Assembly: GCA_018607835.1 (NCBI GenBank)
Contig: JABBAS010000001.1
Span: 22,244-86,243 of the forward strand
Reading direction: 5' to 3'
DNA: 64,000 bases
Origin: Methylobacillus sp.
GTDB lineage: Bacteria > Pseudomonadota > Gammaproteobacteria > Burkholderiales > Burkholderiaceae_C
Shown: positions 1 through 64,000 of the stretch, piece after piece
How the letters are laid out: each line of letters begins with the position of its first letter
Position numbering within the stretch: the stretch's first letter is position 1
Made by a program: the position numbers and the translations under genes
Notes under the pieces: generated by a model
Database searches by the model: none
What the model was told of the DNA's origin: nothing
The model's input: only the letters and a program-made list of their open reading frames with translations

Positions 1-1
1 C

Positions 2-433
2 CGTGACTACATGCCCAGAAACCTGCTTGTCGGGCCCGATGGCCGCTTGGGCATTGTTGACTTCCAGGACGCCGTCATGGGTCCCGTTACCTACGACATT
101 GCCAGCCTAATGCGAGACGCTTTTTGGACCTGGGACGATGACTTCGTTATTGACATCACCATCCGCTACTGGGAGCGTGCGCGCGTTGCCGGCTTGCTGA
201 ACCACGGTGATTGGGCCAATGACTTTGGTTCATTTTTCAAAGCGGTGGAGTGGATGGGGTTACAACGGCATCTCAAGATTCTGGGTATTTTTGCGCGCCT
301 CAGTCTCCGCGACGGAAAACCCAAATACCTCGCGGACACGCCCCGCTTCATTCAGTACGCCCGTGCGACGGCGGGGCGCTACATAGAGCTGAAGCCCCTG
401 CTGCGCTTGTTAGATGCGATAGAGGGCGAGTAA
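2..433 (+). CDS. AmgK-like aminoglycoside-phosphotransferase-fold sugar kinase (3' part)
   Basis: The frame is already open at the window edge (codons from base 2 read R-D-Y-M-P-R-N), so only the C-terminal part of about 143 residues is present. DYMPRNLL is the catalytic-loop (Brenner) motif of the APH/choline-kinase fold, and VDFQDAVMGP follows as the metal-binding DFG-equivalent, with YDIASLMRDA typical of the AmgK branch. AmgK proteins phosphorylate the anomeric carbon of MurNAc/GlcNAc in cell-wall recycling; that substrate is inferred from the family and not shown here. No MurU-like partner is visible downstream. The stop codon directly abuts the GTG start of rsmE, so the two genes are probably co-transcribed. 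A generic APH-family kinase remains possible. Confidence 0.75.
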   Translation, partial: RDYMPRNLLVGPDGRLGIVDFQDAVMGPVTYDIASLMRDAFWTWDDDFVIDITIRYWERARVAGLLNHGDWANDFGSFFKAVEWMGLQRHLKILGIFARLSLRDGKPKYLADTPRFIQYARATAGRYIELKPLLRLLDAIEGE

Positions 434-1165
434 GTGCCGCGTATTTATTGCCCCGACCCGTTGTTGACACACACCGCACTTGGCCTACCGCGCGAGGCAA
501 GTCGTCACATACAGGTCCTGCGTATGCAACCGGGTATGGCGGTCACCCTATTTGATGGACGCGGTGGTGAGTTCGAGGCCACGATTACAGCCATGGGTAG
601 GCAAGCGGTCGACGTGCTTGTCGGCACCCACCAGCCCCACGAGCGTGAAGCCGCTCACGCGGTGCATCTGGCCGTGTGCATGCCCGCCAATGAGCGCATG
701 GACTGGTTGGTTGAAAAAGCCACCGAGCTGGGCGTCCAACGCATCACCCCACTCATGGCACAGCGCAACGTCGTGCGTCTACAAGGCGAGCGGGCCCAAA
801 AGAAACAAGCGCATTGGCGGGCGGTCGCTATCGCGGCGTGTGAGCAATGCGGGCGCAACCAAGTGCCCGTTGTCGACGCGCCAGTCACGCTAGCGCAGTG
901 GCTACGCGATCAGGCGCTGCCCACAACAGGCGACGTGGATGCACACCGTGTTGTTCTATCCCTCACAGACACGCAGACGGCCGGTAGTGTGACGCCGGCG
1001 TCCGGTGCCACGCGCGCGCTAATCGGGCCTGAAGGCGGTCTGACGCCAGAGGAAGAAGCCAGCGCCCAGCAACAAGGCTTTGCCCGGGTCCAGCTCGGTC
1101 CGCGCGTCTTGCGCACCGAAACCGCTGCGTTGGCGGCACTGATGCATTTCGGTCACCTCGGCTGA
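434..1165 (+). CDS. rsmE: 16S rRNA (uracil-1498-N3)-methyltransferase RsmE
   Basis: At 243 residues this matches RsmE length. The N-terminal PUA-like part (MPRIYCPDP, then HIQVLRM) is followed by a SPOUT methyltransferase domain whose C-terminal knot carries LIGPEGGLTPEEE and LGPRVLRTETAALAAL, the SAM-binding signature of the family. It methylates U1498 in the 16S rRNA decoding region in the cytoplasm. The start is GTG, immediately after the TAA of the upstream kinase gene, and no later start would keep the PUA domain. Nothing unusual is seen apart from the zero-gap junction. Confidence 0.95.
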   Translation: MPRIYCPDPLLTHTALGLPREASRHIQVLRMQPGMAVTLFDGRGGEFEATITAMGRQAVDVLVGTHQPHEREAAHAVHLAVCMPANERMDWLVEKATELGVQRITPLMAQRNVVRLQGERAQKKQAHWRAVAIAACEQCGRNQVPVVDAPVTLAQWLRDQALPTTGDVDAHRVVLSLTDTQTAGSVTPASGATRALIGPEGGLTPEEEASAQQQGFARVQLGPRVLRTETAALAALMHFGHLG

Positions 1166-1211
1166 AAGCGTGCGCCAAGTTAAGCCCCCACACATGGGAT
1201 GGTGACGGTAG

Positions 1212-1233
1212 AATATTAGCTATCACTAATATT
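1212..1233. promoter_or_regulatory. Inverted repeat, probable operator upstream of the MFS gene
   Basis: AATATTAG and CTAATATT form perfect 8-bp arms around a 6-bp centre, in the 100-bp gap between rsmE and the MFS gene and about 33 bp upstream of the latter's ATG. Size and position fit a dimeric repressor site (TetR/MarR type). No regulator gene lies next to it, so the binding protein is unknown. Confidence 0.5.
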
Positions 1234-1265
1234 TTGGCGGCTGCGAGGCATGCGCGTGGACATAT

Positions 1266-2444
1266 ATGAACCGTAATCTCTGGTTGCTCGCACTAGCTCA
1301 GGGCCTCTTTCTCACCAACAACGTGGTGTTTATTGGCATCAACGGCTTGGTTGGTTTGGCCCTTGCACCCGTTGGCTGGATGGCCACATTGCCGATTACC
1401 GGCTACGTGGTGGGCAGTGCCTTGTCTACCGGCTTGGTGGCGAAGTCGCAGCAGCGTTGGGGCCGACGCGTCTCGTTCCAACTGGGCTTACTTGCCGCAA
1501 TCGCCTCGGCCTTACTTTGTGCCCTTGCCACCGTATGGCAGACGTTCTACTTGCTGATTGCGGCAACGATGCTGGCGGGTTACTACAGCGCCAACGCCCA
1601 GCTTTATCGATTTGCTGCGGCCGAGCTGGCTGGCAGCATGGCCAAAGAAAAAGCCATTTCACTGGTCTTAGCTGGTGGCTTAGCGGGGGCGATCGTCGGG
1701 CCTAATATGGCCGCCTACACCCGCGACTTAACCAGCACCCCTTTTACGGGAGCCTACATTGCCTTGGCGGTTGCCGGCGTGCTGTCGCTCTTTGTAGTCG
1801 GTAAAATTCGCTTCCCTGAAGTCCCCAAGCGCGGCCCCAATGACGCCGTCGGGCGACCCTTGCGTGTGATCATGCGTCAACCCGTCTTTATCATCGCCGT
1901 CGGCGGTGCGGCACTCGGCTACGGCGTGATGAATCTGCTCATGGCCGCCACGCCTTTGGCCATGCAAGTCTGCGGTATGAGCTTTGACAACACGGCAGTG
2001 GTGCTGGAATGGCATGTCATCGGGATGTTTGCGCCTGGCTTTTTCACCGGTCACTTGATACAGCGTTTTGGCGTGTTGCGCATCATGGGCGTGGGCGTCT
2101 TACTCAACCTAGCCTGTATCGCGATTGCACTGACTGGTGAAGACCTCACGCATTTCACCATCGCTCTGTTTGTGCTGGGTATCGGCTGGAACTTTTTGTT
2201 CACGGGTGGCACCGCGTTGGCGCTAGAAACCTATAGACCCGAGGAGAAGGACAAGGCGCAAGGCGCTATTAATTTCGTCACGTTTGTGTGTATGGCCGTC
2301 AGCTCTTTTGCCTCCGGTGCGGTGATCTCTACCCAAGGCTGGGCTTGGCTCAACGTGGGCGCCATACTCCCCGTTGCATTAACGGGAATGGGTCTGTGGT
2401 GGCTAGCCCTGCAACACCGCGCGCCACCTGCGCCGTCGGCTTAA
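1266..2444 (+). CDS. MFS transporter, substrate unknown
   Basis: This is a 392-residue hydrophobic protein with about twelve predicted membrane segments and no cleavable signal peptide. The loop after TM2 carries KSQQRWGRR, an MFS motif-A-like basic turn, and the central loop between TM6 and TM7 is short (KIRFPEVPKRGPND). It is probably a proton-coupled exporter or importer in the inner membrane; the sequence gives no substrate. The gene stands alone, with rsmE upstream and metW convergent downstream. The inverted repeat just upstream suggests it is repressed and induced by a ligand. A YnfM-like or multidrug exporter role would be a guess. Confidence 0.8.
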   Translation: MNRNLWLLALAQGLFLTNNVVFIGINGLVGLALAPVGWMATLPITGYVVGSALSTGLVAKSQQRWGRRVSFQLGLLAAIASALLCALATVWQTFYLLIAATMLAGYYSANAQLYRFAAAELAGSMAKEKAISLVLAGGLAGAIVGPNMAAYTRDLTSTPFTGAYIALAVAGVLSLFVVGKIRFPEVPKRGPNDAVGRPLRVIMRQPVFIIAVGGAALGYGVMNLLMAATPLAMQVCGMSFDNTAVVLEWHVIGMFAPGFFTGHLIQRFGVLRIMGVGVLLNLACIAIALTGEDLTHFTIALFVLGIGWNFLFTGGTALALETYRPEEKDKAQGAINFVTFVCMAVSSFASGAVISTQGWAWLNVGAILPVALTGMGLWWLALQHRAPPAPSA

Positions 2445-2465
2445 CGCTTGCGCGGGTGCGGCGCT

Positions 2466-3047
2466 TTAGGTATGAAACTTAAATACCGCTGTACTGGCCG
2501 TGAGGTTAGGTAGCCAACGGCGCGGCGTACCGCCATGCAAACCAAACCCTTCGGCGATGCGTAGGTTGTTGGCCTGGGCGAGCACCTCGAAGTCGGCAAA
2601 TGTACCCACGCGAATGTTGGGCGTGTTGTACCACTGATACGGCAAACGCTTGGTGACCGGCATGCGACCCAACAAGACTTGCAAGCGGTTGGGCCAGTGG
2701 GCGAAGTTCGGGAAAGAAACAATACCAATACGCCCAACACGCGCCGTCTCCCGCAACATGACCTCGGCGTTGCGTAGGTGCTGCAAGGTATCCAATTGCA
2801 ACACCACATCAAACGACTGGTCTTCAAACATTTGAAGGCCCTCGTCCAAATTCAACTGCAACACATTCACACCACGGGCAATACAAGCCGCTACTTTACT
2901 GTCATCGATTTCGACGCCATAGCCATGGCATTGCCGTGTGTTTTGCAAATGCGCCAAAAAGCGGCCATCCCCACAGCCCAAGTCCAATACCCGCGCACCC
3001 ACCGGGACCAAGGCGGCAAGCGCCAACATGCTGTCATCACCGCTCAT
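2466..3047 (-). CDS. metW: Methionine biosynthesis protein MetW (SAM-dependent methyltransferase fold)
   Basis: The likely start is the ATG at 3047 ([11 protein letters not shown]), preceded by AGAGGTG at good spacing and overlapping the metX stop by 11 nt. The longer ORF to 3119 would run well into metX. The product of about 193 residues has the class I methyltransferase glycine motif [15 protein letters not shown] and the MetW-type stretch [16 protein letters not shown]. MetW is known to pair with MetX and to be needed for homoserine acylation in several proteobacteria; its precise chemistry is not evident here. The tight overlap with metX supports translational coupling and a shared complex. 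Confidence 0.92.
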
Positions 3048-4215
3048 GGGACACCTCTTTGTCAAAGTACGCACGAACCGCGCTGTGGTAGCGCCCATCG
3101 TCCAACAAGAATGCATCATGGCCGTGCGGGGCGTCTATCTCCGCATACGACACCCGCCGCTGGTTATGCAGCAAGGCACGCACCAGCTCACGACTGCGAC
3201 TGGGTGCGAAGCGCCAATCCGTCGTAAAACTCACGACTAGAAACGAGGCCTTCACCTGCCCAAGGGCCGCCGTAAGGCTGCCGCCGTAGGACTTGGCGGG
3301 GTCAAAATAATCCAATGCGCGGGTGATCAGCAAGTAGGTGTTGGCGTCAAAGTATTCCGCAAACTTATCCCCCTGATAGCGCAAATAACTTTCAATTTCA
3401 AACTCAACAGCCTGCGTGCTGAACTGGAAATCCCGCTCTGGCCCGGTTGACGCTTGGGTTACGTCGTTCGCGAGTTGGCGCAAACGGCGACCAAATTTCT
3501 CGTTCATTACGTCGTCGCTCAGATAGGTGATGTGTCCAATCATCCTCGCGATACGCAAGCCACGGCGTGGCAATGTGTCATGCGCGTGGTAATGGCCCTC
3601 GTGAAAGTCAGGGTCGGTCACGATCGCGCGTCTAGCCACCTCGTTGAAGGCAATGTTTTCAGCGGTTAAGTTAGCCGCACTCGCTACGACAACCGCATGG
3701 CGCACACGGTCCGGATACTGCATGGCCCAACTCGTTGCCTGCATACCGCCCAAGCTGCCGCCCATCACGGCGGCCAACTGCGCAATGCCTAAGGCATCTA
3801 GTAACGCCGCCTGCGCATTGACCCAGTCCTCTACCGTCACAACGGGGAAGTCGGCGCCCCACATCCGGCCCGTTTCGGGGTTAAGCGTTGTCGGCCCACT
3901 CGAGCCGAAACAAGAGCCGATGTTGTTAACACCAATCACAAAAAATCGATCGGTATCAACGGGTTTGCCTGGGCCCACCATGTTGTCCCACCACCCTTCG
4001 CTTTTAGCTCGCACCGTGCCATCTTCCTCAACATACACACCCGCAACGTGGTGCGAGGCGTTCAGGGCGTGGCAAATGAGTACCGCGTTGCTCTTATCAG
4101 CACACAATTCCCCATACGTCTCGTAGGCTATCTCGTAGCTGGGCAAGACCGCGCCACTCTGCAACGCGAGCGGCTCGCTGATACGCAGCGTTTTAGTTTC
4201 GGCAATTAGTGGCAT
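3037..4215 (-). CDS. metX: Homoserine O-acyltransferase MetX
   Basis: This encodes 392 residues from ATG 4215 ([10 protein letters not shown]). The ORF upstream of that is excluded because it would translate a riboswitch. It is an alpha/beta hydrolase fold: AYETYGEL near the N-terminus, [14 protein letters not shown] for the oxyanion region, the nucleophile elbow GGSLGGMQ, a late aspartate in [11 protein letters not shown] and the catalytic histidine in [12 protein letters not shown]. It acylates homoserine with acetyl- or succinyl-CoA at the first committed step of methionine synthesis, and the acyl donor cannot be told by eye. It is co-transcribed with metW. Its leader holds a SAM-II-type riboswitch and a terminator-like stem, so it should be shut off when SAM is abundant. 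The start codon has no clear Shine-Dalgarno sequence. Confidence 0.95.
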
Positions 4216-4220
4216 GGCAC

Positions 4221-4253
4221 AAAAAACCCGGTGAACCAAAAACGGGGCCGGGT
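4221..4253 (-). terminator. Terminator-like stem in the metX leader
   Basis: On the minus strand ACCCGG pairs with CCGGGT across a 16-nt loop and is followed by TTTTTT, ending only five bases before the metX ATG. Placed directly after the SAM-II element it could be the expression platform. The stem is short and the loop is long, so termination strength is uncertain. Confidence 0.5.
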
Positions 4254-4267
4254 GGTGCCTGAGCGGT

Positions 4268-4320
4268 CCGTTTTTAGCTGAATTTATAAAAGGCGCCCGC
4301 AAGCCGGAGCAAATCAGCGC
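4268..4320 (-). ncRNA. SAM-II riboswitch in the metX leader
   Basis: Read on the minus strand, the element begins GCGCTGATTT, continues with CCGGCTTGC and GGCGC, and ends TATAAATTCAGCTAAAAACGG-like. These are the conserved blocks of the SAM-II (SAM-alpha) H-type pseudoknot: GCGC...GCGC forms P1, and loop CCG can pair with the 3' CGG after the conserved AGCTAAAAA. Known SAM-II elements sit in front of metX/metA in alpha- and some betaproteobacteria, matching this context. Recognition was by eye against the family consensus, without a covariance-model run. Confidence 0.85.
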
Positions 4321-4326
4321 AATGAC

Positions 4327-4335
4327 AGTATAGCA
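4327..4335 (-). promoter_or_regulatory. Extended -10 promoter of metX-metW
   Basis: The minus strand reads TGCTATACT, a near-ideal extended -10 (TGn plus TATACT). Transcription would start about seven bases later, right at the 5' edge of the riboswitch. No good -35 is visible, as is usual for extended -10 promoters. Confidence 0.6.
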
Positions 4336-4425
4336 ATGCCTGGCCCCAGCACGCCCAGCACGCTTGGCACCCGGGCCAAACGACCGTCTCAACCGCCGCA
4401 CCAATCCAGCGCGCCAGTCATGGTT

Positions 4426-4443
4426 TTGGCGCATAAATTGCTT
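4426..4443 (+). promoter_or_regulatory. Sigma-54 (RpoN) promoter of amt
   Basis: TTTTGGCGCATAAATTGCTT carries GG and GC exactly ten bases apart and matches the -24/-12 consensus TGGCAC-N5-TTGCW except for one base in the -24 half. It lies about 73 bp upstream of the amt ATG. Nitrogen control by NtrC/RpoN is normal for ammonium channels. I saw no convincing NtrC enhancer site nearby. Confidence 0.6.
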
Positions 4444-4515
4444 GCTTTTTGGGCGCAGGGCTTAAAGCGCCCATTTTTGCACCAAAAACAAACATAAGCA
4501 CCAGGAAATCACGGT

Positions 4516-5718
4516 ATGGACGCACTACAACAGGGCGCAGACGCGCTATTTATACTCCTTGGCGGCATCATGGTGCTCGCTATGCATGCGGGTTTCGCGT
4601 TCCTTGAGTTGGGAACCGTTCGCAAGAAAAGCCAAGTTAACGCCTTGGTCAAAATCTTGGTGGATTTCTCCGTTTCAACGGTGGTCTATTTTCTGGTGGG
4701 CTACGGTGTCGCATACGGCACGCACTTCTTTATAGGCGCGGAGCAGCTCGCCCAGCAAAATGGTTATGAGCTGGTGAAGTTCTTCTTCCTGCTGACATTT
4801 GCCGCAGCGATTCCCGCGATTATCTCTGGCGGCATCGCTGAGCGCGCCAAGTTTTGGCCGCAATTGATTGCCACCGCCGTCATCGTCGGATTCGTTTACC
4901 CGTTCTTTGAGGGCATCATGTGGAATGGCAATTTCGGCGTACAAGCGTGGCTGGAAGCGCAGTTTGGTGCGGCGTTCCACGACTTCGCTGGCTCAGTTGT
5001 CGTCCACTCCGTGGGCGGTTGGATCGCTCTGCCTGCGGTATTGCTGTTGGGCGCCCGCCATAACCGTTATCGTAAAGACGGCTCACTCAGCGCACACCCA
5101 CCGTCAAGCATTCCTTTCCTTGCGCTGGGCGCTTGGATATTGTGCGTCGGCTGGTTTGGCTTCAATGTGATGAGTGCACAACGGCTAGAAAATATTTCTG
5201 GCCTGGTTGCCGTGAACTCCTTAATGGCCATGGTGGGTGGCACCTTGGCAGCACTCATCGCTGGCAAAAATGACCCGGGCTTCGTTCACAACGGCCCCCT
5301 GGCCGGCTTGGTGGCCGTCTGTGCGGGCTCGGACATCATGCATCCCCTGGGCGCACTCATGGTCGGGGTGGTTGCGGGCTTACTCTTTGTTTGGTTATTT
5401 ACCCGCGTACAAAACAAATGGAAAATCGATGACGTCTTAGGTGTGTGGCCATTACACGGCTTATGCGGCACATGGGGCGGCATTGCCGCGGGGATCTTTG
5501 GGTCCACCAGCTTTGGCGGACTGGGCGGCGTGTCGTTTATGACCCAAGTGATCGGCTCCCTCATGGGGTTGATCTGGGCCGTGGCGGGCGGCTTTGTTGT
5601 GTATGCGGTGCTGCGCGCCGCCATGGGCCTGCGCCTATCAGCTGAAGAGGAATACGCAGGCGCCGACCTGACCATTCATCACATCAGCGCCACCCCGGAA
5701 CGTGAAACCAACTGGTAA
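4516..5718 (+). CDS. amt: Ammonium transporter, Amt family
   Basis: This 400-residue channel has about eleven membrane segments and no signal peptide. It starts directly in the first helix region (GADALFILLGGIMVLAMHAGFAFLELGTVRKKS), a hallmark of Amt proteins. Conserved elements include GIAERAKF, the pore region FAGSVVVHSVGG with its first twin-histidine-type His, and DVLGVWPLHGLCGTWGG with the second conserved His. It conducts NH4+/NH3 across the inner membrane. A second paralogue (62055-63380) has a signal peptide and sits with glnK; this one stands alone behind its own sigma-54-type promoter. The Shine-Dalgarno AGGA lies about nine bases before the ATG. Confidence 0.93.
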   Translation: MDALQQGADALFILLGGIMVLAMHAGFAFLELGTVRKKSQVNALVKILVDFSVSTVVYFLVGYGVAYGTHFFIGAEQLAQQNGYELVKFFFLLTFAAAIPAIISGGIAERAKFWPQLIATAVIVGFVYPFFEGIMWNGNFGVQAWLEAQFGAAFHDFAGSVVVHSVGGWIALPAVLLLGARHNRYRKDGSLSAHPPSSIPFLALGAWILCVGWFGFNVMSAQRLENISGLVAVNSLMAMVGGTLAALIAGKNDPGFVHNGPLAGLVAVCAGSDIMHPLGALMVGVVAGLLFVWLFTRVQNKWKIDDVLGVWPLHGLCGTWGGIAAGIFGSTSFGGLGGVSFMTQVIGSLMGLIWAVAGGFVVYAVLRAAMGLRLSAEEEYAGADLTIHHISATPERETNW

Positions 5719-5743
5719 GCACTCGGGAAAACACGTAGAAGGC

Positions 5744-5766
5744 GGCGGCAAATCGGCATTGCCGCC
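5744..5766 (+). other. Stable hairpin after amt
   Basis: GGCGGCAA and TTGCCGCC form a perfect 8-bp stem with a 7-base loop, 25 bp after the amt stop. There is no U-tract, so it may protect the 3' end or help Rho-dependent termination rather than act as an intrinsic terminator. The rest of the 250-bp gap up to the RRM gene holds that gene's promoter and leader, which I could not resolve. Confidence 0.45.
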
Positions 5767-5968
5767 ACACTTTGCGGGCAATTACGACGCGCGTCTCGAC
5801 AGATTAACACTAAGTCGTTGTTTTCCCGTGATAATAAGTTAGCGCAACGAGGATGTTGCGCGTGTTTGAGGTGATAGGCCAGTTTTGCGCGCCCCGACGA
5901 AGTCAATTTAGTTTGTGCTTGTGGGACTTCCATCGCTTTAGTAGTGTGTTTTTTTGAGGAGTCCCAAG

Positions 5969-6340
5969 ATGGGCAACAAACTGTACGTCGGCAACCTGCC
6001 TTACACCGTCCGTGATGACGACCTTAGCCAATCTTTTGGCGAGTTCGGCACGGTCACCAGCGCCAAAGTCATGATGGAACGTGACACCGGCCGCTCAAAA
6101 GGTTTCGGTTTTGTCGAAATGGCTGATGATGCGCAAGCACAAGCCGCAATCAATGGCATGAACGGCCAAGCTTTAGGCGGCCGCAATTTGGTCGTTAACG
6201 AAGCACGTCCAATGGAGCCACGTCCCCCCCGCACCGGCGGTTTCGGTGGCGGCAATGACGGTTTCCGCAGCCCATACGGCGGCGGTGGCCGACGTGATGG
6301 CGGCGGTGGTGGTGGTGGCGGCGGTCGCGGTGGCTACTAA
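5969..6340 (+). CDS. RRM-domain RNA-binding protein with Gly-rich tail
   Basis: The start is ATG 5969 (MGNKLYVGNLPY), with GAGGAG seven bases upstream; the track's earlier start adds only vector-like residues. The product has 123 residues. A single RRM spans about residues 3-80 with RNP2 LYVGNL and RNP1 KGFGFVEM, followed by a Gly/Arg-rich tail (GGGGRRDGGGGGGGGGRGGY). Such small RRM proteins are common in proteobacteria and cyanobacteria, bind single-stranded RNA in the cytoplasm and are often cold-induced. The roughly 200-nt non-coding stretch upstream would allow a long regulated 5' leader. Targets are unknown. It is monocistronic with its own terminator. Confidence 0.9.
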   Translation: MGNKLYVGNLPYTVRDDDLSQSFGEFGTVTSAKVMMERDTGRSKGFGFVEMADDAQAQAAINGMNGQALGGRNLVVNEARPMEPRPPRTGGFGGGNDGFRSPYGGGGRRDGGGGGGGGGRGGY

Positions 6341-6380
6341 GCCCTGATACTGCCAGCGCCCTCGTGGCGTTCGCTTTGAA

Positions 6381-6415
6381 ACCGGCTCACACCTCGTGTC
6401 AGCCGGTTTTTTATT
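6381..6415 (+). terminator. Intrinsic terminator of the RRM gene
   Basis: ACCGGCT and AGCCGGT close a stem that continues through CACAC...GTGTC-type pairing and is followed by TTTTTTATT. The T-run overlaps the stop codon of the convergent lptC gene. Confidence 0.85.
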
Positions 6416-7079
6416 GGGTGCGTGGCTGAAAAACGGCGCGTACGTGCCCCTGCCACTCCGTAATGCCCGTCACGTTCTGGAAGACCATGCTGTCGCCAGT
6501 CACCACATCTTTGCCGCTGGTCACGCGCGATGGCGTTAAGGCTCTGAGTATGTCGGTGCCCGTGTCCATACGTAGGTGCTCGCCCTCTATAACCACCTGT
6601 TCGCGATTCGGCCGAATGTGCGTAACCACCGCGTTGCCTGTTAATTCATAAACGGTTTGCCCGTCATCAATAAGCGCACGCTTCGCTCTCCCAACCGTTA
6701 TGGCAGCACCATCGCCCCAAGAGCGGATGCGCGGATTGGTGATCAGCATGTTCCCGGTCGCCGGTACGTGCGTTCCGGTATCGCCAAATACCTCTGCCGT
6801 TAACTGCCCCGCTTCATTGAAGCTGCGCGACACGAAGTTGACGAGGTAATCGTCAGGCACGTTGCTGCGCACTGCGCTCGGCGCTGACACCTCAAACGTC
6901 GGCGTTACCCGCAACAACCAAAAAGACGCCCCCGCCAAGCCAACCATCAAGGCCAAAGGCACATAGGCCACGAGTGCATCCAGTGCACTATGAAGCGGGC
7001 GACTTCGGACTTGGCCTCTGACGCCCTGCCCCTCGGGGGGCGCTAGCGCGTTCAGCGCAGTCACAACAGGTGGCGCCAT
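6411..7079 (-). CDS. lptC: LPS export protein LptC
   Basis: This 222-residue protein has one N-terminal membrane anchor (VAYVPLALMVGLAGASFWLLR) followed by a periplasmic LptA/LptC-type beta-jellyroll. DYLVNFVSRSFNEAGQLTAEVFG is the typical LptC opening of the fold, and TDILRALTPSRVTSGKDVVTGDSMVFQNVTG is its C-terminal ladder. LptC passes lipopolysaccharide from the LptBFG ABC transporter to the LptA bridge. It lies directly downstream of kdsC (3-bp gap) in the common kdsD-kdsC-lptC order, although lptA and lptB do not follow here and the next gene is convergent. The cytoplasmic N-terminus of about 35 residues is longer than usual, so a later start is possible. Confidence 0.88.
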   Translation of the reverse strand: MAPPVVTALNALAPPEGQGVRGQVRSRPLHSALDALVAYVPLALMVGLAGASFWLLRVTPTFEVSAPSAVRSNVPDDYLVNFVSRSFNEAGQLTAEVFGDTGTHVPATGNMLITNPRIRSWGDGAAITVGRAKRALIDDGQTVYELTGNAVVTHIRPNREQVVIEGEHLRMDTGTDILRALTPSRVTSGKDVVTGDSMVFQNVTGITEWQGHVRAVFQPRTQ

Positions 7080-7082
7080 GGG

Positions 7083-7634
7083 TTAGTGGCCCGCCTCATC
7101 CAGCAAAGCCGGGTAGGCACCGTTGGCCGTTAACACCAAGTCGCAGAGCTCGCGCACGGCGCCGCACCCAGCGCCGGCCTGCGGCACGTAGTTGGCCACT
7201 GCCAGCACATCGGGGTGGCCGGAGGCAGGCACACAGGCCAAGGGCGCTCGCCGCAACATGGGTAAGTCAGGCCAGTCATCACCCATCGCCGCCGCCGCTG
7301 ACCAGTCTAAGCCCAGCGCCGCCAGCTTGGCTTGGGCTGCAGGCAACTTGTCTTCTGTTCCGTAAACCGCATGCAGCACACCCAGCGCGCCCAAGCGGTT
7401 GCGCAATGCGCCTGAGTCGCGCCCCGTAATAATCACCGGCGTGACGCCACAACGCTGCAACAACTTGAGGCCATGGCCGTCCAGCGTATGGAACCGCTTT
7501 AAGGTCTCACCCGCTTCGGAAAACCATAGTCCACCATCGGTTAAGACGCCATCAACATCAAAAAAGACGACTTTTACATCTTTTGCACGTTGCAGGTCCG
7601 CTGGCTTAAACCGTGTCTTAGGCGTCATCGTCAT
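7083..7634 (-). CDS. kdsC: 3-deoxy-D-manno-octulosonate 8-phosphate phosphatase KdsC
   Basis: This 183-residue HAD phosphatase has no cap domain. Motif I is VVFFDVDGVLTDGG with the nucleophilic and acid/base aspartates, motif II IITGRDS, motif III lysine in GTEDKLP, and motif IV AMGDDWPDLPML. It removes phosphate from KDO-8-P to give KDO for LPS inner core. It sits between kdsD (15-bp gap) and lptC, forming a KDO/LPS-export operon with them. The start ATG 7634 (MTMTPKTRF) follows a GGAGAAT-like ribosome-binding site. Confidence 0.95.
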   Translation of the reverse strand: MTMTPKTRFKPADLQRAKDVKVVFFDVDGVLTDGGLWFSEAGETLKRFHTLDGHGLKLLQRCGVTPVIITGRDSGALRNRLGALGVLHAVYGTEDKLPAAQAKLAALGLDWSAAAAMGDDWPDLPMLRRAPLACVPASGHPDVLAVANYVPQAGAGCGAVRELCDLVLTANGAYPALLDEAGH

Positions 7635-7649
7635 ACCGTGATTCTCCTA

Positions 7650-8648
7650 TTAGATGACTTTGGCACGCATCAAGTCGTTGGCATTGAGCGCGCCGACCAA
7701 GCGGCCATCGCCATCAACCACCAATAGGCTGGTCACCGCATTGGCCTCCATGACATCTGCGGCCTCCGCCGCCAAAGCGTCCATCGGGATCACACGCGGG
7801 GCATTGCGCATCAGCGTCGCTGCCGTCATCGCTCGGAGGTCACCGCCGCCTTCAAGCAGTCGTCGTAAATCACCATCGGTGAATATGCCCACCGGTTGGT
7901 TTTGACTATTCACAATCGCGGTTGCACCCAGACCCTTGTCGCTCATCTCGCGCATGACCTCTAAGCCCGTCGCCTCCGGTGTCACCGAGGGTATCTGCCC
8001 CTCTGTACGCATGATGTCATGTACGTGGGTGAGTAACTTGCGGCCCAGTGCGCCTCCTGGGTGCGAGCGCGCAAAGTCTGCTGGCTTGAATCCGCGGGCA
8101 TCCAGCAGGGCGATCGCCAGCGCATCACCCAATGCCATTTGCACCGTGGTGCTCGCGGTTGGCGCCAAGTTGAGGGGGCATGCCTCTTTATCGACAGCGC
8201 TGTTCAGCACCCCATCCGCATAGCGGGCCAACGACGAGTCCGCGCCTCCTGTTAGCGCGATCAAGCCAATGCCCATGCGCTTGATCACAGGCAACACGGC
8301 ATTCAGCTCATCGCTCTCACCGCTGTTACTGACCGCCAAGACCAAGTCATCGGCCGTGATCATGCCCAAATCCCCGTGGCTCGCTTCACCCGGATGGACA
8401 AAAAATGCCGGCGTCCCAGTAGACGCCAACGTCGCTGCAATTTTATTGCCCACATGGCCACTTTTCCCCATACCCATCACCACCACACGTCCCGTGCAGG
8501 CAAGGATGCGCGCAACAACCGCCGTAAAGCCGCCGTCCAGGCGGTCCGCCGCCTGCCGTAATGCGTTGGCTTCGATATCGAGTGCCGCCTTCGCAACCGT
8601 AACGGTTTGCGACAAGTCAAATGAAGGGGGTGTTTTTGCTAGCGTCAT
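7650..8648 (-). CDS. kdsD: D-arabinose 5-phosphate isomerase KdsD (KpsF/GutQ family)
   Basis: The protein has 332 residues. The N-terminal SIS domain (about 40-190) carries VVVMGMGKSGHVGNKIAATLAS, HPGEASHGDLGM and AVSNSGESDEL, the sugar-isomerase active site. Two CBS domains follow (about 210-332), with LGATAIVNSQNQPVGIFTDGDLRR and VTSLLVVDGDGRLVGALNANDLMRA. It interconverts ribulose-5-P and arabinose-5-P, the first step to KDO. It leads the kdsD-kdsC-lptC operon and is divergent from the antiporter gene, with 67 bp between them for both promoters. Confidence 0.95.
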   Translation of the reverse strand: MTLAKTPPSFDLSQTVTVAKAALDIEANALRQAADRLDGGFTAVVARILACTGRVVVMGMGKSGHVGNKIAATLASTGTPAFFVHPGEASHGDLGMITADDLVLAVSNSGESDELNAVLPVIKRMGIGLIALTGGADSSLARYADGVLNSAVDKEACPLNLAPTASTTVQMALGDALAIALLDARGFKPADFARSHPGGALGRKLLTHVHDIMRTEGQIPSVTPEATGLEVMREMSDKGLGATAIVNSQNQPVGIFTDGDLRRLLEGGGDLRAMTAATLMRNAPRVIPMDALAAEAADVMEANAVTSLLVVDGDGRLVGALNANDLMRAKVI

Positions 8649-8715
8649 GTACGAATTATCGGTGATTGATGCGGGGCTGTGCTCGTTCGCAGATTAGAAC
8701 CGCTAACATGTTGGG

Positions 8716-10701
8716 ATGAACGCATTCGATGTCACGTTGCTCTACCTCCTAGCCGCTGTGCTGGGGGTCGTTGTGTGTCGTTACCTGCGGTTGCCACCTA
8801 TTTTGGGTTACTTAACGGTTGGCATTTTGATCGGGCCCAATGCCCTCGCGTTGACGCAAGACTCTGCCGGTCTTCGTTATTTAGCTGAATTCGGCGTGGT
8901 GTTTTTGATGTTTGTCATCGGGCTGGAATTCAGTCTAACCAAGCTCAAGACCATGGGTAAACACGTGTTCGGCCTCGGCGCCTCGCAGGTGATCGTCACC
9001 ATGGTCGCGGCAACTCTGGGGTCGTTGGCCTTGGCGTGGCTGTGGCCTAGTGGCTGGTTGATGGATTGGAAGACGGCGTTGGCCCTAGGCTGCGTGATGT
9101 CCATGAGCAGCACGGCGGTAGTGATCAAGCTCACCGCCGAGCGTGCTGAGCTCGAAACCGAACACGGCAAGCGCGTGGTCGGCGTGTTGTTGTTTCAAGA
9201 CTTGGCTGTTGTCCCGCTATTGGTGCTAATTCCCGCGCTGGGCGAGTCAGGCCGTGACATGTTTAGTAGCTTGTCACTGGCCGTGGTCAAAGCCGTGGCC
9301 CTCATTACCATTCTGTTGGTTGGGGGGCGGCATTTCATTCGCTGGTGGCTGACCCTGGTCGTGAAAAGAAAAAGTGCCGAGCTCTTCATGCTCAACCTGT
9401 TGCTCATCACACTGGGGCTCGCATGGCTGACCGAACATGCGGGTCTGTCACTGGCCTTGGGTGCATTCGTGGCCGGCATGCTCATTTCGGACACCGAGTT
9501 TAAGCACCAAGTGGAGACGGACATTCGCCCGTTTCATGATGTATTGATCGGCTTGTTTTTCATCACCATTGGGATGCTCCTTGACTGGCGCATTGTCTTG
9601 GAGCGCTGGCCCTTGGTGCTGGCCTTGACCACCTTGCCGGTCATCTTTAAGTTTCTTGCGATCGCCGGTCTATCACGGCTGTGGGGTGCGCCGGTAGGCA
9701 CCTCAACACGGGTAGGCCTGTATTTAGCGCAAGCTGGCGAGTTTGGTTTTGTGTTGCTCACCCTCGCCTCACAGCGCAACCTCATCGCCCCGGAAATGCT
9801 CAATCCGATTTTGGCGGCCATGGTTCTGTCGATGATGGCAACGCCGTTCATCATCATGTACAGCGATGCGGCTGTGGCGCGACTGGCTGGGGCGGACTGG
9901 ACCATGCAGTCCATACAAATGACGACCATCGCCAGACAAGCGATGACCGTCAACCGCCATGTGGTCATTTGTGGCTACGGACGAAGCGGTCAAAACTTGG
10001 CCCGCATGCTGCAGGGAGAGAACATTCCGTACATGGCACTGGACCTTGATCCCGACCGCGTTAAGCAGGCTGCTGCAGCGGGTGACACCGTCGTCTTTGG
10101 CGATGCCGCGCGGCTGCAGGCCCTGATGGCTGCAGGCCTTGCCAGAGCCAGTGCAGTCGTCGTAACCTACAAAGAACCCAGCGCCGCTTTCCGGGTGTTA
10201 CTCCACACCAAAGAGCACGCGCCCCATGTCCCCGTCATCGTGCGCACCGTGGACGACCATCATATTGAAGACCTGCTAAAGGCGGGCGCAACCGAAGTGG
10301 TGCCTGAAGCCATCGAGGGAAGTCTGATGCTGGCATCGCACGCGTTGGCCTTGGTGGGGGTGCCCACACGGCGCGTTATTCGCCTCGTACAAAATCAACG
10401 CGAGGCGCGCTATGGTTTGCTCAGAGGCTATTTCCACGGCGCCGACGACGATACCGTTAATGAGATCGACCAAGAGCGACTGAAAAGTTTTGCCATTCCC
10501 GATACCGCGCACGCAATTGGCCGGTCGGTCGCACAGCTGTCACTTCAAACACTCGGGGCGCGCTTGGTGTGCATTCGTCGATATGGCGTACAGCTAACGC
10601 AGACGGACGAGGATCAGCAAATACTGGCGAATGATGTCGTGGTTTTGAGCGGTACGCCCGGCGCCCTGGCCTTGGCTGAAGCGCGTTTACTAACCGGTTA
10701 G
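8716..10701 (+). CDS. Kef-type monovalent cation:proton antiporter (CPA2) with TrkA-N domain
   Basis: The protein has 661 residues. Residues 1-385 form a CPA2 membrane domain of about twelve helices, including LRLPPILGYLTVGILIGPNAL and the HALxLGAFVAGM-like stretch LALGAFVAGMLISDTEFKHQ. A cytosolic TrkA-N Rossmann domain follows at about 415-530 (HVVICGYGRSGQNLARML, then ALDLDPDRVKQAAAAGDTVVFGDA), and a TrkA-C domain closes the protein. This layout is that of KefB/KefC and YbaL-like potassium/proton antiporters gated by nucleotides or glutathione adducts. No KefF/KefG ancillary gene is adjacent, so glutathione gating is unproven. apt follows after 13 bp. Confidence 0.9.
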   Translation: MNAFDVTLLYLLAAVLGVVVCRYLRLPPILGYLTVGILIGPNALALTQDSAGLRYLAEFGVVFLMFVIGLEFSLTKLKTMGKHVFGLGASQVIVTMVAATLGSLALAWLWPSGWLMDWKTALALGCVMSMSSTAVVIKLTAERAELETEHGKRVVGVLLFQDLAVVPLLVLIPALGESGRDMFSSLSLAVVKAVALITILLVGGRHFIRWWLTLVVKRKSAELFMLNLLLITLGLAWLTEHAGLSLALGAFVAGMLISDTEFKHQVETDIRPFHDVLIGLFFITIGMLLDWRIVLERWPLVLALTTLPVIFKFLAIAGLSRLWGAPVGTSTRVGLYLAQAGEFGFVLLTLASQRNLIAPEMLNPILAAMVLSMMATPFIIMYSDAAVARLAGADWTMQSIQMTTIARQAMTVNRHVVICGYGRSGQNLARMLQGENIPYMALDLDPDRVKQAAAAGDTVVFGDAARLQALMAAGLARASAVVVTYKEPSAAFRVLLHTKEHAPHVPVIVRTVDDHHIEDLLKAGATEVVPEAIEGSLMLASHALALVGVPTRRVIRLVQNQREARYGLLRGYFHGADDDTVNEIDQERLKSFAIPDTAHAIGRSVAQLSLQTLGARLVCIRRYGVQLTQTDEDQQILANDVVVLSGTPGALALAEARLLTG

Positions 10702-10714
10702 GTAGAAGGCCATC

Positions 10715-11260
10715 ATGGACACCACACAATTTCTTAGGCAACACATTCGAACGGTTAACGATTGGCCTGCGCCCGGCGTTGCCTTTCGCGACATCACACC
10801 CCTATTGAGTCAGCCGCAGGTTTTTCGCGTCTTGATCGATGCCTTTGTACACCGCTATATGGCGGCGTCCATGCGGCCGGACGTTGTCGCTGGCCTTGAC
10901 GCGCGCGGGTTCATCATCGGCTCGGTATTGGCGTATGAGCTAGGCGTCGGCTTTGTGCCTATCCGCAAAAAAGGAAAGTTGCCTTTCACCACTATTTCGC
11001 AAACCTATGAGCTTGAGTACGGGAGCGCCACCGTTGAGTTGCACACCGATGCCATCGAGGCCGGCCAACGCGTCTTATTAGTCGATGACCTGATTGCCAC
11101 CGGCGGAACCATGATGGCCGGTAAGCAGCTAATAGAAAAACTGGGCGGCATCTTGGTCGAAGGCGCGGCGATTGTCGATTTGCCAGAGTTGGGTGGCTCC
11201 GCGCAATTGCGACGTGCCGGTTTACCCCTGTTCACACTGGTTGACTTTGAAGGTCACTGA
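10715..11260 (+). CDS. apt: Adenine phosphoribosyltransferase
   Basis: This 181-residue type I phosphoribosyltransferase carries the APRT marker [16 protein letters not shown] near the N-terminus, the base-binding [22 protein letters not shown], and the PRPP loop [17 protein letters not shown]. It salvages adenine to AMP in the cytoplasm. It starts 13 bp after the antiporter gene, with AGAAGG before the ATG, so it may be the second gene of a transcript. It converges on mnmE with a 12-bp gap. Confidence 0.96.
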
Positions 11261-11272
11261 ACAAAGCGCGGC

Positions 11273-12658
11273 TTATTTACCGATACAAAAGCGGGAGAAT
11301 ATCTCGCCCAATAAATCGTCGGCATTGAACTCCCCAGTAATCTCACCCAGCGCAACGTTGGCCAGCCGCAGCTCCTCGGCAAGTAGGTCAAGCTGATCGC
11401 CACCTAAATCCAGCCACTCGCGCGCCAGTACCAGATGCTCCCCCACCGCATGCAGCGCACGAACGTGCCGCTTGCGCGCCGTGAATAGCCCCTCGGTGGG
11501 CTGCTCCCAGCCTGCCCACTGCAACAATTGCAAGCGTAAGGCCTCTAGGCCCTCACCCGTTTTTGCGGACAGTGCGACGGCCGCTTGCGCACCAGCTGTT
11601 ACACCACCTGATGCGGGGGGTGCCTGCAGGTCGGCCTTGTTCCAGACCGCAACCACCGGTATTGATGCGGGTAGCCGCGCACGCAAGGCCGCGTCTTTCT
11701 GGGCAACGACGGCATCTTGGGCACAGGTGCTGTCATAGACGTAGATGACTGCGTCTGCCTGCGCGATTTCGCTCCAGGCACGTTGGATACCCATTTGCTC
11801 CACCTCGTCTTGGGTATCTCTCAACCCTGCGGTATCCAACACATGCACAGGTACGCCGTTGATCTGTATGGTCTGCGCGATGACATCGCGGGTTGTCCCT
11901 GGAATGGCGGTCACGATTGCCAACTCGGCGCCAGCGAGCGCGTTAAGTAGCGAACTCTTGCCAGCGTTTGGCTGTCCAGCGATCACCACTTTGATGCCCT
12001 CGCGCAACAACACGCCTTGCTGTGTTTGTTGTACGACGGCTTCCAACTGGCTCTGCAACGCCGCAAGCTGGCCGGAGGCATCTGCTTTTTTTAGGAAGTC
12101 AATCTCCTCTTCGGGGAAGTCTAAGGTGGCCTCGACCAGCATGCGTAGCTTTACGAGCTGCGTGCGCAACTGCTGGGTTGCGTTAGAGAAGGCGCCACTC
12201 AGACTGCGTGCGGCACTGCGGACCGCTTGCTCCGTGCTAGCGTCAATCAAGTCGGCTACGGCCTCGGCTTGGGTGAGGTCCATTTTATTGTTTAGGAATG
12301 CGCGCTGGGTAAACTCTCCCGGCTGGGCCAAGCGCAAGACCCCCGCCACATCACACGCCAAACACGCATTCACCAGCATCTGCAAGACAACAGGCCCACC
12401 GTGTGCCTGCAGCTCCAGCACGTCCTCGCCGGTGTAAGACTGTGGGGCCTTGAAATAAATCGCAATGCCGTTATCAACGTGGCTCCCATCCACCTGCGTG
12501 AAGGGCAGGTAGTTGGCGACCCGTGGTGTGAGTGTTCGACCAAATAGCTGCGCGATCAGGCCCGAAAGATCCTTGCCGGAAACACGCACAATACCAACGG
12601 CGCCACGCCCGGGCGCCGTTGCAATCGAAACAATGCTGTCTTCAGGGTTCGCGTGCAT
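11273..12658 (-). CDS. mnmE: tRNA uridine-5-carboxymethylaminomethyl modification GTPase MnmE
   Basis: The start is ATG 12658 ([28 protein letters not shown]), the canonical MnmE N-terminus; the extra residues in the track come from the upstream terminator. The product has 461 residues. An N-terminal THF-binding domain is followed by a helical region split by a Ras-like G domain ([25 protein letters not shown]) at about 220-380, ending in the invariant [14 protein letters not shown] with its catalytic cysteine. With MnmG (encoded at 34.3 kb) it modifies U34 of several tRNAs. A strong terminator separates it from yidC upstream, so it probably has its own promoter. Confidence 0.96.
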
Positions 12659-12693
12659 GGGTGTCCACTTTCTACTGCGCAGTCTACTGTATG

Positions 12694-12724
12694 AAAAAAG
12701 GCCGCCACCCTCAGGGTGCGGCCT
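12694..12724 (-). terminator. Intrinsic terminator after yidC
   Basis: On the minus strand GAGGCCGCACCCT and AGGGTGGCGGCC form a long GC-rich stem followed by TTTTTTC. It lies between the yidC stop and the mnmE start and ends the rpmH-rnpA-yidD-yidC operon. Confidence 0.88.
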
Positions 12725-12746
12725 CTTCAAGACATGTCGCCGTCGC

Positions 12747-14426
12747 TTATTTAAACTTCGGCAATCGGAACTTCATCTCCACACCCATGCTCTTGTTAAT
12801 TTGCCACTGTTGCAAAATAGTCAAGGTGTTGTTCGTAATCCAGTACAGCACCAAGCCAGCCGGGAAGAAGAAGAACATGACGGAGAACGCCATCGGCATG
12901 ATCCACATCAACCGCGCTTGTAGCGGGTCTGGTGGCACGGGATTCAAGGCCGTTTGTATGAAGGTGGTCGCAGTCATCACCGCAGGCAAGATGTAGTACG
13001 GGTCTTTAGTCGACAAGTCTAAAATCCAACCAATCCATGGTGCGTTGCGCATTTCAACACTGGAGAGCAACACCCAATACAGCGCAATAAACACCGGGAT
13101 CTGAACCATGATGGGCAAACAGCCGCCCAAAGGGTTCACTTTTTCCTCTTTGTAAATGCGCATCATCTCTTGCTGCATTTGCTGTGGTTTGTCTTTCAAG
13201 CGTTCGCGCATATCGGCAATGCGGGGGCTTAACGCCTTCATCTTGCCCATGCTGCGGTAAGCCTTGGCGTTTAGCCAGTAAAACGCCGCTTTGATCAACA
13301 CCACCAGCAACATAATGGCCCAACCCCAGTTGCCGACGGCCCCGTGTATTTTGTCCAGTAACCAATACAGCGGCTTGGCCAAGATCGTGACCCATCCGTA
13401 GTCTTTAACCAAGTCCAAGCCTGGCGCCAAAGACTCCAAGAGGGTTTCTTGCTGAGGGCCTAGGAACAGACGGGCACTAACCGACGACTTACTGCCTGAA
13501 GGAACCGCATCAAGATCAGCGACTGAGCCGGCGGAATACAGGTTGCCCTTCAGCTTGCGTGCAAAGTTGTTCCGCGCTTGGCCGTCTGCCAGCAGCCACG
13601 CCGATGCGAAGTAATGCTGCACCATGGCGACGTAGCCGGTCTTGGTGTTAATGGCAAAGTCGGCCTTGCCGTCGGCGATGTCGTCAAACGACACTTTCTC
13701 GTACTTGGCCTCTTCCGTGTAAAACGCGGGCCCAGTAAACGTCTGGTAGAACGGTGTTGATGACTCTGCCTCGTAGTTGTCCCTGACCATCTGAACGTAT
13801 AGCTGTGGCTCGACGGCTGTATTGCCGGCATTTTCAACATCGTGACGAACATCAATCACGTAGGACCCACGCTTGATGGTGTACGTCTTGGTCAACGTGA
13901 CACCGCCGACCGCGGGGGAGGCGTAAGTAATGGTTAACTCGTCCAGACCATCAACCAAACGGGTGGGGCCTGGGAGCCGCGTCATCGCCGTCGTATGGTT
14001 GGGGAAGTTGCCGTTGATCAGGCCACTTTGCACGACATAGGTGCGCCCCCGGGTTTGCTGCAACAGGCTCAGAGGCTCAAAGCCCTCGGCCTTATGACCG
14101 CCAAGACCTTGCGCATATTTCAACAGCTGGGCGTCCACCACATTGCCACCGGCACTATCAAACGTCAGCTTGAGCACATCGGTTGTCACCTCCGTTAACT
14201 CTTGCGCCGCCGGTACGGCACCTGCCACTGGCAACTGTCCAGCACCTGTTTTTTGAGCCGCCGGCAAGCCTGACGACCCCTGGTCGGACTCTGGCTGCGT
14301 CTGCACCGCTGCGGGCTTGTTGAAGAACAGCGGCGCCTGACCGTTGTGCACCTGCCAAGCATCCCACAACATCACGAGTGAGATACCAAATACAGCCCAG
14401 AGCAGAGAGCGGCGAATGTCGTTCAT
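12747..14426 (-). CDS. yidC: Membrane protein insertase YidC
   Basis: The protein has 559 residues. The start ATG 14426 opens on an uncleaved signal anchor ([24 protein letters not shown]). A large periplasmic beta-sandwich follows to about residue 340. The C-terminal insertase core of five helices begins [46 protein letters not shown], and it ends [28 protein letters not shown]. It inserts and folds inner-membrane proteins alone or with SecYEG. It overlaps yidD by 4 nt, as in the classic rpmH-rnpA-yidD-yidC operon. Confidence 0.97.
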
Positions 14427-14746
14427 GGAGATTTCTTTTTGGTTGAGCGGGCCATTAGCCCTGAAAACAAAGGTCGGCGACCCGTTCGAAAACGAGAGAA
14501 TGTGGCAGGCACCGGGTCATAGCCACCGTCACACCACGGCTGACAACGGGCTAAGCGTCCAACCGTCAGCACGGACCCTATCACAGCGCCATGGCAAGAC
14601 AGCGCCGTTAAAGAGTACGCAGAACAGGTGGGTTCAAAACGACAGCTGCTACCCAGCCACGGGCTGAGCAAGAGACGATAGCCCTTCACCAAGAGGCCGA
14701 GTAGGCGCCGTGGCAAAAGCCACACCGCAACCGCCCAAGACGTCAT
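14423..14746 (-). CDS. yidD: Membrane protein insertion efficiency factor YidD
   Basis: This 107-residue YidD protein has the signature LLVKGYRLLLSPWLGSSCRFEPTCSAYSLTAL with the conserved FxPTCS-type cysteine and GRLARCQPWCDGGYDPVP. It is a small amphipathic inner-membrane protein that aids YidC-dependent insertion. Both ends overlap neighbours by 4 nt (rnpA and yidC), so translation is probably coupled. The tail after VPATF is about 20 residues longer than in short homologues and is poorly conserved. Confidence 0.93.
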   Translation of the reverse strand: MTSWAVAVWLLPRRLLGLLVKGYRLLLSPWLGSSCRFEPTCSAYSLTALSCHGAVIGSVLTVGRLARCQPWCDGGYDPVPATFSRFRTGRRPLFSGLMARSTKKKSP

Positions 14747-15132
14747 GATGCGCGCTCTATGAGTTGGCTGTTTCGCAATTGCTGCAACTCGGCCCGCACC
14801 GCTCGCGCCAAAGGCTTAGACCAGGCGCTTACGAATTCTTCCCGTAAGAAAGAACGGCGCAACCGGATGACGAGTGCCGCATCGCGCGGTGTCCACGTGG
14901 CGCTCACCGGAAGCACTTGATTAAAGACCGCATAAATTTGCCTGCGCATGCCGTTTCGGGTCACTGCGCGCTTGGCCCATCGCTTGGGTAACAAGACCCC
15001 AATCGCGGGCCCAGGCGATAAACCGGGCACGCGGTGTGTCTCTGCACGGTGTAAGGCAAAGTGGGCCGTTTGACACGTCGGTGGACGCGCCGTCACGGCC
15101 TGAAATTGCACGCGGCTGTTTAGCCGCCGCAT
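14743..15132 (-). CDS. rnpA: Ribonuclease P protein component
   Basis: The family core is clear: RLNSRVQFQAVTARP at the N-terminus, then LGVLLPKRWAKRAVTRNGMRRQIYAVF, the RNR-like basic helix that contacts RNase P RNA. I chose ATG 15132 because GAAAGAAG stands before it. GTG 15189 and ATG 15174 are in frame and would add 19 or 14 residues, giving a more typical lead-in, so the start is open. The protein helps the ribozyme mature tRNA 5' ends. It follows rpmH and overlaps yidD by 4 nt. Confidence 0.9.
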   Translation of the reverse strand: MRRLNSRVQFQAVTARPPTCQTAHFALHRAETHRVPGLSPGPAIGVLLPKRWAKRAVTRNGMRRQIYAVFNQVLPVSATWTPRDAALVIRLRRSFLREEFVSAWSKPLARAVRAELQQLRNSQLIERAS

Positions 15133-15218
15133 AGCGACTTCTTTCACCGGTTGGGTGGCTGAAATGAGCGCCATACACGTCGGCTGCACACAGGCCGCAA
15201 AAGCGGCGCGCGTCTAAT

Positions 15219-15353
15219 TTACAGGCCGAGGCGTTTGCGGCCCTTGGCGCGGCGCGCTGCGATCACAGCACGACCACCACGGGTCTTCATACGAACTAAG
15301 AAACCGTGCGTGCGTGCGCGGCGTGTTTTAGATGGTTGGTAGGTACGCTTCAT
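15219..15353 (-). CDS. rpmH: 50S ribosomal protein L34
   Basis: This gene is too short for the ORF track. Translating the minus strand from ATG 15353 gives 44 residues opening [22 protein letters not shown] and closing AKGRKRLGL, the invariant L34 pattern with a high Lys/Arg content. GAGAG lies ten bases before the start. It is the first gene of the rnpA-yidD-yidC operon and is divergent from dnaA. A short hairpin (GCCGC...GCGGC) lies between its stop and rnpA. Confidence 0.97.
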
Positions 15354-15520
15354 GATGAGCTCTCAAAAAAAAGAAAGGGGGTCGTACGCCTTGTGACGCA
15401 GGAAACCTAGCATTATCGCAAATATTTGGAAGGGTTTCACAATTTACCTTCATTAGCGGGTTTTTTGCCAACGCACAAGGGTGTTTTTTCTTATTTTTCC
15501 GGTGTTAAAACGAAATATAG

Positions 15521-15585
15521 GGGTTGTGGATAACTTTGTTTTATCGCTATACTCATCACTCATTTTTCGATAGCTATCCACAGGT
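15521..15585 (+). promoter_or_regulatory. dnaA promoter region with two DnaA boxes
   Basis: A perfect DnaA box in inverse orientation, TGTGGATAA, lies at 15525-15533, and a one-mismatch box CTATCCACA lies at 15574-15582. Between them TATACT (15548-15553) is a good -10, with TTGTGG 18 bp upstream as a poor -35 that overlaps the first box. This layout suits DnaA autorepression. The rest of the 282-bp rpmH-dnaA gap is AT-rich with T-runs. I saw no DnaA-trio run here, so I prefer this as the dnaA control region over the main origin. Confidence 0.65.
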
Positions 15586-15635
15586 AGATGTGTTGTCGTG
15601 CATGCCGAAACCACCCGAAAAAAAGAACGCCCTCT

Positions 15636-17060
15636 ATGACCGCTCCGCCTTCACTCGCCGCACAAGCTGAAGGCCTCTCCGCGGACTTGTGGTCGCGTTG
15701 TGTTGACTTTTTAGCGCAAGAAATTCCCGAGCAACAGTTCAATACATGGATTCGCCCCTTGGCCGCAGCCGTGTCAAACGACCCTCTGCGGGTCACCATT
15801 CAGGTGGCTAATCGATTCAAAATGGACTGGGTCCGAAGCCAATATGCCCAACGAATCAGCCAAGTTTTGCAGACGCTTGCCGGTGAGGAAGTTGCCGTAG
15901 AGCTAGTGCTCACTCCGCGTGAAGTTGCCGCAAGACAAGCACCCATGCCAACACGACCCGCCAGGGACAGCGTTTTCGATGAGGCGGTTGTCGCGCCCGC
16001 TTTCGCCTACACCGACAGCGCCGCTGGAGAAGGTGGGCACAAGAGCAGACTGAACACCGCGCTCACCTTCGACAGCCTTGTGGAAGGCAGCGCTAACCGC
16101 ATGGCCCGCGCGGCGGCAATGCACGTCGCGAGTCAGTTGGGACAACTTTACAACCCCTTGTTTATCTACGGCGGCGTCGGTCTAGGCAAGACCCACCTCA
16201 TGCACGCCATCGGCAATTACTTGGTCAAAGAGCGGGCGGATGCCAAAGTTCTCTACATCCATGCCGAGCAGTTCGTATCGGATGTGGTTAAAGCCTATCA
16301 ACGCAAGGCTTTTGACGAGTTCAAGGCGCGCTATCACTCCTTGGACTTATTGCTCATTGATGACGTCCAGTTTTTCGCCAATAAAGAGCGTACGCAGGAA
16401 GAGTTCTTCAACGCTTTTGAGGCTTTACTGGCGAAACGCTCTCACATCGTGATGACCAGTGACACCTACCCAAAAGGGTTGGCAGACATCCACGAGCGTT
16501 TGGTATCGCGCTTTGACTCCGGTCTCACGGTGGCCATAGAGCCGCCTGAGTTGGAGATGCGGGTGGCCATCCTGATCACCAAGGCAGCCGTCGAGGGTGC
16601 GATCATGCCTGAGGACGTGGCCTTTTTTGTTGCGAAAAATGTGCGCTCCAACGTCCGAGAACTCGAAGGTGCGCTGCGAAAGATCCTCGCCTATTCACGC
16701 TTTAACCAAAAAGACATCTCCATTGCGCTGGCAAAAGAGGCGCTACGCGACCTGCTGTCTATCCAAAACAGGCAGATCTCCGTTGAAAACATACAAAAAA
16801 CGGTTGCGGACTTCTACAAAATCAAGGTCGCAGACATGTACTCCAAGAAGCGTCCTGCGAGCATCGCGCGGCCAAGACAAATCGCCATGTACCTGGCGAA
16901 AGAGTTGACCCAAAAAAGCCTGCCTGAGATCGGCGAGTTGTTCGGCGGGCGAGACCACACCACAGTCTTACACGCCGTGCGCAAAATTGGTGCCGAGCGC
17001 GGCCAACTAAGCGAACTAAACCAGGCCCTTCACGTGCTAGAGCAGACCCTTAAAGGTTGA
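15636..17060 (+). CDS. dnaA: Chromosomal replication initiator protein DnaA
   Basis: The product has 474 residues from ATG 15636 ([19 protein letters not shown]). Domain I (about 15-95) carries [20 protein letters not shown] linker leads to the AAA+ domain with Walker [11 protein letters not shown] (about 178), Walker [11 protein letters not shown] (about 237) and sensor regions. The C-terminal domain IV holds the DNA-binding signature [14 protein letters not shown] (about 437). It opens oriC by binding DnaA boxes as an ATP-bound filament. dnaN follows after 132 bp. If the origin is really at about 32 kb, dnaA is unusually displaced and head-on to the leftward fork. Confidence 0.98.
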
Positions 17061-17192
17061 TACTTTTTTAGAAAAAAAGCCCGACAAATCAAGGGTTCTA
17101 GGCATTTTTGAGCGAAAATATAAGGATAGCTGTTCTGGCCGTTTTGCCGCGTTAGCAAGCCACACGGTATCCGCTTACTTTAAGGATTTCTA

Positions 17193-18302
17193 ATGATCGT
17201 TTTCAAGTCCACTCAAGACCATGTCTTGTCTGCACTCCAGTCGGTGTCTGGCATTGTTGAGCGCCGCCAAACCTTGCCTATTTTGGCGAACGTGATGCTG
17301 CGCAAAACGGCCGGCGTTGTGCAACTGACCACCAGCGATCTAGAGATTCAAATTCGCACACAAGCCGAACTTGGCGGTGATGAAGGGGACTTCGCAACCA
17401 CCATCGCAGCACGCAAGCTCATTGACATATTGCGCACCATGCCCAGTGACCAGAACGTTAGCCTGGAGTCCAATGGGGGCAAGCTGATACTGAAGGGTGG
17501 GAAAAGCCGCTTTACCTTGCAAAGCCTGCCAGCGGCGGACTTTCCCTTGGTGCAAGAGGCGCCGAACTTCGGCCCGGTTTTCAGCGTGCCACAGCAAGCG
17601 CTCAAAGCCCTGATGAACCGTGTCGCCTTCTCAATGGCCATTCACGACATTCGCTATTACCTGAATGGCATTCTGTTCGTGGCGGAAGGCAACAACCTGA
17701 GTTTGGTCGCAACCGATGGCCACCGCTTGGCGTTTGCAAATGCGACGCTAGACGTTGCCATGCCAAGTAAGCAAGAGGTTATTTTGCCGCGCAAGACCGT
17801 GCTGGAGTTACAGCGCTTGCTGAGCGACAAAGAGGGCGCCATTGAGATGCAGTTTGCAGGCAATCAAGCAAAGTTCAGTTTCGACGGGATGGAATTTGTA
17901 ACGAAACTGGTTGAGGGCAAGTTCCCCGACTACAACCGTGTGATTCCACGCAACCACACCAACGAGTTGATACTGGGGCGGCAAACATTGCTGTCGTCGC
18001 TGCAACGTACTGCGATCATGACCTCGGACAAGTTCAAAGGTGTACGACTCAATATCGAGCCGGGCAGCTTGCGTATTGCGGCCAGCAACGCCGAGCAGGA
18101 AGAGGCCACCGACGAAATCGAAATTGAATACAGCGGTGACGCCATTGATATTGGGTTCAACGTCACCTACCTAATGGACGTGTTAGCCAATATGAGCCAA
18201 GACATGGTCCGCATTAGTTTGTCTGATGGCAATAGTTCCGCGTTGATTACGCTGCCAGATAGCGAAGATTTCAAGTACGTCGTCATGCCCATGCGCATTT
18301 AA
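17193..18302 (+). CDS. dnaN: DNA polymerase III beta sliding clamp
   Basis: At 369 residues this is the usual clamp length, built from three repeated beta-clamp domains. Recognisable pieces are ERRQTLPILANVML near the N-terminus, MAIHDIRYYLNGILF in the middle, YNRVIPRNHTN, and the C-terminal YVVMPMRI that ends nearly every bacterial clamp. It encircles DNA and tethers Pol III and other partners. It sits in the standard dnaA-dnaN-gyrB order, with a 132-bp gap to dnaA that probably holds a promoter. Confidence 0.98.
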   Translation: MIVFKSTQDHVLSALQSVSGIVERRQTLPILANVMLRKTAGVVQLTTSDLEIQIRTQAELGGDEGDFATTIAARKLIDILRTMPSDQNVSLESNGGKLILKGGKSRFTLQSLPAADFPLVQEAPNFGPVFSVPQQALKALMNRVAFSMAIHDIRYYLNGILFVAEGNNLSLVATDGHRLAFANATLDVAMPSKQEVILPRKTVLELQRLLSDKEGAIEMQFAGNQAKFSFDGMEFVTKLVEGKFPDYNRVIPRNHTNELILGRQTLLSSLQRTAIMTSDKFKGVRLNIEPGSLRIAASNAEQEEATDEIEIEYSGDAIDIGFNVTYLMDVLANMSQDMVRISLSDGNSSALITLPDSEDFKYVVMPMRI

Positions 18303-20960
<2,658 letters not shown>

Positions 20961-21003
20961 CCCCATTTGCAGTCGACAAGCCCTAGACCCCAACTAGGCG
21001 CAA

Positions 21004-21042
21004 CAAAAAAGCCCTGCTAGCAACCAGCAGGGCTTTTTCTTT
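21004..21042 (+). terminator. Bidirectional intrinsic terminator between gyrB and the NCS2 permease
   Basis: AAAAAAGCCCTGCT and AGCAGGGCTTTTT surround a 7-base loop. A-runs and T-runs on both sides allow it to serve gyrB on the plus strand and the convergent permease gene on the minus strand. Confidence 0.92.
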
Positions 21043-21093
21043 TTGAGGGGCAACGCCTTTGGAGGCACCCCTTATTGGATGCCCATTTACCGC

Positions 21094-22416
21094 TTAGTCA
21101 TCAATTTGCGGCAGCAACAGGTGCATCAGAATGGCGATGAGGGCAACGGGCAACAAACCAGTCACCAGCAAGTTTTTCAGGTCAATTGGCAAGTGCTGCA
21201 AGGCCTCTGGCACCGCCTTTAGGCCCAGACCCAGAGAGAGGGAGACCGCAAATATCAACATGTTGCGCTGATTCCACTTCACCTCACCCAACATACTCAA
21301 ACCTGCGGAGGCCACCATACCGAACATCACGATCACACCCCCACCCAACACGGCAATCGGCATAGAAGCGACCAAGGCGCCTACTTTGGGAATCAGGCCG
21401 CAAATGATCAGGAAGACAGCCGCCAAGGTCACGATAAAACGGCTCATCACGCCAGTAATCGCAATCAGTCCCACATTCTGGCTAAATGACGTATTTGGCA
21501 AACCACCAAAGACGCCGGCCACGGCGGTACCTAGACCATCGGCGTAGGTCGCTCCCGCCAGCTCCTTCTCGGTTGCTTCACGACCCGCACCACCCTTGGT
21601 GATACCCGAGACATCGCCAACGGTTTCGATTGCCGAAACCACGGCCATGGCACACATACCGACGACGGCGGCAATATTGAATTCAAACCCATACTTGAAC
21701 GGCGTGGGAATCTCAAACCAGCCCGCCCGTGCCACACCACCGAAGTTCACCATGCCAAGGCCGATAGCGACGAAGTAGCCCGCCAAGATACCCACCAACA
21801 CAGCAGCCGAAGACAGAAAGCCCTTTGCAAAAAACTTAACCAACAGGGTAACAATAATCACCACCAAGGCGAGCGTCCAATGGCTAGCACCGCCAAATTC
21901 AGGCTTGCCTTTCAACGGCACACCGCCGGCGGCATAGTCAATGCCCACAGGAATCAGAGACAAGCCAATCGTCAAAACAACCAACCCGGTCACTAGCGGT
22001 GGAAACCAGTGACGGATCCTGCCAATCACGCGACCCAACATAAAGTGAAAAATACCACCCGCCACAATGCCGCCAAACAGCGCGCCCATACCCGCTGTCT
22101 TGACGATGGGAATCATGATCGGGATAAAAGCAAAACTGGTACCCTGCATGATGGGTAACCGGCCACCGACAGGACCAAACCCTATCGTCTGGATAAGCGT
22201 CGCCACCCCAGCGAACAACATCGACATTTGAATCAAGAAAACCAAGTCGGGCGACCCGAAGCTGTACCCCGCCGCCAAGCCAACGATGATGGCCGGCGTA
22301 AAGTTGGACACAAACATCGCCAGCACGTGTTGAATGCCTAGCGGAATGGCCTGGCTGAGGGGCGGGACAAAATCGGGATCACGCAGTTTTTGCGCCAGCG
22401 TTGTATCAGTCGTCAT
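21094..22416 (-). CDS. NCS2-family nucleobase (xanthine/uric acid/uracil) permease
   Basis: The protein has 440 residues and about fourteen helices. SQAIPLGIQHVLAMFVSNFTPAIIVG opens the NCS2 core, and GFGPVGGRLPIMQGTSFAFIPIMIPI is the family motif that enters the substrate site. GLPNTSFSQNVGLIAITGVMSRF in TM10 is the signature region, and its Q/N pattern resembles the xanthine/urate branch more than UraA. It is a proton-coupled nucleobase importer in the inner membrane. No purine catabolic genes are adjacent. Two palindromic sequences upstream suggest ligand-controlled repression. Confidence 0.88.
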   Translation of the reverse strand: MTTDTTLAQKLRDPDFVPPLSQAIPLGIQHVLAMFVSNFTPAIIVGLAAGYSFGSPDLVFLIQMSMLFAGVATLIQTIGFGPVGGRLPIMQGTSFAFIPIMIPIVKTAGMGALFGGIVAGGIFHFMLGRVIGRIRHWFPPLVTGLVVLTIGLSLIPVGIDYAAGGVPLKGKPEFGGASHWTLALVVIIVTLLVKFFAKGFLSSAAVLVGILAGYFVAIGLGMVNFGGVARAGWFEIPTPFKYGFEFNIAAVVGMCAMAVVSAIETVGDVSGITKGGAGREATEKELAGATYADGLGTAVAGVFGGLPNTSFSQNVGLIAITGVMSRFIVTLAAVFLIICGLIPKVGALVASMPIAVLGGGVIVMFGMVASAGLSMLGEVKWNQRNMLIFAVSLSLGLGLKAVPEALQHLPIDLKNLLVTGLLPVALIAILMHLLLPQIDD

Positions 22417-22483
22417 GACATAGCTCCTTGGTCATAGAAGGGGGCCGTGCACGCGCCAAGGCGTTGTACACACTCGTTCGTAA

Positions 22484-22516
22484 TGTATACACTTTTAACC
22501 CTATGCCCTATAGGGT
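22484..22516. promoter_or_regulatory. Operator-like palindromes upstream of the NCS2 permease
   Basis: TGTATACA (22484-22491) is an 8-bp perfect palindrome of the kind bound by many GntR-family repressors. A few bases further upstream of the gene, ACCCTAT and ATAGGGT form perfect 7-bp arms around five bases (22498-22516). Both lie 68-100 bp before the permease start on the minus strand, where its promoter must be. The cognate regulators are not in the window. Confidence 0.45.
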
Positions 22517-22558
22517 ATGCCCCCATATCGACAGCGTTAACCAATGGCTGTCCCAGCG

Positions 22559-23422
22559 CTAGTAAACGCTCGCTTCGCCCTCTGGTCTTGTCTTAAACCG
22601 CTTATGAGTCCAGTGATATTGTGCCGGCGCAGACCGAACAAGGGCCTCTAAAACGCGGTTCATCCGGCGCGCATCGGCCACCGCATCCTCGGAAGGAAAG
22701 CCGTCCCAAGAAGGCTCAATCGACACCTCGTAACCATATGGCGTCAGACGCGTCACCACCGTAGCGACGGCACATCTCCCAATCGTAGCAAACCGCGACA
22801 GGGAGGTAACCGTTGCAGCGGGTACACCAAAGAAAGGCACAAACACCGCATCTCTTGCACCTAAGTCCATATCGGGTAGTACGTACAGGGCGGCACCGGC
22901 GCGCATGGTCCTCGCTGTCGGACGACCGGCGTCCTGCTTGTTGAGCAGCGTCGGCGCACCGAATCGTGAACGACCATTCGCAACCCACGCATCCAATGAC
23001 GACCGTTTCTGACGCGCATAGATGGTCGCAAATAACCTAGGCACAGAAAGCGTTAATGCGGTCCAACCAGCGTCTAATCCAACAAAGTGGGGGGCAAAAA
23101 GCACCTTCGCGCCATCAGACCGCAACCAACTCAAATCGCCTGTTATCTGCAAGCGCCGCCGAACCAGGTCCTCGGGTCCATGCCACAACCAGGCTCTATC
23201 CAATAACGACTGGGCAAACGTCACGAACACCGCCCGCACCAAAGCACGACGTTCCGCCGTCGACTGCTCCGGAAAGCACAGCCGTAAATTAGTTTGTACG
23301 ATGTGCCGCCGCCGGTGGGCAAATACCCAAAGCAAGCACCCAAAGCACCGACCCACAAACCGTAGCAACGGCAGCGGCCAACCCGCCATCACACGTACCC
23401 AAAAGGGTGTCGCGCTTGTCAC
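22559..23422 (-). CDS. LpxL/HtrB-family lipid A or lysophospholipid acyltransferase
   Basis: The protein has 287 residues from a GTG start at 23422 that overlaps the potI stop by 4 nt. One N-terminal hydrophobic segment (PLLRFVGRCFGCLLWVFAHRRRHIV) is followed by NLRLCFPEQSTAERRALV, typical of LpxL-type enzymes. The catalytic HX4D-type site appears as APHFVGLDAGW, and a later block reads DMDLGARDAVFVPFFGVPAATVTSLSRFA. These enzymes add a secondary acyl chain to lipid A at the inner face of the inner membrane. The coupling to a polyamine transporter operon is probably only positional. The LpxL, LpxM or LpxP subtype cannot be told by eye. Confidence 0.85.
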   Translation of the reverse strand: MTSATPFWVRVMAGWPLPLLRFVGRCFGCLLWVFAHRRRHIVQTNLRLCFPEQSTAERRALVRAVFVTFAQSLLDRAWLWHGPEDLVRRRLQITGDLSWLRSDGAKVLFAPHFVGLDAGWTALTLSVPRLFATIYARQKRSSLDAWVANGRSRFGAPTLLNKQDAGRPTARTMRAGAALYVLPDMDLGARDAVFVPFFGVPAATVTSLSRFATIGRCAVATVVTRLTPYGYEVSIEPSWDGFPSEDAVADARRMNRVLEALVRSAPAQYHWTHKRFKTRPEGEASVY

Positions 23423-24291
23423 GCCACGTCCTGACGCGCCGCCATCTGCAGCTCACGCTCGCGACGACGCTGCGCACGCGCAATCGACACACTGTAGGTG
23501 ACGATCACCACGGTGACCGTGGCGATTAGCAGCGTTGCCGCCGCGTAAACCGTTGGGTTAATACCGCGCCGCGCATAGGTGAAAATTGCCTGCGGCAAGG
23601 TTGTAACCCCTGGCCCTGACAAGAACTCTGAGATCACCACATCATCAAACGACAAGGTAAAGGTCAACAACCACGCGGCTACCAACGCCGGCGCGATGTT
23701 TGGTAGCGTTACCAAGAAAAACACCTGCGCAGGACGACAACCCAAATCCATAGCGGCCTCTTCTATAGCGCGATCCATTTCTCGCAGACGCGACTGAATC
23801 ACAACCATCGCGTACGCCATACCCATTAAGGTATGGCCAAACACAATGGTGACAAACCCACGCTCTGGCCAACCAACGCCAAACCAGGCCTCGGTCGTTC
23901 TCTGAACAGAAACCATCAGCAACAACAACGACAACCCAATGATCACCTCGGGCATGACCAAGGGTGCGTTGATCATGCCGGAGAACAAGGTTCTGCCGCG
24001 AAACCGGTGGTAGCGCACCAAAACAAAGGCGGCGAACGTACCCAAAATACACGAGAGCGTCGCGGCCGTCAGTGCAACCTGCAAGGATAACCAAAAGCCC
24101 TCAATCAGCCGGCTATCGCGCATTAAGGCCTCGTACCATCGCAGAGAAAAGCCGGTGAAGCGTGCGTCTTGCCGTGTGCTGTTAAATGAGAAAAAAATCA
24201 GGAAGCCCAACGGTAAATATAAAAAACCGTAGATGGCGGTCAACCACACCACCCCCGTTTTCCCCGCCAAGATACGACCCAATGTGGTCAT
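23419..24291 (-). CDS. potI: Spermidine/putrescine ABC transporter permease, PotI/PotC-like
   Basis: The start is ATG 24291 (MTTLGRILAGKTG), overlapping potH by 4 nt; the track's longer form lies inside potH. The product has 290 residues and six membrane helices. The EAA loop that docks onto the ATPase is EEAAMDLGCRPAQVFFLVTLPNIAPAL, and SFDDVVISEFLSGPGVTTLP is characteristic of PotC/PotI. It forms the channel with PotH in the inner membrane. Operon order on the minus strand is potF, potA, potH, potI, lpxL-like. Confidence 0.93.
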   Translation of the reverse strand: MTTLGRILAGKTGVVWLTAIYGFLYLPLGFLIFFSFNSTRQDARFTGFSLRWYEALMRDSRLIEGFWLSLQVALTAATLSCILGTFAAFVLVRYHRFRGRTLFSGMINAPLVMPEVIIGLSLLLLMVSVQRTTEAWFGVGWPERGFVTIVFGHTLMGMAYAMVVIQSRLREMDRAIEEAAMDLGCRPAQVFFLVTLPNIAPALVAAWLLTFTLSFDDVVISEFLSGPGVTTLPQAIFTYARRGINPTVYAAATLLIATVTVVIVTYSVSIARAQRRRERELQMAARQDVA

Positions 24292-25220
24292 GCCCGCCCC
24301 GCCTGCGCCAACTGTCGCCCATGGCGGTAGTAATAAATCGCCAGCGGGATCAAGACGAGCAAAATAACCGTCACCGCCAGCGCCGACGCCCGCGGCCAAT
24401 TGTTACTTGTAAACATCTCATCCCAGACAACCCGCCCAATCATGAGGTTTTCTGCGCCGCCCAACAATGACGGAATAACAAACTCACCCAGCGCAGGAAT
24501 AAACACCAGCATCGATCCGGCAATGATTCCGCTTTTTGACAAGGGCACCGTCACCAGCCAAAAGGCTTTCAGCGGGGTTGCACCCAAGTCATGCGCCGCT
24601 TCTAATAAGCGACCGTCCATCTTCACCAGGGTTGCGTATAAGGGCAACACCATAAATGGCAAATACACATAGGTCATGCCCACCAGCATAGATATGTCTG
24701 TATAGAGCATCTGAACCGGTGTATCCGTGAGACCAATGAACATAAAAAAGCGATTGATGACACCCGTATCTGCTAGCAGCCCCTTCCACGCGTAAACCCG
24801 CAATAAAAAAGACGTCCAGAAAGGCAGCATCACCATCATTAAAAGCGCGGGGCGGTAACGTGGGTTAGCGCGGGCTATAAAGTAGGCGAACGGATAACCC
24901 AAAAACAAACAAAACAAGGTCGTTAGGGCGGCGTAACGAATAGAGGTCGCATACGCCTCCAAATAAATCGTCGCATGGCTCGGGTGCTCTAGGTTTAGGA
25001 AAATTGAGACGTAATTCGACAGCTCCGCCTTAAATGTCCACCCCCCATCCGTCACCTCGAGCAGTGGCATAAATGGATCCACGCCGCCATCCATATCAGT
25101 CACACTGATCCGCAACAAAATCAGGAACGGGAGCGCAAAGAACACCAGCAGCCAGGCGTATGGCACACCAATAACGGTGCGTTTACCCGCTTTGTCTAGC
25201 CATCGCCATCCTAGATGCAT
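24288..25220 (-). CDS. potH: Spermidine/putrescine ABC transporter permease, PotH/PotB-like
   Basis: I prefer ATG 25220 (MHLGWRWLDKAGKR), with GAGG upstream, over the TTG at 25235. The product has about 310 residues and six helices. GVPYAWLLVFFALPFLILLRIS opens the domain, and LEAAHDLGATPLKAFWLVTVPLSKSGI is the EAA motif. LVFIPALGEFVIPSLLGGAENLMIG matches PotH/PotB. It partners PotI in polyamine uptake. It starts 15 bp after the potA stop and overlaps potI by 4 nt. Confidence 0.93.
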   Translation of the reverse strand: MHLGWRWLDKAGKRTVIGVPYAWLLVFFALPFLILLRISVTDMDGGVDPFMPLLEVTDGGWTFKAELSNYVSIFLNLEHPSHATIYLEAYATSIRYAALTTLFCLFLGYPFAYFIARANPRYRPALLMMVMLPFWTSFLLRVYAWKGLLADTGVINRFFMFIGLTDTPVQMLYTDISMLVGMTYVYLPFMVLPLYATLVKMDGRLLEAAHDLGATPLKAFWLVTVPLSKSGIIAGSMLVFIPALGEFVIPSLLGGAENLMIGRVVWDEMFTSNNWPRASALAVTVILLVLIPLAIYYYRHGRQLAQAGRA

Positions 25221-25235
25221 GTCCGTCGGCCTCAA

Positions 25236-26366
25236 CTAGCGGTCCAAAACCACAGCCGCCTCGGCTGGCCACCAGAAAAACACGCCGTCCTCCCATGTGA
25301 TGTCGCTGGTCTCAAAACGAAGGTGATTCGCCTCGGTTACCTTCACCTGCTTACCCGAGGGAAGCACGACGACAAAGGTGCTGTAACTGCCGAAGTAAGC
25401 AATCTCCAGAACCTTACCTGTAAAAATATTCTGTCCAATGCCATCGGGGCGCTGTTTACTGATATTTATTTTTTCAGGCCGTACCGCCACGCTCACTTCC
25501 TGCCCAAGGTAGCCCGTCGGCGCATGGTTAATATGAATAACCCCTTCGGTGGTCTCGATCTCGCTAGAGCCCAAGGCCTCGCGCGACAAACGACCATCAA
25601 ACAAATTAGCCTGACCAATAAAGTCCGCCACAAAACGACAGTTGGGATACTCATAGACCTCTTGAGGTGCACCCGTCTGAAGCACGTTGCCGTCGCTCAT
25701 CACGGCGATGCGCGAGGCCATCGCCATGGCCTCCTCTTGGTCATGCGTGACCATGACGCATGTCACTTCTACCGATTCAATGATGTTGACGAGCTCAAAC
25801 TGTGTCTCTTCTCGTAGCTTCTTATCTAACGCACCTAGCGGCTCATCCAACAACAAGAGCTTGGGCTTCTTCGCCAAACTGCGCGCCAGTGCAACACGTT
25901 GCTGCTGACCCCCAGAAAGTTGGTGGGGCTTACGCGTCGCATACGCACCGAGCTGCACCAGATCTAGCATATCCGCCACGCGGGCAGAAATAATGTCTTT
26001 AGGTAGGCCCTCCCGACGCAGACCAAACGCGACGTTCTCCCAAACACTCAAGTGCGGGAACAGCGCATAGGATTGAAACATCATGTTCACTGGCCGCTCA
26101 TGCGGCGGAATGTTCACCATATCCACACCGCCTAGCAACACGCGCCCAGCCGTCGGTGTTTCAAAGCCAGCCAACATACGTAACAGCGTGGACTTGCCGC
26201 AACCTGAGCTACCTAAGAGGGCAAATATCTCACCGCGTTCAATCGACAAGTTGACATGGTCGACCGCAACGACATCATCAAACCGCTTTAACAAATCAAT
26301 GGTTTGCAAAAACGTTTTGTTGTCTCGCAACGGCTGCACGCGGTCATCAGCTGTCAGCTCAGTCAT
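25236..26366 (-). CDS. potA: Polyamine ABC transporter ATP-binding protein (PotA/PotG)
   Basis: The protein has 376 residues. Walker A is LLGSSGCGKSTLLRMLAGFE, then the Q-loop MMFQSYALFPHLSVWENVAFG, the signature LSGGQQQRVALARSLAKKPKLLLLDEPLGALD with Walker B, and the H-loop VMVTHDQEEAMAMASRIAVM. A C-terminal TOBE domain (about 290-376) follows, with AVRPEKINIS. It powers PotH/PotI import at the cytoplasmic face. E. coli potG (putrescine) is the closest arrangement because potF lies upstream. A terminator-like hairpin between potF and this gene should lower its expression relative to the binding protein. Confidence 0.93.
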   Translation of the reverse strand: MTELTADDRVQPLRDNKTFLQTIDLLKRFDDVVAVDHVNLSIERGEIFALLGSSGCGKSTLLRMLAGFETPTAGRVLLGGVDMVNIPPHERPVNMMFQSYALFPHLSVWENVAFGLRREGLPKDIISARVADMLDLVQLGAYATRKPHQLSGGQQQRVALARSLAKKPKLLLLDEPLGALDKKLREETQFELVNIIESVEVTCVMVTHDQEEAMAMASRIAVMSDGNVLQTGAPQEVYEYPNCRFVADFIGQANLFDGRLSREALGSSEIETTEGVIHINHAPTGYLGQEVSVAVRPEKINISKQRPDGIGQNIFTGKVLEIAYFGSYSTFVVVLPSGKQVKVTEANHLRFETSDITWEDGVFFWWPAEAAVVLDR

Positions 26367-26409
26367 CTCTGTATACCCACGTTATCGTTGATAGTGGTGT
26401 GATCAGACA

Positions 26410-26461
26410 AAAAGCAAAAGCCGCACCCCTCAGTTACCCGGGGGTGCGGCTTTGATTTTTT
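26410..26461 (-). terminator. Terminator or attenuator between potF and potA
   Basis: AAAGCCGCACCCC and GGGGTGCGGCTTT form a 13-bp perfect stem with an 11-base loop. On the minus strand the 3' side continues TTTTGCTTTTTG. It sits after the potF stop and before the potA start, a usual place for partial termination that keeps binding protein in excess. Confidence 0.85.
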
Positions 26462-26472
26462 ACTATGCGTAA

Positions 26473-27618
26473 TCAATTACCTTTTTTGAACGTGGTGTAT
26501 ACGTTCGCCATCGCCTCCCGCGCGCTGGCGGTGAAGTTTCCAGGAGGGATCATTCGCGTCATGGCCTCACCTGTCACGAAAATGGTGGGGTTCTTAGAAA
26601 TGACAGGATCAACCAACGGCTCAGCGGCCTTGTTACCTGACGGATACTGCATCTCATTGGTAAAGGTAGCAGAGACCTCTGGGCGCAAGAAATAGTTCAA
26701 AAACTGGTGTGCGTTATTTGGATGCTTGGCATCCGCAGGGATAGCCACTGTATCGAAAAAGATCAGAGCGCCGCCGGTCGGCAGCAGCGCTTCAATTTTC
26801 TCTCCACTCTCGTTTTCAACGGCACGCTCTCGTGCAATATTGATATCGCCGGACCAACCAATGGCCACACAGGCTTTGCCACCCGCTATATCGTCGATGA
26901 GGGTGGATGAGAACATGCGCACGTTCGGACGTACCTTCAACAACATCTCCAACGCTTTCTTATAGTCGTCGGGGTTGTTTGAATAAGCATCCAACTTGAG
27001 ATAGTGCAACGCCACGGGAACAATTTCTGTTGGCGAGTCTAGGTACGCGATGCCACAGGACTGCAACTTGGCCGTGTACTTCGGGTCAAACACCAAATCC
27101 CACGCGTTTTCAGGCATGGGCATCCCGTCGAGCGCCTTTGTAACGCGATCCTGGTTGATACCGACCGTCGTAAAGCCCCAACCCCACGGAAAAATGTATT
27201 GATTACCCGGGTCAACCAATTCAAGTTTTTGCATCACACCTGCGTCGAGGTTGCCGTAGTTGCTTAGCTTTGTTTTGTCGAGCTTTTGCAGCAGTCCGCC
27301 GTCAATTTGCGGTTTCGCAAACGCTGACCCCGGCATCACGATGTCGTATCCGGAGTTCCCCGCAACCAATTTCGCGTGTAACGCTTCATTGGTTTCAAAT
27401 GTTTGGTAGTTGACCTTGATGCCCGTCTCTTTCTCAAAATCAGGAATCATGGACTCACTAATGTAATCAGGCCAGTTGTAGATGTTCAAGATCTTTTCTT
27501 CGTCGGACGCCGCAACCTCGGTTGCGGCCGTTTGAGCCTGCTCCTTTTGACCACACGCCATCAGCAACGCACTAAGCGCCGTCAGCGCCGCCAAAGCTAG
27601 AACTCGTTTCTTCAACAT
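26473..27618 (-). CDS. potF: Polyamine ABC transporter periplasmic binding protein (PotF/PotD-like lipoprotein)
   Basis: The start is ATG 27618 (MLKKRVLALAALTALSALLMACGQ), preceded by GGAG and GGTGAG. The signal peptide ends in a lipobox (LMAC), so this is probably a lipoprotein, unlike E. coli PotF. The mature protein begins ILNIYNWPDYISESMIPDFEKETGIKV, the standard PotD/PotF opening, and WGFTTVGINQDRV lies mid-protein. It captures putrescine or spermidine for PotHIA. puuD upstream points to polyamines as substrate. Confidence 0.93.
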   Translation of the reverse strand: MLKKRVLALAALTALSALLMACGQKEQAQTAATEVAASDEEKILNIYNWPDYISESMIPDFEKETGIKVNYQTFETNEALHAKLVAGNSGYDIVMPGSAFAKPQIDGGLLQKLDKTKLSNYGNLDAGVMQKLELVDPGNQYIFPWGWGFTTVGINQDRVTKALDGMPMPENAWDLVFDPKYTAKLQSCGIAYLDSPTEIVPVALHYLKLDAYSNNPDDYKKALEMLLKVRPNVRMFSSTLIDDIAGGKACVAIGWSGDINIARERAVENESGEKIEALLPTGGALIFFDTVAIPADAKHPNNAHQFLNYFLRPEVSATFTNEMQYPSGNKAAEPLVDPVISKNPTIFVTGEAMTRMIPPGNFTASAREAMANVYTTFKKGN

Positions 27619-27760
27619 CTCACCACTCCAAAAAGTTAAACAACACCAAAGCGCCTTCGTTTTTACGCCGCGACACCTATATTGTAAAAAAGAAAGCAAA
27701 CATTGCGTCAGAACCAGCAGTAGATTGTCATTTTTAAGTCAAAATCGCGCCAAAACAAGA

Positions 27761-28552
27761 CTATTTAGAGTAACTGGCTAACCGCTGATGCATGCGTTTA
27801 CGGCAGGCATCTCCAAATGCGCTAAATATCGCGTGATAGAACGGTGTTTCCCATGACTTGTATTCTGGATGGAACTGGGTGCCGTAAGCGAATGCCGTCG
27901 CGTGGCGTACCCGTGCCATTTCAACAATACCGTCTTCCGCGTGGGCCAATGGCTCTAGGGCGTCTGCCAGCCGATCAACCCCCTGACCGTGCAGCGAATT
28001 CACACGCACCGTGCCACTCCCCGCCCAGGCACGGGTGCTTGGGTCTGCTAGAAGCGTAATCGTATGCGCCGGCGCGTATTGGCCGTCATAAGACAAGGCC
28101 TTGTCTTCCCGGTGATCCCGTTTCCCGGGCAAGTCCTGTACTTGCTGATGCAGACTCCCACCTAGGGCAACATTCATTTCCTGAAACCCACGACAAACAC
28201 CAAAAATTGGCACGCCTCGTAAGACGCACTCGCGCACCAAGGTCAAGGTAAGTGCATCGCGCCGATGGTCCAACGGTAGGCTCGGGTCCGTAACCGGCTG
28301 ACCAAAATGTACCGGATCAATATTCGCCGGCGAACCGGGCAGCAGAACACCATCTACACCAGCCAGCAGTTGTGCCACTAACGCAGGATCTGCGAGCGGA
28401 AACGTACACGGCTGAACGCCCGCGCTTCTCTGGAGCGCTTCAGCATATTTCTCGCCCAAAAACAAATACGGTATCGCCTGCGGACCGTCGCCGGAGGCAC
28501 GGTGGTCTAACGGTAGCCAAACCAAAGGCAGCATGGGTTGTGGATGTGACAT
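27761..28552 (-). CDS. puuD: Gamma-glutamyl-gamma-aminobutyrate hydrolase PuuD-like (class I amidotransferase fold)
   Basis: The protein has 263 residues. The class I glutamine amidotransferase nucleophile elbow is GVPIFGVCRGFQEMNVALGGSL, with the catalytic Cys, and FAYGTQFHPEYKSWETPF gives the His and Glu. The peptidase C26/PuuD subgroup is indicated by DGVLLPGSPANIDP and LHQQVQDLPGKRDHRED. PuuD releases GABA from gamma-glutamyl-GABA in putrescine degradation. The other puu genes are absent from the window, but the polyamine transporter directly downstream supports the role. Confidence 0.88.
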   Translation of the reverse strand: MSHPQPMLPLVWLPLDHRASGDGPQAIPYLFLGEKYAEALQRSAGVQPCTFPLADPALVAQLLAGVDGVLLPGSPANIDPVHFGQPVTDPSLPLDHRRDALTLTLVRECVLRGVPIFGVCRGFQEMNVALGGSLHQQVQDLPGKRDHREDKALSYDGQYAPAHTITLLADPSTRAWAGSGTVRVNSLHGQGVDRLADALEPLAHAEDGIVEMARVRHATAFAYGTQFHPEYKSWETPFYHAIFSAFGDACRKRMHQRLASYSK

Positions 28553-28613
28553 GGTGTTGATGCGGCGTCGCGATGAGGTGGCGGAAGCATTCTTTTAGAA
28601 AGCGCTTTTCTAG

Positions 28614-30896
28614 CTAGTTGCGTGATTTATTCGGTGCCATTTTCCACCCGTTCAGAAGCAAGGCATTGGCCATGACGCTCACAGAGCTCATGGCCATCGC
28701 CGCACCCGCAACCACTGGGTTGAGGAAGCCTAGGGCAGCTAGCGGAATACCTGCAACGTTATAAACAAAAGCCCAGAATAAGTTTTGCCGAATTTTTTGA
28801 ACGGTTTTACTTGAAATTTCTAACGCCCCTAAAACCAGTTGCGGGTCCCCTCGCATCAAGGTCACACCCGCTGCGCTCATCGCAACGTCACCGTGCTTGC
28901 CATTATTCATGGCGATGCCAACATCGGCTGTTGACAGCGCCGGCGCATCGTTGATACCGTCGCCGACAAAGGCGACTATCTCGCCACGCTCCTGCAGCGT
29001 ACGAACATGGCGGGCCTTATCGCCAGGTAAGCAACCCGCAAAGACCTCCGTTATGCCAACACGGCTTGCCACGGCATTTGCCGCACCCTCGTGATCGCCA
29101 GACATAATCAGCACGCGCTTACCCGCCGCTATCAACTCGGCCACGGCGTCACGGGCACCCGGTTTAAGTGCATCGCCAAAGGCAAAAGCAGCAACCGCCG
29201 TAGCGCCATTAGCAACTAAAGACACGGTCAAGCCGCTGGCGTGCCAACGCGAGAGAGCGGGAGCGAACACAGATGTGTCGACACCTTCATTTAGTAACCA
29301 ATCAGGGCTACCCATGCGCCAGATTGGGGCTCCCGCTATCGGAAGCCACTGCACACCGCGACCGGGGACATTTTCGACCGTGCCTACGCCCTCAGGGGCT
29401 TGCATCGCCTCGCCCGGCGCGTTAACAACCAACCATTGCCGCACCGCCGCGGCCAGTGGGTGTGGGTTCTCTGCTTGAAGCTGTGCGATCCGTTGCATTA
29501 CATCGGCGTTGTCTAGTGCGCCTTCAAACGCTTGTACCGATGGTTCCCCTTTAGTCAGCGTACCGGTCTTGTCAAAAACAACGGCCGTGACGCGATGCGC
29601 ACGCTCCAAGGACAGGGCATCCTTAATTAAAATACCGTGGCGCGCAGCGACGCCCGTGCCCACCATCATGGCGGCTGGCGTTGCCAGGCCCAGTGCACAT
29701 GGGCAAGCAATAACCAGTACAGCCACCATATTTATGGTCGACGTTGACAAGTCCGCGCCCGCAAGCAACCAAGCGATAAATGTCAGCATGGCGATGGCAA
29801 GCACGACAGGCACAAAAACGGCTGCAACTTGGTCAACTTGTTTTTGAACAGGGGCCTTTGCCGCCTGCGCATCTGAGACCATGCCAATGATCTGGGCCAA
29901 GATACTGTTGGTATGCGTGGTCAAGACGCGCACATCAAGCGAACTCTCTCCGTTGAGCGTACCGCCAATCACGCGGTCTCCGGGGTTTTTGTTAACCGGC
30001 ATGGGCTCCCCAGTCACCAGCGACTCATCCAGGCTTGACTGCCCAGAAATGACCTCAGCATCCGCGGGTACGGTTTCGCCTGCGTAAATACGAATAACAT
30101 CACCAATCAATAATTCAGACACCGCGACCTCAAGGACGTCGTCGCGCTGTTTCCCATCAGGTAATAGCCTCGCTGTAGCAGGCTGTAAGCGCTGAAGGGC
30201 ACGAATCGCCTCCGTTGTTTGCTTCTTACTTCTTGCTTCCAGATACTTCCCAAGCAAGACCATCGCGATAACAACGGCCGACCCTTCAAAGTAAAGGTGA
30301 GGCATGGCCTCAGATGAAGCCGTTAGCCAGAGCCATGTTGATAAAAGCCAGCCTGCGGTGGTGCCAATCACAACGAGAAGCTCCATATTGCCTGCACGTG
30401 CTTTTAGCGCTCGCCATGCAACGTTATAAAACGGCCAACCTAAAATAAACTGAACAGGGGTTGCCAGCGCAAACTGAATGGGTGCGGGAAGCATAAACGT
30501 TACCGTATCCCCACTCATAAGCAAAGACCAACACATAGACAGCACCAGCGGAGCACAGAGCAGCAGCGCGGCAAAGGTCGGCAAAAACGCCCTATCAATG
30601 CCTAACCAGCTTCGTTGTTCATTCTCAAGCGCGGTTTGAATCTCGGTCGGTTCGTAACCGGCATCCCGAACTGTTCGCTTTACTTGGCGCTGAAAGTCTT
30701 CAACCGCCACACCATCTTCGGCGCTAACAACGCGTACGGTTTCCGTTGCCAGATTAACCACCGCATCGGCGACCCATGGCTGTCGCTTTAAGGCCCTCTC
30801 AACACGCCCAACACATGATGCACATGTCATACCACCGACCCCGAGATCAACGGTATGGACGATAGGGTGTTGTTGTGCGTCTAAGGTTTTCAGCAT
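28614..30896 (-). CDS. copA: Copper-exporting P1B-type ATPase CopA
   Basis: The protein has 760 residues. One N-terminal heavy-metal domain has GMTCASC (about residues 22-28). Membrane helices frame the actuator domain (SGQSSLDESLVTGEPMPVNK). The metal-site helix contains CPC in VIACPCALGLATP, the phosphorylation loop is FDKTGTLTKGEPS, the hinge VGDGINDAPAL, and the nucleotide domain has an HP motif (ENPHPLAAAV). CPC plus the NMxxxN/MSxxS pattern in the last helices (MAMSSVSVMANALLLN) marks the Cu(I) P1B-1 class. It pumps Cu(I) to the periplasm. It is divergent from a CopZ-like gene with only 68 bp between, so a shared CueR-type control is likely but not shown. Confidence 0.93.
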   Translation of the reverse strand: MLKTLDAQQHPIVHTVDLGVGGMTCASCVGRVERALKRQPWVADAVVNLATETVRVVSAEDGVAVEDFQRQVKRTVRDAGYEPTEIQTALENEQRSWLGIDRAFLPTFAALLLCAPLVLSMCWSLLMSGDTVTFMLPAPIQFALATPVQFILGWPFYNVAWRALKARAGNMELLVVIGTTAGWLLSTWLWLTASSEAMPHLYFEGSAVVIAMVLLGKYLEARSKKQTTEAIRALQRLQPATARLLPDGKQRDDVLEVAVSELLIGDVIRIYAGETVPADAEVISGQSSLDESLVTGEPMPVNKNPGDRVIGGTLNGESSLDVRVLTTHTNSILAQIIGMVSDAQAAKAPVQKQVDQVAAVFVPVVLAIAMLTFIAWLLAGADLSTSTINMVAVLVIACPCALGLATPAAMMVGTGVAARHGILIKDALSLERAHRVTAVVFDKTGTLTKGEPSVQAFEGALDNADVMQRIAQLQAENPHPLAAAVRQWLVVNAPGEAMQAPEGVGTVENVPGRGVQWLPIAGAPIWRMGSPDWLLNEGVDTSVFAPALSRWHASGLTVSLVANGATAVAAFAFGDALKPGARDAVAELIAAGKRVLIMSGDHEGAANAVASRVGITEVFAGCLPGDKARHVRTLQERGEIVAFVGDGINDAPALSTADVGIAMNNGKHGDVAMSAAGVTLMRGDPQLVLGALEISSKTVQKIRQNLFWAFVYNVAGIPLAALGFLNPVVAGAAMAMSSVSVMANALLLNGWKMAPNKSRN

Positions 30897-30964
30897 CGCA
30901 ATATTTCACCACACCGTTGACGCCATTGTCATAAAATCAACTGAATAAATAGCAAAACCCAACC

Positions 30965-31171
30965 ATGACAACCCATCACCTAACCGTTCTTGGTATGACT
31001 TGCGGCCACTGTGAAAAAGACGTTAGCCGAGTGGTCCGTTCCGTTGATACTGATGCGAACATCCGTATTGATCGTGCAGCTAATGCCGTTTCTATCGAAA
31101 CCAATCAAGCAATCACCGCCTTCATTGTGGCGATCGTGGCCGAAGGGTATGAAGCGACCGTTAATACGTAA
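30965..31171 (+). CDS. CopZ-like copper chaperone (single HMA domain)
   Basis: The protein has 68 residues forming one ferredoxin-like heavy-metal-associated domain with the metal motif MTCGHC at residues 11-16 and the C-terminal EGYEATV strand. It would carry Cu(I) to CopA, encoded divergently 68 bp away. The start ATG 30965 lacks a good Shine-Dalgarno sequence. The shared intergenic region holds TTGAC and GTCA half-sites around six bases, which might be a regulator site, but I cannot assign it. Binding of another metal such as Hg or Zn cannot be excluded from sequence. Confidence 0.87.
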   Translation: MTTHHLTVLGMTCGHCEKDVSRVVRSVDTDANIRIDRAANAVSIETNQAITAFIVAIVAEGYEATVNT

Positions 31172-31272
31172 GTGTCCTCGTAGAAAGGTATAGCTTTACC
31201 AAACGCTTACATATCGGTCGTACTGGACTTACACGGCCGCATCACACTAACGCCATTCCAAGAAATTACTTG

Positions 31273-31300
31273 GTGACCGTTGAGGCCCCAAAGGGGTCAC
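31273..31300 (+). other. Leader hairpin before the Spy-like gene
   Basis: GTGACC pairs with GGTCAC, and inside it GGCCCC can instead pair with GGGGTC across AAA, giving two competing stems 18 bases before the ATG and next to the GGAG ribosome-binding site. The function is unknown; it could affect mRNA stability or translation. Confidence 0.35.
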
Positions 31301-31318
31301 AACTTATAGGAGTTAGTT

Positions 31319-31801
31319 ATGCGTCCTTTTATTCGAAATATGGGCCTTGTCGCTGTTGCTGGCAGTGTTGTGGTCGTGTCAGCGTTGGCTTTTGCAGGCC
31401 ATGACGATGACGACCACGGACGGTACAAGCATAGGCAAAAGCACCACATGGTCAAGGCTGAGAATTTAGCTGCGCTCAAGGTGAGTCTAAACTTGAATTC
31501 AGAGCAACTCCCTCTGTGGGATATATACGCCTCACCGACACGTCCCACTAGCCAAGACCCATCGGTAGATCGGGCAGCCATGCGTGAGCAAATGGAGGCA
31601 CTTGAACCAATGGAACATTTGCAATTCGTGAAGGAAAAGCACACCGATCGCCATAACAAGTTAATGGCGCACTATGATGCAACCGAACGCTTGTATGAGA
31701 GTTTGGACCCCCAGCAAAAAGTAACTTTTAATGAGGCACTCTCAAAGAAAAATCGCCACGGTAAGCACCATCGCCGGGACAAAGCGCACGATGATGACTA
31801 G
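31319..31801 (+). CDS. Spy/CpxP (LTxxQ)-like periplasmic protein with His/Asp-rich ends
   Basis: The protein has 160 residues with a signal peptide (RNMGLVAVAGSVVVVSALAFA, cleavage after AFA). The mature part starts GHDDDDHGRYKHRQKHH and ends RHGKHHRRDKAHDDD, both strongly His/Asp/Lys-rich and probably metal-binding. The middle is helical, with two LTxxQ-like repeats, SLNLNSEQLPLWD and YESLDPQQKVTFNEAL, as in Spy, CpxP and ZraP. Such proteins are envelope chaperones or metal sensors. It lies beside copA and the copZ-like gene, suggesting a copper or zinc stress role, which is inference. The ribosome-binding site is GGAG. A strong terminator follows. Confidence 0.7.
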   Translation: MRPFIRNMGLVAVAGSVVVVSALAFAGHDDDDHGRYKHRQKHHMVKAENLAALKVSLNLNSEQLPLWDIYASPTRPTSQDPSVDRAAMREQMEALEPMEHLQFVKEKHTDRHNKLMAHYDATERLYESLDPQQKVTFNEALSKKNRHGKHHRRDKAHDDD

Positions 31802-31843
31802 ATCACACTTAAAAACGACGTTTCCGTAAACAGAACACATTTT

Positions 31844-31869
31844 AAAAGCACCTTATGGTGCTTTTTTTT
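31844..31869 (+). terminator. Intrinsic terminator of the Spy-like gene
   Basis: AAAAGCACC-TTAT-GGTGCTTTT forms a 9-bp perfect stem with a 4-base loop followed by TTTT. It also insulates the putative origin region downstream. Confidence 0.92.
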
Positions 31870-32188
31870 GTTGGTAACACTGTGCATAAAAAACCAATAA
31901 CTAGGACGTTATCCACAGCGCTTGCCTGCGTTCTAAAGTTGTTACATCTTAAGCAGCGGTGGAAAAGCCACTTTATCACCTAGTTATAGGCTACATAAGC
32001 TTATGATTTTTAATGATTTATTTCTGTTATCAACAGAAAATGCTGTCCCTTACTACTACTACTATTTATAAATAAAGAAACTAAGATAAGAGGGGACAAG
32101 CTGATCATCGTAGCGTTATCTAAGTACAGGTTGTGATGCCTGTGGAGACTGTTAAGATCTGGCATCTATCCTGTTTAAAGACGTTATC
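31870..32188. other. Probable chromosomal replication origin (oriC)
   Basis: This is a non-coding stretch much more AT-rich than its surroundings. It holds DnaA boxes at 31909-31917 (perfect TTATCCACA), 31881-31889 (TGTGCATAA, which is TTATGCACA inverted and fits TTATNCACA) and 32027-32035 (TTATCAACA, one mismatch). After the last box comes a 17-base spacer, then CTACTACTACTA (32053-32064), which on the opposite strand is the 3'-GAT repeat of a DnaA-trio, then the AT-rich TTTATAAATAAAG as a candidate unwinding element. This order (box, trios, AT tract) is the basal origin unwinding layout. The spacer is longer than I would expect. minC starts directly downstream, and three parS sites lie 3.5-5 kb away. 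Confidence 0.68.
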
Positions 32189-32959
32189 GTGCCAAAGCCA
32201 TCCAGCGAAAATTTCTGTTTTGATATAAAAAGCAGTTATTTATCAATCGTTAATTTAGTCTTTCAGACCGTAGATGTGCCGCTTATTGCTGCTGATTTGG
32301 ATAGACGATTTGGCGATGTCGCTGATTTTTTTGATGACGATGCGGTATCGATCGATTTGACGGCCCTTGCTCTGTCTGATGTTTCCTCAGTTGATTGGGT
32401 TGCTTTACTCGCCTTGCTTAGAAAATATCGTATGCACCCCGTCGCTGTGCGTGGTGTCGGGCCAGATGATCGTGCGATGATTCAGTCTCTCGGATTGGTA
32501 ATTCAAGAGACACCGTCCCAAGTGACGTCAGCGATAGCGAGTGGTGCATCCGATAGTGCGGTCGGTGGGACAGTATCAGCGATCGACGCCTCCACAACCG
32601 AGCCTGCGCTTTTAGGTGCATTGGTTATTGATAAGCCTTTGCGATCGGGGCAGCGTGTATATGCCAAAGGCCGTGACTTGGTTATGTTGGCTATGGTCAA
32701 TGCCGGTGCTGAGGTGATCGCTGACGGCCATATCCACGTCTACGCGCCATTGCGGGGCAGAGCCATCGCGGGCGCGCGGGGTAACCAAGAGGCACGTATT
32801 TTTGCGCTTGGTTTTTCGCCTGAGTTGATTTCAATTGCAGGTGTTTATCAAAGCATCGATGGTGATTTACCTAAAGGGGTCGAATCTCAGGTAGCCGTGG
32901 CATCTTTAGAGGTTTCTGAGAGTGGTGAACGTCTTATTTACAAGCCAATCAACCGTTAA
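32189..32959 (+). CDS. minC: Septum site-determining protein MinC
   Basis: The protein has 256 residues from GTG 32189. The N-terminal domain (about 1-110) is divergent, as is normal. The C-terminal beta-helix (about 150-256) has the MinC signature [55 protein letters not shown] and ends in [16 protein letters not shown], the MinD/FtsZ-binding surface. It blocks FtsZ assembly away from midcell when recruited by MinD. It is first in minC-minD-minE and starts at the edge of the putative oriC. GC content is visibly lower than in most of the window. Confidence 0.95.
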
Positions 32960-33026
32960 AATGGGCATCAGAGCGTTTGGGCCAGGTTTGTCGCGAGCCC
33001 GTTTTTTTCTTTAAGGTAATCTATTA

Positions 33027-33842
33027 ATGACCAAAGTTGTTGTTGTCACGTCCGGTAAGGGCGGGGTAGGAAAGACCACGACCAGTGCTAGTTTTTCAGC
33101 GGGGCTTGCATTACGTGGCTTTAAGACAGCAGTTATTGACTTTGATGTTGGCTTGCGCAACCTTGACCTCATCATGGGGTGTGAGCGCCGGGTTGTTTAT
33201 GACTTGATTAACGTGATTCAGGGTGAAGCGACCTTAAATCAGGCGCTTATAAAAGATAAGCAATGTGATAACTTGTTTGTGTTGGCGGCATCTCAAACGC
33301 GTGACAAAGAAGCCCTAACCAAAGAGGGTGTTGAAAAGGTATTGACTGATCTCAGCGCAATGGGGTTCGAATACATTGTTTGTGACTCGCCAGCGGGTAT
33401 AGAGACAGGTGCGTTATTGGCGATGCACTTTGCAGATGAGGCCTTGGTGGTAACCAATCCAGAAGTCTCGTCGGTCCGTGACTCAGATCGCATTTTGGGT
33501 ATGTTGAGCTCAAAGACCAAACGTGCCATTGACGGTTCGGATCCTATAAAAGAATTTCTGTTGATCACGCGCTACAACCCGGCCCGCGTAGAAGAGGGGC
33601 AGATGTTATCGTTAGACGATATTAAGGATATTTTGCGGATCCCATTGATTGGGGTAATACCAGAGTCAGAAACGGTTTTGCAGGCGTCGAACCAGGGCTT
33701 ACCAGCGGTTCACTTGACGGGAAGTGATGTCTCGGAAGCCTACAAAGATGTGATTGATCGCTTTTTGGGTGAAGAGAAATCAATGCGGTTTGTCGATGTT
33801 CAAAAATCGAGCTTGTTCAAGCGCTTGTTCGGTCGGGGGTAA
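33027..33842 (+). CDS. minD: Septum site-determining ATPase MinD
   Basis: This 271-residue deviant-Walker ATPase has [20 protein letters not shown] at residues 3-22, the switch region [23 protein letters not shown], and [15 protein letters not shown]. It ends in an amphipathic membrane-targeting helix ([11 protein letters not shown]). ATP-bound MinD dimers coat the membrane, recruit MinC and are released by MinE. It lies 67 bp after minC and 4 bp before minE. Confidence 0.98.
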
Positions 33843-33846
33843 GCAG

Positions 33847-34101
33847 ATGTCCTTTTTAAATTTCTTCTTAGGTGAAAAGAAAAAGAGTGCAAGTTTAGCT
33901 AAAGAGCGGTTACAAATTATTTTGGCGCATGAGCGAGGGGATCGGAGCCCTGAACCCGACTTTCTTCCCGCGCTACAAAAAGACCTGTTGGCTGTGATTT
34001 CGAAATACATCAAAATTAACGCTGAGGACATCAAGGTGCATCTTGACCGTGACGCGACGATGGAAGTGCTAGAGGTCAAGATTGAGCTCCCAGATCGCTG
34101 A
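33847..34101 (+). CDS. minE: Cell division topological specificity factor MinE
   Basis: The start is ATG 33847 ([32 protein letters not shown]), 4 bp after the minD stop; the track's earlier start lies inside minD. The product has 84 residues. The N-terminal membrane and MinD-binding segment is followed by the dimeric topological domain ([36 protein letters not shown]). It stimulates MinD ATPase and drives pole-to-pole oscillation. A 155-bp gap with a GTTACTTTTCAGTAAC repeat separates it from mnmG. Confidence 0.97.
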
Positions 34102-34256
34102 TTAACAACGTATTTCTTGGCGCTTCATCTCAACGGTAGAAGGCCAATGTTACTTTTCAGTAACACCTCGTAGAATATTCGATTGGTTGCTACCGATAGG
34201 CGAGGGCGTGTTGTGCCTAACATAATCGGGGTGACCCCTACTTAAGGCCAGTCGTT

Positions 34257-36302
34257 ATGCGTTACCCCGAAAATTTTGATGTGATTGTGGTCGGTGGCGG
34301 TCATGCTGGCTGCGAAGCGGCGTTGGCTAGCGCGAGAGCAGGGGCTAAAACACTGCTGTTGACACACAATATTGAAACCTTAGGCCAAATGAGCTGCAAC
34401 CCCTCTATTGGCGGGATCGGTAAGGGCCATTTGGTAAAAGAAATCGATGCCTTGGGCGGTGCTATGGCGTTGGCAACCGATGAGGCGGGGATTCAATTTC
34501 GCACGCTGAATGGGTCTAAAGGACCGGCTGTTAGGGCAACGCGTGCTCAAGCAGATCGGGTGCTATACAAGGCCGCCATTCGGCGCATGTTGGAAAACCA
34601 AGAAAACCTTCAGATTTTTCAACAGTCAGTTGAAGACTTATTGGTGCAGGGTGATCGTGTCATTGGTGCGGTAACACAGCTAGGATTGCATTTTCATGCA
34701 AGTACAGTGGTGTTAACGGCAGGTACATTTTTAGACGGCAAAATTCACGTCGGTCTTGAGAGTTATTCGGGCGGCCGCGCGGGTGACCCGCCGTCGGTGG
34801 GTTTATCGGGCCGGTTAAAGGAGCTGAAGTTGCCGCAAGGGCGCCTTAAGACGGGAACCCCGCCGAGGTTGGACGGTAGAACGATTGATTTTTCTAAATG
34901 CCAACCACAGCCTGGGGATGGCATGCCAGGGGGAACGATTGAGGGTGGCGGCGTGCCCGTACTCAGTTATTTGGGTACAGCGGCAATGCACCCCAGACAA
35001 ATACCTTGCTGGATTACCCATACAAATCTAAAAACCCACGACATTATCCGCAGTGGTTTTGATCGCAGTCCTATGTTTACTGGGAAGATCGAGGGTGTAG
35101 GACCGCGTTATTGCCCTAGTGTTGAAGACAAAATTAGCCGTTTTGCGGACAAGGACAGCCACCAGATCTTTTTGGAGCCCGAGGGGTTGACGACGCATGA
35201 GGTCTATCCCAACGGCATTTCAACCAGTTTACCCTTTGACATTCAGTATGCGCTGGTGAGGTCTATCAACGGTTTGGAGAATGCGCAGATCGTTAGGCCG
35301 GGCTATGCGATTGAATACGATTACTTTGACCCACGCGCATTGAAGGCTAGTTTTGAAACCAAAGCGATCCACGGGCTGTTTTTTGCAGGGCAGATTAATG
35401 GAACAACGGGTTATGAAGAGGCGGGCGCGCAAGGTTTGTTTGCGGGCTTAAACGCGGCGCTACAGGCACGCGGGGATGCACCGTGGACACCCGGGAGAGA
35501 TCAGGCGTATTTGGGTGTGTTGGTTGATGACCTCGTGACCAAAGGTGTAACAGAGCCGTATCGTATGTTTACCAGTCGTGCTGAATTTCGCCTGCAACTT
35601 CGAGAAGACAATGCTGATATGCGGCTAACGGAGGTCGGTCGGTCTTTAGGCCTTGTGGATGATTTTCGCTGGGACGCCTTTAACCGCAAGCGGGATGCTG
35701 TTTCACGTGAAACTGAACGATTGCGGTCGGTATGGGTCAACGCAAAAAACCTTGGGGCAGATGAGGCAACCCGGGTCTTTGGGAAGCCTCTCGAGAGAGA
35801 ACAGAGCCTCGCGGATTTATTGCGTCGACCCGGTGTGACATACGCAGACCTGATGGGTTTGGATGGCGGACGTTTTGATATCCTTGCTTTGGTGGCGGCA
35901 CCTGTTTCACGTGAAACAGGTGGTGTCGATCGTGCGGAAAACGAGGGGCCTGTCAGCGTGCATCCACTTGTTTGGAGCGAAGCACACGAGGAATTTTTGA
36001 AGCATGCTGTTGTCGAGCAAATTGAAATCAGCCTCAAATATCAAGGCTATATAGATAGGCAAAAAGACCAAATCGATCGCGCAGCCTACTACGAGAACCT
36101 AGCGTTACCCGAGGATTTTGATTACGCGTGCATCGATGCGCTAGGGTTTGAGGTGCGTCACAAATTACAGGCGCAGCGACCCGAGACCCTTGGTCAAGCA
36201 TCACGCATTTCCGGGGTGACCCCGGCGGCTATTTCTGTTTTGTTGGTTCACCTGAAGCGCGCGGGCCATAAGCGCTTTTTAGAGACGCCGGAGGCGGCGT
36301 GA
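34257..36302 (+). CDS. mnmG: tRNA uridine-5-carboxymethylaminomethyl modification enzyme MnmG (GidA)
   Basis: The protein has 681 residues. The FAD-binding Rossmann motif is [21 protein letters not shown] (residues 7-27), followed by [33 protein letters not shown] and [25 protein letters not shown]. The C-terminal helical MnmE-binding domain ends at about 680. It is a little longer than typical (about 630-640). With MnmE it installs cmnm5 or related groups on U34 of tRNA. Two parS sites are written into its coding sequence as the peptide VSRET. It overlaps rsmG by 4 nt and leads mnmG-rsmG-parA-hydrolase-parB. Confidence 0.98.
35699..35714. other. parS site 1 (inside mnmG)
   Basis: TGTTTCACGTGAAACT matches the bacterial parS consensus TGTTTCACGTGAAACA at 15 of 16 positions. 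It is encoded within mnmG. ParB (38.5 kb) is the expected binder. Confidence 0.85.
35903..35918. other. parS site 2 (inside mnmG, perfect)
   Basis: TGTTTCACGTGAAACA is a perfect 16-bp parS palindrome, and the symmetry extends to ACCTGTTTCACGTGAAAC-type flanks on both sides (22 bp in all). It lies 189 bp after site 1. Confidence 0.93.
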
Positions 36303-37012
36303 CTACGGGGCAACCCCTGTCGGTTGCGAGTATTGCCGCCGGGGCTGAGGCGGTGGGTGTGGCCTTGTCTGACCTACAGGCGGAGGCACTTTTGCAGTAT
36401 GCCGAGCTGCTTCTAAAGTGGAATAAGGTCTACAACCTGACCTCCCTGCGCGACCCGCGCGAGGTGTTGACGCTGCACTTAATTGATAGCCTGTCTGGTG
36501 TGGCCGCTCTCAGACGGGCGATCGCTGGTCGGGAACCGAGTGGACCAACGGGGTGCTTCTCTGTGATGGACGTTGGTTCAGGGGGTGGGCTTCCAGGGGT
36601 GGTCTTGGCCGTTGCGTGCCCAGAGCTTCATGTCACCTGCGTTGATACGGTAGCAAAGAAAGCCGCCTTCATACAGCAGGTGGCTGCACAGTTACCCCGC
36701 GCGGCGCTGGCTGGCCGGTTGGTTGCGAAACACGCAAGAGTGGAGTCCGTGCAGGCGACGTTTGATGTGATCACGTCGCGTGCCTTCGCTTCCTTGTCAG
36801 ACTTTGCGCTGTGGTCTCGGCAGGCGTTGGGTGAAGGTGGCTTATGGATGGCAATGAAGGGCGTCAAGCCTGAGGCGGAAATTGCTGCTTTACCGCCCTG
36901 GGCAGAGGCGTTTCACGTGGAACACTTTTCCGTTGAGGGGCTTGGGGCGCAGCGATGCATTGTTTGGATGCGAGACCGGGGTCCTCAAGTGGACGTGCCG
37001 GTGACAAATTAG
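36299..37012 (+). CDS. rsmG: 16S rRNA (guanine-527-N7)-methyltransferase RsmG (GidB)
   Basis: The protein has 237 residues from the GTG overlapping the mnmG stop by 4 nt. Recognisable elements are [28 protein letters not shown] and the SAM-binding [36 protein letters not shown], then [13 protein letters not shown]. It methylates G527 of 16S rRNA. The C-terminal part carries parS site 3. parA follows after 77 bp. Confidence 0.96.
36909..36924. other. parS site 3 (inside rsmG)
   Basis: CGTTTCACGTGGAACA is, inverted, TGTTCCACGTGAAACG. It fits the B. subtilis-type parS TGTTCCACGTGAAACA at 15 of 16 positions. It lies about 1 kb from site 2 and 170 bp upstream of parA. Confidence 0.82.
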
Positions 37013-37089
37013 ATCGCGTAAACTGAGGCCTTGTGTCACCCCGGTTCTGGAGTGGATGTTCCTTGTTTTCTAAAAAAGAAGATGGCTGT

Positions 37090-37863
37090 ATGGCAAAGAT
37101 ATTTTGCATAGCAAATCAGAAGGGCGGTGTGGGTAAAACCACAACAACCGTCAACCTCTCGGCGGGATTGGCAAAAATTGGCCAGCGCGTGCTGATGATT
37201 GATCTAGATCCACAAGGGAATGCCACGATGGGGTCGGGTGTTGATAAGCGGACGCTGACGCACACGGTCTACGACGTCTTATTGGGTGATGTCAGCATGG
37301 CGGATGCTTGCGTGCAGGCCGATGCTTGCGGTTACGCGGTTCTGGGGGCTAACCGTGAGTTGGCGGGAGCAGAGGTTGAGCTCGTCAGTGTTACCAACCG
37401 TGAGCAACGCCTAAAGGACGCGATCGCCACTGTCGACAGCCAATATGACTTCGTTTTGATTGACTGCCCACCATCACTGAATATGCTGACGCTAAATGGC
37501 CTATGCGCGGCTCATGGTGTCGTCGTACCCATGCAATGTGAATACTTCGCTTTGGAAGGCCTTAGCGATCTGGTTAATACGATTAAGCAGGTGCACGCCA
37601 ATTTGAACCCTGAATTGTCGCTCATTGGGTTGTTGCGCGTCATGTTTGATCCTCGGATTACCTTACAGCAGCAGGTCAGTGAACAAATTAAGGCACATTT
37701 TGGCGACAAGGTTTTCGAGGCGGTTATTCCTCGCAATGTGCGCCTCGCAGAGGCGCCTAGTTACGGGTTGCCTGGCGTTATCTTTGACCCTGCTGCCAAA
37801 GGCTCGATGGCATTCGTTGCCTTTGCGGAAGAAATGGTGTTGCGTATGGAGCGACTTCAATAA
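37090..37863 (+). CDS. parA: Chromosome partitioning ATPase ParA (Soj)
   Basis: The start is ATG 37090 ([28 protein letters not shown]), with AGAAG upstream; the track's earlier start adds unrelated residues. The product is about 257 residues. The deviant Walker A is KGGVGKTTT, with DLDPQGNATMGSG, FVLIDCPPSLNMLTLN and YFALEGLSDLVNTI. It is chromosomal ParA/Soj, which forms gradients on the nucleoid to move ParB-parS. Its stop overlaps the next ATG by one base, so the hydrolase gene is translationally coupled. Confidence 0.97.
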   Translation: MAKIFCIANQKGGVGKTTTTVNLSAGLAKIGQRVLMIDLDPQGNATMGSGVDKRTLTHTVYDVLLGDVSMADACVQADACGYAVLGANRELAGAEVELVSVTNREQRLKDAIATVDSQYDFVLIDCPPSLNMLTLNGLCAAHGVVVPMQCEYFALEGLSDLVNTIKQVHANLNPELSLIGLLRVMFDPRITLQQQVSEQIKAHFGDKVFEAVIPRNVRLAEAPSYGLPGVIFDPAAKGSMAFVAFAEEMVLRMERLQ

Positions 37864-38507
37864 TGGGCGTGGCGCTTCTGGCAAAGCCACCGGTCTTACT
37901 CCTTCCTGGTTGGCTTAACTCGGATGAAAGCCATTGGCAACGTCGTTGGTCGGCGTTGCATAGCGCCACCCCCGTTCAACAACACGACTGGCTAACGCCC
38001 TTACGCGGCGACTGGCTGTCTGCCTTTGAGACCCACCTGTTGGCTGCGCATGCAGCGAATACCGCGCGTCATGGTCCGCATGTGCCGCGTTTTGCTGTGG
38101 CGGCGCACAGCTTGGGGTGTCACTTGCTGGCGGCGTGGCTGGCACACTCGGCACACCGTGCGTGGGTGGTTGCTGCGCTGGTCGTTGCGCCGCCAGATCT
38201 CAGTCAGGCCGATCTTGCGCCTGCGGTTGCCCGTTGGGCGCCTGCGGTGACGGTCGCCTTTCCGCCGGCCCTGCGTGAGGCGACGGTGGTTTTGGGCAGC
38301 GATGACGACCCCTACGCGAGCTCTTCGGCGACTGCGCAGTTGGCGGCGCAGTGGGGGGTTCCCTATGTTGAGAGTCCTGGCTTGGGCCATATGAATGGCC
38401 AAAGCCAATTGGGCGACTGGCCTGCGGGTTGGGAGCGCCTGCAATCCCTTATACACGCGGCGGCGTCGCACGGTGCGCCGGCGCACTTAACAGATACAAC
38501 GTATTGA
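37863..38507 (+). CDS. RBBP9/YdeN-family alpha/beta serine hydrolase in the par operon
   Basis: The protein has 214 residues. It starts with [19 protein letters not shown], the RBBP9/YdeN opening. The nucleophile elbow is AVAAHSLGCHLLAAWL (AHSLGC in place of GxSxG), the acid is probably in VLGSDDDPYASSS, and the catalytic His is in GLGHMNGQSQLGDWPAGWERL. No signal peptide is seen, so it is cytosolic. It lies between parA (1-bp overlap) and parB (10-bp gap), where most bacteria have nothing. Its substrate and any link to segregation are unknown. Confidence 0.85.
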   Translation: MGVALLAKPPVLLLPGWLNSDESHWQRRWSALHSATPVQQHDWLTPLRGDWLSAFETHLLAAHAANTARHGPHVPRFAVAAHSLGCHLLAAWLAHSAHRAWVVAALVVAPPDLSQADLAPAVARWAPAVTVAFPPALREATVVLGSDDDPYASSSATAQLAAQWGVPYVESPGLGHMNGQSQLGDWPAGWERLQSLIHAAASHGAPAHLTDTTY

Positions 38508-38517
38508 GAAAGTTGAT

Positions 38518-39468
38518 ATGGCATTAAAAAAACCAAAGGGGCTTGGGCGTGGTCTGGAAGCCTTATTAGGCCCTAGCGTTGACGAATGGGCCGGAAGCGC
38601 TGCGGACGCCTTGCCTAACACGGCGAACTTGACCCAATTGCGTGCCGGCATGTATCAGCCGAGACAACATATGGACGAGGGCGCGCTGTATGAGCTGGCG
38701 GAGAGCATCAAGTCACAAGGCATCATGCAGCCGATATTGGTTAGACCTGTGGACGCGAACGGGCGCCATCAGCCGTTAACCGGGCGTCCTGGCGCAGCGC
38801 AGCAGTACGAGATCATTGCCGGCGAACGCCGTTCGCGTGCGGCGAAACTGGCGGGCTTGACGGAGGTGCCTGTTCTCATCCGTGATGTCTCCGATGACAA
38901 AGCCGCGATCATGTCGCTCATCGAGAACATGCAGCGTGAAGACTTAAACCCCCTCGAGGAGGCGCAAGGCTTACAGCGCCTAATTCGTGAGTTTGGCCTT
39001 ACCCACGAAGACGCTGCGCAGGCCGTGGGGCGCTCGCGTAGTGCCGCGAGTAATTTGCTGCGGCTTTTAAATTTGGCAGACCAGGTGCAGACGATGTTGA
39101 CTGCGGGTGATCTCGATATGGGCCATGCCCGTGCGTTGCTTGCCTTGGATAAAACGACACAGATCACGGCGGCGAATCAGGTTATCGCCAAGAAAATGTC
39201 TGTGCGTGAGACCGAGTCACTGGTGAAAAAGTTGAGTGCGGAATTCAATTTGGTTGCGGTGAGCCCAAAAGTAGATAAGTCGCGCGATACCAAGCGCATA
39301 GAAGAAGAGCTTTCAGACCTATTCGCTGCCACCGTGGAGGTGCGCATAAAGAAGCGCGTTAAGCGTGGCTCACGGACGGAAGAGCAGGGCGAACTGGCGA
39401 TTTCGTTCGCGTCTCTTGCCGAGCTGAACGGCCTGATTGACCGTTTGCGTGGCCGCTCCGTAGAGTAG
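38518..39468 (+). CDS. parB: Chromosome partitioning protein ParB (Spo0J)
   Basis: The protein has 316 residues. The opening KKPKGLGRGLEALLG is typical. The ParB/Sulfiredoxin CTPase domain shows LRAGMYQPRQHMDEGALYELAESIKSQGIMQPILVR, then EIIAGERRSRAAKLAGL and ENMQREDLNPLEEAQGLQRL. An HTH domain (TQEDAAQAVGRSRSAASNLLRLL-like) contacts parS, and a C-terminal dimer domain follows. It loads at parS, spreads as a CTP clamp and recruits condensin. The three parS sites lie 1.6-2.8 kb upstream. Confidence 0.97.
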   Translation: MALKKPKGLGRGLEALLGPSVDEWAGSAADALPNTANLTQLRAGMYQPRQHMDEGALYELAESIKSQGIMQPILVRPVDANGRHQPLTGRPGAAQQYEIIAGERRSRAAKLAGLTEVPVLIRDVSDDKAAIMSLIENMQREDLNPLEEAQGLQRLIREFGLTHEDAAQAVGRSRSAASNLLRLLNLADQVQTMLTAGDLDMGHARALLALDKTTQITAANQVIAKKMSVRETESLVKKLSAEFNLVAVSPKVDKSRDTKRIEEELSDLFAATVEVRIKKRVKRGSRTEEQGELAISFASLAELNGLIDRLRGRSVE

Positions 39469-39532
39469 CGGCGGACGCTTGCTAGTGGGCGCTTACTAGC
39501 AGTAAGCGCCATATCGTGAAGGCCACCACCCG

Positions 39533-40948
39533 CTAGCCTGGCATAGAAAAAATCTTGCCGGGGTTCATGATGTTGTGGGGGTCAAGGGCCTGTTTGATGG
39601 CGCGCATCATGTCGACCGCCGCCTCTCCTGCCTCCGCCTTTAGAAAGTCGATCTTATGCAGGCCAATGCCGTGTTCTCCGGTACAGGTGCCCCCTAAGCG
39701 CAAGGCCCGCGCGACCAACCACTCATTCAGTTGCTCGGCCTTGGCGCGCTCTTCGCTGTCATCCGGGTCGATTAGATAGCCAAAGTGGAAATTGCCGTCG
39801 CCGACATGCCCCAGTAAGAAGTAGGGGATGCCAGACGCGTCGGCTTCTTTAACGGAGTCCAGCAAACAGTGCGCTAATTGACTAATCGGCACACAGGTAT
39901 CGGTTGATATTGCACGACAGCCAGGGCGGCTTTGAATGGCGGCAAAGTAGGCATTGTGCCGCGCGGTCCACAGCTTTGTGCGCTCCTCGGGCGTGGTCGC
40001 CCATTCGAAGGCCTGCCCTCCCATATCGCCTGCAATTTCTTGCACCACCGCGGCTTGCTCGGCCACGCTGGCAGGCGAGCCATGAAACTCCATCAATAGC
40101 ATGGCCTCCTCGCGCAACGTTAACTGCGCGTGTTTGTTCACCATGGCGACGGACTTCTTATCCATGAACTCACATCGCGCAATCGGGACACCCATTTGTA
40201 TGATTTGGATCGTCGTCTGCACAGCGGCCTCTATGCTCGGAAAGGAGCAGACCGCGGCCGAAACGGCTTCAGGTAACGGATACAGCTTCAAGGTGACCTC
40301 GGTGATGACGCCTAAAGTACCCTCGCTACCGACCATTAAACGGGTTAAGTCGTAGCCTGCACTGGACTTTTTTGCCCGCGTACCGGTGCGAGCCACGCCG
40401 CCGTCAGCCGTGACAACCTCCAGTGCCAGCACGTTTTCTTTCATCGTGCCGTATCGCACGGCGTTGGTGCCACTCGCACGGGTGGCGGCCATCCCGCCAA
40501 TACTCGCGTCCGCGCCAGGGTCGATAGGGAAGAACAGCCCCATGTCTTTGACCGCCGCGTTGACGGCCATGCGTGTTACACCGGGCTGCACGGTCACGGT
40601 GAGGTCCTCCGCGTTGATTTCTAGCACGTTGTTCATGCGTGATACGTCGATGCTGATACCGCCCTGAACCGCGAGCAAGTGCCCCTCTAGTGAGCTCCCA
40701 ACCCCAAATGGAATCACGGGGACGTGGTGTTCAGCCGCGAGGCGCACCGCATCCCGAACATCTGTGGTGCTTTGGGCAAATACCACGCACGCGGGCGGTG
40801 GCACATGGGTAAAAGCAGACTCGTCTCGTCCGTGTTGTTCACGCACGGCCATGGCCTGACTAAACTGTTTTTCAAACCGCTCTGCAAGTGCGAGCAAGAG
40901 CGCTTGGGGGGTGTCGCGCTGGACAACTGCCGGCATGGGGGCGTTCAT
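39533..40948 (-). CDS. FAD-linked D-lactate dehydrogenase / GlcD-like oxidase
   Basis: The start is ATG 40948 (MNAPMPAVVQRDT), with AGGAGA six bases upstream. The product has 471 residues. The FAD-binding PCMH domain carries VIPFGVGSSLEGHLLAVQGGISIDVSRMN and GADASIGGMAATRASGTNAVRYGTMKENV. The C-terminal cap ends GEHGIGLHKIDFLKAEAG and LDPHNIMNPGKIF. This is the D-lactate dehydrogenase (cytochrome) and glycolate oxidase family, which oxidises D-2-hydroxyacids and passes electrons to the respiratory chain. The exact substrate (D-lactate, glycolate or D-2-hydroxyglutarate) is undecided. It stands alone. Confidence 0.88.
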   Translation of the reverse strand: MNAPMPAVVQRDTPQALLLALAERFEKQFSQAMAVREQHGRDESAFTHVPPPACVVFAQSTTDVRDAVRLAAEHHVPVIPFGVGSSLEGHLLAVQGGISIDVSRMNNVLEINAEDLTVTVQPGVTRMAVNAAVKDMGLFFPIDPGADASIGGMAATRASGTNAVRYGTMKENVLALEVVTADGGVARTGTRAKKSSAGYDLTRLMVGSEGTLGVITEVTLKLYPLPEAVSAAVCSFPSIEAAVQTTIQIIQMGVPIARCEFMDKKSVAMVNKHAQLTLREEAMLLMEFHGSPASVAEQAAVVQEIAGDMGGQAFEWATTPEERTKLWTARHNAYFAAIQSRPGCRAISTDTCVPISQLAHCLLDSVKEADASGIPYFLLGHVGDGNFHFGYLIDPDDSEERAKAEQLNEWLVARALRLGGTCTGEHGIGLHKIDFLKAEAGEAAVDMMRAIKQALDPHNIMNPGKIFSMPG

Positions 40949-41056
40949 ATGGTTCTCCTGTATTGTTGGCATTATTAAACGCAAGCCCCTTTGACTGCAA
41001 CCGCCTACGCGAATCTTTCATAATGATGACCTTGCATTAAAAAGAGACACCGACCT

Positions 41057-41638
41057 ATGGGTAACAGACTGTCACAAATTGCGACCCGAACGGGGGACGC
41101 AGGGACTACGGGCTTGGGCGACAACCAGCGCGTGTCTAAAAACAACTTGCGGGTGCACGCCATGGGCGATGTAGACGAGTTGAATTCACACATTGGGGTC
41201 TTGTTATGCGAGCCTGTACCGCCCGCGATCCGCCCGCTCTTGGTGGAGGTGCAACACCAACTGTTTAATTTAGGCGGCGAACTATCCATACCCGGTTACG
41301 AGTTGCTTAAAACGCAAGCCGTTATCGACTTAGACCAAGCACTTGAGCGGTTCAATGCGCAGTTGCCTAAGCTGCAAGAGTTTATTTTGCCTGCGGGCAC
41401 CCGCGCCGCAAGCCTTGCGCATGTGTGTCGCACCGTCGCACGCCGTGCGGAGCGTTCAGTCGTCGCCCTCGGCGATGCCGAGAGTGTGAATGAGGCCCCA
41501 CGTCATTACTTGAACCGCTTGAGTGACCTGATGTTTGTACTTGCGCGCGTTCTAAACCGTGTTGATGGCGGTGACGACGTGTATTGGCGCAGCGAACGGA
41601 TGCAACAAAACACCGAACAGGATAAAAACAGCATATGA
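41057..41638 (+). CDS. Cob(I)alamin adenosyltransferase (PduO-type)
   Basis: The protein has 193 residues. The PduO-type ATP-binding N-terminus is IATRTGDAGTTGLGDNQRVSKNN, followed by VDELNSHIGVLL, LFNLGGELS, and the helix VCRTVARRAERSVVAL with NRLSDLMFVLARVLN. It converts cob(I)alamin to adenosylcobalamin, needed by enzymes such as methylmalonyl-CoA mutase. No cobalamin riboswitch was seen upstream. It overlaps the amidohydrolase gene by 4 nt, so the two are co-translated, a link that is not obvious biologically. Confidence 0.93.
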   Translation: MGNRLSQIATRTGDAGTTGLGDNQRVSKNNLRVHAMGDVDELNSHIGVLLCEPVPPAIRPLLVEVQHQLFNLGGELSIPGYELLKTQAVIDLDQALERFNAQLPKLQEFILPAGTRAASLAHVCRTVARRAERSVVALGDAESVNEAPRHYLNRLSDLMFVLARVLNRVDGGDDVYWRSERMQQNTEQDKNSI

Positions 41639-42507
41639 ACGTAGATGACCTCATCGCGATTGATATCCACACCCACGCGGAAAAATCGTGCTGGAACCCT
41701 TTTGACAATTACACCGAGGAATACGACCGCGCCGCTGACAAGTACTTTGGCTCCAGTAACCGCCCGACCATCACCGAAACGGTGGCCTACTATCGGGAAC
41801 GAAAAATTGGCCTTGTGATGTTCACGGTTGACAGCGAATCCCAATTAGGCGGGCGGCGCATTCCCAATGAGGAGATCTGTGACGCGGCAAAAGCCAATGC
41901 CGACATGATGATTGCATTCGCCTCTATTGACCCGCACAAAGGGCGCATGGGCGCACGTGAGGCGCGTCGTTTAATTGAAGAGCATGGCGTGAAGGGCTTT
42001 AAATTTCACCCGACGGTTCAAGGCTTTTTGCCCTATGACCGCATGGCCTGGCCGCTGTATGAAGTGATTGCTGAATATAAATTGCCCGCAATTTTTCACA
42101 GTGGCCATTCCGGCATTGGCTCAGGTATGCGATGCGGCGGCGGGCTGCGCCTGCAAAACAGCAACCCCATGCTGTTGGAGGATGTGGCGATCGATTTCCC
42201 AGATATTGAAATTGTCATCGCTCACCCCAGTTGGCCATGGCAAGATGAAGCCCTCTCCTTGGCTCTGCACAAGCCCAACGTATGGATAGACTTGTCCGGT
42301 TGGAGTCCCAAGTACTTCCCACCACAACTGGTGCAGTATGCGAACACGCTCTTAAAGGACCGCATGTTATTTGGGTCAGACTATCCGTTGATCACACCAG
42401 AGCGTTGGATGAAAGACTTCGATGAGGCGGGCTTTAAAGACAAGGTCAAGCCGCTAATCTTGAAAGAAAACGCAATGCGCCTGTTGGGTCTGAAAGCCAA
42501 AATATAG
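41635..42507 (+). CDS. Amidohydrolase-family (COG2159/ACMSD-like) metal-dependent hydrolase or decarboxylase
   Basis: The protein has 290 residues. The N-terminal metal motif is IDIHTHAEKS (HxH), with GVKGFKFHPTVQGF, a histidine in AIFHSGHSGIG, EIVIAHPSWPW and the catalytic aspartate in MLFGSDYPLITPERWM. This is the TIM-barrel amidohydrolase_2 family, which includes aromatic decarboxylases (ACMSD, gamma-resorcylate decarboxylase) and hydrolases. Because the next genes handle hydroxycinnamoyl-CoA thioesters, an aromatic-acid step is likely but unproven. It overlaps the cobalamin adenosyltransferase gene by 4 nt and lies before the operator of the ech gene. Confidence 0.8.
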   Translation: MNVDDLIAIDIHTHAEKSCWNPFDNYTEEYDRAADKYFGSSNRPTITETVAYYRERKIGLVMFTVDSESQLGGRRIPNEEICDAAKANADMMIAFASIDPHKGRMGAREARRLIEEHGVKGFKFHPTVQGFLPYDRMAWPLYEVIAEYKLPAIFHSGHSGIGSGMRCGGGLRLQNSNPMLLEDVAIDFPDIEIVIAHPSWPWQDEALSLALHKPNVWIDLSGWSPKYFPPQLVQYANTLLKDRMLFGSDYPLITPERWMKDFDEAGFKDKVKPLILKENAMRLLGLKAKI

Positions 42508-42539
42508 GGTAAACCCGGCCGTCTAGCGCACGCCGCCAT

Positions 42540-42576
42540 GGTTAAATATAGTTCTAAAACAGAACTATATTTAACC
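42540..42576. promoter_or_regulatory. 37-bp inverted repeat operator (MarR type) at the ech promoter
   Basis: GGTTAAATATAGTTCT and AGAACTATATTTAACC are perfect 16-bp arms around AAAAC. The repeat ends one base before the ech ATG. The second arm includes TATATT (42566-42571), a plausible -10 that would place transcription start at or next to the ATG. The MarR regulator at the end of this gene cluster is the obvious candidate binder. Confidence 0.82.
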
Positions 42577-42577
42577 G

Positions 42578-43387
42578 ATGACATCACCCATCTTAAAAGC
42601 CGTTATTGACGACATAGCTGCCCACGGCCTGCAGTTTGAAATGCGCGGCGCTGTGGCGTTAATTCGTCTTGCTAGACCCCAAAAGCGCAATGCCCTAAAT
42701 GATGGCCTAGTCAAAGCACTGCGGGACATCTTTACCCATATGCCAGAGGAGGCACGTGTTGCCGTGATTCACGGGGAGGGTGAGCACTTTTGCGCAGGCT
42801 TAGATCTATCTGAGCTGCAGGAGCGCGATGCTGCACAGGGCGTGTTTCATTCACGCAGTTGGCATGCGGCCCTTGACGCGCTTCAGTTTGGCCGCGTTCC
42901 TGTCATCGCGGCGTTACATGGTGCGGTGGTGGGTGGTGGCCTAGAGTTGGCGAGTGCGTGCCATATCCGGGTTGCCGATGACTCCACGTTCTATGCGCTA
43001 CCTGAAGGCACGCGTGGCATCTTCGTCGGTGGCGGTGGGTCGGTTCGCATTCCCAAGCTTATCGGCGTGGCCCGAATGACGGACATGATGATGACTGGAC
43101 GCGTCTATGATGCCGTTGAGGGTGAGCGGGTTGGGTTTGCCCAATACCATGTGCCGCAGGGGGAGGCGTTGGACAAAGCGATGCAGCTGGCAGTGCGCGT
43201 GGCTGACAATGCACCGATGACTAACTATGCGCTCACCCATGCGCTGCCGCGCATCGCTGAGCAACCGGCTGATCACGGGCTTCTGACGGAGGCGCTTATT
43301 TCCTCCATCACCCAGTCGGCACCAGAGGCCAAAGCGCGCGTCGCCGCATTTTTAGCCGGTAAAGCGGCCAAAGTAAAAAAAGCCTAA
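42578..43387 (+). CDS. Enoyl-CoA hydratase/isomerase family protein (hydroxycinnamoyl-CoA hydratase-like)
   Basis: This 269-residue crotonase fold protein has LARPQKRNALNDGLVKAL, the oxyanion-hole blocks HFCAGLDLSEL and HGAVVGGGLELASACHIRVAD, and LPEGTRGIFVGGGGSVRIPKLIG. The catalytic residue region (PEGTRGI) differs from the classic P. fluorescens HCHL. The feruloyl-CoA ligase gene 13 bp downstream suggests it acts on feruloyl- or coumaroyl-CoA, hydrating or cleaving the side chain. No Shine-Dalgarno precedes the ATG, because the operator repeat fills that space, so the message may be leaderless. Confidence 0.85.
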   Translation: MTSPILKAVIDDIAAHGLQFEMRGAVALIRLARPQKRNALNDGLVKALRDIFTHMPEEARVAVIHGEGEHFCAGLDLSELQERDAAQGVFHSRSWHAALDALQFGRVPVIAALHGAVVGGGLELASACHIRVADDSTFYALPEGTRGIFVGGGGSVRIPKLIGVARMTDMMMTGRVYDAVEGERVGFAQYHVPQGEALDKAMQLAVRVADNAPMTNYALTHALPRIAEQPADHGLLTEALISSITQSAPEAKARVAAFLAGKAAKVKKA

Positions 43388-43400
43388 CCGGGCCAGCATC

Positions 43401-45257
43401 ATGCAAACCACTCGCTTCCGTCCCTTTGAATTCGGCGTTACCACCGTCTCCCACCAAACCAGCCAAAGCGGTGCCCAATACCTGCGAGCAGAACAAGCGC
43501 TGGACGCTTACCCTAACCGGCTAACCGATAGGCTGGCCATGTGGGCCAAGACCCGACCTAACCACGTGTTTATCGCCCGTCGAGCGCGCTTGCCTGATGG
43601 GCAGCTTGGTGACTGGGTACGGGTCACGTATGCGCAGGCGTGGCAACGTGCACGTGCGATTGCGCAAGCTCTATTGGACAGGGGCCTAGACAAGGAGCGC
43701 CCCGTTGCTATTTTGAGTGAGAACAGCATTGAGCACGCCATGCTCTCCTTGGGTAGTATGTTGGCGGGCGTTCCGTATGTGCCGATCTCACCGCCGTATG
43801 CCCTCGTTAGCGAAGACTTTGATAAGTTGCGACACGTGCTCAAAACCGTAACGCCTGGCCTGATCTTTGCGCCCGATGCGATGCGCTACGGCCGAGCCCT
43901 AGAGGCCGTTGTGCCTATGGGAACCGAAGTGGTCTTGTGCGAGGGCACCCTGAGCGACCGAACACACACCCCGTATCAGGCACTGTGTGAAACACCCGAT
44001 ACCGCCGCGGTAGATGTGGCGATTGAGGCAACAGGCCCTGACACCATCGTGAAGTTCCTCTTCACCAGCGGCTCGACCAAAATGCCCAAAGCCGTTATCA
44101 ACACGCAGCGCATGTGTTGTGCAAACCAGCAGCAAATGGCGCAGTCTATGCCAGTGCTTGCAACCCACCCCTTAGTTTTGGTCGATTGGTTACCTTGGAA
44201 CCACACCTTCGGCGGCAACCACAACTTTGGCATGGTCGTCTACCACGGCGGGACACTCTACATTGACGACGGCAAGCCCACGCCCGCCCTTATTCAGGAA
44301 ACCTTGCGAAACCTGCGTGAGATCGCGCCAACCGTTTACTTCAACGTGCCGACTGGCTTCGAAGCGATTGCCAATGCGATGACGACAGACGACCAGCTTC
44401 GCAAGACCTTGCTCTCGCGGGTGCAGATGTTTTTCTACGCGGGCGCCGCCATGGCGCAGCCCATATGGGACAGCCTAGCCGCCTCCGCAGAACGGGAGAT
44501 CGGTGAGCGCATCGTGATCGGTACTGGCTTGGGTATGACGGAGTCTGCGCCGTTTGCGATCTTTGTGACCAATCCACACGTACGTGCGGGCGACCTTGGT
44601 GTGCCGGCGCCGGGTGTGGAGTTGAAACTCCTTGCACAAGAAGGTAAAACGGAGGTGCGTTACCGTGGCCCAAATATTACGCCGGGTTATTGGCGTAACG
44701 CCCAAGAGACCCAGGCCGCGTTTGACGATGAAGGCTTTTTTATCACGGGTGACGCGGTCTTATGGATAGACGAGAGCAACCCCAACTTGGGCTTGAAATT
44801 CGACGGGCGTATCGCTGAAGACTTCAAACTTGCCACCGGAACCTTCGTCAGCGTTGGCCCCTTGCGCGCCAAAATTATTGCGGCGGGCGCCCCCTATGTT
44901 CAAGATGCGGTGATCACCGGATTGAATAGAAAAGACGTTGGCGCCATGCTGTTTACAACACCCAAAATACGCGAGCTGGCTGCGCTACCCAGCGATGCCC
45001 CCCTGTCAGCCGTGTTGGCAAGTGATGCGGTGCGCAGCCATTTTCAAGCCGTCGTCAACACCCTCGCCAGTCACGCGACAGGCAGTGCCGGGCGCGTCGC
45101 GCGCCTGTGTTTGCTGAGCGTTCCACCGACCATCGACAAGGGTGAAATAACAGACAAAGGCTCAATTAATCAGCGCGCCGTGTTACAGCACCGCGATGAC
45201 CTCGTAGAAGCCCTGCATGGCGATACGTTGGCCGATGCAATCAAACCGACCGTGTAA
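43401..45257 (+). CDS. Feruloyl-CoA/4-coumaroyl-CoA synthetase (Fcs-like)
   Basis: The protein has 618 residues of the AMP-forming acyl-CoA synthetase family. The P-loop is FLFTSGSTKMPKAVINTQRM, then DWLPWNHTFGGNHNFGMVVYHGGTLYIDDG, FYAGAAMAQPIW, GTGLGMTESAPF and FDGRIAEDFKLATGTFVSVGPLRAKI. The last stretch closely resembles bacterial feruloyl-CoA synthases. The lysine near PPTIDKGEITDKGSINQRA is the adenylation lysine region. It activates hydroxycinnamates with ATP and CoA. It lies between ech and a thioesterase gene (1-nt stop/start overlap) in a probable MarR-controlled operon. Confidence 0.9.
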   Translation: MQTTRFRPFEFGVTTVSHQTSQSGAQYLRAEQALDAYPNRLTDRLAMWAKTRPNHVFIARRARLPDGQLGDWVRVTYAQAWQRARAIAQALLDRGLDKERPVAILSENSIEHAMLSLGSMLAGVPYVPISPPYALVSEDFDKLRHVLKTVTPGLIFAPDAMRYGRALEAVVPMGTEVVLCEGTLSDRTHTPYQALCETPDTAAVDVAIEATGPDTIVKFLFTSGSTKMPKAVINTQRMCCANQQQMAQSMPVLATHPLVLVDWLPWNHTFGGNHNFGMVVYHGGTLYIDDGKPTPALIQETLRNLREIAPTVYFNVPTGFEAIANAMTTDDQLRKTLLSRVQMFFYAGAAMAQPIWDSLAASAEREIGERIVIGTGLGMTESAPFAIFVTNPHVRAGDLGVPAPGVELKLLAQEGKTEVRYRGPNITPGYWRNAQETQAAFDDEGFFITGDAVLWIDESNPNLGLKFDGRIAEDFKLATGTFVSVGPLRAKIIAAGAPYVQDAVITGLNRKDVGAMLFTTPKIRELAALPSDAPLSAVLASDAVRSHFQAVVNTLASHATGSAGRVARLCLLSVPPTIDKGEITDKGSINQRAVLQHRDDLVEALHGDTLADAIKPTV

Positions 45258-45277
45258 TGAAAGAAGGACGTCATGCG

Positions 45278-45727
45278 ATGAGCGAGAGCCACCCCCACAA
45301 GACACGCACGTCGGTCTATGAGGTCGCCATAAATTTTGGTGACTGCGACCCCGCCGGCATTGTTTTTTTTCCGAACTTCTCCAAATGGATGGACGCAGCC
45401 TCTCTGAATTACTTTGTCCAATGCGGTATTCCTGTATGGCGTGAGCTGGTTAAAACACACGGCATCGTCGGAACGCCCTTGTTGGAAATCAACACAAAAT
45501 TTATCAAGACCGCGACCTATGGTGAGACTATCCACATTGATACAACCATCACAGAGTGGCGCGCCAAAACGTTTACGCAGCGGCATATTGTGCGGCGTGG
45601 CGAGACCGTGTTGTGTGAGGGGACGGAGGTGCGTGCGTTTTGCATGAAAGACCCAGATAACGCCGATCGCATACGGGCGATGCCCGTCCCAGAGTTTATA
45701 AAGGCAGCTTGCGCGTTGTCTGAGTAA
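45278..45727 (+). CDS. 4-hydroxybenzoyl-CoA thioesterase-family protein
   Basis: I prefer ATG 45278 (MSESHPHKTRTSVYEVAINFGDCDPAGIVFF), with GAAGGA nine bases upstream, although ATG 45257 overlapping the fcs stop is also in frame. The product has 149 residues. The hotdog fold motif GDCDPAGIVFFPNFSKWMDAA contains the catalytic Asp of 4-HBT thioesterases. It probably hydrolyses aromatic acyl-CoA products of the upstream enzymes or relieves CoA trapping. marR follows after 22 bp with an AGGAG site. Confidence 0.86.
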   Translation: MSESHPHKTRTSVYEVAINFGDCDPAGIVFFPNFSKWMDAASLNYFVQCGIPVWRELVKTHGIVGTPLLEINTKFIKTATYGETIHIDTTITEWRAKTFTQRHIVRRGETVLCEGTEVRAFCMKDPDNADRIRAMPVPEFIKAACALSE

Positions 45728-45749
45728 CCCGTTTCGTTCAGGAGTCGCC

Positions 45750-46268
45750 ATGCCGACCGATACGCCACCCGCCCACCCCAAAAAAACCAACGCCGTTGTC
45801 GCTTTGGGGGGCCTCAGCGAGACGCTAGGGTTTCACATTGCTAAGGCCGCGGTAGAGACAGGCAAGGCGTTTACTGCGTTTGTGAGTGAGCCCCTGGGCC
45901 TGCGGAAGGTGGAGTACTCGTTGCTCTTGATTTTGCAGGCTAATCCTGCGCTGTTACCAAAACAGCTGGCAAGCGTCTTGTCGATCACGGCGCCCAACCT
46001 AACCACCTTGCTCGACAAATTTGAGCAGCAGGGCTGGGCCTCCCGCTTACCCAACCCAGAAGATGGTCGTTCTCAATTGGTGCATCTGACGCCAAGCGGG
46101 CGAGCGCTCGCGACGCGTTGTGAGGAGATTGGGGCCGACATGGCGGCGCATTGGGTTGCGCGCCTCAGTCAGGCGGAGAGTCAACTGTTGAACCGCCTGC
46201 TCATAAAACTGTACGGTGCAGGCGATGCACCTACGTCCGACGTTACCTCTGACGTTACCAGCGAATGA
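45750..46268 (+). CDS. MarR-family transcriptional regulator of the hydroxycinnamate cluster
   Basis: The protein has 172 residues. The winged helix-turn-helix runs LLILQANPALLPKQLASVLSITAPNLTTLLDKFEQQGWASRLPNPEDGRSQLVHLTPSGRALA, with the DGR wing typical of MarR. It ends in a low-complexity tail (TSDVTSDVTSE). Relatives such as CouR and FerR/FerC repress hydroxycinnamate genes and release DNA when bound by the CoA thioester. The 37-bp operator in front of ech is the likely target, inferred from context. The 3' end overlaps the convergent nrsF gene by 14 bp. Confidence 0.9.
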   Translation: MPTDTPPAHPKKTNAVVALGGLSETLGFHIAKAAVETGKAFTAFVSEPLGLRKVEYSLLLILQANPALLPKQLASVLSITAPNLTTLLDKFEQQGWASRLPNPEDGRSQLVHLTPSGRALATRCEEIGADMAAHWVARLSQAESQLLNRLLIKLYGAGDAPTSDVTSDVTSE

Positions 46269-46899
46269 GGCGTGGCGTGCAGAGGGCGCCGATGGCGATG
46301 GCGATGGCGATAGCCAAGCCAAACCACAACACAATGTAGCTGGGTGCGTTCTCTGCGCAACCCAAGGAAAACAAGGGGATTGCAAAGCCGACCGCCACGG
46401 CACCGCTCGCCGCACCTGTAAAACGAAGTCGTGTGGGTAAGCATTGGCGCGCTTGCCAGGCCAGCGCAAGCCAGATCGGCATAGCGAGTAAAAGAATCCC
46501 GCTTGTGCAGGCCAAACCGTTTTCTGGTACGTGCTGCGATGCGTTTGTACCCGTCGCTGTATAGTCTATCCACACCCATATCGCCGCCCCAAGCAGGGAT
46601 AGCCGCGCGGCCACTTCTCCCCATTGCACGGGGCCTAGGCGCGAGGTCAGCAAGTCACCCCAGACGCGGATGGCGACGACAAAAATGGCAATGCCCGATA
46701 AGGCTTTTACAAAGTAGCCAGCGATAAACGGTTGCTCAAAAACGGTGTTTGCGACCCCCCACGCATAGAAAAACAAGCCGACGCTGCATGACAGGGCCAA
46801 GACATTGACCATTAGGGCGTGTCGCTGTCGGGTCTCGGGTGCCGTGCGCAGCCCTGCGTTTCCTTGACTTAGCAGGCTAATTAATGTGGCTGTTTGCAA
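46255..46899 (-). CDS. nrsF: NrsF-family (DUF1109) membrane anti-sigma factor
   Basis: This 214-residue membrane protein has about six helices (for example LALSCSVGLFFYAWGVANTVF and MPIWLALAWQARQCL). The cysteines in NGLACTSGILLLAMP and FSLGCAENAPSY are at places conserved in NrsF. The start is TTG 46899 with GGAGGG upstream, overlapping the sigF stop by 19 nt. NrsF proteins hold SigF-type ECF sigma factors inactive and sense metal or thiol stress through their cysteines. Position beside sigF and the bufferin operon fits exactly. Confidence 0.86.
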   Translation of the reverse strand: MQTATLISLLSQGNAGLRTAPETRQRHALMVNVLALSCSVGLFFYAWGVANTVFEQPFIAGYFVKALSGIAIFVVAIRVWGDLLTSRLGPVQWGEVAARLSLLGAAIWVWIDYTATGTNASQHVPENGLACTSGILLLAMPIWLALAWQARQCLPTRLRFTGAASGAVAVGFAIPLFSLGCAENAPSYIVLWFGLAIAIAIAIGALCTPRLIRW

Positions 46900-47453
46900 C
46901 GATCCCTCCGCAGTAGTTCTGTCATCTTCTTTAGTCCTCGGTGGGTTGAAACCTTGATCACACTCTCGCTCAAGCCCAAAAATTTTGCGGTCTCCTGAAC
47001 CGAATAACCGTTTAATTTCACCATGGTGATGACCTCCCTTTGACGTGCTGATAGGCGCGCCATTAGGCTAGGCAAATCACCCTCTGTTTCATCCCCACGG
47101 TCCGTCCTTGGGTCAGTGGATGGGTCGACCAACGCATCGCTGGCCTCCGGGGTCAACGGGTCTTCTGCCCGTCGCGACTGCTGCCGCCAAAAATCAATCA
47201 TTTTGTATCTGGCGATCGTGTGCACCCAAGCCGTTACCGGGGCCGCGCTGTCGTAGGTGTCTTGCTTGAGATGGACGGCAAGCAAAACGTCTTGCACGAG
47301 ATCCTCTACGTCAGCATCCTGCCCGACTAATCGTCGCCGCGCATAACGTCGAACCAGCCCCGCAATACCCTGAAGTAATGCCTTATAGGCGGCGTCGTCG
47401 CCGTTACGTGCCAATGCAAAGCAGTGGGATAAATGGTGCTCAACGGTTGCCAA
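46881..47453 (-). CDS. sigF: ECF sigma factor, SigF-like
   Basis: I choose TTG 47453 (LATVEHHLSHCFALARNGDDAAY) as start because the track's ATG 47561 would place the bufA promoter inside the gene and adds a non-conserved leader. The product has about 190 residues. Region sigma-2 contains VEDLVQDVLLAVHLK and TAWVHTIARYKMIDFWRQQSRR. Sigma-4 contains LSARQREVITMVKLNGYSVQETAKFLGLSESVIKVSTHRGLKKM. This is the Caulobacter SigF/ECF group that drives bufferin and metal-stress genes. It is divergent from bufA. Confidence 0.9.
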   Translation of the reverse strand: MATVEHHLSHCFALARNGDDAAYKALLQGIAGLVRRYARRRLVGQDADVEDLVQDVLLAVHLKQDTYDSAAPVTAWVHTIARYKMIDFWRQQSRRAEDPLTPEASDALVDPSTDPRTDRGDETEGDLPSLMARLSARQREVITMVKLNGYSVQETAKFLGLSESVIKVSTHRGLKKMTELLRRDRCKQPH

Positions 47454-47505
47454 TGTATTCTTATTTGCTGGTGAGGGCAAATAATATAATAAAAAACGAT
47501 GAAAT

Positions 47506-47531
47506 GTAACCTTTTTTGTAATTCTAACGAA
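47506..47531 (+). promoter_or_regulatory. SigF-type ECF promoter of bufA
   Basis: GTAACC (47506-47511), exactly 16 bases, then CGAA (47528-47531). This is identical to the Caulobacter SigF consensus GTAACC-N16-CGAA. The spacer has a T6 run just after the -35, as ECF promoters often do. It points toward bufA, whose ATG is 57 bp downstream. No such sequence faces sigF. Confidence 0.85.
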
Positions 47532-47587
47532 TACGTTATTGTGGTTGCTTGCTTTAAGCATACTTCGTTTTAACTAAAGGTGAACTT

Positions 47588-47845
47588 ATGACCAAACTTT
47601 CAACATCAACGATTGTTGCCCTGGCCTTAGCTGGCATGACTGCTGGCGTCACGCTAAATGCGCAAGCAGCCAAGATGCCACAGGAAAAGTGCTATGGCGT
47701 TGCCATGGCCGGTGCAAATGACTGTGCAGCGGGCCCAGGCACCACGTGTGCAGGTACCTCTAAGACTGACAAACAAGCCAACGCTTGGAAGTATGTCGAT
47801 GAAGGCAAGTGTGTTGGCATGATGGGTACGCTCAAGGCCATGTAA
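47588..47845 (+). CDS. bufA: Bufferin precursor peptide BufA1-like (DUF2282)
   Basis: The protein has 85 residues. A Sec signal peptide spans about residues 1-28 ([21 protein letters not shown]). The mature peptide has four cysteines at residues 35, 46, 54 and 75, in [24 protein letters not shown] and DEGKCVGM, the DUF2282/BufA1 pattern. Bufferins are ribosomally made peptides whose cysteines are converted to thiooxazoles by BufB/BufC and which then chelate copper in the periplasm. AAAGGTG precedes the ATG. It is first in bufA-bufB-bufC-doxX. Confidence 0.92.
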
Positions 47846-47856
47846 GCGGAGGTCGC

Positions 47857-48771
47857 ATGATGCGAGTCCACAGTCCAAACGCTCACGGCGTTCCCTCATC
47901 ACCGGCGACACGTCGGGACATGGGGGCTGGCTTAGGCGTCAAGCCTAGCCACTGGGCTGAGGTGCTCGCCTTAGACGACGCACCCCACTTCTGGGTCGAG
48001 GTTCACGCAGAAAACCATATGGTTGACGGTGGTCCTCGACTTGCAGCCCTAGACGCTTTAAGAGCCAAACACCCACTTTCATTGCATGGTGTTGGCCTCT
48101 CGCTCGCGGGCGAAGACCCCCTAGACGTCGCCCACTTGGCGCGCCTAAAACGGCTGGTTGACCGCTGTGAACCGTGGTCTGTATCCGAGCATCTGTCATG
48201 GTGCAAACATGACGGCACCGTTTTCCCCGACCTTCTGCCCGTCGTGCGCACGCCGGCAGCGTGCCAGCGCATTGCCGCGCGGATTACGCAGGTTCAGGAG
48301 GCGTTGGGTCGTCCGATCGCAATCGAAAACCCAACACATTACTTAAGCGATATGGGGCACACCCTATCGGAAGATGTTTTCCTCAACGAGTTGGCGGACC
48401 GCTGTGGCAACACCTGGTTACTCGACATCACCAACGTGGTGATATCGGCCCACAACACGGCAGGCACCACGGAAAGCGTGGATACCGATTGGATTTTTAG
48501 ACTCCGCCCAGATACGGTGAGCGAGATCCACTTGGCTGGATTTAGCGACGACGCGCAAGCGCTGACAGCCACAGGCTTACCGCTGCGCATCGACAGCCAC
48601 AGCCATGCCCTTGGCAACGAGGTACGTGCGCTGTACAAGCGTTACGTTGCCTTTGCTGGGCCCCGACCGAGTCTCGTGGAGTGGGACAACGACGTCCCGC
48701 CGTTTGAAGCGTTGTGGCGCGAACGCACGTGGGTTCAGAGCGTGTTGACGCAAGCTAGACCCAGCGAATGA
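47857..48771 (+). CDS. bufB: BufB-like MNIO (DUF692) peptide-modifying enzyme
   Basis: The start is ATG 47857 after GGAGG; the track's earlier start overlaps bufA. The product has 304 residues forming a DUF692 TIM barrel. It opens with GAGLGVKPSHWAEVLALDDAPHFWVEVHAENHM and LSLHGVGLSLAG. Iron ligands are expected from SEHLSWCKHDG, AIENPTHYL, WLLDITNVVISAHN, EIHLAGF and RIDSHSHALGNEV. MNIOs are multinuclear non-heme iron oxygenases that modify cysteines on RiPP precursors. The substrate here should be BufA, encoded 11 bp upstream. It overlaps bufC by 4 nt. Confidence 0.93.
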   Translation: MMRVHSPNAHGVPSSPATRRDMGAGLGVKPSHWAEVLALDDAPHFWVEVHAENHMVDGGPRLAALDALRAKHPLSLHGVGLSLAGEDPLDVAHLARLKRLVDRCEPWSVSEHLSWCKHDGTVFPDLLPVVRTPAACQRIAARITQVQEALGRPIAIENPTHYLSDMGHTLSEDVFLNELADRCGNTWLLDITNVVISAHNTAGTTESVDTDWIFRLRPDTVSEIHLAGFSDDAQALTATGLPLRIDSHSHALGNEVRALYKRYVAFAGPRPSLVEWDNDVPPFEALWRERTWVQSVLTQARPSE

Positions 48772-49514
48772 GCGCACACGCCGCAGTGCCCCGCACGCGA
48801 CGTGATCCGCACGCCATCGCACAAACCATACTTAACCGACAGACACCCGATGCATTGGGTCTGTTAAAAATTTACCGCAACACGGTTTGGCGCGCCTGGT
48901 TGGATGCGATGCAGCAGCAATTTCCCAGCGCCTGCGCCTTGATGGGTGATGCGGTCGCCGACGAGGTGATCCGCGCCTACTTGCATGGGCATCCGCCCCA
49001 AAGTGGCGTGTTGTTAGATATTGGGGTGTCATTTCCTGCGTTTCTTCATGGCGGCGGTAGCGCCCACTTGTTACACGCCAAGATCGCGCAGTGTGACTGG
49101 CTTTGGAGTCGATCACATGTGGCTGCAGATGCCCCGAGTCTGACGCTGGCGGGTTGGCACGCGCTACTCATGCAGCCCGATCAGTGTGTCGTTCTTCACC
49201 CTGCGTGTTACTGGTATGCGCCTGACTCTGCGGACCTAGCCCAGCAGTGGTCTGCCGGTCGTGAGGGTGTGGGCGAGCTCACTGGGGTGGGCCTTTTGTT
49301 TGGTCGCCCCTTTGGCGCCGTTGAGTCTGCCGGCTTAACGCTTGCAGAGCTTGCTTGTTTGGAGCGCCTAAAAGCGGGCGAGCCATTGACCCAAGCCATT
49401 GAGGCTGCTTACGCAGTGGATACGCATATCGATTTTTCCGAACTCGGCGCCAAGCTACTGCACGTTGGCGTTATCTCTTGCCTCTTACCCGCCCCTTGGA
49501 GTACCCATGACTAG
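48768..49514 (+). CDS. bufC: BufC-like RiPP-recognition partner (DUF2063)
   Basis: The protein has 248 residues. The DUF2063 N-terminal domain shows [32 protein letters not shown] and [23 protein letters not shown]. The C-terminal region is probably a RRE-like precursor-binding domain. In bufferin and related HvfABC operons this protein presents the precursor to the MNIO. The start overlaps bufB by 4 nt, and its stop overlaps the doxX gene by 8 nt, showing tight coupling. Confidence 0.9.
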
Positions 49515-50001
49515 CCCCTCACAACCCCCTCTTGATCTAGGACCAATCGACCGCGTCATACCCTCGAGCGTATTGTCTATCGCGCACAAGATAATTAGCC
49601 GGGACCTGTTGTTGCTCGGCGCTCGCGTTGCCTTGGGGACAATTTTCTTCATGTCTGCGCGAACCAAGGTCGACGGCTTTCTAAGTATTCGAGATGCCAC
49701 TTACTTTTTATTCGAGCATGAGTACGCATTGCCTTTGATCCCGTACGAGTGGGCGGCGGTTTCCGGCACCTATGTCGAGCACTTGTTGAGTGTGCTGCTG
49801 ATTTTTGGGCTTGGATCGCGTCTCAGTGCCTTCGGCATTTTGTCAATGACGGCGATTGTCCAAGTCTTTGTCTACCCAAGTGCGTGGCCAACCCACTTGA
49901 GTTGGGCCGTGCTGGCTTTGCTTGTTGTGTTGCACGGTGGGGGTCGGTGGTCTTTCGATCGCTTCATGGGCGCAAGTCCGACTCAGCCATCGGCGACCTA
50001 A
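49507..50001 (+). CDS. DoxX-family membrane protein of the bufferin operon (BufD-like)
   Basis: The start is ATG 49507 ([13 protein letters not shown]), with GGAG seven bases upstream; the track's longer ORF overlaps bufC. The product has 164 residues and about four membrane helices ([53 protein letters not shown], and a final [15 protein letters not shown]). DoxX proteins are a common last gene of DUF2282-DUF692-DUF2063 operons, and their role is not settled (thiol or quinone redox in the membrane has been suggested for relatives). Confidence 0.87.
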
Positions 50002-50104
50002 TCGGTCGTCTTCGCTGCCGTATACGGCTAGAAACCAACGGAAAACTAGGGAAAACCCTCGCCTCAAAGCTGCTTTGTGGCGTGGGTTTGTCTTAGACAT
50101 AAGT

Positions 50105-50120
50105 AAAAACCCGGGTTTTT
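50105..50120. other. 16-bp perfect palindrome upstream of dctP
   Basis: AAAAACCCGGGTTTTT is fully symmetric with no loop, so it cannot form a good terminator stem but could be a protein-binding site. It lies 88 bp before the dctP ATG and about 100 bp after the doxX stop. No regulator is adjacent. Confidence 0.35.
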
Positions 50121-50192
50121 AGATGGCAGCGTGTGGATTGTGTCCAAGGGCAGGTATATTCCTCCGGTATTACCTACTTCTTGGAGACTTAC

Positions 50193-51200
50193 ATGAAATT
50201 AAAACTCGGTGTGGCCACCGCTCTCTCACTCACCTTGGCGCTGGGCACAACGTCCGCGCTTGCGAAATGTGATGCTGGCGAAATCGTTATAAAGTTCAGT
50301 CACGTAACCAACGCTGACAAGCACCCCAAAGGCCTTGCGGCTAGCTTGTTAGAGCAGCGTGTGAATGATGAAATGAATGGCAAAGCTTGCATGGAAGTTT
50401 TCCCAAACACTACGCTTTATAACGACGACCAAGTTCTTGAGGCACTGTTACAGGGGAACGTTCAATTAGCAGCCCCATCGCTGTCAAAGTTCGAGCAGTT
50501 CACAAAGCAGTTCCGCATTTTCGATCTGCCGTTCATGTTTAAAAACATCAACGCAGTTGATGAGTTCCAGAATTCTGAGACTGGCCAAGCGATGAAGCAG
50601 TCGATGACAAAGCGAGGTCTACTTGGCCTAGAGTTTTGGCACAACGGAATGAAGCAAATGTCTGCAAAGGTTCCATTGTTGGTTCCTTCAGACGCGAAAG
50701 GCCTAAAATTTCGTGTTCAAAACTCAGACGTTCTAAAGGCGCAGATGGCGGCCATGGGCGCATCCCCACAGCCAATGGCTTTCTCTGAGGTTTACGGCGC
50801 TCTGCAAACAGGCGTTGTTGATGGACAAGAGAACACGTGGTCCAACATTTACGGCAAGAAGTTTTTCGAAGTTCAAGACGGCACGACGCAGACCGATCAC
50901 GGAATCATTGACTATATGTTAGTGACGTCCACTGAGTTTTGGAATAACCTGCCTGCAGATGTTCGCAACCAATTGGCCACAATCATGCGCGAAGTAACAG
51001 CTGAGCGGAATGCAGACTCTAACGCGGTAAACGCGTCCGCGAGGAAAGCAATTATCGAAGCTGGCGGCGTGATCCGTGAACTTAACGACGCACAACGCGC
51101 CGAATGGGTTTCAGCAATGAAGCCAGTTTGGGCGGAGTTCGTGAAGGATGTGGGTCAAACAAATATCGATGCAGCCCAAGCCATCAATGCGAAACATTAA
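50193..51200 (+). CDS. dctP: TRAP transporter substrate-binding protein, DctP family
   Basis: The start is ATG 50193 (MKLKLGVATALSLTLALGTTSALA), with TTGGAGA upstream. The signal peptide is cleaved after ALA. The product has 335 residues. IVIKFSHVTNADKHPKGLAA opens the DctP fold, and FRIFDLPFMF and EVYGALQTGVVDGQENTWSNIYGKKFFEVQ are diagnostic, with the substrate-binding Arg in LKFRVQNSDVLKAQMAAMGASPQPM. C4-dicarboxylates are the commonest ligands of this branch. It heads a complete dctP-dctQ-dctM operon. Confidence 0.94.
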   Translation: MKLKLGVATALSLTLALGTTSALAKCDAGEIVIKFSHVTNADKHPKGLAASLLEQRVNDEMNGKACMEVFPNTTLYNDDQVLEALLQGNVQLAAPSLSKFEQFTKQFRIFDLPFMFKNINAVDEFQNSETGQAMKQSMTKRGLLGLEFWHNGMKQMSAKVPLLVPSDAKGLKFRVQNSDVLKAQMAAMGASPQPMAFSEVYGALQTGVVDGQENTWSNIYGKKFFEVQDGTTQTDHGIIDYMLVTSTEFWNNLPADVRNQLATIMREVTAERNADSNAVNASARKAIIEAGGVIRELNDAQRAEWVSAMKPVWAEFVKDVGQTNIDAAQAINAKH

Positions 51201-51288
51201 GTTTATTTGAACTTGATTGCTTGCCCGCTGGCTTCAGCGGGCAAGCGCTTTCACCCACAATTCGAACATTATCTAAAGGGGGTGGGAC

Positions 51289-51978
51289 ATGGCGCCAAGC
51301 TATGAACCCAAGACGCCACTTGGCCGCTTCGTCAATGAACTAGAAGAAACGGCCATTGCATTGCTACTCGGTGGCATGACCCTAGTTACGTTCATTAATG
51401 TGGTGTTACGGTACGGTTTCAACACTGGAATAATCTGGGGCTTGGAACTGGTGACGTTTCTATTTGCTTGGCTTGTCCTATTTGGGGCGAGCTATGCAGT
51501 TAAAGTTACGGCGCACCTTGGTGTCGATGTGGTCGTCAACTTATTTGGTCCTCATGGGCGCAGGACTTTTGCGCTTATCAGTGGGCTGATCTGTATTAGC
51601 TACGCCGTCCTATTGTTCAAAGGATCGTGGGATTATTGGGCAAATTTCGCAAATCTGCCTCAAACCACCGGACGTTGGTTCCCCACAGGTTTTGAAGAAA
51701 TGCGGACCACTTCTTACCGTGGATGGTATGAAGTAATTGATATTCCACTGCCAGAGTGGCTCCGATTTATCGAGCCGATTATGAATGGCGGTGATGAATA
51801 TGAAAAAATCCCCCGCTTCATACCCTATGCGATCATGCCATTCGGTATGGGTCTATTTCTTTTCCGTATCGTTCAAGCCACTGTGCGTATTTACTCAGGG
51901 GACTCTCAAAGTTTGATAGTCAGCCACGAGGTCGAAGAGGCCATTGAGGACGTTAAACACATGAACACTACTCGCTAA
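51289..51978 (+). CDS. dctQ: TRAP transporter small permease DctQ
   Basis: The protein has 229 residues with four membrane helices. EETAIALLLGGMTLVTFINVVLRYGFNTGIIWGLELVTFLFAWLVLFGASYAVKVTAHLGVDVV is the DctQ core. A loop insertion between helices three and four (FANLPQTTGRWFPTGFEEMRTTSYRGWYEVIDIPLPEWLR) makes it longer than the usual 160-180 residues, as in the DctQ of C4-dicarboxylate systems. It stabilises the DctM channel. It starts 88 bp after dctP and ends 3 bp before dctM. Confidence 0.92.
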   Translation: MAPSYEPKTPLGRFVNELEETAIALLLGGMTLVTFINVVLRYGFNTGIIWGLELVTFLFAWLVLFGASYAVKVTAHLGVDVVVNLFGPHGRRTFALISGLICISYAVLLFKGSWDYWANFANLPQTTGRWFPTGFEEMRTTSYRGWYEVIDIPLPEWLRFIEPIMNGGDEYEKIPRFIPYAIMPFGMGLFLFRIVQATVRIYSGDSQSLIVSHEVEEAIEDVKHMNTTR

Positions 51979-51981
51979 GAT

Positions 51982-53361
51982 ATGGAACTCGCATTTCTAT
52001 TCTCAATGGTTGTCGGACTAATGCTGATCGGTACGCCGATCGCTATTAGTCTGGGCATGGCTTCCACCATTTTCTTGTTGCTACTAAGCGACGCCTCTCT
52101 TGCCTCTATTGCTCAAACCTTGTTTCAAGCAATGGCAGGTCATTACACCTTGCTGGCAATCCCGTTCTTCATTCTGGCTTCAACCTTTATGTCGACTGGC
52201 GGTGTGGCTAAGCGAATCATCCGTTTTTCAATTGCGCTCGTTGGGCACTTTCCCGGCGGCCTGGCTATTGCTGGTGTATTTGCGTGCATGATGTTTGCCG
52301 CGCTGTCAGGCTCGTCTCCTGCGACAGTTGTAGCGATCGGCTCTATTGTTATTGCTGGCATGAGGCAGGTTGGCTATACAAAAGAGTTCGCCGCGGGCGT
52401 CATAGCGAATGCGGGAACTTTGGGCATCTTGATCCCACCGAGTATCGTTATGGTCGTCTATGCATCCGCAACAGACGTGTCGGTTGGGCGCATGTTTTTG
52501 GCTGGTGTTGTGCCGGGAATCATGGCGGGACTCATGCTCATGGTCACGATTTACATCATGGCACGGGTAAAAAATCTGCCAAAGGGGGAGTGGAAAGGTT
52601 GGGGCGAAGTTGGCGCGTCTGCTCTCAGCGCTTCAGGGGGCTTGTTCTTAGTCGTTATTATTCTTGGCGGTATTTATGGCGGCGTGTTTACGCCAACCGA
52701 GGCAGCCGCTGTAGCGTCGGTCTATGCGTTCCTTATTTCATGTTTTGTGTATCGAGATATGGGGCCGCTGCATGTTAAAGGCGAGAACACAAAAAACCAC
52801 AGCTTCTTTCAACGCCCATGGACCTTAATTACGGTATTTTTCCACCGCGACACGCGAGATGCATTGTTTCAGGCGGGTAAGCTGACCATCACCTTGATGT
52901 TCATCATAGCCAACGCCTTGATCCTGAAGCATGTCCTAACGGATGAGCAAATCCCACAGCAAATTGCTTCTAGTATGCTGTCGGCCGGTTTTGGCCCTAT
53001 CGCGTTCCTGATCATCGTTAATGTGATCTTGCTAATCGGTGGTCAATTCATGGAGCCATCAGGCTTGTTGATCATCGTAGCGCCGTTGGTGTTTCCAATT
53101 GCCATCGAGCTAGGCATTGATCCGATCCACCTTGGCATCATCATGGTTGTGAACATGGAAATTGGAATGATCACGCCACCTGTTGGCTTAAATCTTTTCG
53201 TGACGTCAGGCGTTGCCGGTATGCCGATGATGAGTGTGGTGCGGGCCGCGCTGCCATTTTTAGGCGTTATGTTTATATTCCTAATCATGGTGACTTACAT
53301 CCCTGCGATTTCAACGTGGTTACCGACATTGTTAATGGGGCCGGAAATAATAACGAAGTAG
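51982..53361 (+). CDS. dctM: TRAP transporter large permease DctM
   Basis: The protein has 459 residues and about twelve helices. Family motifs are HYTLLAIPFFILASTFMSTGGVAKRIIRFSIALVGHFPGGLAIAGVFACMMFAALSGSSPATVVAIGSI, NAGTLGILIPPSIVMVVYA, GGVFTPTEAAAVASVYAF and MEIGMITPPVGLNLFVTSGV. It is the sodium-coupled channel of the TRAP system. An insertion of about 30 residues after YRDMGPLHVKGENTKNH is seen. No two-component dctBD pair is adjacent. Confidence 0.95.
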   Translation: MELAFLFSMVVGLMLIGTPIAISLGMASTIFLLLLSDASLASIAQTLFQAMAGHYTLLAIPFFILASTFMSTGGVAKRIIRFSIALVGHFPGGLAIAGVFACMMFAALSGSSPATVVAIGSIVIAGMRQVGYTKEFAAGVIANAGTLGILIPPSIVMVVYASATDVSVGRMFLAGVVPGIMAGLMLMVTIYIMARVKNLPKGEWKGWGEVGASALSASGGLFLVVIILGGIYGGVFTPTEAAAVASVYAFLISCFVYRDMGPLHVKGENTKNHSFFQRPWTLITVFFHRDTRDALFQAGKLTITLMFIIANALILKHVLTDEQIPQQIASSMLSAGFGPIAFLIIVNVILLIGGQFMEPSGLLIIVAPLVFPIAIELGIDPIHLGIIMVVNMEIGMITPPVGLNLFVTSGVAGMPMMSVVRAALPFLGVMFIFLIMVTYIPAISTWLPTLLMGPEIITK

Positions 53362-53719
53362 ACGACTATGCGACAAGCTGCGTAAAACGTATGGTTACCG
53401 CCATTCGTGAACAGTGCTTGTCGGTTAGGTTGACGAGTTCGTTGTCAACTCGCCTGATAGCGTCGGCGACTTTAAGCGAATGACACGGACCATGCCGCTA
53501 GCGGGCTATATCGGTTGTGTATCAGCGGCTTGGAACCTGTTGCAAACGCACATACCCAAGCAAATCAAGGAACCGACCCAGCCTGTACCCTCGCGGAGTC
53601 ACAGGCGCTGCAATCCGAGATCACGGGGGCCTTCCTGCAGGTTATTGCCACTTAAGCCGCCGCCTTGCGCGGCTCCTAGTGTCTCTCCCAGACAGCCGTC
53701 AGCGTAGTAGAGTAAAAAC
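53362..53719. other. 358-bp gap between dctM and the acetoacetyl-CoA synthetase gene
   Basis: I see no supported gene here; the two ORFs of about 70 codons look like chance. CGAGTT and AACTCG form a 6-bp stem with a 7-base loop near 53430-53450 and could belong to a Rho-type termination zone after dctM. The promoter of the downstream gene must lie in the 3' half, but no clear -10/-35 pair stands out. Confidence 0.5.
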
Positions 53720-55855
53720 ATGACAACACGTATCCCGGAAATTACCCGTTATCAAGATTGGCTGCAAGAAGAGCGCAACCTGTCGTTCGAAAACTATGAC
53801 GCGTTATGGCGCTGGTCCACTAGTGATCTTGACGGTTTCTGGGACAGTATCTGGTCTTATATGGGTATCGAGTCGGCATCGCCGCCTCGTGGGGTGTTAG
53901 CTAAAAACGTGATGCCGGGTGCCGAGTGGTTTCCTGGGGCGACCCTGAACTACGCGACACACGTGTTGCGCCACGTTGGGCGAGCGGATGCGGCTGGCTT
54001 TCCCGCGATTGTGAGTGACGACGAGCGTGGCGAGCGTCGTGCGTTGTCGTGGCCAGACCTCGCGTTGCAAGTGGCGGCGGTTGCAACCCACCTCAAGCAG
54101 CAGGGGGTTGGCCCGGGCGATCGCGTGGTTGCATACCTGCCCAACATTCCTGAAGCGGCCATTGCGCTATTCGCCGTGGCAAGTATCGGTGCGGTCTGGA
54201 GTGTTTGCTCGCCCGACATGGGTAGCAAAGCCGTTGTTGATCGGTTCGCGCAAATTAGGCCCAAGGCACTCATCACCTGCCATGGGGTGTTTTACGCGGG
54301 TAAGGTGGTTGATCGGCGCGACGCGGTGGCACAACTGATTGACGACCTGCCGACATTGACGCACGTGCTCCATGTCGATGCTTTGCGGCCTATCGCCGCG
54401 TCTGTCGACCCCACGGCGCCATCGGCGCCACCACCGGTGCTATCGCCAGCGTGTTCGCATGCACAGTGGGCCGCGGTGGTTAACGTGGATGACGCCCAGC
54501 GCACGGCGCTAGCAGATTTTCAACCGCTGGCAGTCCCTTTTGACCACCCGATTTGGGTGGTTTACTCCAGCGGCACAACGGGGTTGCCCAAACCCATCGT
54601 GCATGGGCACGGTGGTGTGATCCTGACAGCGTTGCTGCTACTCAACATCCATAACGACGTAGGCCCCAGCTACGACGAGAACAGTTGGGGCGAGTGCTTT
54701 CATTGGTATAGCTCAACGGGTTGGATTATGTGGAATGCGCAGATGGCAGGATTGCTTAACGGCACAACCTGCGCCATCTTCAATGGCAGCCCCAGTGGCC
54801 CTAAGGAGGCGCCCGATTGGGGTACCTTGTTCCGCTTTGCTGCGCGTGAGCGCATTACGTTTTTTGGTGCGGGCGCCGCGTTTTATAGCAACGCTATGAA
54901 GGCCGAGCTCGATGTGTCGGCTTGCGGTGACTTAGCCGCATTGCGCACCTGGGGTACCACCGGTTCGCCTTTGAGCGGTGACACCCAGCAGTGGGGTGAG
55001 CGCGCGATGGCAAAAAGCTATCAGGCCGCTGGCTACCCAAATCAGTCGCTTTGGTGGTGCAACATCTCAGGTGGAACGGATTTCGCCGGTGCGTTCATAG
55101 GCGGCAATATCACCTTGCCCCAAATTGAGGGTCAGATGCAGTGCCGCCTATTGGGCTGCGCCGTTGAGGCTTGGAACAGCGAGGGGCAGGTGGTCATTGA
55201 TGACGTGGGCGAGTTGGTTTGTACGCAACCCCTGCCCTCTATGCCGATTTATTTTTGGGGTGATCCAGATGGTAGTCGCTTGTTGGGTAGCTACTTTGAC
55301 ACCTTCCCTGCGGGACAAGGTCGCCGCCTTGGCGGCGGCGATGCACCGCCGGACGCGGGCGCTGTCTGGCGCCATGGGGACTGGTTGAAAGTGACGCCCA
55401 GTGGGCATTGCGTTATTTACGGTCGCAGCGACGCCACGATCAACCGCCATGGCTTGCGCATGGGGACCAGCGAAATTTATGCCGCCGTAGAAGCGCTGCC
55501 CTTCGTGTTGGACAGCATGGTGGTCGACTTAGAGTATCTGGGTCGCGAGAGTCAAATGATTCTATTCGTGGTGCTGCGCGACGATGCCCTTTTGGATGGG
55601 GCGTTGCAGACGGCGCTGCATCAGGCCATTCGGGTTGGCGTGAGCCCACGGTTTCTGCCTGACCAGACGATACAAGCGCCCGAGGTACCGCGCACATTGA
55701 CAGGTAAGAAGCAAGAGCTTCCCATTAAGAAACTACTCTTGGGTCAACCTATCGAGCGGGTACTCAACCGCGACGCAATGGCCAACCCAGGCTGTTTGGA
55801 TTGGTATCAGGCATTTTCCGCCCGTTATAACCAGTCGCGCGGTGCGGCAACGTGA
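53720..55855 (+). CDS. Acetoacetyl-CoA synthetase
   Basis: This 711-residue AMP-forming ligase has the acetoacetate-CoA ligase opening SFENYDALWRWSTSDLDGFWDSIWSYMGI and GAEWFPGATLNYATHVLR. The P-loop is VVYSSGTTGLPKPIVHGHGG, with GECFHWYSSTGWIMWNAQMAGLLNGTT, LWWCNISGGTDFAGAFIGG, and the C-terminal GRSDATINRHGLRMGTSEIY and TLTGKKQELPIKKLL. It activates acetoacetate for ketone-body or PHB-derived carbon use. It is longer than the usual 650 residues, with extra sequence at about residues 225-255 (Ala/Pro-rich) and before AVWRHGDW. It stands alone on the plus strand. Confidence 0.92.
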   Translation: MTTRIPEITRYQDWLQEERNLSFENYDALWRWSTSDLDGFWDSIWSYMGIESASPPRGVLAKNVMPGAEWFPGATLNYATHVLRHVGRADAAGFPAIVSDDERGERRALSWPDLALQVAAVATHLKQQGVGPGDRVVAYLPNIPEAAIALFAVASIGAVWSVCSPDMGSKAVVDRFAQIRPKALITCHGVFYAGKVVDRRDAVAQLIDDLPTLTHVLHVDALRPIAASVDPTAPSAPPPVLSPACSHAQWAAVVNVDDAQRTALADFQPLAVPFDHPIWVVYSSGTTGLPKPIVHGHGGVILTALLLLNIHNDVGPSYDENSWGECFHWYSSTGWIMWNAQMAGLLNGTTCAIFNGSPSGPKEAPDWGTLFRFAARERITFFGAGAAFYSNAMKAELDVSACGDLAALRTWGTTGSPLSGDTQQWGERAMAKSYQAAGYPNQSLWWCNISGGTDFAGAFIGGNITLPQIEGQMQCRLLGCAVEAWNSEGQVVIDDVGELVCTQPLPSMPIYFWGDPDGSRLLGSYFDTFPAGQGRRLGGGDAPPDAGAVWRHGDWLKVTPSGHCVIYGRSDATINRHGLRMGTSEIYAAVEALPFVLDSMVVDLEYLGRESQMILFVVLRDDALLDGALQTALHQAIRVGVSPRFLPDQTIQAPEVPRTLTGKKQELPIKKLLLGQPIERVLNRDAMANPGCLDWYQAFSARYNQSRGAAT

Positions 55856-55861
55856 GCTAAA

Positions 55862-56773
55862 TCAGGTGGTTTTTTGATTAACCAAATAGATGCCGCTGGC
55901 AACGCCGATGATGGCAACCACGAGTTGCCAGCTCAGCGCTTCGCCCAGCAGACCAACGCCAAATATAAGTGCGAAAACGGGGGCTAAAAATGTAAAGGAT
56001 GCCATCCGCGTTGCGGGGTAGTGGCGTAGCATCCACATCCAAGTCAGGTAGCTCGCGAAAGCGCCGACAACCGATTGCACCGCCAAAGACCACCATGCAA
56101 ATGAGCTAAGCGTTAATGTCCAGGTTTCGCCCCAAGCGAGCGACATCGCTGTCGTCACGATCGCCGCCATGCCGATCTGATAAAACAAGGCCTTCTCAGC
56201 GGGGGCTTGTGCGAGGCGCGTGGTGCGCAAAACAAGGGTGGTCAAGCCCCAAAAAATAGCGGCACAAATTGCCAGCAAATCACCGCGCCAGTGACCGGTA
56301 TCCGTGTCGAGAAGGCCTTCAGAAAAAGCCAGCGTAACGGCACCAAATGCAATGACTAGCCCTGCCCATTGCTTACGCCCTAACCGCTCGGTCGGCACGA
56401 AGCGTGGGAGCAATATGGCAACGACAAAAACCGAGGAATATAAAAAAACCGTGAGGCGTGAGGCGTTGGTATGGGCCAACCCCCAATAAATACCGACAAA
56501 CTCGGCCGCGAAGAGGGCCCCCGCCAACAGCCCAGCCTTTAGCGTTTGGTCTGCATTAAATAAAGGCACGCCGCGAACCGCTGACCACAGCCAAAGTACC
56601 GCCGTAGCCAGCCAAAACCGGATGCTGGCTTGCCACATCGGCGGGATTTCAGTGAGGGTCGCCTTGATAAGGATTTGCTGTAAGCCCCAAAAAGCGCAAC
56701 AGGTTACGAGTAAAACGATCGCGAGCCTATCGAGACGGTCATGCCGTTTGACGGGGGCGATGGGCGTAGACAT
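55862..56773 (-). CDS. EamA/DMT-family transporter
   Basis: The protein has 303 residues with ten predicted helices in two EamA repeats. LVTCCAFWGLQQILIKATLTEIPPMWQASIRFWLATAVLWLW opens the first, and LAICAAIFWGLTTLVLRTTRLAQAPAEKALFYQIGMAA opens the second. FTFLAPVFALIFGVGLLGEALSWQLVVAIIGVASGIYLV closes it. These are inner-membrane metabolite exporters, and the substrate cannot be told. It is 9 bp downstream of the flavin reductase gene on the same strand. Confidence 0.88.
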   Translation of the reverse strand: MSTPIAPVKRHDRLDRLAIVLLVTCCAFWGLQQILIKATLTEIPPMWQASIRFWLATAVLWLWSAVRGVPLFNADQTLKAGLLAGALFAAEFVGIYWGLAHTNASRLTVFLYSSVFVVAILLPRFVPTERLGRKQWAGLVIAFGAVTLAFSEGLLDTDTGHWRGDLLAICAAIFWGLTTLVLRTTRLAQAPAEKALFYQIGMAAIVTTAMSLAWGETWTLTLSSFAWWSLAVQSVVGAFASYLTWMWMLRHYPATRMASFTFLAPVFALIFGVGLLGEALSWQLVVAIIGVASGIYLVNQKTT

Positions 56774-56782
56774 GGGCGTTAT

Positions 56783-57286
56783 TTAGGGCGCAACAGCTAG
56801 GAATCGGCTACGGTGGTAGCCCAGAGCGGCGGGTTTGTCGGCCAGCTCGCTGGTGTGGATGGCGTCCACCCACCCAATAAATATGTAGTGGTCACCGGCC
56901 TCCACACGTTGGTGTACGTGGCACTCTAGCGTCGCGAGCGCGCCTGGGATGAGGGGCACACCGGCTATTCCGTGGTCGATGGACAAGTCGGCGAAGCGGT
57001 CCTCCACCCGACTGGCGAAACGCATGGCTAAGGCCTCTTGGTCTGCGGCCAAAATATGGATCGCGAAGTTGGGGTTGCCCGTGAACGCTGCGATCGTGCG
57101 GGAGCTTTTATCGAGGCTCCATAAGACCAGAGGCGGCGTTAACGACACGGCGTTAAAAGAGTTCACCGTTAGGCCAATGGGCGCGCCATCCGCATCTTGT
57201 GTCGTCACAATTGTCACGCCGGTGGCGAATTCAGCTAGAGCGACCCTGAGGTTCTGAGGCGATACGGAATTGGTTTTTTCTAGCAT
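56783..57286 (-). CDS. Flavin reductase family protein (FMN-binding split-barrel)
   Basis: The protein has 167 residues. LAEFATGVTIVTTQDADGAPIGLTVNSFNAVSLTPPLVLWSLDKSSRT is the HpaC/flavin reductase signature that binds FMN or FAD, followed by FAIHILAADQEALAMRFASR and the C-terminal GDHYIFIGWVDAI and ALGYHRSRF. It uses NAD(P)H to supply reduced flavin to a partner monooxygenase, but none is adjacent. It precedes the EamA gene in a two-gene operon and is divergent from the M14 peptidase gene with a 90-bp gap. Confidence 0.9.
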   Translation of the reverse strand: MLEKTNSVSPQNLRVALAEFATGVTIVTTQDADGAPIGLTVNSFNAVSLTPPLVLWSLDKSSRTIAAFTGNPNFAIHILAADQEALAMRFASRVEDRFADLSIDHGIAGVPLIPGALATLECHVHQRVEAGDHYIFIGWVDAIHTSELADKPAALGYHRSRFLAVAP

Positions 57287-57376
57287 GGCTAGAATCTACC
57301 GCAGAAAAGCGGCGACTACTGCCGTAAGGGTGACTTTTCTGCATATCCGCCACGCTCGATTCCCTACAATATCAGC

Positions 57377-58324
57377 ATGTACCAACGCCTTGTTAAGCCT
57401 TTATGGCAACGTATCGCGATCAGCCTTTGCCTGCTGGGTAGTCTCGGTATCGTTGCGCACGCGCAGGCGGGCGCCCTTGCCAAGGGGCGCCACGGGGGAC
57501 TGGCGCCAGATATCCATGCCCAGCGCTTGGAGCGGCAGGTCTGTGAGGCTTGGTTGCCGCGTTTGCCCGGCGTCACGATGGGGCTTTGTCGCACTGCGGG
57601 ACTCGATGCAACGGGGGGGCGCAGCGTGCTTGGTCGCCCGCTCTACCGTGTTGAGGTGCGTGCCAAGCAACCTAAGCTGCGCGTCTTAGTCGTGGGTGGT
57701 ATTCATGGTGATGAGTTAACGTCAGCGGGCTTGGTTTTGCGCTGGCTGCAGTTAACGCGTGATGACCCTGCTGATGCCTACTGGCGATTTATTCCGGTGC
57801 TTAATCCAGACGGTTTGCTGGCCACCCCAGCAAACCGTGTAAACGCGAACCGTGTTGACCTCAACCGCAATATGCCTACCCATAACTGGGAGGTAGAGAC
57901 TAAAAAATACTGGGAAGTCCGCACCCGAAAAGACCCGCGACGCTGGCCAGGACCGGCAGCCGGCTCAGAGCCAGAAACACAGTTTCTGATTAACGAAATA
58001 AATACGTTTTCACCTGATTTGATCGTCAGTATCCATGCGCCTTATGGCATTCTCGATTTCGATGGCGCCCTGCCACCACCCGAAAAGCTGGGGCGTTTGC
58101 ATCTTGATCGATTGGGCGTGTACCCCGGGTCGGTGGGGAACTATGGGTCGCTTGAGTATCACGTTCCCGTCGTGACGGTGGAGCTTGTTCACGCTCTGGA
58201 GCCGCCCACGGATGTCGAAGCACGAAACATGTTGCGTGATCTCAATACGTGGATGGGACTGCGTTTGCTAGAGCCTGCACCAAGCCAACAGCAAGCGTCC
58301 TCAGTGGCCGGCGAGGCGCGCTAA
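57377..58324 (+). CDS. Secreted M14-family zinc carboxypeptidase (MpaA-like)
   Basis: The protein has 315 residues with an N-terminal signal peptide (QRIAISLCLLGSLGIVAHAQAGA). The M14 zinc site is HGDE in VLVVGGIHGDELTSAGLV and the later His in LIVSIHAPYGILDF. NANRVDLNRNMPTHNW holds the Arg/Asn substrate-binding pair, and TVELVHAL supplies the catalytic glutamate region. In this group MpaA-type enzymes cut the gamma-D-Glu-Dap bond of murein peptides; periplasmic murein trimming is inferred. Its 3' end overlaps the convergent LysR gene by 4 nt. Confidence 0.82.
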   Translation: MYQRLVKPLWQRIAISLCLLGSLGIVAHAQAGALAKGRHGGLAPDIHAQRLERQVCEAWLPRLPGVTMGLCRTAGLDATGGRSVLGRPLYRVEVRAKQPKLRVLVVGGIHGDELTSAGLVLRWLQLTRDDPADAYWRFIPVLNPDGLLATPANRVNANRVDLNRNMPTHNWEVETKKYWEVRTRKDPRRWPGPAAGSEPETQFLINEINTFSPDLIVSIHAPYGILDFDGALPPPEKLGRLHLDRLGVYPGSVGNYGSLEYHVPVVTVELVHALEPPTDVEARNMLRDLNTWMGLRLLEPAPSQQQASSVAGEAR

Positions 58325-59292
58325 GTTAGCGGTTCTTCGGTGGACGTTGCCAACGCTGCGCAGCGCTGAATGGTTTCAAGCAGCCATTGGTGAGCGGGGC
58401 GCTGTTCAGCGTGGCGGTGCCACAGCGCATCGACATGTATGTCTGGCACCTGCAGGGGCAACTCACGAATTGTCATGGCGTGCGCCATGCCGGTTGTATT
58501 TACAAAGTCCGCGGGCAGCACGGTCAAAAGGTCAGAGCTCACAACCACGCGGCCAGCGGTAAAAAACTGATTAACGGTCATGACCACGCGCCGCTGTTTA
58601 CCCCGCATGCGCAAGGCCTCGTCAACAAAGCCGAAGGGGCGGCCCGAAAAACTCACCAACAGGTGCCGTGCCGCGCAGAATTCGTCCAGCGCTAGTTGTT
58701 TCTTCTTAGCCAGCGGGTGGTCGCGACGCATCACCACCACGTAGCGCCCGCTATAAAGCCGCGAGTGCAAAAAACTAGGTGAGGCCTCGTGCAAATGCAC
58801 CGCATCCAGCTCGGCCATTACGCCTGGGAAATGCCCCACGGCTATGTCCACGCCCCCTTTCTCTAAAAGGGTGCGCGGGTCGCGGGTGGTCAGTGGTAGT
58901 ACGCGCATGCTGACACCGGGTGCCACCGCATCCAATGTGCTCACCAGCGGCGGCATCAAGTCGGCCGCGGTCGCGTCGGACATGGCCAAAATAAAGGTGT
59001 CTTGTGCCTGAGTGTGGTCAAACCCCTCGGGGGCAATCGACTCGCGCAGCTGAGACAGCGCTGCGCGCACCGAAGGCCATAAAGCCAACGCGCGTGCGGT
59101 CGGCTCGACGCCAAAGCCTTGACGCCTTACCAGATCGTCTTGCAAGGCTTCGCGCAAGCGGCGGATGGCGTTGCTGACGGCGGGTTGCGTCATGGCGAGG
59201 TTGTCGGCCGCGCGCGTGAGATTGCGCTCTGCCATGACCTCGTCGAATACGCGTAGTAGGTTGAGGTCCAGTTGTTTAAAGCGAATTGGCAT
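58321..59292 (-). CDS. LysR-family transcriptional regulator
   Basis: The protein has 323 residues. The N-terminal winged HTH reads LDLNLLRVFDEVMAERNLTRAADNLAMTQPAVSNAIRRLREALQDDLVRRQ. The effector domain (about 95-305) has the type-2 periplasmic-binding fold. The effector is unknown. It is divergent from the unknown 124-aa gene with a 120-bp AT-rich gap that contains AGGGTTTACCCT and several A/T tracts, the expected position for LysR control of that neighbour. Confidence 0.92.
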   Translation of the reverse strand: MPIRFKQLDLNLLRVFDEVMAERNLTRAADNLAMTQPAVSNAIRRLREALQDDLVRRQGFGVEPTARALALWPSVRAALSQLRESIAPEGFDHTQAQDTFILAMSDATAADLMPPLVSTLDAVAPGVSMRVLPLTTRDPRTLLEKGGVDIAVGHFPGVMAELDAVHLHEASPSFLHSRLYSGRYVVVMRRDHPLAKKKQLALDEFCAARHLLVSFSGRPFGFVDEALRMRGKQRRVVMTVNQFFTAGRVVVSSDLLTVLPADFVNTTGMAHAMTIRELPLQVPDIHVDALWHRHAEQRPAHQWLLETIQRCAALATSTEEPLT

Positions 59293-59412
59293 ATCGGCTA
59301 ACTATACGATTGGTGAATGAACAGTATTCTAAAGATAAATTATAAATATCTCAGGGTTTACCCTATGATTCGTTCATCGGGTTAGTTCTTCAACAAAAAA
59401 CGGAGTTTAAAA

Positions 59413-59787
59413 ATGAACGCAGCAGTTATCACCGCGGTCCAATCCAACGACGCAGTCAACGCCAGCGCAATCGGTGCACGCATCCGGCTTGCCGCTGTTC
59501 GCTTTTACAACGCAGCCATCGCGATGGCCGATGCGTACGCTGTGAAAGCAGCACGCCGTCGTGCAGACCAGCGCTTTTTAGCTATGGCGCAAAGCGACCC
59601 CCGCGTTATGGCCGAATTGCAAGCCGCGCGTCTGCGTGCGGAAGATGACAGCTTCGACGTGGCTTTGACACCAATGGGAATCGAGGCGCCCGCCGCGCCT
59701 GCTAAGCGCCCCTTTGCCCAAGCAATCGCGCCGATCTCAACCGTTTTGAACTCACGTGGCCGTCGGGTGCACTTGCACTACATCTGA
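59413..59787 (+). CDS. Hypothetical 124-aa protein divergent from a LysR gene
   Basis: I do not recognise this protein. It is 124 residues, alanine- and arginine-rich, with no signal peptide or membrane segment. Residues 20-75 look helical and basic (FYNAAIAMADAYAVKAARRRADQRF, then AQSDPRVMAELQAARLRAE), followed by a Pro/Ala linker and a basic end (NSRGRRVHLHYI). ACGGAG precedes the ATG, codon use matches the neighbours and a strong terminator follows, so it is a real expressed gene. The LysR regulator next door probably controls it. Confidence 0.72.
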   Translation: MNAAVITAVQSNDAVNASAIGARIRLAAVRFYNAAIAMADAYAVKAARRRADQRFLAMAQSDPRVMAELQAARLRAEDDSFDVALTPMGIEAPAAPAKRPFAQAIAPISTVLNSRGRRVHLHYI

Positions 59788-59832
59788 GCCGTTTGGAGCA
59801 AGACAAGCGCTTGGCGCTGATCGCCTCAAATT

Positions 59833-59870
59833 AAAAGCCGCCGATGCAAAGCATCTGGCGGCTTTTTTTA
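59833..59870 (+). terminator. Bidirectional terminator between the 124-aa gene and pckG
   Basis: AAAAGCCGCC-GATG and CATC-TGGCGGCTTTTTTT form a long stem around a short loop. T-runs on both strands let it end the small gene on the plus strand and pckG on the minus strand. Confidence 0.9.
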
Positions 59871-59919
59871 TTGCCTAACGTGCAGGGCGGCAGGCCGTAA
59901 CCTGCGGCCCCCAACCTGT

Positions 59920-61764
59920 TTACGCGCCTAAGCGTGCGGCCCACAGGCTGCGGGTATCCAGCAGCGCTTGTGGCAGGTTGTGTGCCAGCTTGTCAAACAA
60001 TTCTGTGTGAAGATCAAGCTCCGCGCGCCAAGCTGTCGGGTTGATGCTGGTGACGGCATCGAACGCGTGCTCGCTAAAGTCCAGCCCAGTCCAGTCCAGA
60101 TCTTGGTAATGAGGCGTCACCCCCGCAAGGTGTTCCGCCCCGCCGGTCTTGCCCTCAATGCGGTCAATCATCCACTTCAGTGCGCGCATGTTTTCGCCAA
60201 AGCCGGGCCAAACAAATTGGCCGTCCTCGCCCTTACGGAACCAGTTGGTGGTGAAGATCTTTGGCAGTACCGCACCCGTCTGACCCAACTGCTCACCCAT
60301 GTTGAGCCAATGCTGGAAGTAGTCGCTCATGTTGTATCCCGCAAACGGGAGCATCGCGAACGGGTCGCGGCGCACAACACCCTGAGCGCCGAAGGCAGCA
60401 GCCGTGGTCTCAGAGCCCATGGTGGCAGCCATGTAAACACCCTCTGTCCAATTGCGTGCCTCGGTAATCAGCGGTACCGTGTCTGAGCGTCGGCCGCCGA
60501 AAATGAAGGCATCAATTGCCACGCCCGCCGGGTCGTCCCATGCCTCATCCAAGGCGGGGTTATTGGTTGCGCCGACGGTAAATCGGGCGTTGGGGTGTGC
60601 CGCTTTCGCGCCGGTCTCTTTCGCGATGGCTGGCGTCCAGTCCTTGCCCTGCCAGTCAATCGCGTGTGCGGGTGCTTCGCCCATGCCTTCCCACCACACA
60701 TCGCCGTCGTCTGTGAGCGCGACGTTCGTAAAAATCACGTCGCGGTTCAGGCTTTCCATGCAGTTTGGATTGGTCTTCATGTTGGTGCCTGGAGCGACGC
60801 CAAAATAACCCGCCTCTGGGTTGATCGCGCGCAGCCGACCGTTGGCGTCGGGTTTGATCCACGCAATATCGTCGCCAATGGTGGTTACTTTCCAACCCTC
60901 AAAGCCTTTTGGAGGTATCAGCATCGCGAAGTTTGTCTTGCCGCAGGCGCTGGGGAATGCTGCCGCAACGTGGTACTTTCGACCTTCTGGGTTGGTGACG
61001 CCCAAAATCAACATGTGCTCAGCCAACCAGCCCTGTGTGCGGCCCATGGTCGATGCGATACGTAGCGCGAAGCACTTCTTACCTAGCAAAGCGTTACCAC
61101 CGTAGCCCGAGCCGTAAGACCAAATCTCACGGGTCTCTGGGTAGTGAACAATGTACTTGGTGTCTGGGTTGCAAGGCCAGGCCACATCGGTCTGCCCCGC
61201 TTCTAACGGTGCGCCAACGGTGTGCATGCAGGGTACAAACTCGCCGTCCGTTCCCAAAACATCTAGCACGGCCTTGCCCATGCGCGTCATGAGGCGCATG
61301 TTGACGGCTACATAGGCGCTGTCTGACAACTCAACGCCAATGTGGGCAATGGGTGAGCCGAGTGGCCCCATAGAAAATGGCACAACATACAGCGTGCGCC
61401 CGCGCATCGAACCGGTGAACAGCGGTTTTAGCGTTGCGCGCATGGCCGTCGGGTCCATCCAGTTATTGGTGGGACCGGCGTCTTCTTCTTTTGCGCTACA
61501 AATATATGTGCGGTCCTCGACGCGGGCAACGTCTGAGGGGTCAGAGCAGGCGAGGAACGAGTTAGGGCGCTTAGCTGCGTTGAGTCGGCGCATGGTCCCT
61601 GCATCAACCATTTGCGTGCAGAGGCGGTCGTATTCTGCTTGGCTGCCATCACACCACACCACGTCACGGGGCTGGGTGAGGTCGACCATGTCTTGAACCC
61701 AAGCCAGCAGCTTGGGGTGTTTAACGTAATCGGGCGCGTTAAGGGCGATTGTTGTGGCTGACAT
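59920..61764 (-). CDS. pckG: Phosphoenolpyruvate carboxykinase (GTP)
   Basis: The start is ATG 61764 ([23 protein letters not shown]), with AGGAG seven bases upstream. The product has 614 residues. GTP-type motifs are the P-loop [24 protein letters not shown] (kinase-1a, with the reactive cysteine), the metal-site block [35 protein letters not shown] (kinase-2), and [25 protein letters not shown] (nucleotide-binding). It converts oxaloacetate to PEP in gluconeogenesis, matching a cell that uses C4 acids (DctPQM), acetoacetate and aromatic acids. It is monocistronic. Confidence 0.97.
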
Positions 61765-61966
61765 GAGAACTCCTAATAATAAAAACACATCTCGCCTGCG
61801 CTTTCAGGAGCCAGAGAGTGCTCTGGCAAAAAGGCGCATGCGACAGGTGTTTTAGGGTGGGGAGAACTGGGTGAAACCCCGTCATTGTATAAAACGGCGG
61901 AGAAGTTACCAAGCAGTTACACGACATCTGCTTCCAGCGTGTGGTTATCAAGGCACGAACAGGGCG

Positions 61967-61993
61967 AAAAAAAGCCGTACCCGGGGGTACGGC
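61967..61993 (-). terminator. Intrinsic terminator after amtB
   Basis: On the minus strand GGCCGTACCC and GGGTACGGC form a 9-bp stem followed by TTTTTTT. It ends the glnK-amtB operon about 60 bp after the amtB stop. The remaining gap up to pckG shows nothing else that I can support. Confidence 0.9.
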
Positions 61994-62054
61994 CTTTGGA
62001 AAGCCACCGAAGTGGCACTCCTGCTACTGCTTAAGCGCGTTACGCTGCTGTAAC

Positions 62055-63380
62055 TTAGGCGTGGTACGCAGATTCGCCATGCGAGGTAATGTCCAAGCCT
62101 TCGCGCTCGTCATCGGAACTCACTCGCAAGCCAATCACGGCACCGACCACCTTGTAGGCGAGGTAGGCTACGACTGCGGACCAAACGATGGTGATCAACA
62201 CACCTTCGGCCTGCACCCATACTTGGTTGGCGATGTCAAAGTCTGCGCCGCCGGTCCCGCCCAAGCCGGGGGCTGTGAAGACACCCGTTAACAGGGCACC
62301 AACGATGCCACCAATACCGTGTACGCCGAACACATCCAATGAGTCGTCCGCACCGATCATGCGCTTGAAGCCTGTGACGCCCCACAAACACAAGAAGCCG
62401 CAGGCCAAACCGATGACGATGGCGCCCATGGGGCCAACAGAGCCACAAGCAGGCGTGATGCCAACCAAACCGGCAACCGCACCAGACGCAGCGCCCAACA
62501 TAGACGCCTTGCCCTTTGTGATGGTCTCACCAATACACCAAGCCAACACTGCTGCGGCAGGCGCCAACAAAGTGTTAACGAATGCGAGCGTGGCACCGGA
62601 AGTTGCTTCTAAGTTAGAACCAGCGTTAAAGCCAAACCAGCCCACCCACAGCAAAGCCGCGCCCACCATGGTTAATGTCAGGCTGTGAGGCGCCATAGAT
62701 TCACGACCGTAGCCAAGGCGAGGGCCTAAAATATAAGCGCCAACCAGGCCCGCAACACCTGCGTTAATGTGCACCACGGTACCGCCAGCAAAGTCCAAAG
62801 CGCCTTTGTCTAATAAGTAGCCACCCGCACCCCAAACCATGTGCGCGATCGGCAGGTAAGCAAAGGTGAACCACAAGACGCAGAAGGCCAAGACCGCGGC
62901 AAACTTCATTCGCTCAGCAAACGAGCCCACGATCAGCGCGCAGGTAATGCCCGCGAAGGTCGCCTGGAATGCAATGAAGATGTACTCAGGGATCTTCACG
63001 TTGTCAGTGAATGTGTCCGCCAGCGAATCGGGCGTTACGCCCAGCAAGAATGCCTTGCTGAAGTCTGCGATGAAGAGGCCTTCGCCCCCGAACGCCAGTG
63101 AGTACCCGTAAGTGGCCCATAGGACCGCGATGAGCGAGAAAACGACCATCACTTGCATCAAAACAGAGAGCATGTTTTTGGTGCGAACCAGGCCACCGTA
63201 AAACAGCGCGAGGCCGGGTACAGCCATCATGACGACCAACAAAGTGGACAGCATCATCCACGCAACGTCACCTTTATCGACAACGACGGCGGCAGCTGCT
63301 GCCGTGTCTTGGGCCATGGCGCCCGTGCTGGCTGCCAGTAGCGGCAGCGCAATTCCAGCCATGATACTTTTTGCATTCAT
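62055..63380 (-). CDS. amtB: Ammonium transporter AmtB with signal peptide
   Basis: The protein has 441 residues. An N-terminal signal peptide (SIMAGIALPLLAASTGAMA) is followed by an 11-helix Amt fold. MVAVPGLALFYGG-type VMMAVPGLALFYGGLVRTKNML, FAYLPIAHMVWG, DFAGGTVVHINAGVAGLVGAYILG with the first pore His, and DSLDVFGVHGIGGIVGALLTGVF with the second are all conserved. It conducts ammonium and is blocked by GlnK when nitrogen is ample. glnK lies 47 bp upstream on the same strand. It differs from the signal-less amt at 4.5 kb, so the two are distinct paralogues. Confidence 0.96.
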   Translation of the reverse strand: MNAKSIMAGIALPLLAASTGAMAQDTAAAAAVVVDKGDVAWMMLSTLLVVMMAVPGLALFYGGLVRTKNMLSVLMQVMVVFSLIAVLWATYGYSLAFGGEGLFIADFSKAFLLGVTPDSLADTFTDNVKIPEYIFIAFQATFAGITCALIVGSFAERMKFAAVLAFCVLWFTFAYLPIAHMVWGAGGYLLDKGALDFAGGTVVHINAGVAGLVGAYILGPRLGYGRESMAPHSLTLTMVGAALLWVGWFGFNAGSNLEATSGATLAFVNTLLAPAAAVLAWCIGETITKGKASMLGAASGAVAGLVGITPACGSVGPMGAIVIGLACGFLCLWGVTGFKRMIGADDSLDVFGVHGIGGIVGALLTGVFTAPGLGGTGGADFDIANQVWVQAEGVLITIVWSAVVAYLAYKVVGAVIGLRVSSDDEREGLDITSHGESAYHA

Positions 63381-63427
63381 GAGGGTTTCCTTTTTCTAAT
63401 CAATTGAATCGGGGTTGGGTTGTACGC

Positions 63428-63796
<369 letters not shown>

Positions 63797-63801
63797 TCAT
63801 C

Positions 63802-63817
63802 GCACGACCCGTGCCAA
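63802..63817 (-). promoter_or_regulatory. Sigma-54 (RpoN) promoter of glnK-amtB
   Basis: The minus strand reads TTGGCACGGGTCGTGC. The -24 box TTGGCACG is perfect, GG and GC are exactly ten bases apart, and the -12 box is GTGC instead of TTGC. The predicted start lies about 24 bases before the glnK ATG. Confidence 0.78.
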
Positions 63818-63907
63818 CTCTGAAATGCGGTTAATCGGGGGTGAACGGGGGTGTTTCTGCCCAGAGATAGGGCGTTTGGGTGTTGCCCTGTGTTCCGAAA
63901 TGGCGCA

Positions 63908-63924
63908 CGCCCCTATTTGGTGCG
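63908..63924 (-). promoter_or_regulatory. Candidate NtrC enhancer site upstream of glnK
   Basis: The minus strand reads CGCACCAAATAGGGGCG, matching the NtrC dyad TGCACC-N5-GGTGCA at 9 of 12 defined positions. It lies about 120-135 bp upstream of the predicted sigma-54 start, the usual enhancer distance. The remaining bases up to the window end are AT-rich and unassigned. Confidence 0.5.
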
Positions 63925-64000
63925 CTTTTTGGGGGGTGGCCCGGGACCAGCGCAGCAATCACTCAGCATTTGAAATAAGAATAAAAAATAGCTATTTTTA

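Follow-up and report, generated by a model that had tools for sequence, protein, structure and literature searches.

The consensus of SigF-dependent promoters in Caulobacter is GTAACC-N16-CGAA, and the promoter of sigF carries the same motif (PMC3511200). The transcription start of CC3254, the Caulobacter homologue of bufA, was mapped at position -61, and the SigF dependence was demonstrated by 5′RACE and lacZ fusions (PMC3511200). Furthermore, sigF is needed for copper tolerance in this organism (PMC8224329). The cysteines 131 and 181 of the Caulobacter NrsF are required for normal control.

For the gig genes of Cupriavidus metallidurans CH34 no promoter was identified and control by RpoQ was only assumed, while rpoQ-rsqA was reported to be RpoD-dependent (PMC10304878). 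A survey of Buf1 clusters covers their gene content and never uses the word "promoter" (PMC12452194).

A comparable locus was analyzed in the window, i.e., the whole stretch of 64 kb of DNA under study, which belongs to a genome of 2.42 Mb in 76 contigs. Here, bufA (DUF2282), bufB (MNIO), bufC (DUF2063), and a DoxX gene follow each other on the plus strand and are divergent from sigF and nrsF. The features of the locus are as follows:

46255-46899, minus strand: nrsF, membrane anti-sigma factor with Cys131 and Cys181 (PF06532, E=1e-23; cysteines aligned with those of C. metallidurans RsqA)
46881-47453, minus strand: sigF, ECF sigma factor of 190 aa from the preferred start TTG 47453 (Sigma70_r2 and r4; alignment with relatives)
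47454-47561, minus strand: in-frame extension up to ATG 47561 that is probably not translated (it contains the promoter boxes, its residues lack conservation, and the frame of the sister genome is closed)
47481-47510, minus strand: candidate sigma-70-like promoter facing sigF, GTTACA at 47510-47505, then TATATT at 47488-47483 or TATTAT at 47486-47481 (consensus scan)
47506-47511, plus strand: -35 box GTAACC of the SigF-type bufA promoter (exact match, conserved in relatives)
47528-47531, plus strand: -10 box CGAA, 16 bases past the -35 box (exact match, spacing control)
47537-47541, plus strand: predicted transcription start region of bufABC-doxX with a leader of about 50 nt, placed from the -10 position
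47576-47583, plus strand: ribosome-binding sequence AAAGGTGA of bufA (read in the sequence, conserved in the sister genome)
47588-47845, plus strand: bufA, bufferin precursor (DUF2282) of 85 aa (PF10048, E=9.5e-22)
47857-48771, plus strand: bufB, MNIO maturase (PF05114, E=4e-76; NCBIfam MNIO_BufB, E=7e-85, below the curated cut-off)
48768-49514, plus strand: bufC, DUF2063 partner protein (PF09836)
49507-50001, plus strand: gene of a DoxX-family membrane protein, which ends the presumed operon (PF07681; its start is an ATG overlapping the bufC stop)

The genome has no DUF2282 gene besides bufA. The bufA product has the conserved cysteines and is accompanied by MNIO and DUF2063 genes, which is the composition by which a Buf1 operon is defined. 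No Rfam RNA family was found in the region 47300-47900. Among ten searched genomes of the genus, several of them incomplete, bufA was present in five, and the cluster thus looks patchy in the genus.

The sigF product contains the regions 2 and 4 (PF04542, PF08281), and its gene, which adjoins nrsF, is one of five genes with a sigma-70 region 2 in the genome. The nrsF gene is the sole NrsF gene found; its product reaches 33.7 of the 300 bits set as cut-off for the NCBIfam NrsF equivalog and hence stays below it, while Cys131 and Cys181 are conserved at the same numbers as in Caulobacter. Near the 3′ end of nrsF (46290-46311) lies a 6-bp tandem repeat, CGATGG, with 3.7 copies. It encodes an Ala-Ile run in the last membrane segment, and a change in copy number stays in frame.

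The pattern scan of the window identified GTAACCTTTTTTGTAATTCTAACGAA at 47506-47531 on the plus strand, which matches GTAACC-N16-CGAA with no mismatch. It points towards bufA, the start of which lies 57 bp downstream. It is the sole exact match within the 64 kb, where ten fixed bases lead by arithmetic to an expectation of about 0.12 on both strands, and of about 1e-4 on the single intergenic strand facing bufA. Matches with one mismatch occur at chance level (five seen, 3.57 expected). The base directly 5′ of CGAA is an A, compared to a G in 28 of 32 bufA-facing sites. The preliminary description had called boxes and spacing identical to the Caulobacter consensus (PMC3511200), which is correct.

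BufA loci were gathered from relatives and from 84,980 species genomes. Those 42 loci in which SigF and BufA genes are close and divergent were used as a spacing control. At a spacing of 16, the pair GTAACC/CGAA forms 31 bufA-facing and 37 sigF-facing sites, compared to a total of five pairs at the remaining 16 spacings in the range 8-24. In addition, a weight matrix of 30 columns was built from 74 training sites of relatives, with the window and its sister genome left out. With this matrix, 47506-47531 takes the first rank among about 128,000 positions with 13.2 bits, followed by a position with 6.65. In the sister genome, the spacer of the bufA-facing site is 15 instead of 16. Across 109 BufA loci, the bufA-facing motif was found in 31 of 48 with a detectable SigF homologue and in 2 of 61 without one (Fisher p=9e-13, which overstates independence, as the loci are related); a cleaner argument is provided by the spacing control. 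The site is considered genuine because its position, orientation, and spacing are conserved in relatives, and not because of genome-wide counts. The tie to the adjacent sigma factor, which was proposed before, is borne out by the conserved spacing and the matrix rank, and 47506-47531 is very likely a SigF-type promoter through which SigF controls bufA.

In 14 further loci, Sphingomonadales included, sigF is located on the same strand downstream of bufA, and 13 of them have a bufA-facing site. Based on this, the bufA promoter may also serve sigF in these loci, as part of a putative operon.

The whole genome was also scanned, as had been proposed in the preliminary description. Two exact matches to GTAACC-N16-CGAA were found, compared to ten for a reversed-pattern control; the second one lies antisense inside a livG-like ABC-transporter ORF. 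Likewise, GTAACC-N15-17-CGWA is not enriched (18 matches, compared to 64 for the reversed pattern), and sites deviating by at least two bases are indistinguishable from chance in such a scan. Besides the bufA and livG matches, 16 of the 18 remain, of which 15 lie in open frames. The only other intergenic one is GTAACC-N15-CGAA at 1435-1459 of locus L121 (minus strand, contig C14), located 58 bp upstream of an iron-transport gene similar to fbpA. Its CGAA adjoins a dyad, AATGAGAATGGGTCTCATT, which resembles a Fur-type site, and the match was taken as chance. The msrPQ genes are present in the genome, and their upstream region shows no SigF site. Since all other exact or near matches sit in open frames, with the exception of the one with N15, the SigF regulon probably consists of this single operon. 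The claim that the sigma factor is tied to one operon is thus sustained, as no convincing further site was found.

No match at N16 with up to two mismatches faces sigF in the intergenic region of the window, which agrees with the earlier statement on the orientation of the site, towards bufA instead of sigF. With the weight matrix, sigF-facing positions reach at most -10 bits in the window and -19.9 in the sister genome, compared to a minimum of 12.5 among the training sites. The preliminary description had read this orientation as a sign of specificity. That reading does not hold, since relatives normally have a second site facing sigF, which is carried by 38 of the 42 divergent loci. Both sites are present, for example, in the culturable relative Betaproteobacterium MOLA814. 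A site that faces bufA but not sigF is itself the anomaly, which had been overlooked.

The four loci without a sigF-facing site are those of the window, of the sister genome (G005), L014, and L075. L014 has a version with one mismatch, and L075 comes from an alphaproteobacterium, its SigF being more distant. Within the genus, L013, L014, and L049 have an exact, an N15, or a one-mismatch version, and any version is absent from the window and the sister genome only. In the SigF tree these two form one clade (100/99). A single loss in this clade would be the simplest account, because the two group together while the three other genus members keep versions of the site. The branch leading to the two SigF proteins is long (0.94 changes per column). 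This suggests fast evolution of SigF alongside the loss of the site, and the specificity of the SigF in the window could have drifted on this branch.

The intergenic regions of the window and the sister genome were aligned pairwise. The conserved blocks are GTAACC, TAACGAATA, the ribosome-binding site of bufA, and an AT-rich stretch, AATAATATA, which, read towards sigF, comprises the GTTACA and TATATT-type elements. These are arranged as GTTACA-16-TATATT or GTTACA-18-TATTAT in the window and as GTTACA-18-TATATT in the sister genome. The sigma-70-like site has 9 of 12 consensus matches, is found in two genomes and lies in AT-rich DNA, and it is weak evidence when taken alone. With moderate confidence we infer a housekeeping promoter for sigF-nrsF, the -35 element of which would be the reverse of the bufA -35 box. 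The RpoD dependence of rpoQ-rsqA (PMC10304878) is a precedent for housekeeping control of a sigma gene.

Taken together, the best explanation of the whole, which we hold with high confidence on the basis of the sequence and of the analogy to Caulobacter, is a bufA promoter switched by SigF, a sigF-nrsF unit without a SigF site, and a sigF translated from TTG 47453. As in Caulobacter, SigF would be kept inactive by the membrane protein NrsF in resting cells. A periplasmic metal stress, probably copper as judged from the same organism, would be sensed via Cys131 and Cys181 of NrsF and lead to the release of SigF. RNA polymerase with this SigF/RpoQ-type ECF sigma factor would then start bufABC-doxX at 47506-47531, assuming the recognition known from Caulobacter, and the genes of the bufferin precursor and of the proteins maturing it would be transcribed. 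The modified peptide is predicted to bind copper. With less certainty, sigF-nrsF would be read by the housekeeping polymerase from the AT-rich promoter overlapping the bufA -35 box, so that SigF would not amplify itself.

That the match at 47506-47531 arose by chance, with bufA transcribed from a different promoter, is hardly credible. The pattern is indeed not enriched in the genome, but the conservation in relatives and the low expectation on this intergenic strand both argue against a coincidence. It is also very unlikely that sigF starts at ATG 47561, which would put the bufA promoter within the sigF reading frame, on the other strand, and imply overlapping transcripts. This ATG is the "annotated" start in the sense that it begins the longest ORF, a frame of 226 aa which is open from 47561, and divergent transcripts can in principle overlap. 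However, the sigF frame of the sister genome is closed before the equivalent position, a GTG of the sister aligns with TTG 47453, where the homology begins, and other relatives start near the same residue, mostly 6-23 nt past the -10 box of their own sigF-facing promoter. Furthermore, the extension is not conserved, and a good ribosome-binding site is absent before ATG 47561, while a weak TAAG precedes TTG 47453. Because of the closed frame, the alignment, and the starts of the relatives, TTG 47453 and not ATG 47561 is probably the start codon of sigF. The conclusion that the ATG is wrong had already been drawn from the overlap with the promoter and is probably right, but this reason is insufficient, as promoters can lie within a gene on the other strand.

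A real bufA promoter could also be combined with a sigF that is still autoregulated via a degenerate or unrecognized SigF site, which we regard as rather unlikely. Sites of this kind are usual in relatives, and GCAACC-N17-AGAA (two mismatches, N17) faces sigF at 47548-47522. However, by simple arithmetic chance alone would yield about 0.2 matches this loose there, and the low matrix scores in both genomes speak against it. More doubtful still is an extension of the preferred reading, in which the lost SigF autoregulatory promoter was replaced by the housekeeping promoter with its -35 element opposite the bufA -35 box, both polymerases compete for the same piece of DNA, and active SigF lowers the expression of its own gene. 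If true, the positive feedback of SigF on its own gene would have become negative.

Compared to the known systems, the gene arrangement is not new. The divergent gene set has the layout CC3252-CC3257 of Caulobacter crescentus with sigF-nrsF and CC3254-CC3257 (PMC3511200), and both loci share GTAACC-N16-CGAA before the DUF2282 gene and the same NrsF cysteines. CC3254 even shows a start-codon misprediction beside a promoter which is comparable to that of sigF in the window (PMC3511200). In contrast to the window, the sigF gene of Caulobacter is preceded by a SigF-type promoter, and the regulon includes msrPQ as well as a second buf operon. As in the Buf1 clusters (PMC12452194), the DUF2282 precursor, MNIO, DUF2063, DoxX, the sigma factor, and NrsF occur together. 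A bufA promoter was to be expected once the gene order was known; the absence of a sigF-facing site amounts to a small regulatory variant, and the change in feedback is deduced from the sequence.

The Caulobacter SigF-bufferin switch is hereby extended to the Burkholderiales with strong footprint evidence. The divergent gigPABT and rpoQ-rsqA genes of C. metallidurans CH34 have the same layout as the window, and in the gig region (L167, NC_007974.2 1313350-1318500) exact sites face gigP (1819, minus strand) and rpoQ (1854, plus strand), which gives a placed promoter prediction for gig. Unlike the window and its sister genome, CH34 has kept the GTAACC-N16-CGAA facing its sigF. Next to such relatives, a small clade that seemingly has no feedback site at the sigma gene offers a natural test of autoregulation in metal-stress sigma factors.
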